Of a DNA stretch of 64,000 nucleotides, positions 1-64,000 are shown piece after piece. Numbering within the stretch: the first letter of the stretch is position 1; the number at the start of each line of letters is the position of its first letter. The notes under the pieces are model-generated. The model made no database searches. It was not told the origin of the DNA and saw only the letters and a program-made list of their open reading frames with translations. The stretch comes from Sphagnum magellanicum (taxonomy: Eukaryota > Streptophyta > Sphagnopsida > Sphagnales > Sphagnaceae), in assembly GCA_021904315.1 (NCBI GenBank), contig CM038911.1:13303390-13367389 (forward strand), in the 5' to 3' direction. A program made the translations under genes and the position numbers.

Positions 1-933
1 TATCTGAAGACTGCCTCTGCTGATGGACTTCGACATATGTTGCCTGCATCATTGTTACCAAACCAATTTCCAATCATAAACCCTAAACCCGACATAACAA
101 ACAACAATTTCCAGGTCTCTTGTACCATTTGTTTACAACTGAGAGCACAAGAAGTTTTCAGCTCCTACAATTCGTACAGCCAAGCTGCAGCCTGCGGAAC
201 TCTAAACCAGAAATCAGACATTCCTGAAAGACTGAAACAAGCAATGAGCGACAGAAGAAGATCACTGTCAGAGCTCATCACATAACTAGCCAGTGCTTGG
301 CATCTTTCTTTAGTGAAACGAGTCCAATAGTTTCACAAACACTACTACAGCGATCTCCTCATGCCTGACTTCGCTCATCATACCTGCCGGAAGCAAAACC
401 TCAATCTCAAACCAATTGTTTGCATACCAGTTCGGAGACAAGGGCGAAGCTGAAGCTGCTGCTTCCATGGAAGAAAGCGGTAGGATTTCATACTCCGGGA
501 AATTGCAATAGCAGAATTTCACACACTGCAAAAAAATCATGAAAAAAAAATCGATTCCGTCATCCACTCACTCACCTAGACACACGAAAAGAACTCCAAA
601 CGGCTTGACAGAGTCCATGGCCTCGCCAGCGGAAGCTCCCTGGCTCAGAGCCGCGGCAGTGCGGATTTTGAAACTGCGATGGTGACAAACAGTCTCTCGG
701 CTTATCAGAAAAGCCGTTCCATTCCGCGGCCCACCTTTGTCAGTGCGAAGTCCGTTACGGCTTGCAGACGAAGGTGAAGACAACCTGAAACACTCAGAGA
801 CCGTGAAGAAGAAGGATGATGATGATGATGATGGTGATGTTGATGATGTTTGCGCAGGAGGAGAAGGACGACGAAGAGCGACAGAAGAATGATGTGCAAG
901 AGTCCCGATTTGTCGCGCAATGCAAACCACCAT
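1..933 (-). CDS. Low-molecular-weight protein tyrosine phosphatase, 5' part, with plastid-type leader (runs off the left edge)
   Basis: Two exons are visible on the - strand: exon 1 at 933-576 and exon 2 from 43 to the window edge. The join uses a CTAG|GTGAG donor at 576/575 and a TGCAG|GC acceptor before 43. It yields the continuous string VCLGNICRSPSAEAVF, the LMW-PTP phosphate-binding loop (C-x5-R-S) with catalytic Cys and Arg. The family dephosphorylates phosphotyrosine or small phosphoesters. About 105 Ser-rich, basic residues precede the catalytic start (a second ATG, MDSVKPF, at 618). They resemble a chloroplast transit peptide, as in known plant LMW-PTPs with N-terminal extensions. 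The start at 933 (MVVCIARQ) is chosen because it is the first ATG followed by a transit-like composition; the ORF is also open further up, to 1050. Part of the Ser run is encoded by a trinucleotide repeat (816-850). The remaining exons lie outside the window. Family confidence is high; the N-terminus is less sure. Confidence 0.85.
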
Positions 934-1176
934 TCTGCTCTCCCGCTCCCGCGTCACACAATAAGATGGCGCCTGGCTCCTCGCGAGAGAAAGCTCCACA
1001 AAAGACGAGTGCTTTCCGTTAGGGTAAAAGAGGAGCTTCTCACTCTTCACTCCTCACCTATTTCTCGCTCCTCCCACTTGAAGAATTTGATGAAGACATA
1101 GAATAGGGTTCTATGTGAATTGATTGTGATGCTGTTGTCTCTTTGGAGATCTTGATTGCCGATGGTTGTGGTTGCA

Positions 1177-1315
1177 TGTCTCAGATGGTGTAGCAACTCT
1201 CGGATGGCAAGTCTCCGATGGTGTTATAGCAAGTCTCAGATGGTGTTATGGCAAATCTCGGATGGTGTGGCAAGTCTCAGATGGTTTAGCAACTCTTGAA
1301 TGTTGCGGCAAGTTT
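1177..1315. repeat. Short tandem repeat upstream of the phosphatase gene
   Basis: About six imperfect copies of a 20-25 bp unit related to CAAGTCTCAGATGGTGT lie head to tail. The array is 240-380 bp upstream of the chosen start of the phosphatase gene, so it lies in or near its promoter. The ORF across it is a by-product of the repeat. Confidence 0.7.
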
Positions 1316-1472
1316 TCGGAGATTTGCAGTATGAAATTTGTTCAACTTTGTTTGTTGTGCTATTGACCAACTTCATGTTGGATTTCCACAAGCTACTTGT
1401 AAGAAATGGGAAGAAGAAGGGGATGACTATTCTGGGACGTTATTATTGATCATGTGAGCAAGCCCATTATTT

Positions 1473-1643
1473 CCTCGATCATTGGCTTCTTCTTCAAGCA
1501 TTTGTTAAATCCTCAACATTTCCTCGATCATTGGCTTCTTCTTCTTCTTCTTCTTCTTCTTCAAGCATTTATGAAATCTTCAACATTTCCTCAATCATGG
1601 GCTTCTTCTTCTTCTTCAAGCATTTGTGAAATCCTCAACATTT
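1473..1643. repeat. Three-copy tandem repeat, unit about 50-65 bp
   Basis: Three units share a block starting CCTCGATCATTGGCTTCTTC and ending in CCTCAACATTT. They differ mainly in the length of an internal CTT trinucleotide tract. No coding function is seen. Confidence 0.7.
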
Positions 1644-1709
1644 CTTCAATTTCATCATCTATCAAATACCTTTATCTTCTTCTCAGGTACCTTTATGTTT
1701 CTTGACATG

Positions 1710-4700
1710 CTCAATGTTCTTTTTCTTTTACTTACTACAAATGTTTAATCTTTGAGAAGCAGCTAACTCTCTTCACCTTGCCAACTCTCTTGGCCCAGGC
1801 ACATGTACATCTAAGACACCCTTGAAACCCTTGCTTTTGAGGCAAGGGCAAAAGTTGCACATCTTTTAGCAAGGACATGTGGGCAGTTTCAGCTGCAGAC
1901 AATTGAGTTAGGGTTTAATATTGGTTTTTAAAAACAATAATTTAAAGGAGTAAATTTGAGAACCCCTTTTTTTCAATCATAAAAAGGTTTAAACTCTTTC
2001 TACAAAAAAAAAATCCCCAATTTGGGATTAAGTTTTGTTTATTGGTTTTAGCATTTTGTACTTTCTAAGTTTTTGGGGTTTTAATAATTTATGCTATTTG
2101 GTTTTTGAGTGTAGAGTTTGCATCTTATTTTCATTATTTGCATTTTAATTCTAAAATTGCTATTTGCAATGACTTTGATGATAATTAACATTGTGTTATT
2201 GGTATTTTTTCTTTTTGATATGTTGAAACTTTGAAAGCTTATTGTCATAAGAGGAGGAAAGTAATTCAAGTGAGGAATTTATTTTGAGGTACCATTCTTT
2301 TCCATTGAATGTAATTTTTTTTTGTTTCTCAATATACTAGGAAATTAAATCACATAAAAATTGGTGAAAAAAATTAAACTATTTACACATTGGGATTTGA
2401 TAGGAGTTGTTTGGGATACCAATTTGGAAAATAAGAAATAAAATATATTTATTTGTGTATTGTATGATTTATGAAACATTTATGTACATGGTAAAATAAT
2501 TAAAAACCTTCATCAAATATAAAGTTATTAAGTTTATTAAAACATCATAAGAGTTTTAAAAAACTATTATGTTACTATTATATTAATTTGTATATGGGGT
2601 TAGTGCAAACATTATTTTTGATATAGTTAATATTAGAATTATTATAATGTGGAAATATGTTGATATTGTTGTTAATGTTTTAATTCTTGAGAATAAATTT
2701 TTTAATCAATATATATTTTCATATTTCATGGTCTATGTTTACTTAAGATATTGAGAAGATTTTTTGATGCATTTGATTTACCCAATGTTTGTGATGCTAT
2801 TGATTAGTCACATATTTTATTTTATCAAAAGTTGAATAAGTGGGTTGTTATAATTGTTGCAAATGAAAAAATTATGATTAAGTTGTTTTGTAAGCAATTT
2901 GTGATAGACAAGTTGTTTTAGAACATATGTTGTTTAATTTTTTTTGAAATAACATATTTACATTAATTCGAAGTGTCTTATAATTATAGGTAATTCTAAA
3001 TAAGTTTAATTTAAAAAATTTTAATTGTGTTAATTTAGGGTTTGAAAATTAAACTTTATTTCCTTGAAGATGTAAATTATGCAAGTTGAGATTATTTTTA
3101 GTGTTATTTCAAGTTGACTAACAAAAATTTGGATAAAATCATGTTTGATCAATAAATGAATGTTAATACGAATAATATTAAATTTGTTTTTGAGATTTTT
3201 GAAAGTAGGTGAAAGATTTTGCATTGCATCAATGCATGAGTTAGTATAGCTTTTAGAATTGTGGCAACTTGTTATGTTTTTCATAATTATTCTTTGTTGA
3301 TGGGAATATGGTCACCCATAAAATATTTTGAAATATTTCATCTTTGTGATGAATTGAGGTAGTGCATCTTGTTCATGAAGGTCAATCAATGTTAAAAAAC
3401 AATGTGTGACACATTCCATAGATTAGATGAATGTCTAATTAACCTTGTTTAATGTTTTTCATAAACTTTTTTTTAATAAATTATGACATTTTTAAAAACA
3501 TTACATAAATCTTCTTTGAACATTGAGGCATCAAGTTTTTGATTTTATTAAAATGATATGGTATTCAAATCATGTGTATAAACATGATTTTTAACCCATA
3601 TAACTTTTTTAAAAATTATACAACTTTGAAATAAGACATGAAAATTTTGAAAAAAATCACATAAAGGTTGCTTTAAACATTGGTTCATGAACTTTTATGA
3701 TTTTAAGTTCATGTAATTGAAAATTTTGAAATTAAATTAAAATACAATTATACAACTTTAAAACAAATGAAAATAATTTGAAAAAACACATAAAATTAGC
3801 TTTGGACATGGGTCCATCAACTTTTTTATATTTTATTTGAAACATGTGAAAATATGCTTTTATCATGGGCACAAAAATTATGAAAAAAATGAGAAAAAGA
3901 TAAACTTAAATTGAAATCCAAACATTGAACATAAAAATGAAACAAAATCACAATACATAAAAAACGAAAACATGAAGTGTGTAAACAAACATTTATCGTG
4001 ATAAAATATGAAAATATAAACATAACAAAGATAGAACAAGATTGTACATGAGACTAATATTGAATAGATTGAAATTAATGAATATTCATACCTTTATATA
4101 TAACCTTTTTTAATCAAGTGAAACTTCAACTCTGCAACAATTTGCTGGGTGCTTGATGCATAAACATCCTGCATTATAATCCCGTATGTTTTCCCAAAGA
4201 AGGCTTTGTATAATAGTTCAAAGAACTCATTCAAGGGTTGAAGAAGGCATTGCCACCAACCTAAAAACAACTAAAGCAATTACTAGCATCTTGAAATAAA
4301 AATACAAACACTAAAGGTGTCCTGTAATTTTGTTTGATTTCAGCCACAGTCAAAGCCCGCATAGAAGTGCCATCAGATTTCTCAAGCGTGGAGAAGGTGG
4401 TGCGCCTAATATTAAGGTTTAATCCCATCCCAACAGCATCATTAGCCACCAAAATATCCGACCCACTGCCACATCATCGAAGAACGCTGCCTGTGCATAG
4501 CATTCAATTCAATGTATGCATCTAGTAAAAGCCCATGGCCCCCTTCACTAGCCATTCAATAATGAAAAAAAAATTTTACGAAAAAAACTAACCCCCTTCC
4601 CCCTCCTCCTCCGTCCAAACACCCCCCCCTCTCATAATGAATCTATAAAAAAAGCCATGTTATCTCAAAAATGATAGAATTGGCACAAAGGTCACTATAT

Positions 4701-5200
4701 GCACGTACTCCTTCTAAACAAATTAACATAAACACATGTAACATTGTAGACTGACCTAAGTAATCAATAAAGAAAATCATGATTATAGAAGCCAAACAAA
4801 TGGCGAAGGAAAACAAGGTCACATTCAATATTGCTCTCAGGTGATAAAATTGCAACTGATCAAGAATTGCAGTTCAAAGGTAGCGTGTCCATGAGCATGG
4901 TAGACCAGTTGACTTCCCTAGGTGACGGCTATCCTACATTCAGTGGGGCCATGAGCCTTCACTGGTTTCTCCACTAAAGAATTACACTTGATGCGTGCAA
5001 AACAAAAAAAAACTGACTGCAAAGCCATTATAAGTATTTTTCTCACAATTCTTACAACAATGAATAGTCTACATTTTTTTGAGCTTTCATTGCTTTTGCA
5101 TCAAGTATCTACATCGCAATCAATCCTTTGCAAAAAGATTAACTACAAAACTATCACAAACATTTTTTCTCACAATGCCGACAAAAATGAACGATTACTA
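1710..5200. other. A+T-rich intergenic DNA with degenerate tandem repeats
   Basis: No gene is supported here. At about 3500-3850 there are three degenerate units of roughly 130 bp. Each carries a block like CATAAA-(8-10 nt)-TTTGAACATTG followed by a CATCAAC/TCATGAAC-TTTTT block and a TATACAACTTT block. At 4570-4640 there is a C-rich tract. The rest is homopolymer-rich A/T sequence. Confidence 0.5.
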
Positions 5201-5214
5201 TTACGATGACAAAT

Positions 5215-5670
5215 CTATTCGTTCTTGTCATCAATGTCGTCACCAGGCGTTTCATATATGTTGTCAGGATGCGTTTCACATACGTCGTCACCATGCGTTT
5301 TAAAAGTCACGAGCGTGTTCGGAGGTGGATTGCGGACCAGATTATCAAGTTCTGGGAACCATTCTACGCATATGGGGTGATACAATGTATAACAACGTCC
5401 TGTATACCGATTTCTTTCTATTGCTTCTATGTATGCATGGATGACGAGATGGTCAACCACCCCAAGGTAAACATGGGCCAGAATGTCGAGCATTTGCTTT
5501 TCCCACTCATCAGTGGCAGGGGCAAGCAACTTATGCAGGTCAACGATTAAAACACGACCATTCTCCTCATATTCCCATGCATCATATTCCTCGGCCCACA
5601 AAAACTTGAGGATGTTGGATCGAACATGCGAGGGCATGTCCGTCAGGTTGATGGCTTCCGGTTCTCCCAT
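5215..5670 (-). CDS. Hypothetical protein, 151 aa, acidic, with C-terminal 8-residue repeats
   Basis: An open frame of 151 codons starts at MGEPEAINL and stops at 5215. It is rich in aromatic and acidic residues in its centre (for example WAEEYDAWEYEENGR) and is not low-complexity, unlike most frames around it. The start at 5670 lies directly after TTTTTTTGCAG on the - strand, a textbook splice acceptor, so this may be a coding exon following an untranslated exon. The ORF is also open upstream to an ATG at 5748. The segment MPSHVRSNILKFL near the start faintly resembles the opening of an F-box, but the rest does not support that. The C-terminus holds three degenerate 8-residue units (THGDDVCE, THPDNIYE, TPGDDIDD), mirrored by a 24-bp DNA repeat at about 5220-5300. 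I do not recognise the family. It could be a lineage-specific gene or a transposon accessory ORF. Confidence 0.4.
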   Translation of the reverse strand: MGEPEAINLTDMPSHVRSNILKFLWAEEYDAWEYEENGRVLIVDLHKLLAPATDEWEKQMLDILAHVYLGVVDHLVIHAYIEAIERNRYTGRCYTLYHPICVEWFPELDNLVRNPPPNTLVTFKTHGDDVCETHPDNIYETPGDDIDDKNE

Positions 5671-6079
5671 CTGCAAAAAAATACGATTGTGAGACTGAAA
5701 ATATTTTGAAACAAATGGACAAAAAATTGACGCTTCTTTGAAGATCATAAACGCCGATAAAAAACCAGCAACAATTGATGATCAATAGAACGCCATCAAA
5801 AGGATTGGCGATGACCGAAAAAAAACCAATTTCGCACCTTTCTAGACGAACGAGCTTGTGAATTGTTCACAGAGGGAAGCCTAGGGCTGTGTGATTCAAG
5901 TATATATCAACAACCTGTCAAAACAACCTTTACGTGAATGATTCAATGAATCAACCACCCTATGCAATCTTTTATATTGCATTGAGTTACCTTGAGGTAT
6001 GTTTCATTCAAGGCAAAAAATCTTGGCCCACCTGCAACGAGACGTTCGGGATCATAGGATTCTCAGAGCTTATTTACAT

Positions 6080-6285
6080 CCTTTAACGTGAGATCTTGGC
6101 ATTGCGAAGGACAGGCCCAAAATCTCATGCAGATTTTTTTTCAACTGCGGTTGATAGAAAATGCTTTATGTGAGATCATTCATTTTGATTCCAACGTTAT
6201 CTCCACCACGATGCAATTCTTGCCTCGATTGTTTTTGGTCGTTGAATTATTTCCAGAAATATCAACATGAACGTTATCAAGATTT
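6080..6285. repeat. Dispersed repeat, copy 1 (partner at 7195-7400)
   Basis: This stretch and 7195-7400 share an ordered series of blocks: GTGAGATC(T)TG...CGAAGGACA, GAGATC.TTCA.ATTGATT, GCAATTCTTGC, and TTTTCGTCGTTGAATT/TTTTCGATCGTTAAATT, in the same orientation. The similarity is degenerate, suggesting an old duplicated or transposed unit of about 200 bp. Confidence 0.45.
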
Positions 6286-7194
6286 GCTCATAAACATGGC
6301 ATGTTCGATGTTAGGCAAAAGGAATGGGACGCAGGAGCCGTGTAAAATATCTTGCAATCCAGGTTGACCTTCGAATATGGTTCGTGTCTCAATCGAAATG
6401 CTCGTTGGCTCCCGTGCGAACGACAAATCAAACCAAAGGATACGGTTATGTGCAATCACAAATTAAAGCATAGCTGAGAAGAATTATTGTACCTACCTAT
6501 ACAAAATCTTATAAGTATTATCAATCCAGTTACATATTTGAAGAACCAAAGTATAAGAAAAAAAGAAACCGAAAAAACATAAAAAAATAAAATTAAGGTT
6601 GTCAAAAGTTACAAATGCCCAAAAAAAGGTCGTAAAAGAAAAAAAAAATACAAAATGAGATAAACAACAAAAATTGTTAGAAGAAAAAAAAGGCGAAGAA
6701 ACTACGTTTTATTTGAAAACTCAAACCCCCTAAAATTTAAAAATTGACCATGTAAAATAAAAAGGAAAAATACACAACAGAGTAATAGTTTTTTCTAAAC
6801 ATCGTAGAAAATGAAAACCACAGATGAAACAAAAAATATGAAACCAACCTTTCTAGCAAACACAACAAATAAAAAAGAATAACATAGAAACTAACAAAAC
6901 CAAGGGGAAAGTATCTATAGAAAACCCACGAAAATGGAAACTTTACAACTCTAGGAAACAAATATTTAGAAAACACTAAAATTCCCTTTTAATTTGTTAC
7001 TCTCTTACTTTATCTTGTCGATAATCAAAATTTGCTAAACTGAATTGTGGATCATTACCAAACTGGCTACATCCCAAACTTGGAAAAAAAAATGTTGTCC
7101 AAGGTTTAGGGCATCCTTTTTCTTAGGGGAAGAAATTGCCCCAAAGAAATCTCTCGAACTTTCATCGGATTTTGGCTGTTGAATTATTTCCTTT

Positions 7195-7400
7195 CACGTG
7201 AAACCTACCAGGGCGAAGGACATGTGAGAAAACCTCTCACACATTTTTCTTGCAACGTGCGCTTAGATTGAGAAAAAATGGTCTTGTGCGAGATCTTCCA
7301 CATTGATTGCATACGGATATTGACCACATAGTAATTCTTGCATGGAATGTTTTCGATCGTTAAATTCATTTCAAAAGATGTAAAATTTTCATTTGACACT
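7195..7400. repeat. Dispersed repeat, copy 2 (partner at 6080-6285)
   Basis: This is the second copy of the degenerate 200-bp unit described at 6080-6285. Between the copies is A+T-rich DNA with no supported gene. From 7400 to 8690 I see nothing beyond A+T-rich sequence. Confidence 0.45.
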
Positions 7401-8694
7401 ATTTTGAACTCTTGTGGTTTTGTTGCAACCTCCTTGTTTTATTGCATTTTCGATGCATTTCCAATTATTTGAATTCTAAAATATTTATTATTTTTCCATT
7501 GAAGATATTTCCTTGTAGTTCAACAAGATGCAATGTTTTTGTCCTTGGTGATGAACGAAATATTTCACATGAAATGTAATACCAATTTTAATTCTTTCAT
7601 GGTTTCCTTCTAGATGTTTCTAATAAAATGATTTCCAACAATTAGTTGGATGATTTTTTATCTATTGACCATTTGTGCCCATTCATCCAACATATAATTT
7701 TCATCCATGATTTATATCCATTTTCCCAAATCAAAGTTGAAGGCTCAAGTTAGCTCTAAGTTCAAGGTTTTTCATTCTTGTGGTGAGAACAAGCCATTAT
7801 TTATAAACTTGGAAAAAAGAACAAAGAAAAACTTATCCATGAGCAACTAACAAATAAATGGACACCCAACTTAATACGAGTCAAAATGGTAATCCAATTA
7901 AGTGGACATTATGGGGAGAACAATGATGCCCAAATGAAATGCAAAAGGGAAAATAAAATTTGATTAATGGCAATTGAGAAAAAAAAAAAATGTAGATGAA
8001 ACCATGTTATGTGTCAAAATAATGAAGTATGAACGTACAAAGAATGTTTATACATAATGTGAATGTGCATGTTGTTGTGGATGTTTTGGTAAAATTCAAA
8101 AGCCAACAATTTGATAACAAAATTTTATAGTTCCAAATTTAAATCAAGTCTAACTTTATAACCTATACTAGAATAACCTTATGAATTCAAACATTACAAA
8201 CCATGTACATATTGTAAAACATCATCATCAAGACAAAATCTTTAAATCTTTCAAGTAAACAACGAAAATTGAAAAATTTTGAGTGAAAGAAGAATTTACA
8301 CCCTCCTATTGAGCTCAAGAATTCTCGTCGTGACCAATATGCTCCCCAATTGGACTCAAATGGAAAACTTTCATAACTTTCAAGCCACCAAGGAATTTAA
8401 AGGAAGCAATGGTGAGGAGACACACGCCACCCTTGTTATTGCCAACAATCTTTTCACAACATTGGTATTAGAACAAAAACTATCCACTTATTGGCAACAA
8501 TATTTTTCCCAATGATATCAAAACAAAAATTATTTATTTGTAAACATTGAAAAGGGATGCTTGAAAAACACAAAAGGGCATTAGTAGAAGACCCAAAAAG
8601 ACATTGCATAAAACCTTTTTTGTTTCACCAAGTCCCATTTTGACTAGTTACTGAACATGTAATTGCCTCAAATGAAAGACAACTTGATATGAAA

Positions 8695-8985
8695 ACAACG
8701 AAAGAACGCGAAGCAAAGAGGGGAAAAAAAGTCTTTGCTTGAACCCTTCACCAACCATAACGGAAAAAGAGAGGGTGAAAAAAAGAAAAAAATATTGCTT
8801 GAACCCCTCTTTACGACCACAAAAGGGGAAAAAGGGAAAGAAAGAAAACTTGCTTGAACCTTTACCTAGGTAGCAACAAAAGCCAAGAACGGGAAGAATA
8901 AATAATTTTTTTCTTTGGTATGGGTGCCCACAAAGGCATGGATGAGGGAAAAAAGAAAAAACCTTGCTTTGATGCCTCCAAATGC
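8695..8985. repeat. Degenerate tandem repeat, unit about 70-80 bp
   Basis: Four units carry a purine-rich block (GGGGAAAAA...GAAAGAAA) followed by TTGCTTGAACC(C/T)TT. The last unit is diverged (CCTTGCTTTGATGCC). There is no coding signal. Confidence 0.5.
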
Positions 8986-9479
8986 AGTTAGTGATTTAAG
9001 TTATTTTTTGAAATTAGTTTAATATGTCAATAATGTTTCATTAGAGATCTCAATAATTTCCAATATTAAAAATCCAATTTAAATCACATAAAAAACTTAA
9101 TTTTAAACATGTTATGATGCCATGAATTATAAATCATTCAATAGACCGTCTTTGTCCTGTTAAACATTGTCAAAGAAAACAAACCAAATGAAACAACCAC
9201 CATTCCATGTTTTCTCTCGAAGGGCAAAGATATACTAAAAATATATATATATCAGCGACGACCAATATCAATTAACCTTGAACAATTATATACATTGGGA
9301 GAGCAAACTTCTATTTGGGGGAAATTTCCAAAGTTTTAGAAGTTTTTTTGTGATGAATTGATCAAAGCGATCCATTGCAAAAAAAAAAAAAAAAAAAAAA
9401 GACTTGAGAAGTAACCCTCAACGTGCATTGAAGATGCCCAACTTTTTTCCCATCGCAGGGGGGGAGGGCAAATGGGAAT

Positions 9480-10440
9480 AATAACATGTATCATATGCAA
9501 TATGGTGAGGGGTATCACTTTAAATGTGATGTGATTTGTTTCTCGATGGGTTCAAAATGTTACAAATTTTTGCGGGTCGGACAGTCGTTCATTCGCGTGC
9601 ATGCACCCACCCGAGACCGTCACGAATCGAAGATGAGCCAAAATGTTGTGGTCAGTGTTACGACCAACGAAACACCTTTGTTTCCTTTCTCTGCACGATC
9701 AAGGCAAAACATAAACATACCCAAAGTGGCTGTTGCTCAAAGAAAACTCCGGAGGCTCTTAGTTTTACAAAGATTTCAGCGATCGAAGGATGGTATGGAT
9801 CAGGCTGTGAAATTTTTTGCACCTCATCAGCTCATAAAGAACAATTAGACCTTCCGCGGTATAATTAGAGGGCATCCTACCCTTGGTAAAATGCAAGCAT
9901 GCTAGAAAGCCACCCGTCCTCTCGGGATCGTGCATTACCTCGAAGAAATTGTTTTGGATGGACCCTTAAGGTATGCATCCCCTCGAAGTTCGGAAGCTAA
10001 AAGAGAATGACATAAAGCACGAACTACCACGTGCTGCAATGCAATGTCCGGTCATTCTCTGCTACAGCTCGATCGATCAAGCTGTATGCAAAGAGCTGCA
10101 GGAACTCGGTGCTAGGCTACTTCTTCTTCGGGGTGGTGCGAGCCCGAGAGTTCACCCATCGGACTACCGAAACGAACATCAACAGAGATCGGCAACAAGA
10201 AGTAAAGTAGTTCCAGTCAATGCCAATCATGTTCAGTTCACGAGGGATGACTTGGGGTCATCAGTTTTATCCTCTCCCCATCAGACTTAGCCAGGTCTCA
10301 GAGATTCTATTATTCCAAGTTTCTCGCGTGGAACCTTCGTTCATTTCCAGACACGACCGCATGTTTGTTTCTTCGACCAACCATGCGTTCGGTTACATTC
10401 GATCGATCACCGCTGCGTAACACGTACATATTGCAGCTGT
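9480..10440. other. Compositionally distinct, G+C-richer segment of unknown nature
   Basis: From about 9550 to 10430 the sequence is visibly richer in G+C and in CGA/TCG trinucleotides than its flanks. It contains overlapping ORFs of about 105-120 codons on the + strand (9486-9848, 9536-9868, 9973-10290). None shows a domain I recognise, and no frame stays open across the segment. A 20-nt poly-A at 9380-9400 lies to its left. It could be a processed or reverse-transcribed insertion, a non-coding transcript, or an old gene fragment. Confidence 0.3.
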
Positions 10441-11359
10441 CTCCTCCCCTAGCATTGCTACACCAAAGAAGAATGGAAAGAAGCAATTAAGGTATGTAGT
10501 TACAACCTACAAACCAAATCTAAAGCATCACACATTTATAATGCGAGTCGGGTCAAAAGAGAAACTTAAGCCCTCTACAGGTGAATGATCGATCATGAGA
10601 GTGTTACGGTATGTTTCCATGCATTAGGTGCTTGTGCCTTTTGCCTAACCTTTCGCCCACTCAATTAAAACTTAATCTGTTTTTCCTTTGAGTTGAAAGA
10701 ACTTGGATAAGCACAAGATTCACCCATCATTGGGATACTTCACTTGATGCATCGGGGCAGGCTTTAGTCTGAATGGTCAAAAAAATGCTCTCCAACTTCT
10801 GAGAAGAAAATCATGATCAAATATGAACAAGCAGCATGGCCTCACCGGCATCTAGTGTTTTGAAGTGTGATCACAACCTCCTCCTCAACAACACCGATTT
10901 GAAACAAAAACCTGGAGAGAAAAAGACCAGAACAGTTTCTTCCAGATCTAGATTTCCAGTCCTTGATTCAACTCATGATGGGTTTACCACACAAATTTAA
11001 ATTGATGCAAGGCTTAGTTAATTTTAGGACCTAGTAAACCTTTTTAAGTGCATTATCCTTTTATGTTATAGAGAAGGGAAAGAGGAAGTAGAATTAGATG
11101 TGATTTATTGATATATTGGGAATACAAGTCCATATTTGACAATAACATTTCGCCATGACAATATTAAATTAATCTGTATAATCTTCAGGCACGAATGATA
11201 TACTTGGAAGATTTCTAAGATGTAGTCCTAATACATTTTTATTCAGTTTTCATTTTTATTAAATTCTTAAATATAATCAAAATCAAACTTAGGTATTAAC
11301 ATTTCCACCTGAATGGCCTCAGGTGAATTACAATTTAGTAAACAACTTTAAAGGGATAG

Positions 11360-11927
11360 AGCACAATTGTAAAAACTTTAGAATGCGACAAATGGTGCGA
11401 ATTACGTATCTGACTCGATGTTCCATGGAAAGGGGATTAATTGGGCTTCGTAGCCAATGATAATGGCCATCACCGAAAACCCAAGTTTGACAATGAAAAC
11501 AAACATTGTCGTCTTCACATTGACACTCTTCAAACCTTTTTGGTGCTACTCCACAAGCAGGAATAATTTTTCAATAGATTGCTAACGCATGTGAGTTAGG
11601 AAATAATCGACGATCCCATGCCGAACGATCAACTGGAATGTGCACCATTCTTCAGGATGATTTTTCTTCACGCAACCATTTAAAGACATTCACGTCAAGT
11701 GGTGCTTTTTCAAGCTCTTCCTTTTCTACTAGTGAAATTAAAGGATTCGAAGGCGTAGCAACATCATTCGCCATGACTAAATTTTTACCTACATCAACAA
11801 AAACCAAGAAAGTAGCAAAAACAATGGGGTACTTGCGTTCAAAAGGGGTCGAGGCTTTTTTATTTAACAAATTATGGTAGGCGTAATGTGTGGGAGTGAT
11901 GACAAAACCCCATGAAAACTCGAACAT
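11360..11927 (-). pseudogene. Relic of an unrecognised protein gene (family U, copy 1)
   Basis: A - strand frame reads from MFEFSWGF at 11927 through about 190 codons, with isolated stops after EEKSS and before KIIPACGV. It ends in CxxxxCFHCQTWVFGDGHYHWL followed by a conserved tail ...TICRILKFLQL. The end matches the frame at 16435-16860 (VGHYHWL...TIQRILDFLQL), so these are two decayed copies of one coding family. The region has a mix of charged and aromatic residues unlike the A/T-rich flanks. I do not recognise the family. A transposon-encoded accessory ORF is a plausible alternative. Confidence 0.4.
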
Positions 11928-12653
11928 CCTAGATCTAATGGATTCATCGAACCCTAATTTCGATGGTGGATCTAGAAGTATGTGGGGTTTTTTGGTGATG
12001 CAAATTTTAATTCTAATTTACTATGTAGTACATAGTTAATTAGTGCATGGAACAAAAAATAAGTAGCGGATATCAAAAGAGTAAATGGTACGCGGGGATG
12101 TTACTTCAACCATTGAATTGATTTAGTCAAGTAAAGACTCAAGGATGTTTACTTATTACTACCGATAAATTGTTCTAGTAGTGAGTTACTTGAAATAATT
12201 AGGATGAAAAATTAGGATGTGAGGGTCAACGGACGAAAAAGATAAGGATCAAACTCAAGAACCTCATCAAAATATCCAAGATAAGGGGAAGGACGAGTCC
12301 TCTAATCCCATTAGTCATAAGGATTGTCATCCTATTTGATTGGAGGATGGAATATTTTTTGTGTCTCATTGGGCCTAATAATTCTCATCCTAAAATTAAT
12401 TGAAGGGCAAATCATTTTCAATTCTCATTGGCTCTTGAAGGATGAAAAGGCCATTGATTGGAGGGAAGGATTTCAAAGCTTCCATTAGACAAGGGGAACA
12501 CGTTCAAAGAAAGGTCATGGAGGCTTACTTAGGGAGAGAGGAATATCTTGTGTTGGGGGAAGGGGAAAGGAAGAGAATGAATGTGTGAGGAAAAAATTAG
12601 TTTTTATGTGTGGAAAGGTGTTATTCATGGAAAATATGTGTGCAAGAAATAAA

Positions 12654-13053
12654 CATGGAACGATTTCCATGACAAAGCCTTTGGAGTTTTATTTCAAATA
12701 GTTGTTCCTCCCAAGTCCACCAATGGATTTGTGTCAAACTTAAAACAATTCTTGTTTAGGAGGTGTAGAAGGTTCTCTTCAAATTTCAGCATTATCAAGT
12801 TTGCACTAAGGGAGCTACGCTTGCTGGAAGTAGAGGGTGTTTATAGTGGAATTCATGGAAGGATTTTCATGACAAAGCTTTTGGAGTTTTATTTCAAATA
12901 ATTGTTCCTCTCAAATCCACCATTGGATTTGTGTCAAACTTAAAATAATTCTTATTTAGAAAATGTAGAAGGTTCTCTCCAAATTTTTGCATCATGGGGT
13001 TTGTTGTAAAGGAGCTTCACTCGCCAGAAGTAAAGGGGGTTGAAAGTGTTTGT
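12654..13053. repeat. Two-copy tandem duplication, 200-bp unit
   Basis: CATGGAACGATTTCCATGACA at 12654 and CATGGAAGGATTTTCATGACA at 12854 open two successive 200-bp units. They match along their length (shared TTTGGAGTTTTATTTCAAAT, GGATTTGTGTCAAACTTAAA and GTAGAAGGTTCTCT). No coding function is evident. Confidence 0.75.
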
Positions 13054-13351
13054 TTTTTTCTCAATCTAAGCAAAGTGATTTTTAGTCTCAAGGTTTAACT
13101 CTTGATCAAAAAATAAAATAAAAAATTATAAGATTTTGTAACATTGCTCCTTTTTAGATTAGCTTTTAAAAAAATCCAATGCATGTTAGATTAAAAGGTT
13201 GTATGTAGATGTTATGACGAATGGAACAAAAGGGGTTCAATCATCAAGCGTGACATTGAATGAACATCAACATAATGCCCCTTCACATTTCATTATGATG
13301 AGTTACAATTCTCCCACAATGTCTTTGTATCTTCCATAGTTTCAAGGAGAG

Positions 13352-13705
13352 GAAAAAAAAGTCAGATCTTCAATCAAAATCAAATCGATAGTGAAGGTGT
13401 GAAAGACTTATTACATCGAGATGTGCAGTCGTAGTTTATAAATCAAAGAAAAGGAAGGAAAGGCATGAATAAAGGCCTAGAACCATGGTAAAGTAAAACC
13501 TTAAGGTCAAAGGAAAAAATTGAAAATTTAAGTAAAGTTTGTTGAGAAAAAAGTGGGAAAAGTGGGAAAAGGTGAAAAGGTGTTTTTCCTTCACCTTCCA
13601 TTGGCCACCAAGCCTGGAAAATTCCATTAGCCACCAAACTTAGAACATTCCATCGGCCACCAGGCTTTGGAACGTTCCATTGGCCACCAAATTTTGGATC
13701 TACTT
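13352..13705. repeat. Dispersed repeat (family R, copy 1) with internal 27-bp tandem array
   Basis: It shares ordered blocks with 16871-17152 in the same orientation: TTCAATCAAAATCAA, CATCGAGAT, TAGATCAA/AAATCAAAGAAAAGGAA, GGTAAAGTAAAACCTTAAG, and a terminal CCATTGGCCACCAAA. At 13598-13700 this copy holds about four units of a 27-bp repeat (CCATTGGCCACCAAGCCTGG type). The two copies flank a region with gag-like and family U relics, so they could be LTRs of a - strand element. That is not shown. Confidence 0.5.
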
Positions 13706-13947
13706 TCACCTCCATTCTCCTTCTCTTTAAAAGGTGGACTCGAATCATTGAAGGGTTTTTTTTTCCCTAGACATAATTTTCAATTTACTTTTGAATACTT
13801 GTTCCCACAAACTTCTTAAGGAGAAAGAGAATGATAAGTTTTGATAGATGGGAAAAGGAAGGAAAGTAAAATGAAAATCTTGTAACAGTTTTGAAAGAAT
13901 GGAAGTGAATAATGATAGTGTTGGGAGGTTGGAACTTAGAAAAATCT

Positions 13948-14512
13948 CATAAGCCTTCTCAGGTTTGGTAATGTAACTTACTACTGGTTTAGTTGTAGAG
14001 TTTAGGATTTAGTAACAATTTACGCCTTGTAGTTAATTTTTTTATGAATTAAAACAAGTCGGATTTTAATAATGTATGTGTTAAAAATGATATTTCAAAT
14101 GACTGATGGTTTGCAATCAAATTGAACTAACTGCCTTCATAAACCCTCTCAAGTATTGGTAATATAACTCCTTACTGGTTTAGTTACAGATCTTGAATTT
14201 GGTAGGACGATGCGCCTTGTAGTTAGTTTCCTAGTGAGCTAAGGCAAGCCGGATTTGAATAACCTATGTGTTAGAATCAATATTTCAATTAACTAGTGGT
14301 CCGCAACGAAGTTGAATTTATCACCTTCATAAAACCCTCTTGGGTTTCATAGCATAACTTCTTGTTGGTTTAACTATAGAGCTTAGGATTTGGTAGCAAG
14401 GTGTACCTTGTAGTTAGTTTTTTAATGAGCTAAAGCAAGCTGGATTTGAATAACTTATGTGTTAGAAATAATATTTCAAGTGACTAATGGTCTGTAGCTA
14501 AGTTGAACATGG
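13948..14512. repeat. Three-copy tandem array, exact 190-bp period
   Basis: Units begin at 13948, 14138 and 14328 (CATAAGCCTTCT, CATAAACCCTCT, CATAAAACCCTCT). They share CTGGTTTAGTT, GCCTTGTAGTTAGTTT, AAGCCGGATTTGAATAA and TATGTGTTAGAA. The constant 190-bp period with many substitutions indicates an old tandem triplication. It has no ORF. Confidence 0.8.
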
Positions 14513-14929
14513 TGTTGAGTCCTTAAATGTTGGTTTAAATGAATGACAATTTGACATAGAGTTCTAAGATGTGCAGTGTTTGAACTTGAAAAATATATCT
14601 ATCAATTCTAATCATAAACGATGCATAGGAGGCAAACTACTTAATTTTAACTACAAATGTAATATAACATCTAGAAATACACTTGCATTTTTCTTTCATC
14701 GGTAGCAGCTGCATTTTCAAGTATAGTCACTTCGTAGAACCAAGAGTAAAAGGACGGGAAGTCGCCTCATAATATGATGAGATGATTTATAAGGTGAAAT
14801 TTGGGGTTGAATTGTCATAGTGCAAAATTAGGTCATGTGCCTAATTTGCTTATACATAATGGATCACAATCTAAAAAAATGCATGTGTAATTCATGTAAT
14901 AGTGGCTTAGGGTTAGGATCCTAGTTTTT

Positions 14930-15560
14930 AACAAGACAAAACATTTGTTCAATCATGGCCTATGAAGCTTTTATGATCTCACCTTTTAATATTTTGTTGA
15001 TCTCCTTTAACTTTGATCGGAACTCATGAAATTGAGTTTCCATTAAAAATGGGTTGGTAACATTAAACTTTAATGGGGCAGAACTACCATAGGTATTGGT
15101 GTGACGACAATTTAAATCGAAGATTTCATGATTAACGATTTAAGTTGCAATTTCATTTAAGATTCCATAGGTTAATGATATAATGTGATAAACTTAGGAA
15201 TTAGATTTTTTTCACACCTCCACATATGTTCATTCTTTTGGTTTATCACATCTACTCCTAATGTTATACTGATATTATCATTCAAAGTAGTGAGGTGATG
15301 GTTCAAGATATCTTGAATGGTAGAGTTTTTATTGAACCTTTGAATGAAATATTGTCTAATGGTGTCATCAGTAAACATTTGATTTACAAACCTAATGCAA
15401 ACCACTTTGAAATATTGGACATATGAAGTGATGTCCTCATAAGCACATTATCTTCTGTTTGACATGGCCATTAAGTCATTTTGTTGCCCACCTCAAGGTG
15501 AATTTACCTTAGAAAAATCACTTAAAATTTTTGTCGCAAAGCAAAAGTTTGGGCATTGTG
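14930..15560 (-). pseudogene. Retrotransposon gag-like relic
   Basis: The - strand reads a broken frame. The best-preserved part (15405-15172) runs VCIRFVNQMFTDDTIRQYF...RFNKNSTIQDIL and continues to VINQKNEHMWRCEKN. The spacing and the F-x-x-R-F/I-R-Q-Y-F pattern resemble the capsid-like part of plant LTR-retrotransposon gag proteins. Further reading at 15060-14930 (TNPFLMETQFHEFRSKLKEI) looks like the same polypeptide. Stops and frame changes show it is dead. No RT or integrase remains nearby. The identification rests on pattern memory only. Confidence 0.35.
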
Positions 15561-16434
15561 TGACTTATATCAAACGTATGTAAAACCATCTAAAGTGGTA
15601 GGGAACTATATCAAATATTAATTTGGGTTTGTGATGAAGCTTATGATAAAGACTTTCACGAATCGTTTGACATGGGCAATTAGGTCTTCATTTCAAGTTT
15701 CAAAAAACTTAGGTATAATTTTTAAGCACAATAGTTGACATAAGATTTTATGGGATGAAAATGGGTAAACTTTTTGATAACATCATGGGATCCATAATTG
15801 GATTAGGAGATGGCGATAGGTTCACCACATGAGGAGGTTGTGAGCCATATCAACACAACCATGTGCGGTCGTCTTAATTTTTTAAGAGTTGCATTAGAAA
15901 TACTTGAGTGTGGTATGGTTATTAGGGGTTTTTAATAACTTCATGTTAGAATAATGAATGCACATGGTTGCGTGGGGTGCTTGTTTTTTTTTTTTGAAAT
16001 ATGATATTAGTGAATAAAGTGTTGAGTTAGTTTTTTTTTTCAACAAAAAACTAGTAACCATAGTTATAAAACCTCAGTTGTATAATTAGGGGTGAAAAAT
16101 TTCTAGAAGGTTGGGGGTAGAAACAAACATCAAAATTTGTGATGTTTAACAAAACACTAGTTTTATTCTAATATTTAGTGAGTAACAAGGATGTTTGAGA
16201 TTCATGAAGTAGTTAAAGAGGTGTCAATGAAAGGTCCAATAGAGATAGAACAATCTTTAAACCTTATGAACATAAGATTAATTTGAGACAACTTAACAAT
16301 TAAATAAATAGTGTGATAGGGTGGTATGGCAACATGAGTTTCATATTGAATGAAACATTTATTTAGATTATGGATAAATTTAATGAAGAGTTGTAATTAC
16401 ATTGTTGAGTCTTGGGTTATGCCACAGTGATAGT

Positions 16435-16860
16435 TCATAACTGTAGGAAATCTAGGATGCGTTGAATGGTGCAAATTAAATAGTTCGCCTTGCTATTAAA
16501 AAGTAATCGACAAATTGGACCATGTAACCAATGATAGTGTCCAACGTCAGGAGTTAAAAACCATGCAAAGATAAAGATGTGTTCAGTTTTATAACAACCT
16601 TCATAAACGATTTCAAATTCATCACCAGAAGTGGGGTTAACTTGCAACAAAATCACTAAAGTGCGAGAGTTCAGAAAAATGCAATAATATCAAGCTCGAG
16701 GGGGATCAACTTCAAGATGAGCGCTCACCTCTCACGGCTCAGGATCTTCATCACGAGGATATTACATCAATGTCAAGTCTAAAAATGATTCCGAAGCCGA
16801 TTTTTCATTCATTTGTGCAACTTAAGGGCTGTAAAATGTGGCCATACACGACGCCATTAT
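16435..16860 (-). pseudogene. Relic of an unrecognised protein gene (family U, copy 2)
   Basis: From an ATG at about 16855 the - strand reads MASCMATFYSP and then continues in one frame to a stop at 16435. It is interrupted by four in-frame stops in the first half; from 16656 it is open. The C-terminal half contains NPTSGDEFEIVYEGCY, FLTPDVGHYHWLHGPI and TIQRILDFLQL, and pairs with the tail of the relic at 11360-11927. Most internal stops could come from C-to-T change at CAA, CAG or CGA codons. Family R repeat DNA (16871-17152) lies immediately upstream. The function is unknown. Confidence 0.4.
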
Positions 16861-16870
16861 TTTAAAGAAA

Positions 16871-17152
16871 GGAAAAGATATTTTCAATCAAAATCAATTC
16901 GCTAATGAATGTGTGGAGGATTTAGTGCATCGAGATCATGGTTGTAATTTATAGATCAAGGAAAAGGAAAGAAATGTGTAAGTAACGACTCATAATCACG
17001 GTAAGTAAAACCTTAAGATCAATGGAAAATGAAGGTTTAAGTAAAATTTATGGTGAAAGTGAAAAAATGGGAAAATGTGCTTTTCTTTTTCCTTCCTTTG
17101 GGCACTAAACATCGGAACCTTCCATTGGCCACCAAACATTGGAACCTTGCAT
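16871..17152. repeat. Dispersed repeat (family R, copy 2)
   Basis: This is the partner of 13352-13705, with the same block order and orientation. It lies directly 5' of the family U relic, so it could be that sequence's promoter or LTR. It is followed at 17180-17202 by an (ATT)n microsatellite. Confidence 0.5.
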
Positions 17153-17204
17153 TGAATGTTTAATTATTTCCATATGTTTTTATTATTATTATTATTATTA
17201 TTAT

Positions 17205-19960
17205 GGGCTATTATTATTTAAATTTAGATCATTTACCCTTTTATGCAATTATAATCAATCCAAAATTTCCCTCCTCTCAAAATGATAAGAAATTAATACA
17301 ATAGGTGTTACAAGTTTGGGAATATATGAAGAAAATATTGAAACTTTCCAATGAACCCTCATACGAAACGTCCCCATGTTTTTTTAACTTAATCAAGCCA
17401 TTGATGTGAAGTGCCTTCAAGGACTAACACTTGAACAACATAGGTAGAAAATTTTGTTACCTTTTTTATAAATGGTATTAAATATAAGGGTTTTTTAATA
17501 AATGTGAAAATATTTATTTACATTATATCATAACATAAAAAAGATGTTATGATTTGGAATCTAGGTTCTTTTCATAAGACATTTCAAGCTTGATTCCCGA
17601 CATGGTAGATAGTTTGCATGTTACTCCAATTAATATGTGTTCATATATATTACAAATTTTGCTAGAGTTTGTATCATAATGCACTTGGGATTGGATAAGA
17701 ATAATTGGAAAACAATACATATGACAACAATTCAAAATAAGTAGACAATAACCAAAAACATTACTTGGGATAATTGGACATCCTTATTGATGGATAATAG
17801 ACATTTGCAATACTACATTTAAAATGGTCATATGTAATGATCCAAGATTCAATTCAACATTAAAATTTATCAATTATTTTGAGGCTTTTATCACAATAAA
17901 TAAATCAACATTGCTAAATGCTACCCATTATAGTCACTACTTTTCTTTGAATTAAAAGACTTAGGAAAACACATTACGTTAATATTGCTATCAAATTATT
18001 TTTATTAATTTTTTTCATTCTAAGTTCTTGATGGATAACATTCATATTTTTTTTTTCAAAAATGTCTTTTATTGTAATTAAACTAGAATATTTAATATAA
18101 ATAATTAAATAATTAAAATTGCATGTTATTATTATTACACGTTAGAATGATTTTGCCAAACAATCAAAATAGCATCAAGTTATAAAAAATCGCTCCATTG
18201 ATGTGGTGAGACAAATCTAAATGAATTTTTTTCACCTTTAGCTCTTCAAAAGCAAGAACATTAATTTGTTGACATGTGTCACTAAAATAGATTGGATTAG
18301 ATTAAAATAATGATGTCGTGTGAAGTTTCAACATAAGAAAAATTAAGGGTTCATTTTTTATGTTAAATAATGGTCTCAATTTAAAATATATCTTGCTTTT
18401 GATCAAGAGTTCTTAGACATGTCCATTTGAATATACTAGGAAAAAATATCATTAACAACTCAAATCCAATTATGTTCACATTGTTTAAGCATAATTTATA
18501 TTGAAAAAATTGTATTTAACTAATTTAATGTATGAAAATAAGTGCTCACAAACATGTATGAGCTTGACAATACAACAAAATATTAGATTCAATTTTGACC
18601 AAACAACTATTAACAACAAAATTTTAAAACACTAGACTCAAATGAATATCAACATTTTATGTAATGTTTTAAGATTTGAAACATGAATCCCATAAATAAA
18701 TTACATGAAAGTTTTGTAATGTAGAACAAACTACAATATTTGTCGCAAACAAATTTTGACCCATCATGTATGTTTATTCTTGATGATAATTAATCATAAA
18801 TTCCAAATCACCAATGATGAAGCTTCCATTTCATATGTAGTGCATGAATGGAAAATATTATCCATTCATGGAACAATCTACATGTTTTGGACTACAATTA
18901 ATTAACAAAAATTGTAAATGGGTTGCATACAAAACCAAGCTTTGGTAATCAAACCCCATACCAATAACAAAATTGCAAAAAAGTCATCCAAACACCTCAG
19001 AAATTTGAGCTTGAAATTTCAAAAGGGCCATGCTTCATTAAGGTAGATTTTAGAACCATGAAGCCTTGACATAGGTCCAAAAGGAGCTTGTAAACCTTAA
19101 ATCATTTCAAGAATCAAAAGATTTAGAAAAGAATGATTGATGGCCATCAAGAGGTAAATGTTTCTTTATAATACATTAGGAGATAGTTATCAATCATGTG
19201 AATAACCACTCTATATAAGAGCACCCAAAATTGGCACTAAAGATTACCATTGCTTGCATGATGTTACTTACATGTGTATCCATACAAAACACTAAGTGGT
19301 CATCAAAGGTGATTGCATCATTTCATTACCCAATACCATAAATGTAGTTATTGAAAATCTTGACATTTATTGATCATGATTTTTGAATAAATCAATAAAC
19401 ATGTAAGGCAGACATTCACACATCCAATTTGAATTCAAGGTGTTGAATTTTGTTTAACATTTGTTTGCATTCAAAATGTTGTCACATTGTTTTGAAGAAA
19501 ATGGTCAACTCCACACATGGCATTGAACAAATAAAAATAAAATTTGAATCAATACAAATACATTCAAATACATTGATTGGAATTTGAATTGAATTGAAAA
19601 AAATGGGATGCAAATTGATGGATAATTTGCTTGTGAATATAGTGTTGGAATTTTTATTTTTATTTTGAAAAGACACCTTTCCATGGCTCTTTGCTTAGGA
19701 TTTTAAGTTGGAATTTTATAAGATGAAACATTATGAAACTTATAGTCATCCTACCTAAACTAGTTCCAATAAATCATCATTGTTGGAATCAATGAATTAT
19801 GTAAATATTGCTGAATTTTCATAATCAACTTCAACTTGAAATATTGTCACACTAAAAAATTATAATCAAAAAATTACAATGAATTATAGATAATGAGATT
19901 TTTCCACATGTTTTCCTTATGATACCAATTTTCAAGTTTAAAAACAAAAATCATTTTTTT
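17205..19960. other. A+T-rich intergenic DNA without supported genes
   Basis: I see homopolymer and short A/T repeats, with no long frame, domain or clear repeat family. The short ORFs here have the low-complexity composition expected by chance. Confidence 0.5.
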
Positions 19961-19964
19961 AATA

Positions 19965-20855
19965 ACTACTTCCTCTTTCTATTAACTTTAAAAATAATTA
20001 TGTCCCACCTTTCTTAAAAACTACCTTCATTTTATAACTACCTCACTTTTTTTCCCTATCCACCAATGGGTGAAAGCATGGTAAATTAGATTGCAAATGT
20101 TCCTTGTAGCATCAATGAAAAATAACTAGGAAGTATGCTTTGATGTATTGAACTTTAAAATATTATTTAATTCAAGGATAAATGTGAACATTTTTTTCAA
20201 CTTTGTTAAAACTTTAAATAAAGAACACATGTTTAAAGTAGGTTTAAATAGATTTATGGGAATTCAAACAAAGGTCATAGTCTACTTTATAGTCTTTATG
20301 TAGATTATAAATAGATGAAATATTACATTTTAAAACATTTTGAATTAATGGGGCCTTAAAATGTACTTGTGACTTTTCATCTTTTTCACATTAATAAAAA
20401 ATATATCTAGCTTGTAGGATAAAAATAGGTTTGGAAAAAATATTTACCAGTTAATTTCAAACCTATTTGTTACTTAATTTTATTATACTAAAAAATTTCA
20501 AATTTGATGTTCAACTTATCATAATCCCAATGTAAGCATAGATGTTTTCAAAATGAAATTAAAAAATTTCCAATCTATTTTTTAATTTTTTGTAGAAAAA
20601 TTATCATATTTTAAAATGTGATTTTAGATGGAGATACTTTTTGATCTAATTGACCATGCTTTCACCCCAACATGGATATGAAAAAACAAATTAACATGTG
20701 TTTTTTCATGTCCATGAAATATATATTAATTAAAATTAAATTTGACATTGACATAAATAACAATGAATTATACAAAACCATATGAAAACATGAGAAAAAA
20801 AAGAAAGTTGATCATCACTAGTAGTGCGTAGTAACGTGAAACTCAAAAATTTTAA
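19965..20855. repeat. Dispersed repeat (family S), occupied copy; partner at 49955-50240
   Basis: The left part (19965-20066) and right part (20671-20855) match 49955-50240 continuously. Shared blocks are CTATTAAC, CATTTTATAACTACCTCACT, CATGGATATGAAA..ACAAATTAACATGTGTTTTTTCATGTCCATGAAAT and ACTAGTARTGCG. In this copy the sequence is split by the 601-bp inverted-repeat element at 20067-20667. Confidence 0.75.
20067..20667. mobile_element. Non-autonomous DNA transposon (MITE-like), 601 bp, Harbinger-type by TSD length
   Basis: The element begins TGGGTGAAAGCATGGT and continues AAATTAGAT. It ends ATCTAATTGACCATGC then TTTCACCC, the near-perfect inverted complement, giving terminal inverted repeats of about 25 bp. 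It is flanked by CAA at 20064-20066 and CAA at 20668-20670. The homologous site at 50 kb has a single CAA and no insert, which directly shows the boundaries. There is no ORF. A 3-bp duplication with GGG-starting ends fits PIF/Harbinger-type MITEs, but the superfamily call is an inference. Confidence 0.75.
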
Positions 20856-21094
20856 GAAAATTTTGCAAGTAGAATTAATCATTAAAAATTGAAAAATGTT
20901 TAGTGGGTTTCATTAGGGTAGCCAGCAATATAAAAGAAATCATGATTAAACTTTTTTTCAATTTCATATGCTGCTACATCCAAATTTTCTTTGGATGAAA
21001 TTACCATCTTCTCATGGATGAGTGCCATTTTGGCTATGTCACAAAATTGACAGAAAAATAAAAATCATCAAGTGGATGAAAGAACTCAGTCCTT

Positions 21095-21640
21095 TGGATT
21101 CTCTCATAACTAAGTGAAGTTCATCCATGGGGTTCATCCATTATGCTCGAACCAGTGGTAGGTGTGGTTACCGTGTGGATTTGACGATTTGGTCAGGAGA
21201 ATAAAGATCTGAGTCCCCTGGAAACTCTTGGTAACTAAAGTGGGATTCATCCATGGGATCCATCCACGATGGTCGGACAGAAGGATATCATGTCCAGGAC
21301 CAGAGGTAGGCGTGGTTGTCGTTAGGATTTGGAGATTTCAACCAGAGAATGAAGGTCTCCCAGTCAGATGGAAACTCTCATAACTATGTGCGGTTCATCC
21401 ATGGGGTCCATCCACCATGGTTGGACCAGCGGATATTATATGGGACTGGAGGTAGTGTGGTTATCCTTTGGATTTCACGATTTTAAGACCCCAGATAATA
21501 GAGGTCTCATTTAATCGCTTGGAAAGTCTCACACCTAACTGCGGTTCATCGATCGGGTCCATCCATAATGGTCAGACCAGAGGACATTATGTGGGACCGA
21601 AGGCAAGTGTAGTTGTCCTTTGGATTTTGGAGTTTTGAAC
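21095..21640. repeat. Four-copy tandem array, unit about 125-150 bp, just upstream of the RIQ-like gene
   Basis: Four units are marked by TTCATCCATGGGG or TTCATCGATCGGG at 21121, 21246, 21394 and 21545. Each is preceded by GGAAACTCTCATAACTA-like sequence and followed by TCCATCCAYNATGGTYGGACC and GGTAGTGTGGTTATCCTTTGGATTT. The last unit ends about 5 bp before the TATA motif of the RIQ-like gene, so the array forms its proximal upstream region. Confidence 0.8.
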
Positions 21641-21645
21641 CGGAG

Positions 21646-21653
21646 TATAAAAT
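21646..21653 (+). promoter_or_regulatory. Candidate TATA box of the RIQ-like gene
   Basis: TATAAAAT lies at the transition from the tandem array to a G+C-richer leader. It is about 560 bp before the chosen ATG, which implies a long 5' leader or a leader intron. The placement is an inference from sequence alone. Confidence 0.4.
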
Positions 21654-22212
21654 GTCATGTGAACCTCATCCAGAGCTATTGCACAGCGGGTAATACGACG
21701 AATGGCAGCGCTGGGAGGGGTCGCTTGCAGCCACGCCTCTTTCCTTTCAGAGTGTCGCTCGGTCGCTTGCTCGCTCGCGCGGGCGCACGCATTTTCTGCA
21801 CCGATGATGCAACTGTGTACACTCCGTTGCAAGAGCTGATCTAAATTGATATCGAGTTGCAATGAGACTTGATTTCCTTGTCCGTTATTGTTTGTTATTA
21901 CCTTTTGTTGTCTGAGAAGGAGCAAAAGAAGGAGGAGGAGGAGGAGGAAATCAAGCTTGACGCTGTTTTGTATCTGTTTTGCAAACAGAAGGTGGAGAGA
22001 GTAGAAATAGGAAATCCGCAGGTAACGAACATTTCTGTATCCTGTCGTTTGGTGACCTTGAATGATTTGGTGAGATTTCAGGTTATCCGGGCAGGAGTGT
22101 TTTTGGAAGTCTAGTTAAGGGAGATTTTGCGGGGAGACAAGTGAAAGAAGGAATCGCTCAAGATTTCGGTTGCACAGCAACGCGAAGGAAGAAGAATCAG
22201 AAGAAGGGCGAA

Positions 22213-23645
22213 ATGGCGGAAGGTATGTGTGCAGCTAGTATGCGCGGGGCAGCATCGACACTACTGTCTAGTTCTAGGTCAATGCGGGGAGTCGTCGTAC
22301 AATTCCATGCAACAAAGCGGCTTGTGAATGCTGAACCATTTAGGACGATTGTAAAAGCTGCGACTGAATCCAGACGCCCGGGCAGCTCTGGCACGCGCTA
22401 TGTTGGCGGCAAAAGGGTATGTCCATAGCCAAATCGCTTCCTCTTCTCCTCGCCAAAACAAAGTACAATCCTTCTTCCGCCTCTACAAGGCGAGGCGGAA
22501 GAAGGATCGCATTTTTTTGTCACGCATCGACAACGGAGTAGACTCAATCAGTTTTGCCTCTTGACAGGCAAAAGTTGTATTGTGGTTTGGATGCATTATA
22601 CATGTCAGGAAGTGGCATTGCGAGATTATTATTAGGAGCCTGAACTTATGAGAAATGCATCCTCAATTGCACTCTTAGAAATGTACTAACAAAGGAGGCC
22701 ATTAGGGTTCAGAATCTCAGGAGTTCTTGGATGTCATGCACTGGACGATGATACAATATCCAGTCTCAATGAATGGCTACTAAAGTGCTTCCAACAGCAT
22801 ATCTAGCAACAAGCATGTTGGCCAAGAGAGTGGGCATGGATGTAGAAAGCCAGGACTACATACTGTTGCATGAACTAGCATTGTTGCAACATAAGGCATG
22901 TGATCTATTACAAAATTTATGTGCAGTCTTTCCACCGCAGAGCTAGGGCATGGATATTGGGACATTCAAATGTGTTCTCTAGGTATGACATAATAGAACC
23001 AGTTTGCCCCAGCTAACCCTTTGTGATACCAGTGATACAACACAGGACTGAAGAACTCTTTTCATATTCTCCACAGAAACTGACTTGAGTTGAATGAGAA
23101 CAGTTTGGAACTTTGCATGATCCTTTTGTTTGAGGTCTGCCAGGCTGACTTTAGGAGAATGTTGCCTGTGATGATGCATCACTGGTTCTGATTTTGGTTT
23201 GTTGAAAATGCCATAGGTGAAGGTAATCCAGGATGGTGACAAATCTGCAAAAATTCGTGATAAGGTGTTAGAGCAACCAGAGGCTATAAAACTGTTATCG
23301 CGAGTGGAGCAACTGAGATTGCTTTCAAAGGCAGAGAAAGCAGGCCTTCTTTCCACTGCAGAAAACTTGGGTCTGTCTCTCTCATCCATTGAGAAGTTGG
23401 GTCTTCTGTCGAAGGCTGAAGACTTGGGGGTGCTATCAGCAGCTACTAACCCCAAGACACCTGGGAACCTTTTGGCAACTGCATTAGTGCTCTTTCTCTT
23501 AGGACCAGCTTTTGTGTATCTTGTCCCTGAAGATTCTACTCCCTTGGTAGTGCTTCAAGTGCTTGTTGCTGCTATTTCTGTCATTGGAGGATCAGCTGCT
23601 TTTGCTGCTTCAAGTTTTGTTTCAACTTTGCAGAGGTCTGAATAG
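22213..23645 (+). CDS. RIQ: RIQ-like (DUF1118) thylakoid membrane protein, 210 aa, two exons
   Basis: Exon 1 is 22213-22416 (68 codons, starting [12 protein letters not shown]) and exon 2 is 23217-23645. The junction is AAAAGG|GTATGT and CCATAG|GTGAAG, phase 0. Exon 1 is Ser/Arg-rich and acid-poor, as expected of a chloroplast transit peptide. Exon 2 carries the family core: repeated LLSxAExxGLLS helical units at about residues 95-140 ([40 protein letters not shown]), then NPKTPGN and two hydrophobic segments at about 153-171 and 178-201. This matches DUF1118 proteins, which include Arabidopsis RIQ1 and RIQ2. Those are grana proteins that influence LHCII organisation and non-photochemical quenching. 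The copy looks intact. Which RIQ paralogue it equals cannot be told. Confidence 0.88.
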
Positions 23646-23649
23646 AGAT

Positions 23650-24730
23650 CTCCTTTAGGATTATGTCATGTTGGTCTTTGCTACATTTTCTTTTCCTTTC
23701 TTTTGTGGAATACACATCCATTCATGCTTGTATTGATCAATTTTGTTTTCTGTCAGGTTTTTAAAAAACTTCAAGTGTGTCGTTCCAACGAAATTATTCC
23801 AAGACAGAGCCTTTTGCTCAAGCTTAAAATTTTACCTCCATAGTCACTTCATGAGGGCCCTGACTCTCAGATCTTTTAGGTTCTTGTGATGCTGGTGGCT
23901 CTACAGAACCATGGTAACAGTAATCTTCAACTAGCAGCCATTGACTACTGGAGTTTGTAACCAGCCCCTTCTGATGCTTCTTATGCAGGAAAAGAGCATA
24001 GGTACTGACTGTTTCACTGCAGGTTATTGGCATCAACACAAGCATTGACAAATTCACAACATTGAGACCAAGTGAATGCAGGCAGAGTGTTGGCAGGTAC
24101 CAAGCATTTCCTCTCATCATGTGCAGTTTCAGTTCTGTTCTGTTAGTTTTGAGAATCTGCACACTAATATGCAGTAGCAAACATTACTGTGTGTGTGGGG
24201 GCAAGCTTTGAACTTCATGGCTGTGAGCTGATATCACCTCATTGATGAAGTTGGTGGAGTTGATGTGCCAGATTTTGGGCTGCAATTCCAATGCATTTCA
24301 CTGATACTGCCCTGTCCATCAGAGAAAAGGAAGAAATCTCTTTTCTTGTTGGTGTCAGAATTCTCACCACACTACTATGTTGAGCATGCATTCAGACCCC
24401 CTGTGGCGTATCTGCTGTGGCAGTATTGGGAGGTAGAATCAGCCACTGCAGCCAATTCTGTCACCTTTCTTTTTTCTGAGCACACCTCCCATTTTATTTT
24501 GCAACCTACTTTTGTTCAACAACCATTGTTTTGGTCTGACCTGCCTACCTGTAATTTCAGAGAACTGGATCTGCTGGTCTAATTTTCCAGGTGCGCTCAT
24601 GCAATTTTCATCTTGACAGGCACAGTTGGCAGAATTGCTTGCCCAGCTAAAAACCAGTGTTGTCCAGTTATCCAATTTTAGACATATCCTCTGGATACCA
24701 ATAAAGTATATATATAAAAACGCTAAACCC

Positions 24731-24762
<32 letters not shown>

Positions 24763-25100
24763 GTATATATATATAAAACGAAGGATATATATTGGAAAAA
24801 AATTTTCAAGTTATTAGACCAGCTGGTTACCCATTCATTTGAAAGAAAAACCTTTTGTTAGTTATGAATAGGGAGTTGGTTTTTAATTTAAAAAATACAA
24901 TGAATATGCACAAAGGTTATACATATCAAATTTACAATTATGGTTGCTTAAAGAAGAAATTACAAGAGTACAATGTAGCTCTGAGAATAAAACCAACAAG
25001 AACAAAATACAATACAAAGTAATGTTTGGGAAAATTGAACCCTAGTTCTATGAAGAATTTTGCTTAAATATAGCACAAGTTTTTTGCCCCAACCTCACAT
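23650..25100. other. 3' flank of the RIQ-like gene; (AT)n microsatellite at 24700-24776
   Basis: There is mixed-composition sequence without a frame I can assign. Short ORFs on both strands show no domain. An AT/TA-rich microsatellite (TATATATATATGTATATATA type) occupies about 24700-24776. Downstream of it the sequence is A+T-rich again. Confidence 0.5.
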
Positions 25101-25120
25101 ACAACACCAAACCATCAACC

Positions 25121-26560
25121 TTAATCATTATCAAGATGTAACCCCTTGAAATATTCAACTTCTTCAATCAAATCATAGTCATCCACCAAAAATGCATCTG
25201 TTTTCATGTATTTTTTCAGATCCACTATCTTTCTGCAATTAAGGTGTGGATCATTAGGCCAATCATAGTGATGATCCACTCAAGCTTCTTTGTTTGTAAG
25301 TGACAACATTGCAAATGTTGACACCCAACAAAGTTAAAATGCTCTATCTATTTCAATTTGTAACCTTGGAATGCAAAAAATTTGTTTGGCCAGGAATGTA
25401 ACATTTGTCTGGAAATTGTCCCTCATTGATGTAGCACCAAACAAGAGGATCACCACATGTAGTTGTGAATATGGGCGCAATCTTTTGAACAAAGATAATT
25501 CTCCAATAATAAGTGCATGTGAAGACTTTTCAATAGATGCTCCAACATCAAATATGTTAGTGTCATCCTTATTGAGTTCTTCACTAGGTCCATTAGCTTT
25601 GCATTCTTGAACAATAGGGTTTAGTCAATGAAAGCATATCATAGGAATGGGAATGATTGCCTTCACATCATATTTAAAAACAAGATGAATTATATTCCCA
25701 TGACTCACATAATTATCCACAACATGCAAATGCTTGTTTTGAAGATCCAACATTATGGCAACATGTTATGAATTTGAATTGCATCATAACCTTTCAATGT
25801 CTTTTAAAACACTACCATTTTATTGGCAAATATGGTTTTCATCAAAGTTTTCAATTTCTAGTGTTCATCCCAAATTCAACACATGCCTTCTCCACGTTTG
25901 CCTCCCCTTTTTTGATTTTTTTTGTCCATGTGATTGTTTTTTTCAAACTAACTTCAGGATTCTTCATAGTTTACATATTTCAAATCTCCAACAATCTTGT
26001 TATCATTTGTAGCATTATAACAAGAACCTTCATAAACTTGTTGAAGTTTCAAAGGATGACAATTTAGAATAGAATGTAGTGTTGCCCTAGATGTCAAGTT
26101 GCTACTTTTATCTTTCACAAAGGCAAACACACAATGCATTGCTTCAAACTTTTCAAATGAAGCTTGTAATTGTCTAGCCATGGCCCATGGAAAGCCCCAT
26201 TGTGTCGTGCACTTTAAACAAACTAACAATAACATGCATAGGGGTCCAATATTCATTTAGATAGTTGATTGCCAAAGCAAATGTATCCACTCTACTTTTA
26301 AAAATCAAGACATCAAACTTGCAAATATAATTGTTGTAGATGTAAGATTAAGTAACACATATCAGTCCATAATTTTTTTTATCATTACAAGAGTCATTTT
26401 TCCCACCAAGATAGAGCATAAAGGAAACACAACATGGAGGCATTGGTGTAATATTAACCTCCATAACCAAATATTTTTGCAAGTGGAAAGTGGCTTGGAA
26501 CCCTTGCATATATATAACAGTAGATCCTAAATAATATATTATTGTGCTACATCATTTTTT
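25121..26560 (-). pseudogene. hAT-superfamily transposase relic
   Basis: The - strand holds the order expected of a plant hAT transposase. About 26350-26200 reads FALAINYLNEYWTPMHVIV. About 26160-25980 reads CVFAFVKDKSSNLTSRATL, then ILNCHPLKL and a V-Y-E-G-S-C-Y-N-A block. About 25640-25121 reads LAKQIFCIPRLQIEIDRAF followed by YDWPNDPHLNC, the C-terminal dimerisation domain pattern (LA..IL.IP.SQ.E.ER.F and NWPNDPR). The central part is missing or unreadable. Frameshifts and stops separate the blocks, so the gene is dead. I saw no terminal inverted repeats. Confidence 0.65.
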
Positions 26561-26884
26561 TTGTAAGGATTTGTGGCCCCAAAAATTGGGGTGATCAACC
26601 TCGAGATTAGCAACTTTAGGAGCTTTTAGATGCACATTTTCCACATTTGACACATTGTCTTGTACATGATTAGAAATCACTAAAGTCCTTTATATTTGAA
26701 ACCCCACCAAAAAAATCAATAATGAAAACATCTATTTCATCCATTGCAAAATAAAATAACCTACATATCTTATGTAACAACACATTTGATGTAACAAAAG
26801 ACCAAGTGCATAAGATTTAGAAATAGAAGACCAATAACAGAAGATCAAAAATAAAAGACTAGGAACAAAAGATTTGGCACCAAG

Positions 26885-27390
26885 GCATCAAGTGACATGT
26901 GGGCCCTACCAATAGAAAGATTCAAAATAATGGAAAAGAAAAATGAGATTTTGACAAACTTTTTTATGACAATCAATTTAACAATGGATGGAAAAATAAA
27001 TTGAGGAATTTTTTATGTATTTGAAGATTTGATAAGCCAAAAAAAAATTCATGAATTTTTGAATCTCTATAAAAAGTAAATGATTTTTTTAAAAAAAATG
27101 TAATATGTAAATCTTTTATTGATTTGGTGTTATAATGAAGGGAAAATACTATATAAATGTTTTAGATGCGATTGTAAGATTATAAATGGTGATGAATAGT
27201 TATTTAATAAGTGGTATTCATGTTGCAATAGTTTTTTTTGGTTTTTAGTTTTATTTCATGTGGTAAGTTGACAATACATGCACATTTATATTTATATCAT
27301 TGAAGTATTAGAAATCATAAGAATTTGTTCAAGGAATTAAAAGTTTTTGTAATTTAATTCAGATTGGAATTTATTTCTTGTTCAAAGTTA
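26885..27390. repeat. Dispersed repeat (family H), copy 1, adjoining the helicase/endonuclease relic
   Basis: Starting at GCATCAAGTGACATGTGGGCC, about 480 bp match 61122-61925 with few differences. Shared blocks include AATAATGGAAAAGAAAAATG, AACAATGGATGGAAAAATAA, GTTTTATTTCATGTG.TAAGT and TTTGTTCAA.GAATT. The copy lies directly 3' of the endonuclease frame (coding on the - strand), so it is probably the terminal non-coding region of that element. Confidence 0.75.
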
Positions 27391-28620
27391 ATTCAACAAT
27401 GGATGGTACAATAAATTGAAACTATATGGGTAGGTAATTTGAATGCAAAGTATATGGGTAGGTAATTTGAATGCAAAGTATATAGGGTTATGATTTGTCC
27501 AATAAGCTTGTGTTGATCTAGTATGACATTGTTGAGTTAATGTCCATATATGGTTGATTTGTGTATTATTAGGCGTTGCACTTTCTATAAATGTAATATG
27601 GAAACCATGGGTGTTCATGTAGTTTTGTAATGTTATTGATTCAATTGTATTTGTCAACATGTTTATGTTAAAATCTCCAATTATTATGGTTGGACAATTT
27701 GTAGGGATTTTTGTAATGTTTTCTAGAATGGAAAATGAAAAAAGTTACCTTCATTTGTGGAGGTTTGTAAATTGCAATTATGTATAAAGCTTGTCATGTG
27801 TTTTCACTAAACAAAGCAATGAGAAATTCAATGCCTAAATTTGTTTTTGAAAATGTATGTGATAATAACATATTTGTATCGTAGAATATCATTGTACCAT
27901 GTTGGCCATAACATGAAAGAATTTTGAATTTATTTTAAATAACATTATAAATTTCTTGATGTGTTTGAATATTTTGTATTTTTGTTTCATTTAAACAAAG
28001 AATACGTGATGCAAGTAGATTTGGATCATTAAGAATGTCTTGAAAGTGTAATTTTAAAGAACGAATATTTAAGGACTATATGATAATAAATTCTTTATGA
28101 TAGGATTTTAAAGAGGCAATTGTTATTTTGTATTATGCAATTGTTTTTAAAGGATGCATTTCTTCTTGTATTAAAACATCTACTTGGAAAATATTGTTTG
28201 ACAATGGAGAAAGTATTTATAAATGTTCTTTAAAACAAATTTGAAATAATGCAGTAACCATGTTTTGTTACACCACTTGGATCAAATGCAAGACAATCAA
28301 GAGTTAAACCTTGTGTTCAATAAGTAGTGTGTGTTGTGGCTAATTGGATGGGAAATTGAATTATTGCGATGATATGAGCAAGGATTACTACCAATTTGTA
28401 TTTTTGCAATTTTTGTTCTATTGGTGTGCATTTCTTGTCAATTGTAGTGAATTGTTCGTAAATGTGAGAGTTTTTGAATCTTGTATTAATTCCAATTTGT
28501 GGATTATGGAAATGTATCATAATTAGTTTGTTAATCAGCAACAGTGTGGATTATTCTAAAATGTTCTAGAATGTTGTAGAATTTAAGATTATATATATCT
28601 ATATAAATTTTGCATGTGGT
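27391..28620 (-). pseudogene. Helentron-type relic: C-terminal PIF1-like helicase followed by EEP endonuclease
   Basis: Read on the - strand, 28541-28130 gives a PIF1/Helitron helicase C-terminus: CTPIEQKLQKYKLVV, QFPIQLATTHTTY, then TQGLTLDCLAFDPSGVTKHG (GLTLD codons near 28297-28311). Next, 28110-27400 gives an endonuclease/exonuclease/phosphatase domain: DPNLLASRILCLNETKIQ with the catalytic Glu, IAIYKPPQ, IIIGDFNINM (27667-27678 encodes GDFN), TQINHIWTL and TNHNPIYFAFKL. Order Hel-EN in one polypeptide is the hallmark of Helentrons, a Helitron subgroup. Canonical plant Helitrons lack EN. Stops and frameshifts in both halves show it is inactive. The Rep domain and upstream helicase motifs are not present in the window. 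Confidence 0.75.
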
Positions 28621-28762
28621 ATATGGTTGTAAAAATGGCACCTATCAATTGTATAAGATGTTTATTGCTAAGTGTCTTCATAGGAATTTTTTGTACCAAG
28701 AACCCTAAAATGAAGCTTAACCTAGAAATAACGTACTGTCTTTTAATTAATAGTTGTGGCTT

Positions 28763-28891
28763 AAACCCTAATTAATAGACCTAAGGTGCAGACCTAACCT
28801 ATTATGAAAGCAAAACCCTAACTTTTTATTAATTCTTGTGGAAGAAAGTTGAAACTTCCAAATGTAATGCTAGTTTTCAGAAAAACCCTAA
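28763..28891 (+). promoter_or_regulatory. Cluster of three telo-box motifs
   Basis: AAACCCTAA occurs exactly at 28763-28771, 28813-28821 and 28883-28891, with a weaker AACCCTAA near 28704. In plants this motif is a promoter element (telo-box) often found with growth-related genes. Here the cluster sits between the helicase relic and the RPA-like frame about 480 bp downstream. Its role is not known. Confidence 0.4.
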
Positions 28892-29370
28892 TCCTTAACC
28901 TTGTGTGTATATAATGTTGGTATTGGAAGTTATTTGTATGGTCTTTTGTACACACAATCTTGCTTATACAAATTCTTCTCTTATAACCTTGTAGAGTTTT
29001 TTTGCAGTATTGTAAGTGTTCTAAAGATTTAGAGGTATTGTATTTTCCTTTCATTATGGATGGTTGTGATGTTTATCTTTTGATTTTGTATGGTTTGTTT
29101 CTTTTTGGTTTTTATTTCATCTTCTTTATGTTTGTTCTTTTTGTTTTGGTAGCATTATGTTTATGGAGTGTGAAAAGGGTTAACTTCATTTTTGTGTTTT
29201 AAGGTTGTTTATAATGCAAGTTCTTTCCAAAATATATCTATAGACTTAATTTCAATACAATTTGTTTATATATAGTTATTTTTGTCTATTTGAAAATAAT
29301 TTATTTTTATGGAGTTTTGCTGCATCTATTTCTGTTGTATTTTTTTGTTTTGTTGTTCTATTTGTATTCA

Positions 29371-30560
29371 ATGGTAGAGATTGTTGCTAGCCCAAGCAAA
29401 AAAAGAACACCACCTATTTCTATTGTAGGTGTGATTGACATACAACAAAGAATGTTGAGTGGATGTTTGAAGGTTATATATTAAATAGATATGGCTTGTA
29501 TGATGTTGTAGGTAGTGGTTACAAGTTCATACATTGTGATCTTATAGATAAGGTTGGATTTTTTATTGTCACCCTTACTATAGGGGCTGCGTTTGTGACA
29601 ACGTTTTCACCTCGTCTTAATGTTGGATCTTTCATTCGAGTGCAAAACTTTGAGGTGACATTCCAAAACAAATTTGAAAAAGGTGATTGGTCATTTGTTT
29701 TGAGGGTTGGAGCGATTACAATCATTGAACAAATTGATCCATTTTCCATTTGATCTTTGTTTTGTTGCTATTCATTCCATTTAGAGTTTCATCCAATGAC
29801 AAGATTTGCACGAACTTGGAACAATTGAACTTGTGGTCATTGGGATATATGGCAGGTTTTCAAAGAGTTTTATTTTGATTGTTGCTGATGGTCTGGCACC
29901 TAATGACATATAAATGTTGTTTATTTTCTTAGAGTTTTACCCACAATATGTATAGCTGGTTGAAACTCACAACACCGAAAGACTTACAACATTTTTGGCT
30001 AAGAATGTTGGCAATTTTATGTTTGGCGAAGAACTTTTGTCAAACTTTTCAACCATTTTTGTGATTCATGTGCCTGATGTTGGAGCTTGTGAAAGAGTAG
30101 TGGAAGTCAACTACATACACACTAAAGGGCAAGATTTTGAAGTATGTATAATAAACTTCTTTTCATTTGTCTTGTTTTGATTTAGCTTTGCAAATGTCTT
30201 TATGGAATTTCCAGTTTAATTGTTTTCATTTTGTTATTGTTGTGATGGTCTTTTGTGGGTTATTTGTTGCAATGCACTTTTGTAGGTTATTGGCAAACTA
30301 GTTATTCCAATTGGAGCTAGTTGCTTTGAGAATGTTTATGCACATTGCCACTTCCCATTTGTGACAATTCGGATTGATGGCCATTACTGTTATAATTGCA
30401 AGAACGTAGTTGGAATTCAAAGTTAGCCTCACATTTCTTGCAAAATGAAGCAACAAAATGGTGATGATTGTGATTGCATTCTTATTGGAGCATGGATCAA
30501 ATCCTTGTTTGGTCATGATTTGATCAACTTTCATGGATGAACAACTGGACTTTCATAAAA
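29371..30560 (+). pseudogene. RPA-like (single-strand DNA-binding) reading frame, decayed
   Basis: From an ATG at 29371 the + strand reads MVEIVASPSKKRTPPISIVG. After a frameshift it reads LYDVVGSGYKFIHCDLIDKVG ... NVGSFIRVQNFEVTFQNKF (to 29753), an OB-fold-like strand pattern. After a gap, 29995-30180 reads GNFMFGEELLSNFSTIFVIHV ... GQDFEV. Finally 30285-30425 reads CFENVYAHCHFPFVTIRIDG then HYCYNCKNVVG, resembling the Cys-rich zinc site of the RPA70 C-terminal DNA-binding domain. Many plant Helitrons carry RPA-like genes, and this one lies 0.8 kb from the Hel-EN relic in divergent orientation. Stops and frame changes (or unrecognised introns) break it. Some gaps start with GT-like and end with AG-like dinucleotides, so an intron-containing gene is not fully excluded. 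Confidence 0.5.
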
Positions 30561-31087
30561 CTTATCATGAAATCAAGGTCCTTAGAAGGGACATCCTTGG
30601 CTAAGGACTTCAATAAGTGTCATGGGCTTCAATAATTCACCAAAAGTCAAAAATAATTTTAGAAATAAAAGGAAAGAAGGAAGGAAAGGGGGTTCGGTGG
30701 GGTAGGCACTAAGCATCCTATGAAATGAAAACATCAAGTACAGCTTGTTTTTTTGGGGCAAAATATTTAGTAGATTGGGAAAAATAAAACAAAAATTTGG
30801 CATTTAAAAATAAGCCAAAATTTTTATTAATTTTTGGGTAGTTTGAAACTCATTCAAGTAATCCACAAGGTGAAATGCACTTGGCAATTTGGCAATGTGG
30901 TGTTACTAATTGAACTTTACGATTGCTTGGGAACATGGCCTTGGTAATGAAAAATTAATAATTTGACAATGTGGACAAGTGAAATATTAGTAAAGTCAAC
31001 TTGGCAATAACTAAATAACTATATGGACTTGTGCAATTTAGCAAAATGGAGTTGAACTTAGCAAATTACATAAGCATAAAGCATTGT
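30561..31087. other. A+T-rich spacer, no gene seen
   Basis: The sequence holds short repeated phrases such as CTTGGCAATTTGGCAATGTGG but no supported feature. It separates the RPA-like frame from the left LTR of the gypsy element. Confidence 0.4.
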
Positions 31088-31405
31088 TGTCATGCCCGTA
31101 TGCATGGCCTTATACATGATGGCCAATTATAGGCATGCCAATGATGCATTTAGGGTTAATGTACGTTCTTAGATTATTGTACATCATGAGGTGTTTTAGG
31201 GTTATGGCTTGTTTAAGGTTTCAGCTTTGTTAACGACTGTATAAAAGGCCAAGCTCATCCCTTCTCTTGTTAGTTTTTCTAGAATTCTTTTGTTAGGGAG
31301 AGTTTTTTCCATAGTCTGACTGAATTTCTAGATGTTCACGACGACTATTACACAACCATCATTTACATACACTACGTTTTCTTTCCTTCTTTCTAATTTA
31401 ATTCT
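31088..31405 (+). repeat. Left LTR (recognisable part)
   Basis: It starts TGTCATGCCCGTATGCATGG and parallels 42270-42602 through blocks GGTGTTTTAGGGTTATGGCT, GTTAGGGAGAGTTT and ACGTTTTCTTTCCTT. A promoter-like TATAAAAGG lies at about 31240; the right LTR has TATAAGAGG at the same place. Similarity ends near 31405, so the true LTR may be longer. I could not place a primer-binding site. Confidence 0.6.
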
Positions 31406-32471
31406 AGAAAAATTACTTTCTATCATTTAATGTTGAAAGCGGTAGATTTTTCCTGGCTTTGAGTTTCTTGGGTTTCTTTTGCTTGTTGATTTCTTGTGTT
31501 CTTGAGTTGCTATTACTTCTTTTTCTTTTTCTACTATTGTACTACAGCTACAACATGAACAATAACCATAACTAGCAATAATGTAAACAAGGGAAAAGGC
31601 ACACCGGAAACATGTTATAAGTTGTGAAGTTCTAAGTTTCGAAGCTTCGAAGCGAGGAAGGAGCGAACAGTTCCAAAGCTTCTTTTACTACCAGCTTTAG
31701 GTCTTGAAAGCGTGCACACACACACACACACAAGGTTTGATTACAGTACAAGATTTACACCAGGTGATGCAACCCTACATACACTTACTTTCTTTGTACA
31801 TGGGTTTTGAGGTTAGTATCTGGGCTGTGCACTCCTATGTGTTTTTGAGCTTGTAGTCATGTAGTGAGTGGCCTTTGTAGCAACTTTGGAAGAAGAAAAA
31901 GAAGAGGAGAATAATAAATTTAAAAAACACAAAGTAAAAGAAAAAAATTTCTCTTTTATCTTTTGCATGCCATTGTTGCAGAATTTGCGGACATAGATCG
32001 TTTTGTAATGTTGTCGTTGGCACAGTTTGTTGTAGTCGCCATTCGTTTCGTTTCATCGTTCCATTCAATGTTCAATTGTCATTCTGTTCGACGTCCGTCT
32101 TTGTTTCATTGGACGTTCGTTGCCATTCCATTTGATGTCCGTCCTCATTCTGTTTGACATCCATTGCTGTCCAATCGTCCAGTTTCGTCCATCTGACATC
32201 TGTTAGTTTAGTTTCGTCCATCTGACGTCCGTCGTTGTTTGTTTGTCCAGTTTCGTCTGTCCAACCTTTTCCATCCATTGACATCCATCCATTAATGTCT
32301 ATCCATGGACATCCGTCCAAAGACATCCATCCAGAGACATCCATCCATCGACGTCCGTCCGTCATTGTTCATCCTCGTCGACGCACCGTATTTTTCAAAA
32401 CGTATGTTGTGTTAGAACTTTGTAACTAGTGCTATGTATTGTTACAAAATTTTGGGGCATGGGACAACACC
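31406..32471 (+). other. Retrotransposon leader with (CA)n and a GACATCCATCC minisatellite
   Basis: This is the stretch between left LTR and gag. A (CA)n run lies at 31717-31731. From about 32050 to 32380 there is an array of short units based on (C)GTCCATCTGACGTC and GACATCCATCC. ORFs on both strands there (32072-32365 -, 32235-32429 +) are repeat by-products. Confidence 0.6.
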
Positions 32472-34856
32472 ATGTCCTCGAATGATGAAAGCACTACCGC
32501 TCAGCCAGAGCTAAGGTATCAGCTACAAAATAACACATAATCATTTGAGCCGATTTTTTTGAATTCACGATCTTCATGATGGTATCATCAAACATCTATA
32601 GCGTCATCATCATCCAGTACAACTCCTACTAAGAATTCAGGTTTAGGTTACACTACATCAATGGTACATCAAAATACATTTGGAGGGGTTAGTCAGTGGG
32701 GTATACTTGTTGCCACACCGACTTTCACACCATCACCGTATATTCCGATGCAAACTGTGACCTCTACACCCATATACATCATGGAGGTCAGCATTTCCTC
32801 TTAGAGAATTGAGAAGTTCAGTGGAAAGCTAGGTACCATTTCTTTGATGGAATTCAAGGCAACTTTTTCAACTATGCTTTGTGAATTGGAGTTCAAGTAT
32901 GGCATTAATTACACCAAGGTGTTCGCATTCAAATAACTGGCCCATTATGTGCACTATGAGGCATGGATGTCTATGAGCAACATTCTCCGAGGATTTTGGG
33001 TGTCATTTAGATCCTCAATCCAACTTATGCCACAGCCATCGCCACTACCTCTTAAACTGCACTATAAGCTACCATTGCACATCATGGGACTGTGCCCAAT
33101 AATCCAAATCAGGTACCTATTTCAATAAACCTTTCTCCTCAACTGACGCGCTCCCAAGTCCCTAGTTAGCCCCAAGTTGAGGCTAAGTCACTCAAGTTGC
33201 GAAATTTCTGGGACTCAGGGCACGCTCCCAACTTCCAGCATTAAAGGGGGTGAGAGGGGCGTGCTGAAAGCTCTAGGATTAGACTACGAAGAGGGACAAG
33301 CTTACTCGATTATTCGGTCCCGCATCCAAATCCAACCAACAAGTTGGTTAGAATTCATTCTGCACACTTTCAGTGTTGGGACAAGCCACGAGCGACCTTG
33401 GAGTCATTTGACTCACCACGGCCCGGACTCGGGGGAAGCCACCACCTTCCCCCATATAGTATTCTCTGCAACTCTTCGCCGCACTTGTATCCAAATGGTT
33501 TTTTTTCCCGGGACTCCCAAAGTGGAGTCTCGAAACTGTCCTGGTTTGGAGTCCCAGGACTTTAGGCACTCATAACTTCTCGCCCCGAACTTGGATTGGG
33601 ACAAGGTCTAAACCAAAGTTGTAGCTCTCCTTGAGAGCTTTCCAATGGTGTGTCACACTTCACCTGTACGCACCAGAATTAGGTCGATTCCCGACTTTTA
33701 GTGGTCGGGAGTCAAACTGCTAGTTCGACTCCCAGCCCTTCTTTTGACCATAACTTGTGCTACAAACGTCCAAATGGCTCATGCAAGGCCATTTGGACAT
33801 CTACCGTTCAAGACTTTTCCAACGGTATAAAGAACGCTTCAATGCAAGGTGTTTTGACCTCTGCAATCGCGCTCTGAGTTTTTGGGAGTCTCGGAGGACT
33901 CCCAAGTCCCATTTTCGGGAGTGTGAGTGGTGACCTCCCACTCCCTCAAAGTGGGGTTGCGACATCAACGACTCATTGCTGCTACCACAAACATTCCTCC
34001 CACCATCGATGCACCAACTTTTGCTGATCCAATGGGGGAATTCTTTCGAGTTCTTGAGTTGGAATTTCCGGTTAAGAGTTCTGAAATTTTTTTGTAGTTC
34101 GCCATCTTCTCTCGGCAAAAGGATGAAACCCTCAAGATGCTCTACAGGAGGCTTCTCAAATGTAAAGAGGATATTCAGAGCATCACAGACCTGGAAGTTG
34201 CCCATTAGTATTTTCGTTTGTTGGAAAGTACTCCGACACTCCATGTGTAGGTTTTGCAACAGGATTTTGTAGAATTTAAAGATTCGTACACTTTGCTGGA
34301 TGTGTACAACATTTCTGAAAAGTTGGAATTGGCTCATGCACATTATGAGGCCAATATTATGAGGCCTCCATCACGTTCAAGGCTTCAACTTCCACCAATT
34401 GTACCAACCAAATCATCACATTCTTCTTCAAGGTCTAAAGTGATGCATTCGGCTGCACCCATCGTACCTTCTTGTAACTAATGTGGTAATCCTACCCACA
34501 AAGTTAGTGAGTGCAACATTCCTTCCGAACATCTCTTTTGTGATTATTGTGGGTAGGAAGGACATTAGAAAACTATCGTGGAACAAAAGCAACTCCGATT
34601 ACCACTACAAAATATGCCAACATCTTCTGCTACCCCTCAACCAAAAGCCAAGGCAGTTCAGCCTTCCATTTAGGCTTTCCCCACCAACGGTAATTTTAGT
34701 AAGAACGCTAAAAAGAAGGAACATAATGCTAATAATAGCGAGGTGCTTCAAGCCCATGCTATTCAAGTTCAAACTTTGCAAAATGAACTTGAATCATTGA
34801 AGGCCCAACTTACTAATCTAAAAGGCAAGTCTTCCCAACCAGCTAGTCATGCCTAA
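32472..34856 (+). pseudogene. gag of the gypsy element, interrupted by a solo LTR
   Basis: The frame begins MSSNDESTTAQPELRYQLQ at 32472 and shows a capsid-like stretch EKFSGKLGTISLMEFKATFS. It breaks at the solo LTR (33144-33964) and resumes at 33970. Near 34465-34580 are two zinc knuckles: CxxCGNPTHKVSEC (CX2CX4HX4C, one x a stop) and CDYCGxEGH with the last Cys replaced. Then comes a Lys-rich linker and a coiled-coil-like tail (IQVQTLQNELESLKAQL) to 34856. Several CAA/CAG-type codons have become stops. The family role is packaging of the element RNA; this copy is non-functional. Confidence 0.7.
33144..33964 (+). mobile_element. Solo LTR (family L), 821 bp, inserted in gag
   Basis: It begins TGACGCGCTCCCAAGTCCC and ends GGGGTTGCGACA (TG...CA). 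The 5-bp target duplication TCAAC is present on both sides (33139-33143 and 33965-33969). It is homologous, in inverted orientation, to 34990-35807. It has no coding capacity. A single LTR with intact target duplication is the normal product of LTR-LTR recombination. Confidence 0.85.
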
Positions 34857-34989
34857 CTTGTACAGGGTTCAGCATCATGGGAGGGACCTCCTAGGTCATT
34901 CTATGATGTCTCACACGATGCCATGGTTGGGGAGTATATTCTTTCCAATGCACAAAATTCTAGTTTCACACCAAAATTTACCTTTTTTT

Positions 34990-35807
34990 TGTCACAACCC
35001 TACTTGGAAGAGTGTGAGGATGAGACTCACACTCCCAAAATTTGGGACTTGGGAGTCCTCCGGGACTTCCAAAACTTCAGAGTTTGATTTTGGGGGTCAA
35101 AACACCTTGCATTTAAGTGTTCTTTATATCATTGGAAAGCTATTGAAGTGTAAATGTCGAAAATGGCCTCATATGGGCCATTTGGACATCTGCAGCACAA
35201 GTTATGGCAAAAAGAAGGGCCAAGAGTCAAACTACTAGTTTGACTCTCGACCACTAAAAGTCAAGAATTGACCCAACCTCGATGTGTGCAGGTGAAGTGC
35301 AACACACCTTTGAAAAGCTCTCAAGGAGAGCTACAAAATTCTTTAGATCTCATCCCAATCGGAGGTCTGAGCAAAGAGTTATGATCGCTCAAAGTCTCAG
35401 GAGTCCAAACTGGGACAATTTCGGGACTCCTCCTTAGGAGTCCCGGGACAAAAAGCCATTCGGATGTGGGTGCTACGGAAAGGCACAGAGTATACTATGT
35501 GGGGGAAGGTGGTGGCTTCCCCCAAGTCCGGGCTATGGTGAGTCAAGTGAGTCCAGAGTTGCCCGTGGCTTGTCCTAGCATCAAGGGTGTTCTAGAATGT
35601 GAACTAACCAACTTGTTGGTTGGTTTGATGTAGGTTCGAGTAAGTGAATAGCTTGTCACTCTTCCTAGTCCCATCCCGGAGCTTCAGCACGCCCTTCTAC
35701 CCCTTTTAGTGCTAAGAGTTGGACGTGTGCTTCGAGTCCCCAACAATTCCGCAATTTGAGTAACTTAGGCCCAACTTGGGGTTAACTAGGGACTTGGGAG
35801 TGCGTCA
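34990..35807 (-). mobile_element. Solo LTR (family L), 818 bp, opposite orientation
   Basis: Read on the - strand it begins TGACGCACTCCCAAGTCCC and ends AGGGTTGTGACA, matching 33144-33964 throughout. It is flanked by TTTTT on both sides (34985-34989 and 35808-35812), a 5-bp duplication within a T-run and so less certain than TCAAC. It lies just after gag in the same gypsy element. Confidence 0.85.
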
Positions 35808-35812
35808 TTTTT

Positions 35813-36840
35813 AGCCTTCCTACTTCGCGACACAAAAGGCTAATGTGGCACCCAAAGTTTTTACCATTAGGCAAGTAATTCAAACTGATGGACTTGTATT
35901 TAGTTCAAGTCCTATTACCAGGGCTAGAGGAGCTTGAGAAGTCATGTCATAATCTTTTTGTCCTCTCAACATGGAAGAAGAACACACCTTGTTGGCGAGG
36001 GGGGAAGAGACTATTACACCACAAGTTGTTTGGGCATTAAATTCTTGTGTCCTAGGAATACATGTACATTGGGAAAACACACAATTTTCCGCTGATCAAC
36101 TTATGGAGTGCCAACTTCAAATGCATGAAGTGGCGCAAAAGGTTGTGAGTACATTGTTGTTTAGTTTTCAAGATTTGAAGCTAAGCACCAGGGACATAAT
36201 TTTAGTACTAAAGGATACCTTGAACACTACATCAGGTCCTCTACCAACCCCTGATCCACATGCTACAGGGGTCCCATCCAACACCTTGGAGAGACACTCA
36301 ATTGGCTCACATGTTGGAAATGGCGTTCGTAATTTGGTCACTAGTTTTAGCATGGTTAAATTAATGGGCTCTTTTACCTTTGATTCTGCATTCACATATT
36401 AGAAGGGAGTTAAGAACACTTCACTTGTGGATTTGTTACTCATCAAAGGTGTTGTGGATAACCATTCCCTCCATAAAGTCTTGCACTCATTTCCAAAGGT
36501 GGTGTCTAATGAGAAAACTTCCATCACCACCGAAGTTGCCATTGTCGACAATACTGAATGGGCAATTTAGGTGGGATGACATACACCCAGAGTGGTACTT
36601 TTTGATACAGGTGACCAACCAGTGATTCTTGGAGTTCAATTCCTATGAAGATGGGCATGTTCGATTCCAAACTATGGAAATCTATGTGGCAATTCGCATC
36701 GCTAGTGGGAGCGTAAAGGAGGTACTTGGGGAGAGCTTGGATTTGATTGCATTTAACTTCAATGAAGGTATAGATCAGGAGCTTTGCCTACATGTCAGAT
36801 GTTTAGTCACCAAACCCACTAGTTAGATGTGTTCATTGGG
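35813..36840 (+). pseudogene. gypsy pol start: linker and aspartic protease
   Basis: A frame at 35971-36402 (MEEEHTLLARGEETITPQVV...) has no domain I know. It continues after a stop through VLHSFPKVVSNEKTSITTEV to the protease signature RVVLFDTGDQPVILGVQF at about 36575-36630, with the DTG active-site triad. The following IRIASGSVKEVLGESLDLIA and, near 36820-36850, DVFIGQE-type sequence fit the flap and C-terminal part of retroviral-type proteases. A single-base frame change lies near 36640. Confidence 0.65.
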
Positions 36841-37244
36841 CAAGAGGACATGTTTCCACCAAGTTTCATAATTGACAACTAGTTTGAGCATGCGTACTAC
36901 GAGTGGATTATGAGACTGGTGGCCACCACCTGGGATACATACCCCTTGATTTACATGGGAACCATAGTCCTATGGTTCACCATTGTATGCTCAAGGAAGC
37001 ACACACTATTTCCTACATCCAAAAAACTAACCACGAATGGATAGGGGGAGATGAAGAGGATATAGCTTACGCCCAAGCTACTGAAAGCTTGAGGGTGGTT
37101 CCTACCAACATTCAACACGGACAAGAGGTTTTATAGAAGTTCAAAGCAGCTCACGAGCCCTTGGTCAAAGCTCTGTCTAGTTTTGAGAACATGGAGAACC
37201 ATGGCAAACCGATTAAGCTAATATTTCATCAACTAATTACCTAG

Positions 37245-38360
37245 ACACCGCCTAAGGAGGGGATTACATTATTAAAGCTTTTTGGTGGCATTGGTATAGG
37301 TCTCGAAGCCCTACTATAGTCAAGGATGGTGGTTCAGAGGTATTTTTATGTAGACATTGATCCTATTGTAAGGCAAGTGGTGGCATCGAGAATGATGGAG
37401 CTCACAGCCAAATTTCCATAACAATTTGCAACCACCGCATGGAAGGCCAATTTCACTTTCTTGCCCTCTAACATACAACTGATTCAAAAGAAGCATATGG
37501 AATTATTTGGCCTTGTGGACCTCATCATTTTAGGTTGGGAGTGTCAAGGATTTTTAGTAGCTGGATTTGGAGAAGGCTTGAGTGACACAAGATCCAGTCT
37601 CTTCATGGACATGGTACAATCACCTGGGCTCAATCCATTTCTCTTATGCTTGGTTACGTAATTGAGAACACCCATTCTTAGCTTGACTAGAGGGAGAAAG
37701 TCCAGGAGCACTACACGCTAATCAAACATTACCTTGGAGAGCTGATTTTATTCGATGCGACACAATGTGGTTCCTATGCGCATCAGCTGTGCAACTGGTG
37801 GACTAACCTTGCATCACTTTCAGTTCTACAATTGGTTCTGAGATACACCATCAAAGACCCCAACCTACAGGTTTCTCACATATTAGATGATTTGAGCTCT
37901 TGCCAACCAGTTGCAAGGTAAGAGAAACCTCCTTGGTTTCATGGGAACACAATAGGAAAACCAAAAGGTGTTTGGCCCACCTTTTTCTCTTTCCTAGGAG
38001 CACATTCCTTTCAGGGAGATGGAGTAGGCCTAGTGTATTGTCATGCTTCAGCCACTTGGGATGAACCAAGCCCAGAAGAAAGAGAAAGGGCTATGGGGTT
38101 CCAAACTGACACTACTAGTCACACCAAGGTGACTAGATTGGAGCGTAACGCTCTACTGGGAAGAGGCATGGACCTGAACTCCCTTACATGGTTATTGGTA
38201 ACCTATGTACTTTTTCAAATGTACACAACACCAACACTGATTCAATTAGCTTGCAGTTCTGGTGATACGACTACATGGCACTTCGACCAAGTACACTTGC
38301 TTATCTTCAACACTCTACACTTCATTCTTAGTGTTGGGAGGAAGAGGTACCATGTAATTT
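37245..38360 (+). pseudogene. Cytosine-C5 DNA methyltransferase-like domain within the gypsy polyprotein
   Basis: About 320 codons carry C5-MTase motifs in canonical order. Motif I is LLKLFGGIGIGLEALL (FGGIGIG at 37281-37301, AdoMet binding) and motif II is YFYVDIDP. Motif IV is DLIILGWECQGFLVAGFGEG (Cys codon 37542-37544). Motif VI is YVIENT (ENT at 37664-37672). A motif VIII-like QCGSYAHQLCNWW follows, and motifs IX/X are ERERAMGFQ then RLERNALLGRGMDLNSLTWL (about 38080-38200). The usual P before the catalytic Cys is E. After motif IV there is one frameshift (near 37610), and stops occur at LL*, FP* and ENTHS*. The domain lies between the protease (about 36.6 kb) and the RT (38.57 kb), in the same orientation, with linkers of several hundred bases. 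The family methylates DNA cytosine at C5. This copy cannot make the enzyme. I cannot assign it to DRM, CMT, MET1 or a bacterial-like clade. Confidence 0.75.
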
Positions 38361-38568
38361 GACTCAAGTTGTTTTTCATACACTTGGAGGTACATCAGCT
38401 TCTGGAGAAACAATTACAACCTTTTATAAATCTGCGTAGTTAGATAGTGGAGAACCCAATACACTACGTTTTTCAAAGACATTTTCTAACTCCATTCCAT
38501 GTGTTTCTAACTACCCTTTTGTTATGGGGAACCAGCTCACCAAGAAGGAGAGAAACTAGGTCATAGAC

Positions 38569-40158
38569 TTGCTAATTAAATATGAGAATGTGTTCGCATT
38601 TTCAATGAAAGATTTAGGTAGGTGTAAGACCATGCAGTTCCTTATAGACCTTACAGATGAGACACCCATCTATTGGAGGAGGCACAAGTTGAGCAAGCAT
38701 GGGTGGGAACTGGTAGATGAAAGATGCAAAAAGCTCCATGAGGCTGGTCCCATTCAATCATCAAGTTCTGATTTTGCAACCACTATAGTAATGCCAACAA
38801 AAAAAGATTCAGCTAGATTATGGACTGAGAAAAGGATGTGTGGGGATTATAGGCCTTTGAACCTAGTTACACCTTAGGATAGGTACCCCATGCCCATCCC
38901 TAAAGAATTGTTTGATAACATTGGAGACCTAAACACCTTCACAATTGTGGATTTGAGGCAAGGCTTTAACCAGATTGTGTTTGTTGCAAAAGATCACAAG
39001 AAAACGACATTCTATGGAAGCAACAAGTTGCGGGGATGGCTTGTGATGCCTTTTGGATTAAACAATGCACCCATCTTCTTTCGGAAAAACGAAATAAATA
39101 GTAAATTTTTGTTTTTTTTATGAAAAACTCTAAGCACTATATAAATAAATAAATAATCATAAAGAGAAATCATCGAGTGATAAGGAATATATGGATTTTC
39201 GAGAAGGGAGGAGCCTCGGATGACTAGTCCCCCCTGGACTGCCCAGATCCCACGAGTGAATGGCGAGTTGAATTTCCATTAGATCTCACTAACTATTGCG
39301 AGTTTCCTTGTCCGGAAATATTAAAAACGAAAAAATCGGATCCGTATATTGGAGAGGTACCAAAACCAAATAGCCATTTTATTCGAACCCAAAGCCGGAT
39401 GATGGGAAACTATCATGTACGGCTTCGAGGGAGGGAAAAAATACCCTACCCGCCGTGACCATTGTCATTGTTACTTTTTCTAAGTTCTGCTTTGGTAGAA
39501 GTGGGATGGAGTCTTACCCACGATGATTTAATAGAATTGGGAGAAGCAGTAGGTATTATTGCGGGTTAATCCATCGGAGAACCCGGGACTCAGTTAACAT
39601 TAAGAATTTTTCATAGTGGTGGAGTATTTACGGGTGACATTACGGAACACGTGTGAACTACGAGGCTTGGACTAGGTTTTTGAAAAGGCAAATTTCTTGA
39701 AATGCTAAATAGATGACGTCCTAATGCATAACAAGGGATTCTTGCAACATTTGGCTGATCTTGAAGAGTTATTCAAGAGGCTCCACGAAGTCAATATGAA
39801 GACCCATCCTAAAAAGTGTGAGTTTGCTATCACCTTAATAGTCCACCTTGGACACAAAATTTTGCTAAATGGTATTATAGTTCATTGGGCCAAAGTAGTA
39901 GCCATTTTGGAGATGCCCAATCCTACTAATGTTCACACTTTGAGGAGCTTCATTGGATTATGTAATTACTATTGGATTTATGTCCAAGACTTTAGTACTA
40001 TTGCTCATCCTCTCTATGCATTATTAAAAAAGGATGTTACTTGGACATGGAGTGAAGAAGCTCAAGAAGCTTTTAACACATTCAAGGAAAAGCTTTCAGA
40101 ATTCCCCATTCTAAAAAGACCTGATTTCAGCAAGGTCTTCATTCTACATGTTGACTAG
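38569..40158 (+). pseudogene. Reverse transcriptase of the gypsy element, split by organelle-type DNA
   Basis: 38569-39080 carries the N-terminal RT: KRMCGDYRPLNLVTP, then after a stop YPMPIPKELFDNIGD, FTIVDLRQGFNQIV (catalytic Asp of motif A) and MPFGLNNAPIFF. The frame then enters foreign DNA and resumes at about 39670 with VFEKANFLKC, a stop where Tyr is expected, and IDDVLMHNKGF. The IDD is the YxDD box (39709-39717). It continues with MKTHPKKCEFA and LRSFIGLCNYYWIYVQDFS to the RT connection. The order and spacing are those of Ty3/gypsy RTs. Confidence 0.85.
39085..39660 (+). other. Organelle-derived insertion in the RT: group II intron 3' end plus rpoC2-like fragment
   Basis: Between the broken RT halves is unrelated DNA. 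At 39392-39425 a 34-nt hairpin AAGCCG...CGGCTT with a GAAA loop has the form of group II intron domain V. It is followed by a GGGAGGG/CCCTACCC stem as in domain VI. At 39510-39655 the frame reads LTHDDLIELGEAVGIIAG, stop, SIGEPGTQLTLRIFHSGGVF, matching plastid rpoC2 (RNA polymerase beta''), in which the stop is Gln (CAA to TAA). A TGA follows EHV where Arg is usual. This is a nuclear plastid-type insertion. The intron's host gene is not identified, so the insert may be a joined mosaic. Confidence 0.65.
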
Positions 40159-40500
40159 AGTGTTCTTGGTATTGGTGCTATTTTTGGCCAACTTGATGAG
40201 GAAGGTAAAAAATATGTTATCGCCTATGCATCCCGAAGCAACAACAAGGCTAAAAAGCAACTGCTTTTCATACGAGGGGGAGTGTCTTGCTGTTGTATGG
40301 GTCGTCATACATTTCAGGCCTTATCTTTATTGCACCAAGTTTATTTTGTATATCGACCACCAACCTATCAAATGGTTGATGACTAACGATAAGTTTACTA
40401 GTAAGTTAGCTCGTTGGGTGTTTATACTTCAGGAGTATACGTTCAAGGTTATTCACCGACCTGGTATTACACATTAAAACGCGGATACCATGTCGCGGAG
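40130..40500 (+). pseudogene. RNase H domain of the gypsy element
   Basis: The frame reads FILHVD, stop, SVLGIGAIFGQLDEEGK, then YVIAYASRS. After a frame change it reads YEGECLAVVWVVIHFRPYL and FILYIDHQPIKWL, ending with VFILQEYTFKVIHRPGITH at 40477. These are the catalytic D-E-D surroundings of Ty3/gypsy RNase H, with a stop at the usual Trp and one frameshift near 40250. Confidence 0.75.
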
Positions 40501-40809
40501 ACCCTTCACTACCTTTGAAGATTTTTCAGAAGCCAAGCAAGATTTCGACCAGATTCCAGTAATACATGTATCTTATGCATCTAGTTATCTTACAATATTC
40601 CAATGTTACCTAGTTGAGCATCCCATTATGGATATATGGGAGGGCTTAGACACTATGAAGTTTCTTTAGCATGGGGAATACCTTCCCCAATTAGTTACAT
40701 CAAGTCAACGAGATCGCATACAACAGCAGTCCAAACGCTACTCATGGAGGGATAATCACCTCGTTTGATGCTTACCACAAGGCAACAAAGTGGTTCTTCC
40801 ACCACATGA

Positions 40810-41892
40810 ATGGCTTGGTCTTATTCAAAAGGTACATCAGAGCTTGGACATTTTGGAGTTAAGCGTACTTATAGCCTTTTCGCTCTTCATTACCATTGGA
40901 GAGGTATGTATGCTCAAGTCCGAAACATCATTGCTAAGTGTGAACAATGTGATAGAGTGAGAACTTCCTTCTCCTCTCAACAGTTCACGCTTTCTCCACT
41001 CCCTATTCAGGGCATGTTCTATCATTGGTCATGTGATTTAACTGGAGAATTACCACAAACCTCCAAAGGTAATGTCTACATCAGAGCTTATTATGCTGCT
41101 GAACAAGTCATCACATAGCACCAGCCAAACTTTCTTACAATAGGTCTTAAATAGGTTTGGGGCTTATGTTAAGTGCTTTATTAATCAAGGATCAAAATTT
41201 AGAGGAGAATTCCAAGACCTATTTAATCATGCTCTCATTGACCATCGTCGAACTTCAAGGGATCATCCCCAAGCTGATGGCCTTGCGAAGAGGATGGTTA
41301 AGCAAGAAGGGAACTCGGAAGATTTGCCTCATCGAGAACAAAGAGGATTGGGACCTAGCCCTACCTTACATCGCCATGGGTTCCAGGATGTCCAAACACG
41401 CCTCTTTGTTTCATTTCGCTCCTTACTTTCTACTTTTTGGGAGACATCCCATTCCACCTTCTTCCATTATTGCTCAAATGGACCAGGTTGTGGACTTGGA
41501 CTTTCCAGCCACTTGGGTTAGGGTCATCGCAGAAAGGGCTATTCTATTCAGGAGGGTTATGCCCATGGCCATGGAGAACTTGTCCATTACACAACATCAA
41601 AACACTTTATAGTATGCACACACACGAAGGTGGTAATTATAAACCTAAGGTGAAACAATTTGATGTTAGTGATTTGGTGTATCTCCAATGGCAACCTAAT
41701 GATACTCTAGACACTTCTTCCGATCACATTATCTTGAGGATTAAGGCGATCAGGCCTTTAGGTGTGTTGGAATTGCAAGGAGTTAACAGACGCATAATTC
41801 AGGATCACTCCAAAAACTATGCGCCTTGCCACCTGTTGAACTTAGATCTTACCATCATCACATTGACTTGGATTCCTCCATTTGACTATCCA
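40810..41892 (+). pseudogene. Integrase of the gypsy element, inactive
   Basis: The HHCC zinc site is visible as LGHFGV ... HYHW ... CEQC. The core begins WSCDLTGELPQTSKGNVYI, with the first catalytic Asp. The chain is then interrupted by what looks like an internal deletion of some 20 codons (about 41080-41110). The second catalytic position reads FINQGSKF, where family members have TDQGxEF. The Glu position reads PQADGLAKRMV, where ERxV is usual. Both are therefore substituted. The C-terminal part (YKPKVKQFDVSDLVYLQ, LRIKAIRPLGVLELQG) resembles the SH3-like tail seen before chromodomains, but no chromodomain follows. Confidence 0.75.
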
Positions 41893-42030
41893 TGTCAAGT
41901 ATGTCAGAGGAGAAACGATCCTGATTAGATGTTGTTTTGTGATAATTGTAATGGTGGATACCATTTATTCTACCTCAAGCCGAAACTCATTCAAGTTTTT
42001 GCCGACATTTGGTATTGTTCATCATGTTTT
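41893..42030 (+). pseudogene. PHD finger at the C-terminus of the gypsy polyprotein
   Basis: In the integrase frame, CQVCQRRNDPD, a stop, then MLFCDNCNGGYHLFYLKP and WYCSSC show the Cys4-His-Cys3 spacing of a PHD finger. One Cys is replaced by Tyr (HLFYL) and one codon is a stop. PHD fingers read histone H3 tails. Here it occupies the place where chromoviruses have a chromodomain, which suggests a role in target-site choice (inference). Confidence 0.75.
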
Positions 42031-42094
42031 TTTATAACACCTTGATTTCTACTCAGACCATGCCACACTTTTCCTAGCTCACGTCTTGGGGGGG

Positions 42095-42262
42095 ATACAT
42101 AAGAATTTCATCTCAACCTCCTCTTGTGCATTGTATATATATGTGTGTGCATATCTTTAATTGATTAGTTTCTACCTTTGACTGGTTTTAGTCTTTTTGT
42201 TCAGTAGAGTTTACTATGGATTTACACCCTTACGAGACCGAACGTCATGACACTACATGTCA
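42095..42262. repeat. Repeat A, left of the right LTR block, after a G-run (polypurine-tract candidate)
   Basis: TTGGGGGGGATA at about 42085-42096 is a candidate polypurine tract. The next 165 bp (AATTTCATCTCAACCTCCTC ... ACTATGGATTTACACCCTTA) recur at 42604-42765, so the LTR-like block 42270-42602 is bracketed by direct repeats. Confidence 0.65.
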
Positions 42263-42269
42263 CGACAGT

Positions 42270-42602
42270 TGTCATGCTTGTATGCATGGCCTCATACATG
42301 AGGGTTAATTATGAGCATGCCAGTCATGCCTTTAAGGTTAATGTACACTCTTAGGGTTAATGTATGTTTTAGGTTATTGTACGTTATTAGGTGTTTTAGG
42401 GTTATGGCTTGTTTAGGGTTTCAGCTTGTTGACATATGTATAAGAGGCCAAGTTCTTCCCTTTTCTTGTTAGTTTTCCTAAAATTCCTTTGTTAGGGAGA
42501 GTTTCTTCCATAATGAGATTAGATTTCTAAATGTTCATGGCGGCTATTGCATGGCCACCGTTTCCATACATTACGTTTTCTTTCCTTTTTTTCAATTTAT
42601 AT
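42270..42602 (+). repeat. Right LTR (part matching the left LTR)
   Basis: It starts TGTCATGCTTGTATGCATGG and matches 31088-31405 with many substitutions and one extra short duplication (TTAATGTA...TTAGGGTTAATGTATG). The divergence from the left LTR indicates an old insertion. Confidence 0.65.
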
Positions 42603-42603
42603 A

Positions 42604-42765
42604 CATGAAAATTTCATCTTAGCCTCCTCTTGTGCATTATATATATATGTGCATGCATTTCTTTTTGGTTGATTAGTTTTTACCTTTGACTGGTTTTAGT
42701 CTTTTTGTTTAGTAAAGTTTACTATGGATTTACACCCTTATAACACCAAACATCACGATAGGACA
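42604..42765. repeat. Repeat A', right of the right LTR block
   Basis: This is the second copy of 42095-42262, including TTTGACTGGTTTTAGTCTTT and TTTACTATGGATTTACACCC. It may be part of the LTR, in which case the left end of the element is truncated, or the result of unequal recombination. Confidence 0.6.
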
Positions 42766-42769
42766 TTTG

Positions 42770-45285
42770 GACATTACCTTTTAGAAGGCTCTATCTTATT
42801 TAATAACTTGGTTTGTGGTTTTATTACCGTACTCTTTGTTATATTTTGTTTCAATGGTTTGTTGTTTGTTGGGTTTCATTAGTTGGGTGGTTTGGACCTA
42901 GGTGAACACATCGAGAACTTGACGATAAAGTGATGGGAACACATTGGGAACATTGATATCCAAAATATGTAAAAAAATTGTGTCCCCTCCCCCAAAGGAA
43001 AAAGAATTGGGCTTCATGGGTGCATGCTACATAACCTTAGTGGCCTAAACTAACACCTCCTTTCTTTTATTATTGTGAGTACCTATGCTATTCACCTCTC
43101 CTATTCGCAAAAGCCATGATTTCAGGTCTTTACAAGTTTTTGTTTTTGTGTCATTGACCAATCCCTATTATTGCAACCTTGAGGGAGGGGGGATTTCCCA
43201 GGCAAGCAGGCAAGCAATGAGATACTTGATACTGAGAAATTTGATACTCTACCTACTTACATAGCCTCTTGATTTTCTTTCTTTACTTGGCTATTTCATG
43301 GGTGTGAGCTCCTTAGTTTAACATCTATGATTGGAACCACCCATTAAGCTAGTTCATGAAGGAAACAAGTTTGTTGCTCTTTGGTGGTCTCCTTCCTTCT
43401 TTCCTTTTGTTTGTGTACGAAGTTTAAGTTTCACTTCTATTTTTCAAAAATCTTGAATTGAATTCACATGGTTTTTCTAAGGTAGTGCATATGTTGTTCA
43501 TTTTTATGGTTTTTGGTAGGATGTGTATGGAATTTGGAAAGAGATTGCTCTTCAACATATTATGAACCTATGAATGACTATGGAAATATGCTAGATATGG
43601 GACACATGATGATAGCACTTGGTTCACATAGATTTTTATATATAGTATGTGTGGCCATATGGAAATGGTAGTCTAAGCTGTTTTTATAACTGAACATGTC
43701 TCCCTTGTGGTGATGATGTACTTGGCTGGTATAGTTTTTGATTTATAACTATGTGCTAGTTGAAATTGATAGTTGTTATAATAGAACATGTTTCTCCTGT
43801 GATGGCACTGTTGATCAATGGTATGAAAAAAATGACACCTAATGGACTATTCATTCACAAAATTAATGCATGCAACAACATTTTTGTTGCATGTTCAGTG
43901 TTATGTCATCTATTCAACATTTGTCTAGTTCTTTTTAGTTTGGGAATGTTTGATAATCACATGTCATATCAACAAGTTGGGAGGCGCAAGCTATAAGCTT
44001 GGGTGCCTTTGAATGGTCAGGGCTACATTTAGGGTAATGAATGGCTAAATTGTTAATTTTTCTTGGTGAACTATTAAACAAGAGAAGTGTCTCTATGGTG
44101 GACCATGCATAGAATCCTATAATTACATCCAAATGTATGTTGCATGTATATTGTTTTGAATTGGTGGAGTGGGTTGAATGTAGAGAAAATTATTTATAAA
44201 AAATTCAAAGTTCAATTTGGTTACATCAATGAAATTTTTAATATCACATACCAAGGTCAAACAAAATCATATTTAATAATCATTATATTTATTATAATTT
44301 TAAAGAATGAGTTCTTTTTTATTCATATGTTGAAAGAACAATTGCTTTTCAGATGCCATACACCTTAAATCAAAAACTATAATTGAACACCATTGTATCA
44401 AAATTTTGTTTCAAATGTGCATGCTCAACAGGATTGATGGTTGATAACACAATGACAACTTCATAAAACAAGTGCATTTTACTTTGAACAAATAGTGTAC
44501 ATTGACTTGAGTCATGGTTTGCATCTTTAAAACAAAATGCATAGGATTCCAATTGTAATGACATTTACATATTCTTGTTACACATTTGTAATTTTGCAAA
44601 CTTTTCAAAAAAATTATAATATGTGGGGGCAATTCATTCGTGCATGATTTGATCTTTTTTAGCTTTGTCACTTACAAAAACTCATGCATCAATGCCCCGT
44701 AAGCTTGATGCCATTTTTTTAAAAGCATACTAGTAGGTACTTGGATTGTGCAATTAGCGTGAGTTTTTTGTGGCATTGTGAATGTATTGGGGAAACATTA
44801 GGTAACATATTCAACATTGAGACATGGAGAGCAGTTCATCCATCATGTGAAGTCCCATGATGCAGGTTTCATCACAATGGAAATACTCTGAAAAGGTGTA
44901 CATTACTAAGTATTTTTGAATTTCTTGTCCTCCTCGTATAGAGCCAACATTTTTATTAGGTTTAGTGGTTGCAGAAAACACCATAATGGGTTGTGCCAAC
45001 AGACTCTTGCTATCATCTCAACACTTAGATGCTACCAACTCCATCCAATCACTGGGTTTTGAGCAAAACCAGAAATGTAGTAATAATGCATCATCACAGC
45101 AGTAAGTGGGTTGTGTCACCACAAGAGTTGTACACAAATGTCAATTTGAATTCAAATATTTGATTGACATGGTGGTGCATGCACCCAAGTGAACAATAAT
45201 GAATTATCAATTCATCTAGAATAGGATGCATTAATCAAATTGTCCATCAATCTTTGTTTGGAACAAAGAAAGCCCCAGCCAAATC
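42770..45285. other. Intergenic DNA between the gypsy element and OPR
   Basis: No gene is supported. A degenerate two-copy repeat of about 110 bp lies at about 43690-43830 (GAACATGTCTCCCTTGTG and GAACATGTTTCTCCTGTG blocks). The last 250 bp are the presumed 3' flank of OPR. Confidence 0.4.
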
Positions 45286-45291
45286 ACTTTT

Positions 45292-47816
<2,525 letters not shown>

Positions 47817-47824
47817 GGCTGCTG

Positions 47825-48840
47825 CCTGCACAAAACTCCTTCTGCATCATTGCAATCCCCAAAACAAGCTTGATGAAGTTCCAAAGAAATCTCCACGACA
47901 ACAATTATAGGTAACACGACAATGAGTGCAGTCATAACCTCATGAGAGTCGCTCACAAAGTGACAGACCATAACCTTCATCACGAACGGCAGTGACAAGC
48001 TGCCATGACTACCCACTGAGTTCATCAGCTCCCAACAGTGGGTGTAGATAAGCATATAATAATCTTCCCAAAAACTTGGGCAAACCATTATACACAATCT
48101 GCGTCCTGAGTTTCTGTTGCCTTTCCGGAAGCAATGGGAAGACTCAGACGTGATGTTGGCTAGCACTCAAGAGACATCGCTAATCAAAAAAGTCAACAGT
48201 ATCCTCATTCAAGCTGCAAAAAGCTTCTGAAGGAAAGAGCTTTTATTTCATTTTAGCATGTCCCCCAAAACAAGCTCAGAACCTTGACATGCATTTGCCC
48301 CACCCACCCGTCCACCCACCCATCCACCCACCCACATGCTTGCACTGGACACCCAATCAATCCATTTATCTGCTTGTACTGTGCTCCTTCTTCCTTTTTC
48401 AACAAATTTAAAAAAAAAATCTATCTTTAGTCTGTCTCGTGATCTAGACGAGGAAAAAATGGGTTTTGGGTTGTCCTAGTTTCTGAAAAGCTCAACAACC
48501 CATCATCTTATTTTTCCTTCTGCCTCTTGAGCTGCCTCTGATCTGATCAAGAGTGCACTAAACTCTAAAACACACTATAGAGAAAAGGATAATAAATAGA
48601 GAAAAGTGGTAGAGAAGTGAGGAGGGAGAGAAAGTAGTAAAGAGTAACTGACCGGTGATGCTTGAATGAAGCTTGAGTGATTCTCTGATTGCACTGCTGC
48701 AACAACGACAACAACTGCAGCGATGATTCCGAATACTTGCAGCGAGAGCTGCAAGAAGAAGAAGAAGTGGAGAATGTGAAATTGGAGATGGTGTTCTTGG
48801 TGAATGAGAGACTGCAACTCATAATTGTTTGTTGATGAAG
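47825..48840 (-). other. Probable 5' untranslated exon and leader intron of OPR
   Basis: GTTTTGTGCAG|GCAGCAGCC lies nine bases before the OPR ATG (acceptor at 47827-47826). On the same strand CATCACCG|GTCAGT at 48653/48652 is a good donor following a pyrimidine-rich, ORF-poor leader. If joined, the frame reaching the ATG has no upstream in-frame ATG that I can find, so the exon would be untranslated. The ORFs at 48565-48822 are then by-products. A (CCCACC)n-like stretch lies at 48300-48335. Confidence 0.4.
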
Positions 48841-49007
48841 AAAATGTGAAGAGATGGGAGTTCTGAGGTTACTCTTATGTATGAATGTTTTTTGTTTTTT
48901 TTTCCTCCTTTTGTTTGGTTGGAAGCTTCTTTTGCTTCTGCAGAACCACCAGACACAAGTGTTTTCTTAAGGAATTTCCTCTTGGAGCCACAGTGATGAC
49001 CATCCAT

Positions 49008-49580
49008 AGAAACATGTGGAAAAACTGGCGATTTTCCATCAGAAAATTTAGCCAAATATGGCTATCAACCAAACATGAAGTTTAAATCTTTAATCATCCT
49101 TCTATGTATCTGGCTACACACTGGAAACCAAATATAAGGATCTGCTGATAGAAACATGTGAAAAAACTGGCGATTGTCCTTTAGAAGATTTAGCCAAATT
49201 TATTTGGCTATAAACCAAATATGAAGTATAAATCTTTAATCATCCTTCTATATATTTGGCTACACACTGGAAACCAAATATATAGCGATCTGGTGATAGA
49301 AACATGTGAAAAAACTGGCAATTTTTCTTTCAGAAGATTTAGCCAAATTTTGGCTATCAACCCGATATGAAATATAAATCTTTTAATCATCCTTTTATAT
49401 ATTTGGCTACACATTGAAAACCGAATAAAGGGATCTGTCGACAGAAACATGTGAGAACCCTAGTGATCATCCTGAAGAAGATTTAGCCAAATCTGGCTAT
49501 AAATCAAATATGATATATAAATCTTTAATCATCCTTCTATATATTTGGCTACCTATGGGAAACCAAAATATTGGGATCTG
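49008..49580. repeat. Four-copy tandem array, unit about 145 bp, upstream of OPR
   Basis: AGAAACATGTG marks unit starts at 49008, 49150, 49298 and 49443 (spacing 142, 148, 145). Each unit continues AARAACTGGCGAT, AGAAGATTTAGCCAAAT, TGGCTATMAACC, TAAATCTTTAATCATCCTTC, TATATTTGGCTACACACTGG. The ORFs here (for example 48819-49055 -) run into the first unit and are not supported. The array begins about 170 bp upstream of the presumed OPR leader exon. Confidence 0.8.
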
Positions 49581-49664
49581 GCAACAGGTTCCGTTTCCTG
49601 GAATAAGCTTTCTCCCTTGCCTCGACAAGCTTTGCCCAAAGTTGAACTCTCCTAAGATTTGCCC

Positions 49665-49860
49665 AAAGTTGAATTTTAGTAATTCAGAAATAGGTAGGTA
49701 GGTAGTTTTTGCCAAAAGTTGAATTTTAATAATTCATAAATAGGTAGGTAATTTTTGCCCAAAGTTGAATTTTTCAATAATTCATAAATAGGTAGTTAGT
49801 TTTTGCCCAAAATTGAATTTTTCAATAATTCATAAATAATTAGGTAGGTTAAGTAATTTT
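49665..49860. repeat. Second short tandem array, unit about 45-50 bp
   Basis: Four units carry GCCCAAAGTTGAATTTT, AATAATTCATAAATAGGTAG and a variable number of GGTA steps. It lies just beyond the 145-bp array. Confidence 0.75.
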
Positions 49861-49954
49861 TTGGAATCCTTTGTATGGTCATCTATGGAACATTCTAATT
49901 CTAAAAAAATAAAATAACTACCTCATTTTAAAGCTTAACTACTTCATTTCTTTC

Positions 49955-50240
49955 TAAAAAATTACTTTTTTTTCTTATTAACTTTTTTATAATAATTATC
50001 CCTCCTTTTTTTTCAATAACTATCTCCATTTTATAACTACCTCACTCTCTTTCCCTATTCATCAACATGGATATGAAAGACAAATTAACATGTGTTTTTT
50101 CATGTCCATGAAATGTATATTAATTTAAATTAAATTTGACATTGACATATATAATGATGAATTATTGAAAAAATATGAAAACATAAGATTTAAAAAAAAA
50201 ATTTACTGTCACTAGTAATGCGCAACAATGCAAAGCTCAA
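49955..50240. repeat. Dispersed repeat (family S), unoccupied copy
   Basis: This matches 19965-20066 joined to 20671-20855 and contains a single CAA where the other copy has CAA-insert-CAA (TATTCATCAACATGGATATG at about 50057-50076). It serves as the empty site for the MITE at 20067-20667. Confidence 0.75.
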
Positions 50241-50244
50241 TTTC

Positions 50245-53200
50245 ATAAAATAGTTAGGTAGGTTAAGTAAATAGGTGGTACAAAAGATGATAGGTTAACG
50301 TTTTATCATAAGAAGTACCAAGTACCGACCACAACCAAGTGGGAAACAACAAAGGAAAGTACCCACAACACAATCATGAACATCAAAATTTGTGAAAAAT
50401 TCAAAACCTTAAACCCTAAACTTTAAAAAAAAAAAAACAAAAAACAAAAGCTAATATTGATATGATGCTCCCAAAATTTTAAAAAGGAAAAAAAAAAAAT
50501 ACAAAATAAACAAAAGAATCTAATGAGGAAACAAGCAAAGATGTGCAAAAAAAAAGAACACAAAAAAAAAGAGAAATAGTAAACATAATAATAAATATAA
50601 GCAAGTAAGAAATGAAGTAAGAAGAAAGGGAGTGAAGGAAGGAAGGAAGGAAGGAAAGAAAGTGCTCACAAAAAGTGCAAAAGTAGATATTAAAAAGGAT
50701 GAATGGAAAAGGAAGGAAGCAATGAAGGAAGGTGCACACAAAAAGTGCAAAGGAAGTCACATTTTTTCCTTTGTATATTTTGGTCCTTCATTAGGTTGAA
50801 AAAATCATGTTTGTTGATGTCACAAAAACTATAACTTTCGCAATTTAAGACGTTCTCTCTAGCTTATCAAAGTAATTTCCACCGAGTGGAAGTTACCCAC
50901 CAACATGTCTTTTTTCACTATCCCTGTCACTACAACATTGTCTTTGTATAATGTCATTGTCATTGTGACGGTGAAAGTTTTCCACCAACAATGTCATTGT
51001 GTTTGTACAATGTCATTGTCATGGTGACGTTTTATGTAGGAGAAAGCTTTGTTGATAAACGTTTCTCCCATATGTAAAAACCTAGTAGATTTTTTTTTGT
51101 GTATTTTTAGAACAATTACTTATTTGAACTTCCCATTGTACTTGTTGAAATTCGAACAGTACAATTTTTTTCTCATTTTTTTTTTCATCTTATAGTCATC
51201 TTTTATTTTACTTCCTCTTTTAAAAAAATTTTAATGTAATTTTTTTTCTTTTTTTTAAATTTAATTAAAAATTCTGGGTTTTTATTAAAACTATGAATGC
51301 AAAAAAATTGAAGCTTCATTTATTAAAATTTAGAATCTAATTTAACACACTCTTTGAAAAAGAAAATGAGGAACAAACATACAAATATAACAAAATTGAT
51401 ATTTCCAAAATGAATAAAAGAAAATTCAACAAAAACATAGACTCATACGAATAATGATTTCAAAAAATCATGAAGTGCATCCAGAAAAATTTGAAGATTT
51501 TAAAAAAAAAATCACTAAATGTAAAATGAATCAAAACCAACTATAAAATATTACATCTTGGAATGAATTGAAAAATACAAATCCAAGCTCTCAATCAAAT
51601 ATGATAAAATCTAAAAGGACCAAACTATGAATTCACATAATGATATTTGAATGGATTGAATTTGTGAGTGAAAAAAAAAAGAATATATCCAATAAAATGT
51701 AAAATCATTAACAAAAATACAAAAGAAAATCCCATACAAGTTACATTAGCTTCATTGTTGCATCAACCGACAAACCAAGAGTCTTTGGATTGATCACATG
51801 AAAATTGATGGTAATTGAGTAGTTTTTCAAATGGTTGAAAACATGTTTAGTTGACATGTTGACATTGAGCACTTCAAGTGGATGTCAAGGAAGAGGTCGT
51901 GTACCCATAGACAACCTCTACACATTGCTTATGCGTACAAAACTCAAAATCATCAAACATCCAATGCAAAAAGTTGTTATCATCAACATCAATTTCCTTC
52001 AATTCGTTATTTTCCACAACACTCTTATCTCGAACAAGATAATCAACAACAAAAAATCTTGAGGCAATAATAGTAGTAGTAAAAGCTACCAAACTTGAAG
52101 TGGGAATAACAATTGAAATAGGAACAACAATTGAAGCAAGAACAAAAACTAAGGCAAAGGCATGAATAGAATAACATCTTGATCATGAGGCAAAAATAAT
52201 AGTAGTAATAAATTTACTCAACTTTGTATCAAAACCAAAAGTAATGAGAGAAGGACTGAACTCCAGAAATAGGCAGGAGGCTTTAAATCACCCTCACCTT
52301 TAGAATGAAACTCTTGCAAAAGTATGAAAGAAAATAAATTGGCAAATAAAGAAACCAAAAGAAAAAATGGAAATTAAGGAAAGAATTGAGTAATTTTTGC
52401 ATGAACAAACACAAAAAATTGATAGCAATAAAAACTAAGTTCTATTGAAAATTAAAATCAGCCAAATTAAAACATAATCTTCAATGTACAAATCCTACAC
52501 AACAAGAAAACAATCAAAATCAAGAGACCCAAGAATTTTTTAATTTTTTAAAAAATTAAAAATTAAAAAAACTTAGATTTGTCTTTTCAAATGCCTTTTT
52601 TTTTCTTGGTTCAAAGTTTTGTTGTAATAAAAAATATGACTACCCTTCAATTCACAAAAATAATATGCTACATAGTTTTGTCACACAAGTGTTTATTGAT
52701 TCAATTATACTTGGGAACGAATTTAAAAAAATGAAAACTAGAAATAAATTGGGAAGCATGAATTTTTTTTAAAAAAAATATTATAGAATGCAAGAGAGAG
52801 AAAAAAAAGGGTAAAAAATTATTTCCCATATGAAATTAGGTCCCAATGACCCATAATTCCATACCATATGCTTTAGGAATAAAAGTTTCTTCCATATGAG
52901 TGGTTTCAAACCCTTTTCAAGTTTTGTTGGTCAACATTTTTTTCTTTGAAAGAAGGAAAATCAAACATCATAACATCAACAATTTGACAAAGTTGGTTAT
53001 GACCAATAAAAGATGTGATAAACTATATGTCATCACAATGTTTACATTTAGGTGTGGGTTGTAAGAAAAGAAGGTGAGGATTAAACTATTTATCACTAGG
53101 CCATTTAGCATGACAATGATAGGCTAGTTCCTTAAAATGTAAAAATCACATCATCAACTGGATAATCAACAAAAGGCCTATGTAGATACATTCTAATATA

Positions 53201-54700
53201 AAAATAGCCAAAGTTTTTACTAATAAACTTACTAAAACCAATGTTCAACACCCACAATGTTACCTCATCACTAGAATCCTTCTCTTAATGGTATTTAACA
53301 TCAATAAGTATATTGAATGGGACAATGGGTGCTACATTTGATTTAGTCATGCACTAATTTTGCCTTTGCTTAATTAAGTAGCCAATCCTTGGAACAAAGA
53401 CTAAATATTGCATAACAAAAATACAAAATTTAAATTTAAACTAATGGAACCTTAGTAAAAAATGGAATGTTATAAACCCTAATCCAAACCTTAATATAGA
53501 AACTTGAACATCGACAAATTTTTTATTATAACGATTATATTAAATTGGAGTAGAAAAAATGAATAGAGAAAGAAGGAAGGGAGGAATCATTGTTATAATA
53601 GGAAGAGGGCAAGGAAAAAAAAAAGAAAGTTGTTTCACCAAAATGTAATGTAAAGCAAAAACATCATTGTAGATGTGAAAATATGTAGAGGAAAAGTTGG
53701 CTCAATGCCAACATAAGTGAAGAAAATGAAAATCATCACAATTTTCCAACAAAACTCAAAAGAAAAATGAGAGTGCATCGACAAGAAAATTCGAGCAAAA
53801 GAAGAACCTACAAAATAAGAAACACAAAGAAGGTAATTAAAAATTTGTAGAAAAAAAAGGAAAATGAGTTATTTAATGTTCAAAAGAATAATAGTCTTGT
53901 AATATGAAATAAATGCAAAAAAGAACACAAAATCATCACACAATGCATTGTGGGATGAAGCTACAATGAAAAAGCAAGCTATAGTTTGTAGCACACATGG
54001 AAAAAAAGAACATAAAAAGAAGCAATGTCTATAGTAATGTTGTAAAGAAAGTTGCAGGAGTCAGGAACAAAGTAGACAACAAAGCAACCAAAGAGCAATA
54101 GCTCCCGAAACAAGAAAACTATGAGCAAAAGAGGAGGAGATAACACAACCCAGAAACAAAACCTTTGAAGCAAATAAAGAAACATTGGAAGGAGGAGGGA
54201 AGAAGAGAAGGAGGAAGGATGCATGCGTAGAGAAGGAGGGAGAGTGAAAAAATGGAGAAGAAAAAATGAACGGAGACAAAAGGAAGGAGAGAAGAAAAAG
54301 AAGAGAGCAAGAATTATTATTTTTTAGCAAAACATGTTTTTTTGGCAAAATCAGAATTAAAAAGAAAATCAAACTTTTATTGGAAAGTTTCAATTGCCAA
54401 CATTTTTCTTACAAATTTTCATTATTTAAAAATAGTGTGATTAATAGCTAGATTTGGCTATGTATTAAGGGACCAATCTAATTTTTTTATAAATCTTCCT
54501 ACAAACAATCACCATTTTGGTTTACTATAGGAATTCCCTAAAATAGTAAAAAAAAAGGAAAAAACATCATTGTGTATTCACATTATTCAAACATACCTCT
54601 TCAAAAGATCCACTTTCAATGCTTAAAGTTTAAGTTAAAGACATAAAAAAAATCTTTTTGACAAAACTAAAAAAAAAAAAAGTGTGTAAAGTTATTGTCA
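50245..54700. other. A+T-rich intergenic DNA, no supported gene
   Basis: This is poly-A/T and purine-rich sequence, including (GGAA)n at about 50635-50660. A two-copy 80-bp repeat with ATGTCATTGTCATTGTGACG lies at about 50930-51030. Purine-rich tracts at 53570-53610 and 54130-54310 give low-complexity Ser/Phe/Leu ORFs on the - strand. I see no domains. Confidence 0.5.
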
Positions 54701-54714
54701 ACTTTAATCCCTTT

Positions 54715-55015
54715 TTCCTCAAGGAAAGTTCATTTATCCCCAAATAACTTATTTCTCGAAAAAATTAATTGGGACTATTATTTAATTTTTTTCTCCCTAG
54801 AGAACTTAGTTGGGGCTACCATTTAGTCACCTTCTCGTGAGGACATTCCCTTTCTCCTTAGGAATTTGGTTAGGGTTATCACTTAGTCCCTTTCTCCTCA
54901 ATGAACTTGGGTAGAGTTACCACTTAGTCGTTTTTTCCTCCATGAAAGCAATTTTTTCTCAAGGAACTTGGTTGGGTTGTCATTTAGTCCTCTTCTTTTG
55001 AGAGAAGTTATTTCT
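54715..55015. repeat. Degenerate tandem array, unit about 60-70 bp, about five copies
   Basis: Repeated blocks TTTCTCCTYAAGGAACTTGG, GTTGGGGTTACCA and CTTAGTCCCTTT recur. No ORF is supported. The stretch after it, to 55700, is A+T-rich with nothing I can name. Confidence 0.65.
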
Positions 55016-55804
55016 TGGGACAACTAGCTTGAAAAAGTTGCTTTAGAAGTTTTTTTTTTCGTGCATGGAAGAAATGGAAAATTTGAGAAAAAAAATTAAA
55101 CTTTAAACCTTTGGGTTGAAGAGGGGAAGGATTCTAACCATTTGCATCAAATTTTTTTCCTTGAAAGTATTTTCCAAAAGAAAAATTAAAGCATTAATCG
55201 TAGTTCGAATACATGGAATCAACAAATTCCAAAAATGTTTTTCTTGTGAGGCACTATCCTTGAACTATGTGGAGCCCAAACTCATATTTAATTAGTTGCT
55301 CCCAGTTAATGTTTACTTTTGCTAACTAATTAATTTAATTAACTTTGGCTTCATGTTATTGCTAGTGATGATGAAATGTTGATTTTTTTTTTTGAAAATT
55401 AAAGTATTAAATGAAAGTACATGTAATTTGAATTAAATTGAAAACTTAATTAATTTTAATCCAAATGCAATTGAGTTTATATTCAATTAAATTGAATTCA
55501 AATCCCAAAATCAAATTCAAAAACATTAAGTTGAATTAGAATACATTGAATCGAATTAAAAGCCATTGGAATTTATTTGTGCTAAAATCATTTGAGTTAA
55601 TTTTTTTAAAATTTTAATCTCAAGTTATTTTGGACCATATTTATTAACACTTGTCAAATTAACCTTAAAAAATATTTTATAAAAAATATTTAAAGATGAC
55701 ATGAAATTATTTACAATAAGTAAAAGACCCTTTGTGGCTATACAAATCTTTATAAGTTTCACAAGTCACGTCAAATTTGAACCATATTGGAGTCTGAGTC
55801 ATTG

Positions 55805-55946
55805 GAGCCCAAACATGAGGTGGACAAACTGTATTGTTCTTCTTTCACAGTGTGAACGCCACGAGACGTTCGAGCCCAAACATGAGTTGGACTGTGTTCT
55901 TCTTACACCGTGTGAACGCCATGAGACGTCCGAGCCCAAACAAGGT
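55805..55946. repeat. Tandem repeat of 60-67 bp upstream of the eL43 gene
   Basis: GAGCCCAAACATGAG (the third copy shortened to GAGCCCAAACAAGG) begins at 55805, 55872 and 55932. The intervening TGTGAACGCCACGAGACGT sequence is also duplicated. It lies 200-350 bp before the ATG exon of the ribosomal protein gene. Confidence 0.7.
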
Positions 55947-55956
55947 TCGGTAATCT

Positions 55957-55964
55957 AACCCTAA
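55957..55964 (+). promoter_or_regulatory. Telo-box in the eL43 promoter
   Basis: AACCCTAA lies about 190 bp before the ATG, followed by AATAGGCCGTCA at about 56014, which resembles a site II element. Both motifs are typical of plant ribosomal-protein gene promoters. Function is inferred from position and the known class. Confidence 0.45.
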
Positions 55965-56149
55965 CAACGAGGATTTTAGGTTTGGATCTTAGGTTTGGAA
56001 AAGGCTCGGAAGAATAGGCCGTCACCCCCCCCCCCCGGTTCAGAAGACGATTGCCTCTTGGCTTCTCCCGCACTTGTGCTTTTGCGTGGTTATTGAAATT
56101 GCTTCTTCGGTGCTCAGTTCAGCTGCCATCTCGCTCGACAGCGGCACCA

Positions 56150-57909
<1,760 letters not shown>

Positions 57910-57914
57910 GTTAA

Positions 57915-60900
57915 TTTTGTGAGGCCTTCATCTGTACCAATGTGACTTTAGTAATGAAATTTCACTGGAATTGAGATTCTACTGATTTTACTGTCTCCAT
58001 CTTGTTGTGTTGTATGATGATCCCCTAGTTCGGTGGGGAATTCTTCTGCACTTAGTCATTTCTTATGCTCTGAAGTCACACATTGAGCTGCAATGGATTC
58101 ATGTCTTGGTAGGAAAATGTCCATCTGTTGCTCACATCTTTGTGCAATGCTTCAGGCCTTTAACCTTTGACATATCTGCAACTCATGCCACCCTCAGAAA
58201 AGGTCATCTAAACCTATCAATGGTCACAAGACCATTTTCAGTCTTGACTGTACACTTATGCTTTTAGTTTCAAAGTTGCCAATTGAATTGAATCACTCAA
58301 CCAAATGAAAGTGATACAGAATTTGTGTAAAGAAGAACCAGAACTTACAAAAGGAAAATATGGTGTTAACATGAGTTTGATTGAAGATGACTTCTGATAA
58401 CATTTTTGCATCAACCAATCTTCTCTCTTGCAGAATTCTTGAAACTGGAACTATTATCTTTCTTTCTACACAAACCCACCCATACAGTGCTGCAACTCTT
58501 AAAGCTCTCTGTTGGGTCCTCTCTATATCTTCAGTCTACAGATTGGTGAAGTTTGCAAATTCAGAGGAGGAGATGTGTTTCATGTAGTCATTTGGAAACA
58601 TTAAACTTTTGTGCCGCTTGATGGAAAATCTGGAATCAGGAGAGACATAGAAATAGACACCTAGAGAGAGTATTGTCTCCTACTTGTACTTTTCTTGAAG
58701 GGGAAATTTTCCTTGCTCTGTGAATTTCTCATGAGATTTGCAGGGTTTTTGAGCTCTTTGAGCTTTGCATCCCATGGTTTGTGGAGCTGGACTTTTTGTT
58801 GGTTGTGGTTTTCCCCACCTTGATTCTTCCAGGGGAGATTTGTACAGTTCTCTTCAGAATTTTTTTTGTTTTTAGAGATCGTCTTTTCTGGTCTCTGTGT
58901 GCACTCTTCTTGTACATACACAAATTGCTGAAACCTTTGCCCTCATCTTTGAAACCTGAAAGAGGAAGGGAGGAATTCTACTTGGAGAGTTGGTCATGGG
59001 GACAGCAACTGATCAGCCAATCCTGAAACACCAACCCAAGTAGAGACTGATGGTAGCTTGACAACCAATTTTCTTAAAACTTCATCTTGGCAGCAGCAGT
59101 AGACAACGGTATGAGGATGTGGCAGGAGTCAAAGAAGGTGGCAAGATGCAGAACATGAACTGACTGAATAAATTGCAAAGATCAGCAGGGCAAGAAATCC
59201 ATGTGAAGGGTGTGATTGGTGGCTCTCCTCAAAATTTGCATCCCCAGAGATTTGCACTGCTCCATTCCAAGCTCAACAGGTGGAAGGAGTAGAAACAAAC
59301 TGTCCACTTTCCCATTTGATTCTTGTAGTAGTCTTTCTTTCCTGTCACCTCACCCTTCTTCAATCTCTCTGTTCTTCCCTTTGCCATTCTAGATTTTTCT
59401 TCATGGGTGTATAGGCTTGCATCTGATCCAGATGATCACCAGATAGATGATCCAGATGCTCTTGTCATCTGGATCACAGGTCAGTCCTGACTTGGAATAC
59501 TGGGAATATGTGGGACCACAGCCCGGTCATAGACATTTGGGTTGATCATGCACATTGGGTCTGATTGTGTAACTTTCATATGCTTCCAGAGCAGCCATTA
59601 AGTTTTGATTAGCAAAAATATGAAAATATTTAAAAAAAAAACTTTCAGATCTAATCTATAATCAAATTTGGGTAAATCTTCTTGTTGATGGTCATTAGTT
59701 TGGTTAGATCACAAATTGTTATTTTTTAAAAAAAATATTTAAAAAACTCTAAATACAAATTTCAGGTTATAATTTTTTCTTTTTGTTGATATTGAAAATT
59801 TTGAGAGGTTTTTTCAAAAGAATTACAAAATTAGTCAAATTACACTTTAAAACAAAATTTAAAAAAAATTCCCAATTCTTTTAAAAAAAGCAACAAAGTT
59901 TTGCTTTTTAAAAATCATTGGTTACAATGCATGAAATTTCATTTTCATGTACAAGCCTTCTGTTTTACATATATGGATACTAAAATGAGACTCAATAAAA
60001 ACTATGGAATAATCTTATGGAATCTCATCTTTGATTAAGTTGAACCAATATTTCATTATAAATATTTCGAGGTTATCTTGTATGGCCATGTCAAAACATT
60101 GTGATGGTTACATGGCAACCATTTTATAACTACATGTCAATTAACTTACAATTGTTTTAAAACCATTTTACAACTACATGTAACCAGCCATCTTATAACA
60201 AAATGTCAAGTATTTTGCAACTATTTTACAACTATCTTACAATGTTAACACATGTGACAAATGCATGCACCAAATGGACACCATGTGGCATAACTTAATT
60301 CATGTAAATTTTTAATTACAAATATTTTGGTAGTTTTGAAAATCACACAACATACATATGACACACCAATTATAAAATTTAACGGCAAACCAAAATTATA
60401 TATATGACATATGTCAACACCCCGTTGAGTCGTTCACTATAGGTTCAAATGTCATTCAACCCCATGTCACCAAATTTTTGGTTACAATTGTTTTCAAAAG
60501 TTGTAACATAATTGAGATTTCAATTCCAGGCTCATGAATGACATGATATGTAAAGAGATGAAGTTCATCCATTGACTTGCCAATATCAGGTCTCAATCCA
60601 TATTTAAGGATTTCACTATGAAGAGTTGAGATATAATTTGTGAAAGAAAAGTGAATTACAAGCACACAATTGTGTATCCCACAACAACTTGTAAGAAGGA
60701 AATCTATGAAACTTAGTTATGCAAATGTGGTTGATAGTAGCAAGAAAACAACAAATCATATGAAGCATAACATTTGTTATGATATTTGTTAATTGTCGAA
60801 ATAAGAAGACCAACTCCAAATCACCATGTCGACTTATGCTTACAAATTCAAAATCTTTCCCTGATAATAGAGTTATCTGTAGAGTACGACAACACAGCAC

Positions 60901-61115
60901 CTGAACCCTCAGTTTGGTCATACACAGGGTGAGATTAAAAAAAAACCTGCAAAAAAGTACATGAACATTAAAACGGGGGTGAAAACCATCAATTTTGGTG
61001 GTAAATTGAATTTCATCCTGTCTTTCCTTTTTCCTGAGCGCCTCCACTGCTGCTACATATATTTTCACTACTCCTACTTGCACGTAGATCTGTGGCGACA
61101 AAATTGAAAGACGCT
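57915..61115. other. 3' flank of eL43 and intergenic DNA, no supported gene
   Basis: From 57915 to about 59600 the composition is gene-like but no frame shows a domain. A palindromic stretch based on GATCCAGATG/CATCTGGATC lies at 59425-59475. From 59600 it is A+T-rich, with a short degenerate repeat at 60110-60245 (TTTTACAACTACATGTAA type). The frame at 60616-61149 (-) is open but unrecognised and low-scoring. Confidence 0.4.
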
Positions 61116-61121
61116 TAAAAC

Positions 61122-61925
61122 GCGTCAAGTGACACGTGGGCCCTGCCAATTGAAAGATTCAAAATAATGGAAAAGAAAAATGAGATTTTGGCAAAATGAA
61201 TTATGACAATCAATTTAACAATGGATGGAAAAATAAATTGAGGAATTTTTTTTTATGTATTTGAAGATTTGATGACATGCCAAAAAATAAATTCAATGGT
61301 TTTTTGAATATCTATAAAGAATAAATGAAATAAATGAAAAAGTGTAATATGTAAATCTTTTATTCATGCTCCCACCATAGATGCAATCGTAGGATGATAA
61401 ATGGTGATGAATAGTTTTTTAGTAAGTGATATTTATGTTGCAATAGTTTTTTCGTTTTTAGTTTTATTTCATGTGTTAAGTTGACAATACACACACATCT
61501 AATATATTAATTCAGCAAGTCTGTCAGTTTGTTAGTCAGTTTGTGACATGGTTATATTCAATTGACAGTCGTTATTTGTAAGGTAGGTAGTAGGTACCTA
61601 CTAGCCTAAGTCACAAAGCTTGCTGAAACCATAGGATCATCTTAGGTACCTATCACCCTACCCTAGACTGGACCAAACAGAACTCCGAAGGTAATCAGCC
61701 CGTCTCCTAAGAACGATGCCCAAACCACGGACAATTGTTTTAAAAAAAAAGTTTCTTTTAAAAAACCAAAAACATCAATCAAACATTGTTGAAATAACAC
61801 ACCTATGCATTATGCACATAGTTCACACTAATTTATATTTACATCATTGAAATATTAAAGAAGTCATAAAAAATTTGTTCAAAGAATTCAAAGTGTTTAT
61901 AATTTAATTCGAATTTGAATTTCAA
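61122..61925. repeat. Dispersed repeat (family H), copy 2, split by an insertion of about 330 bp
   Basis: 61122-61498 and 61830-61925 match 26885-27390 in the same orientation and order. The intervening 61499-61829 has no counterpart in copy 1 and is compositionally different (for example GGTAGGTAGTAGGTACCTAC and ACTCCGAAGGTAATCAGCCC). No coding sequence accompanies this copy, so it may be a non-autonomous relative of the element at 27-28.6 kb. Confidence 0.7.
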
Positions 61926-61989
61926 AATTCCCCACAAACTGTCCCTACCATAATAATGGAAGTAACAAAACTTAACGGAAGCCAAAATT

Positions 61990-62350
61990 TCAATATCACA
62001 AAAATGAAAAAAAAAAAAAAAAAAAAAAGGAAAAAACCTGCTTGAATGGCCATTATTACCTAACTTAAGTTTTCACATAATCCACACATTTATTTATTTA
62101 TTTAAATTTGAAATTTACACCCTGAAATGTAAAAATAAATTGTGCAGGCTTGAAATCCAATAATAAAAGTTGTTGTGGAAACAGATTCAAAAGCTTTAGA
62201 GCATTTGCACAGAGTTAGTATGTACTTTGGATGAAGTATGCCCTATTTTAAATGGAAAAAAAAGAAGTGGGATTTTTTATTCATTCATTCATCCATCCAT
62301 TCGTACATACCTACATACATACATTTACACAGTCTTTTTGTAACTGCACT
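61990..62350. other. Poly-A tract and A+T-rich spacer
   Basis: A poly-A run of about 22 bases lies near 62006-62028. A (TTCA)/(CATA)n-type simple repeat lies at 62280-62325. Nothing else is supported. Confidence 0.4.
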
Positions 62351-62361
62351 CATCATGTCTG

Positions 62362-62560
62362 TCACTCACTCATCCTAACAAGTGGCTCACCAGCCTTATT
62401 CAAATGTTTTTTCATCCATTTATTCACATCCAAGTACACCTCCTGGTCTAGAACAGTGCAGAGTGTAAACCCTCCCTCCTCTTCTTTGGAGCTCCTCATC
62501 CTCTCCTCAAGTTCCTTCTCATTTGCAGTTGGCTCCTCAGAGATGGATTGCTTTGCAGGA
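62362..62560 (-). other. Candidate terminal exon of an unrecognised gene
   Basis: The - strand frame reads QSISEEPTANEKELEERMRS, then GGFTLCTVLDQEVYLDVNKW and MKKHLNKAGEPLVRMSE, and stops at 62362. The charged, non-repetitive composition looks coding. A pyrimidine tract and CTGCAAAG just before it could be an acceptor. No upstream exon or family was identified, so it may also be 3' flank of the oxidase gene. Confidence 0.25.
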
Positions 62561-62739
62561 AGAAGATAGAAAGCAAGCAAGCTTCACTGCACAGGCTGCT
62601 GCTACTGCTGCTGCACTAGACCCACTACCACAGGCCATGGTCATGATGCAGCAGGCTCAGATTTCCATGACTCCTTTTTATTCCTCACAGTTTGATAGAT
62701 TCTCTCACAGTCTGCAAATTTTGTGAACTCATGGATGCG

Positions 62740-62767
62740 TGGGTGATGATGATGATGATGATGATGA
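62740..62767. repeat. (GAT)n microsatellite
   Basis: A run of GAT/ATG trinucleotides gives the spurious acidic run at the start of the + strand frame 62739-63014. A GATC-rich stretch (GTCGATCGACCGATCGATC) lies at about 62852-62870. Confidence 0.7.
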
Positions 62768-63270
62768 GACAGTTTTTAAGGAGGAATTGATCAAGTTCAG
62801 GCTCAAGAATTTCTACAATGTTGGGTTGCAGCAGCATGTAACTGGGTGCCAGTCGATCGACCGATCGATCTCACTCGTGGGTTGTAAGCTTCTTCATATA
62901 ATTACTTTCTTGCAATACGGTGATGATGCACGGGATGCATGCATCGTACGTTGTTGTTGCGAGCTTGTGGAGCTTTGCGGCCATAGATTAAGCTCGAGTG
63001 GAGTCGTCAGTTGAAAATTAGATGATCTCAAGCTGCTGCAGCTGCTGCTTTTTTTATGACCATTCTTATCTAAGTACCATAACACACTTGAAATTGAAGG
63101 CAAATGGTTGTAGCATCACTGCTGCTGCTCCTCTGCATATTCCCGCGCCATGAGCTGGTTCTAGAATTTATTTTCTATGTTTTACTTTGTTGGGGGATAA
63201 TTTTTTGGTTTTTTGGGTGTTTAGATTCTTCTAATTCTTGCCTTCAAATTCAACCATGATGTTATTGATC

Positions 63271-64000
63271 TTAACCTATATGCACCCACTGGGCTACACT
63301 TGGGAAACCATCGGAGACAGCGAACAGCATGTAGTAAGCACTGGGTGCAATCACAGAAGTGGGTGGTGCTGTTGCTGTCACTGTGTATGAACCTCCTCCC
63401 ACTGCAGTTGGAACTGAAGTTGCAAGCTGTAACAGCCTTTGCCCCTGTAGCCACCAGAAACAAACAAACAAAAAAACAAACAAACAATGATCAGTGATCA
63501 TTCATGCATGATATATTCCACTGGAAATTCCAATTCAGGATCTTCTAATTACAAGTCTTGCACTGCTGAACTTGCACTAGATGTTGTTTGTTGTTTTCCA
63601 AGACTTGGGTGCACAGTTTTTGTACACTGGGATCTTCACCTCCCAGAGATTAATCACGACGATCTAGTGTCTGAGTGAAGGCCTGAGAAGAAGAGTCTAG
63701 AGCTCCACAAGACAAGCAGCATGAGACCATGGAATTGAAAAACAAATATTTATGGAAGAGAAGTACTGCTTCCGGGAGATCAGGATTTAGGATTCAATAT
63801 AGGGAAATTTGAAAAGTTGATTAAGGATTCAGCAGGATGAGCTGCTGGATGCAGTACTGACCTGGGAGAAGGAGTGAGTGGAATAGGGAGCGCTGAGCAG
63901 ATTGAGATCGATGAATTTGGCATTGCCATTGTCGACGGTGGCGGTGAATCTGGCACCATATGCCAATTCTCCGGGAGCATTGGCAATGACAGGTCGTGCA
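63271..64000 (-). CDS. Galactose oxidase/glyoxal oxidase-like protein, C-terminal two exons (gene continues to the right)
   Basis: On the - strand, an exon from the window edge to 63862 and a terminal exon at 63444-63271 join at CCCAG|GTCAGT and GCTACAG|GGGCAA, phase 0. The reading is GARFTATVDNG, FIDLNLLSAPYSTHSFSQ|GQRLLQLATS, then APPTSVIAPSAYYMLFAVSD and GFPSVAQWVHIG. This is the C-terminal beta-sandwich (DUF1929) of plant glyoxal/galactose oxidases. The His in STHS (codon 63874-63876) corresponds to the C-terminal copper ligand of galactose oxidase. These are secreted copper-radical oxidases that make H2O2 in cell walls. The beta-propeller and N-terminus lie outside the window. Confidence 0.85.

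Follow-up and report, generated by a model that had tools for sequence, protein, structure and literature searches.

A DNMT3-type methyltransferase domain, a PHD finger and split direct repeats in a Ty3/gypsy-type element family of Sphagnum magellanicum

Does a cytosine methyltransferase domain embedded in a retrotransposon polyprotein belong to the element that carries it, and how would such an element be built and inserted? This question is raised by a Ty3/gypsy-type element in the window analysed here, a stretch of 64,000 nucleotides of Sphagnum magellanicum DNA. Plants silence transposons by DNA methylation, and an element bringing its own DNMT3-type enzyme turns this arms-race picture round. 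The overall reading, held with moderate confidence, is that the window contains a decayed copy of a Sphagnum Ty3/gypsy-type family with a native DNMT3-type domain between protease (PR) and reverse transcriptase (RT), a C-terminal PHD finger and repeats A and B arranged as A-coding-B-A-B, and that such elements would methylate their own cDNA and integrate from a circle opened at the B/A junction.

Anatomy of the window copy and identity of the domain

The following parts of the element, and of the foreign DNA within it, were recognised in the window by direct comparison and by mapping from a clean genomic copy.

31086 to 31414, + strand: repeat A, first copy, left end (blastn 78% to about 42268 to 42614; the start TGTCATG matches clean copies)
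31240 to 31246, + strand: TATA-like TATAAAA within left repeat A (by eye)
32451 to 34877, + strand: gag region with two CCHC zinc knuckles, interrupted by a nested repeat at about 33143 to 33950 (tblastn with the clean-copy gag frame, 70-75%; knuckles seen by eye in the clean copy)
33141 to 33964, unstranded: nested repeat copy 1, foreign to the element, interrupting gag (inverted match to 34990 to 35810, 78%)
34990 to 35810, unstranded: nested repeat copy 2, foreign to the element, in opposite orientation (same inverted match, 78%)
about 36565 to 36855, + strand: aspartic protease (tblastn mapping from the clean copy, where gag-asp_proteas matches at E 1.2e-6, above cut-off)
37221 to 38245, + strand: DNMT3-type C5 cytosine methyltransferase domain with a few linker residues (PF00145, clean-copy alignment)
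37539 to 37544, + strand: motif IV Glu-Cys (GAG TGT) replacing Pro-Cys (read from the sequence)
38341 to 39087, + strand: reverse transcriptase, first part (tblastn 82%; RVT_1 E 1.8e-28 on the clean copy)
39088 to 39660, + strand: 573-bp insert splitting RT, foreign to the element (tblastn gap; RNA_pol_Rpb1_5 E 4.2e-15 on a 58-residue piece)
39661 to 40440, + strand: end of reverse transcriptase and RNase H (tblastn; Pfam on the clean copy)
40793 to 41627, + strand: integrase with H2C2 zinc finger and DDE core, rve (tblastn; in the clean copy Integrase_H2C2 E 4.6e-16 and rve E 6.5e-12)
about 41890 to 42024, + strand: C-terminal PHD finger of Pol (PF00628 E 3.5e-10 on the window letters, one stop as X)
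42088 to 42094, + strand: G tract (polypurine tract) abutting the 5' side of repeat B (read from the sequence; same in two clean copies)
42095 to 42258, + strand: repeat B, first copy (85.5% to 42601 to 42766)
42268 to 42613, + strand: repeat A, second copy, with the palindromic B junction CACGACAGTTGTCATG in the window (blastn)
42601 to 42766, + strand: repeat B, second copy, decayed right end (match to first B)

This anatomy is considered nearly certain. The preliminary description had placed a C5 methyltransferase between protease and RT of a Ty3/gypsy Pol and in the orientation of its neighbours, and both claims were confirmed: Pol runs PR, DNMT, RT, RNase H and integrase and closes with a PHD finger that the description had not mentioned, all on the + strand, and the Pfam profile PF00145 (DNA_methylase) matched the translated first piece of the domain (from 37245 on) at E 3.8e-6, with 27 bits over a cut-off of 22; no Pfam profile matched the second piece by itself. 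The clean copy aligns at 37221-37619 (79% identity) and, past one frameshift, at 37619-38245 (84%). Six in-frame stops, one of them within the pre-domain linker, and the frameshift near 37619 lie within the stretch 37221-38245, two copies of an 820-bp repeat in opposite orientations interrupt the gag and protease region, and the window copy is unable to make the enzyme. A part of the 573-bp insert in RT resembles plastid rpoC2, and by eye it may be of plastid origin. No tRNA was found in the window by ARAGORN. Downstream of the element, a minus-strand coding piece at 45292-45834 matches Oxidored_FMN (Pfam E 2.7e-24) and looks OPR-like by eye.

In the clean copy, RT, RNase H and the DDE integrase all match Pfam above cut-off, and the PHD finger follows the integrase core (E 6.5e-12). 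A chromodomain after the integrase, as chromoviruses have it, was absent by Pfam at E <= 0.01 in this copy, where the PHD finger was found instead. PHD fingers were also recognised in 79 of 240 related proteins.

The motifs of the methyltransferase domain follow the canonical order, which is also that of DNMT3A and DNMT3B, and DNMT3 ranks first both by profile and by fold, with wide margins. The structure model behind the fold comparison is moderate (pLDDT 69.9 for the best of five models, 55-60 for the remaining four), and identity to DNMT3A and DNMT3B in the fold tables is 17-23%. No DRM, DNMT1 or CMT chain is among the 50 VIA-align entries shown, and none of the 57 PDB sequences compared is named DNMT1 or CMT, absences that argue against none of these enzyme types. 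The element differs from DNMT3A and DNMT3B in having Glu for Pro in motif IV, which reads G-W-E-C-Q in the window (Glu codon 37539-37541, Cys codon 37542-37544), and in the lack of an ADD or PWWP neighbour by Pfam in the clean copy; a PHD finger lies far downstream instead. Descent of the domain from a Dcm-type enzyme of a bacterium or virus would fit the relatives encoded in bacterial genomes or bins (nine loci) and in viral contigs (23 loci; a first scan of viral contigs had given no relative), whose best segments are 23-45% identical, mostly over part of the domain, and the NCBIfam dcm model does match, although far below its cut-off. The profile and fold rankings disfavour this origin, which is regarded as improbable.

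Genomic copies and selection on the domain

One natural domain was searched against the Sphagnum magellanicum genome (439 Mb, 31 contigs). The search gave 132 match rows, one copy being split over two rows, and at least 131 copies beyond the window carry the domain at 78-98% identity to this one query (131 of 1015 candidates scored). Thirteen matches span all 300 residues without a stop, and the open frames around matches reach 2379 codons. The earlier view that the domain is native thus held as far as the genomic copies go. That a fragment of a host methyltransferase gene had been inserted by chance into a single copy might seem plausible from the window, since the element there is decayed and does carry foreign insertions, but this explanation was rejected because so many other copies share the domain; furthermore, the domain precedes RT in two Sphagnum subfamilies, in Marchantia, in Closterium and in further elements. 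Its probability is considered negligible.

The Glu before the catalytic Cys had been described as unusual, and so it is, yet all 30 of the best copies keep Glu-Cys-Gln in motif IV and Glu-Asn-Thr in motif VI. As Glu-Cys is common to all 30, Glu is the family state.

The sequence variants of the domain were sorted by the number of copies that share them, using the 30 best copies minus one of different length. Among these 29 copies, singletons comprised 28 synonymous and 110 non-synonymous changes; the corresponding counts were 35 and 37 for variants in two or three copies and 23 and 9 for those in four or more (last class versus singletons, Fisher 5e-8). The neutral expectation, calculated from the singleton spectrum with stops left out, is 2.46 non-synonymous changes per synonymous change; 3.93 was observed for singletons (stops counted) and 0.39 for shared variants. 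Singletons are mostly decay after insertion, shared variants have passed through replication, and the domain was therefore under constraint while the element was active. The same classes in RT showed synonymous to non-synonymous counts of 47:91, 25:36 and 14:9 (first versus last p 0.02; 25 copies with a usable stretch). The methyltransferase domain, then, was under selection during the active life of the element, with the caveats that the 30 copies were chosen as the best by protein similarity, a choice that favours low dN, and that the class of variants in two or three copies is nearly even.

Pairwise dN/dS was 0.22 in 55 pairs of stop-free copies and 0.25 in 10 pairs of copies with two or more stops; RT gave 0.28 and PR 0.23. 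Taken alone as a test of selection this measure was set aside in favour of the comparison of singleton and shared variants, as it does not separate stop-free from stop-bearing copies.

Depletion of CpG was also considered as a mark of self-methylation and rejected: two host DRM-like genes (0.27 and 0.29) are as depleted as the coding pieces of the element (0.32-0.48). Two host genes (L002 and L005) look DRM-type by eye, with motifs IX-X preceding motif I. In the methyltransferase region of the 30 copies (L021-L050), singleton C-to-T changes fall at 65 CHH, 19 CHG and 10 CG positions, and those common to two or three copies at 20 CHH, 34 CHG and 15 CG positions.

In addition to the copies described so far (type 1), the Sphagnum genome holds a liverwort-like subfamily (type 2), whose full-length matches are 67-76% identical to the Calypogeia domain. 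It also holds at least six more copies, at 44-50%, that are absent from the type 1 list.

Split repeats, target duplications and a possible route of integration

The element had been described as bounded by related LTRs. This part of the description had to be revised: the repeats are split direct repeats, with A alone at the left end of the window copy and B, A, B at its right end. A clean copy has the same arrangement (A 315 bp, 99.0%; B 185 bp, 97.8%), another clean copy has A of 313 bp at 99.7% and B of 178 bp at 100%, and the liverwort-like subfamily repeats the arrangement with other A and B sequences (A 287 bp at 98.6% plus 62 bp at 96.8%; B 107 bp at 100%). The palindromic B/A junction CACGACAG.CTGTCATG is common to type 1 and the liverwort-like subfamily. 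Copies begin with TGTCATG and finish with CACGACA, thus having TG...CA ends, and lie inside 4-bp duplications. At the junction two bases, GC, stand between CACGACA and TGTCATG, and these are missing at the outer ends.

Of the 17 copies in which both ends were recovered, 16 have exact 4-bp target duplications, for which the chance probability is about 5e-38 on the assumption of random bases. Fourteen of the 16 best type 1 copies have exact duplications, C2 matches at three of four bases and C20 is without a right end; of three stop-free type 2 copies, two have exact duplications and one is without a left end. None is readable in the window, where the right end is decayed. The copy C10 (16.164-16.175 Mb; L069, L070) is rearranged, with inverted A and B on both sides and the outer ends B and A reversed. 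It has a 4-bp TACA repeat inside A and an outer duplication AATT, which is counted among the 14, and it looks like the product expected from self-integration before insertion.

Right ends were classed in 17 copies, 14 of type 1 (C10 and C20 left out) and three of type 2: eight are A-coding-B-A-B and nine A-coding-B. B in element orientation occurs at the left end in none of the 16 classed copies with a recovered left end. Neither was the classical plan, the same LTR at both ends, found, as A stands alone on the left and B-A-B or B on the right. By eye no tRNA-type primer binding site was recognised after A. A classical LTR retrotransposon, with A-B as its LTR and A-coding-B-A-B as a product of rearrangement, would agree with the joined A-B starting with TG and finishing with CA in the manner of an LTR. 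Such an origin is very improbable given that the full arrangement recurs in eight of 17 copies and in two subfamilies with different A and B sequences, that the polypurine tract adjoins B and not A, that no recovered left end has B in element orientation, and that exact target duplications border the start of A and the end of B. With the polypurine tract in front of B and a TATA-like box inside A, the ordinary logic of reverse transcription would make B-A the LTR.

Direct repeats split in this way, an arrangement implying that a circle or junction forms as an intermediate, are also present in PAT, Ngaro and DIRS elements, together with a tyrosine recombinase and no target duplication. The Sphagnum element resembles them in its repeats and differs by its 4-bp duplications and its DDE integrase: rve is present, and Phage_integrase, the profile looked for as evidence of a tyrosine recombinase, gave no match at E <= 0.01 when one copy was translated in three frames. 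In the transposon circles of the IS3 family, a DDE enzyme acts on abutted inverted ends a few bp apart. These are bacterial DNA transposons, and the likeness to the Sphagnum element is one of mechanism by analogy only.

A model for the life cycle can be formulated from the arrangement of these sequences. Reverse transcription would yield cDNA with B-A as the LTR, and the Pol-bound methyltransferase would methylate this cDNA before or during integration. The DDE integrase would then open circular cDNA at the palindromic B/A junction, so that a two-LTR circle opened at one B/A junction would give A-coding-B-A-B and an opened one-LTR circle A-coding-B. Integrases leave CA-3' ends, and loss of GC at the outer ends is what would be expected if the integrase of the element does so. 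The PHD finger may steer the complex to chromatin, and the methyl mark may admit new copies early into silent chromatin, sparing the host damage, or may protect the cDNA. We consider the chances of self-methylation to be roughly balanced and would judge the opening of the circle by integrase much the same. The shorter form might instead result from recombination between the two B repeats after insertion, the integrating DNA always being A-coding-B-A-B. Such recombination between direct repeats would preserve the target duplication, as seen, but A-coding-B is as common as the full form (nine versus eight) in the best-preserved copies; this alternative is a serious one that falls a little short of an even chance. 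Split repeats, a DDE integrase and target duplications in one element pose a clean question on circle-based integration.

Known elements and relatives in the green lineage

This kind of element is already known. KnitGypsy-Dnmt3 of Klebsormidium nitens (de Mendoza et al. 2018, PMC5890265) is described in the passages considered here as having a Gypsy-type set of domains with an unrearranged DNMT3-type domain in Pol that is under purifying selection, and repeats arranged as in DIRS according to a figure legend; the K. nitens lineage is reported to have acquired the domain independently. In yeast the KnitGypsy-Dnmt3 domain was translated and gave no methylation; human DNMT3B failed too, and the authors called the result inconclusive. 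Methylation of the element's own cDNA was proposed for DIRS elements by the same authors, and SymbioDIRS-Dnmt3 of Symbiodinium was reported with A-coding-B-A-B repeats and with domains that methylate CG in yeast (PMC5890265). The words 'PHD' and 'circular' are absent from the main text of PMC5890265. The occurrence of DNMT3 members in retrotransposons of streptophytes and dinoflagellates is repeated in a 2025 paper, in the part of it consulted.

The Sphagnum element shares with KnitGypsy-Dnmt3 the Gypsy-type Pol with its RT, RNase H and DDE integrase, the DNMT3-type domain within it, the split repeats and the selection on the domain. It differs by its relatives in mosses, liverworts, Closterium and chlorophytes, by two positions of the domain, by Glu-Cys in motif IV, and by its 4-bp target duplications and TG...CA ends. 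SymbioDIRS-Dnmt3 and SymbioLINE-Dnmt are likewise retrotransposon-encoded DNMTs, the former with A-coding-B-A-B repeats too, whereas they use a tyrosine recombinase or LINE machinery and belong to another host lineage. Open-access titles and abstract openings were searched together with passages of PMC5890265, PMC12344493, PMC6453930 and PMC10952607, and in this material no title or abstract opening mentions an element like this from Sphagnum, liverworts or chlorophytes, nor any such element with a PHD finger. As far as this search reaches, the breadth of occurrence, the PHD finger, the Glu-Cys state, the two domain positions and the co-occurrence of split repeats, a DDE integrase and target duplications are new. 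Elements possibly writing the silencing mark of their host look wider in the green lineage than reported: one plant-lineage case was given in 2018, and the present analysis adds related domains from mosses, liverworts, a zygnematophyte and chlorophytes, many of them accompanied by a chromatin reader. Well-preserved copies in a moss with a sequenced genome make self-methylation directly testable.

Among the matches listed, related proteins were named from Sphagnum compactum, S. magellanicum, S. fallax, Marchantia polymorpha and Calypogeia fissa and, on the algal side, from Closterium sp. NIES-53, Haematococcus lacustris and Monoraphidium neglectum; one further label was read as a Chromochloris-type code, and P0192 is a relative from a bacterial bin. 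No protein named from K. nitens was among the matches listed, for which the best 120 of 288 were taken in one of three protein searches. The 240 related proteins comprise 81 with the domain after RNase H (57 of them ordered RT-RH-DNMT-IN-PHD), 13 with the domain before RT as in the window, 114 fragments with the domain alone and 32 that are indecisive. Apart from P0192, the named proteins with the domain after RNase H are taken by us to be from chlorophytes.

Readable motif IV sequences have Glu-Cys in 60 of 64 Sphagnum type 1 proteins, in 77 of 94 of the chlorophyte-type group (Pro in 15 and Ser in two), in both Closterium proteins and in all three further PR-first proteins. Pro-Cys is found in nine of nine readable liverwort-type proteins and in five of five of one other group. 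Motif VI Glu-Asn is kept in 49 of 55 readable type 1 proteins, and its Asn is missing in one Closterium protein and in P0133. A motif IV without the usual Pro could belong to a domain that binds without methylating, and the domain might accordingly be a catalytically dead, DNMT3L-like module for DNA binding or scaffolding, kept for the function of integrase or RT. This possibility, which the prevalence of Glu and the two proteins lacking the motif VI Asn would suit, is judged unlikely: all 30 best copies retain the catalytic Cys and the motif VI Glu-Asn, which a pure binder would not need, and the chlorophyte-type group includes Glu as well as Pro forms.

In a tree of 20 RT sequences (midpoint drawn), Sphagnum types 1 and 2, Marchantia, Closterium and three further PR-first elements are united with support of 94; P0133 and P0240, which also have the domain before RT, fall outside this group with weak support. 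A tree of 32 DNMT sequences without an outgroup joins type 2, the liverworts, Closterium and the chlorophyte type (support 98) and places Sphagnum type 1 outside, this placement being weak (48). The position of type 1 thus differs between the two trees, which could reflect movement of the domain within Pol, its exchange, or more than one acquisition. Only tentatively, and with the doubt outweighing the belief, these elements might be viewed as a retrotransposon class of the green lineage, older than land plants and perhaps than the split of streptophytes and chlorophytes, that would write (DNMT3) and read (PHD) chromatin marks and would integrate from circular cDNA opened by a DDE integrase in a permuted LTR, leaving split repeats and 4-bp duplications. 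A contig labelled cyanobacterial (L073) and the protein P0192, labelled Minisyncoccia, carry algal-type relatives, which probably reflects algal contamination of the bins.
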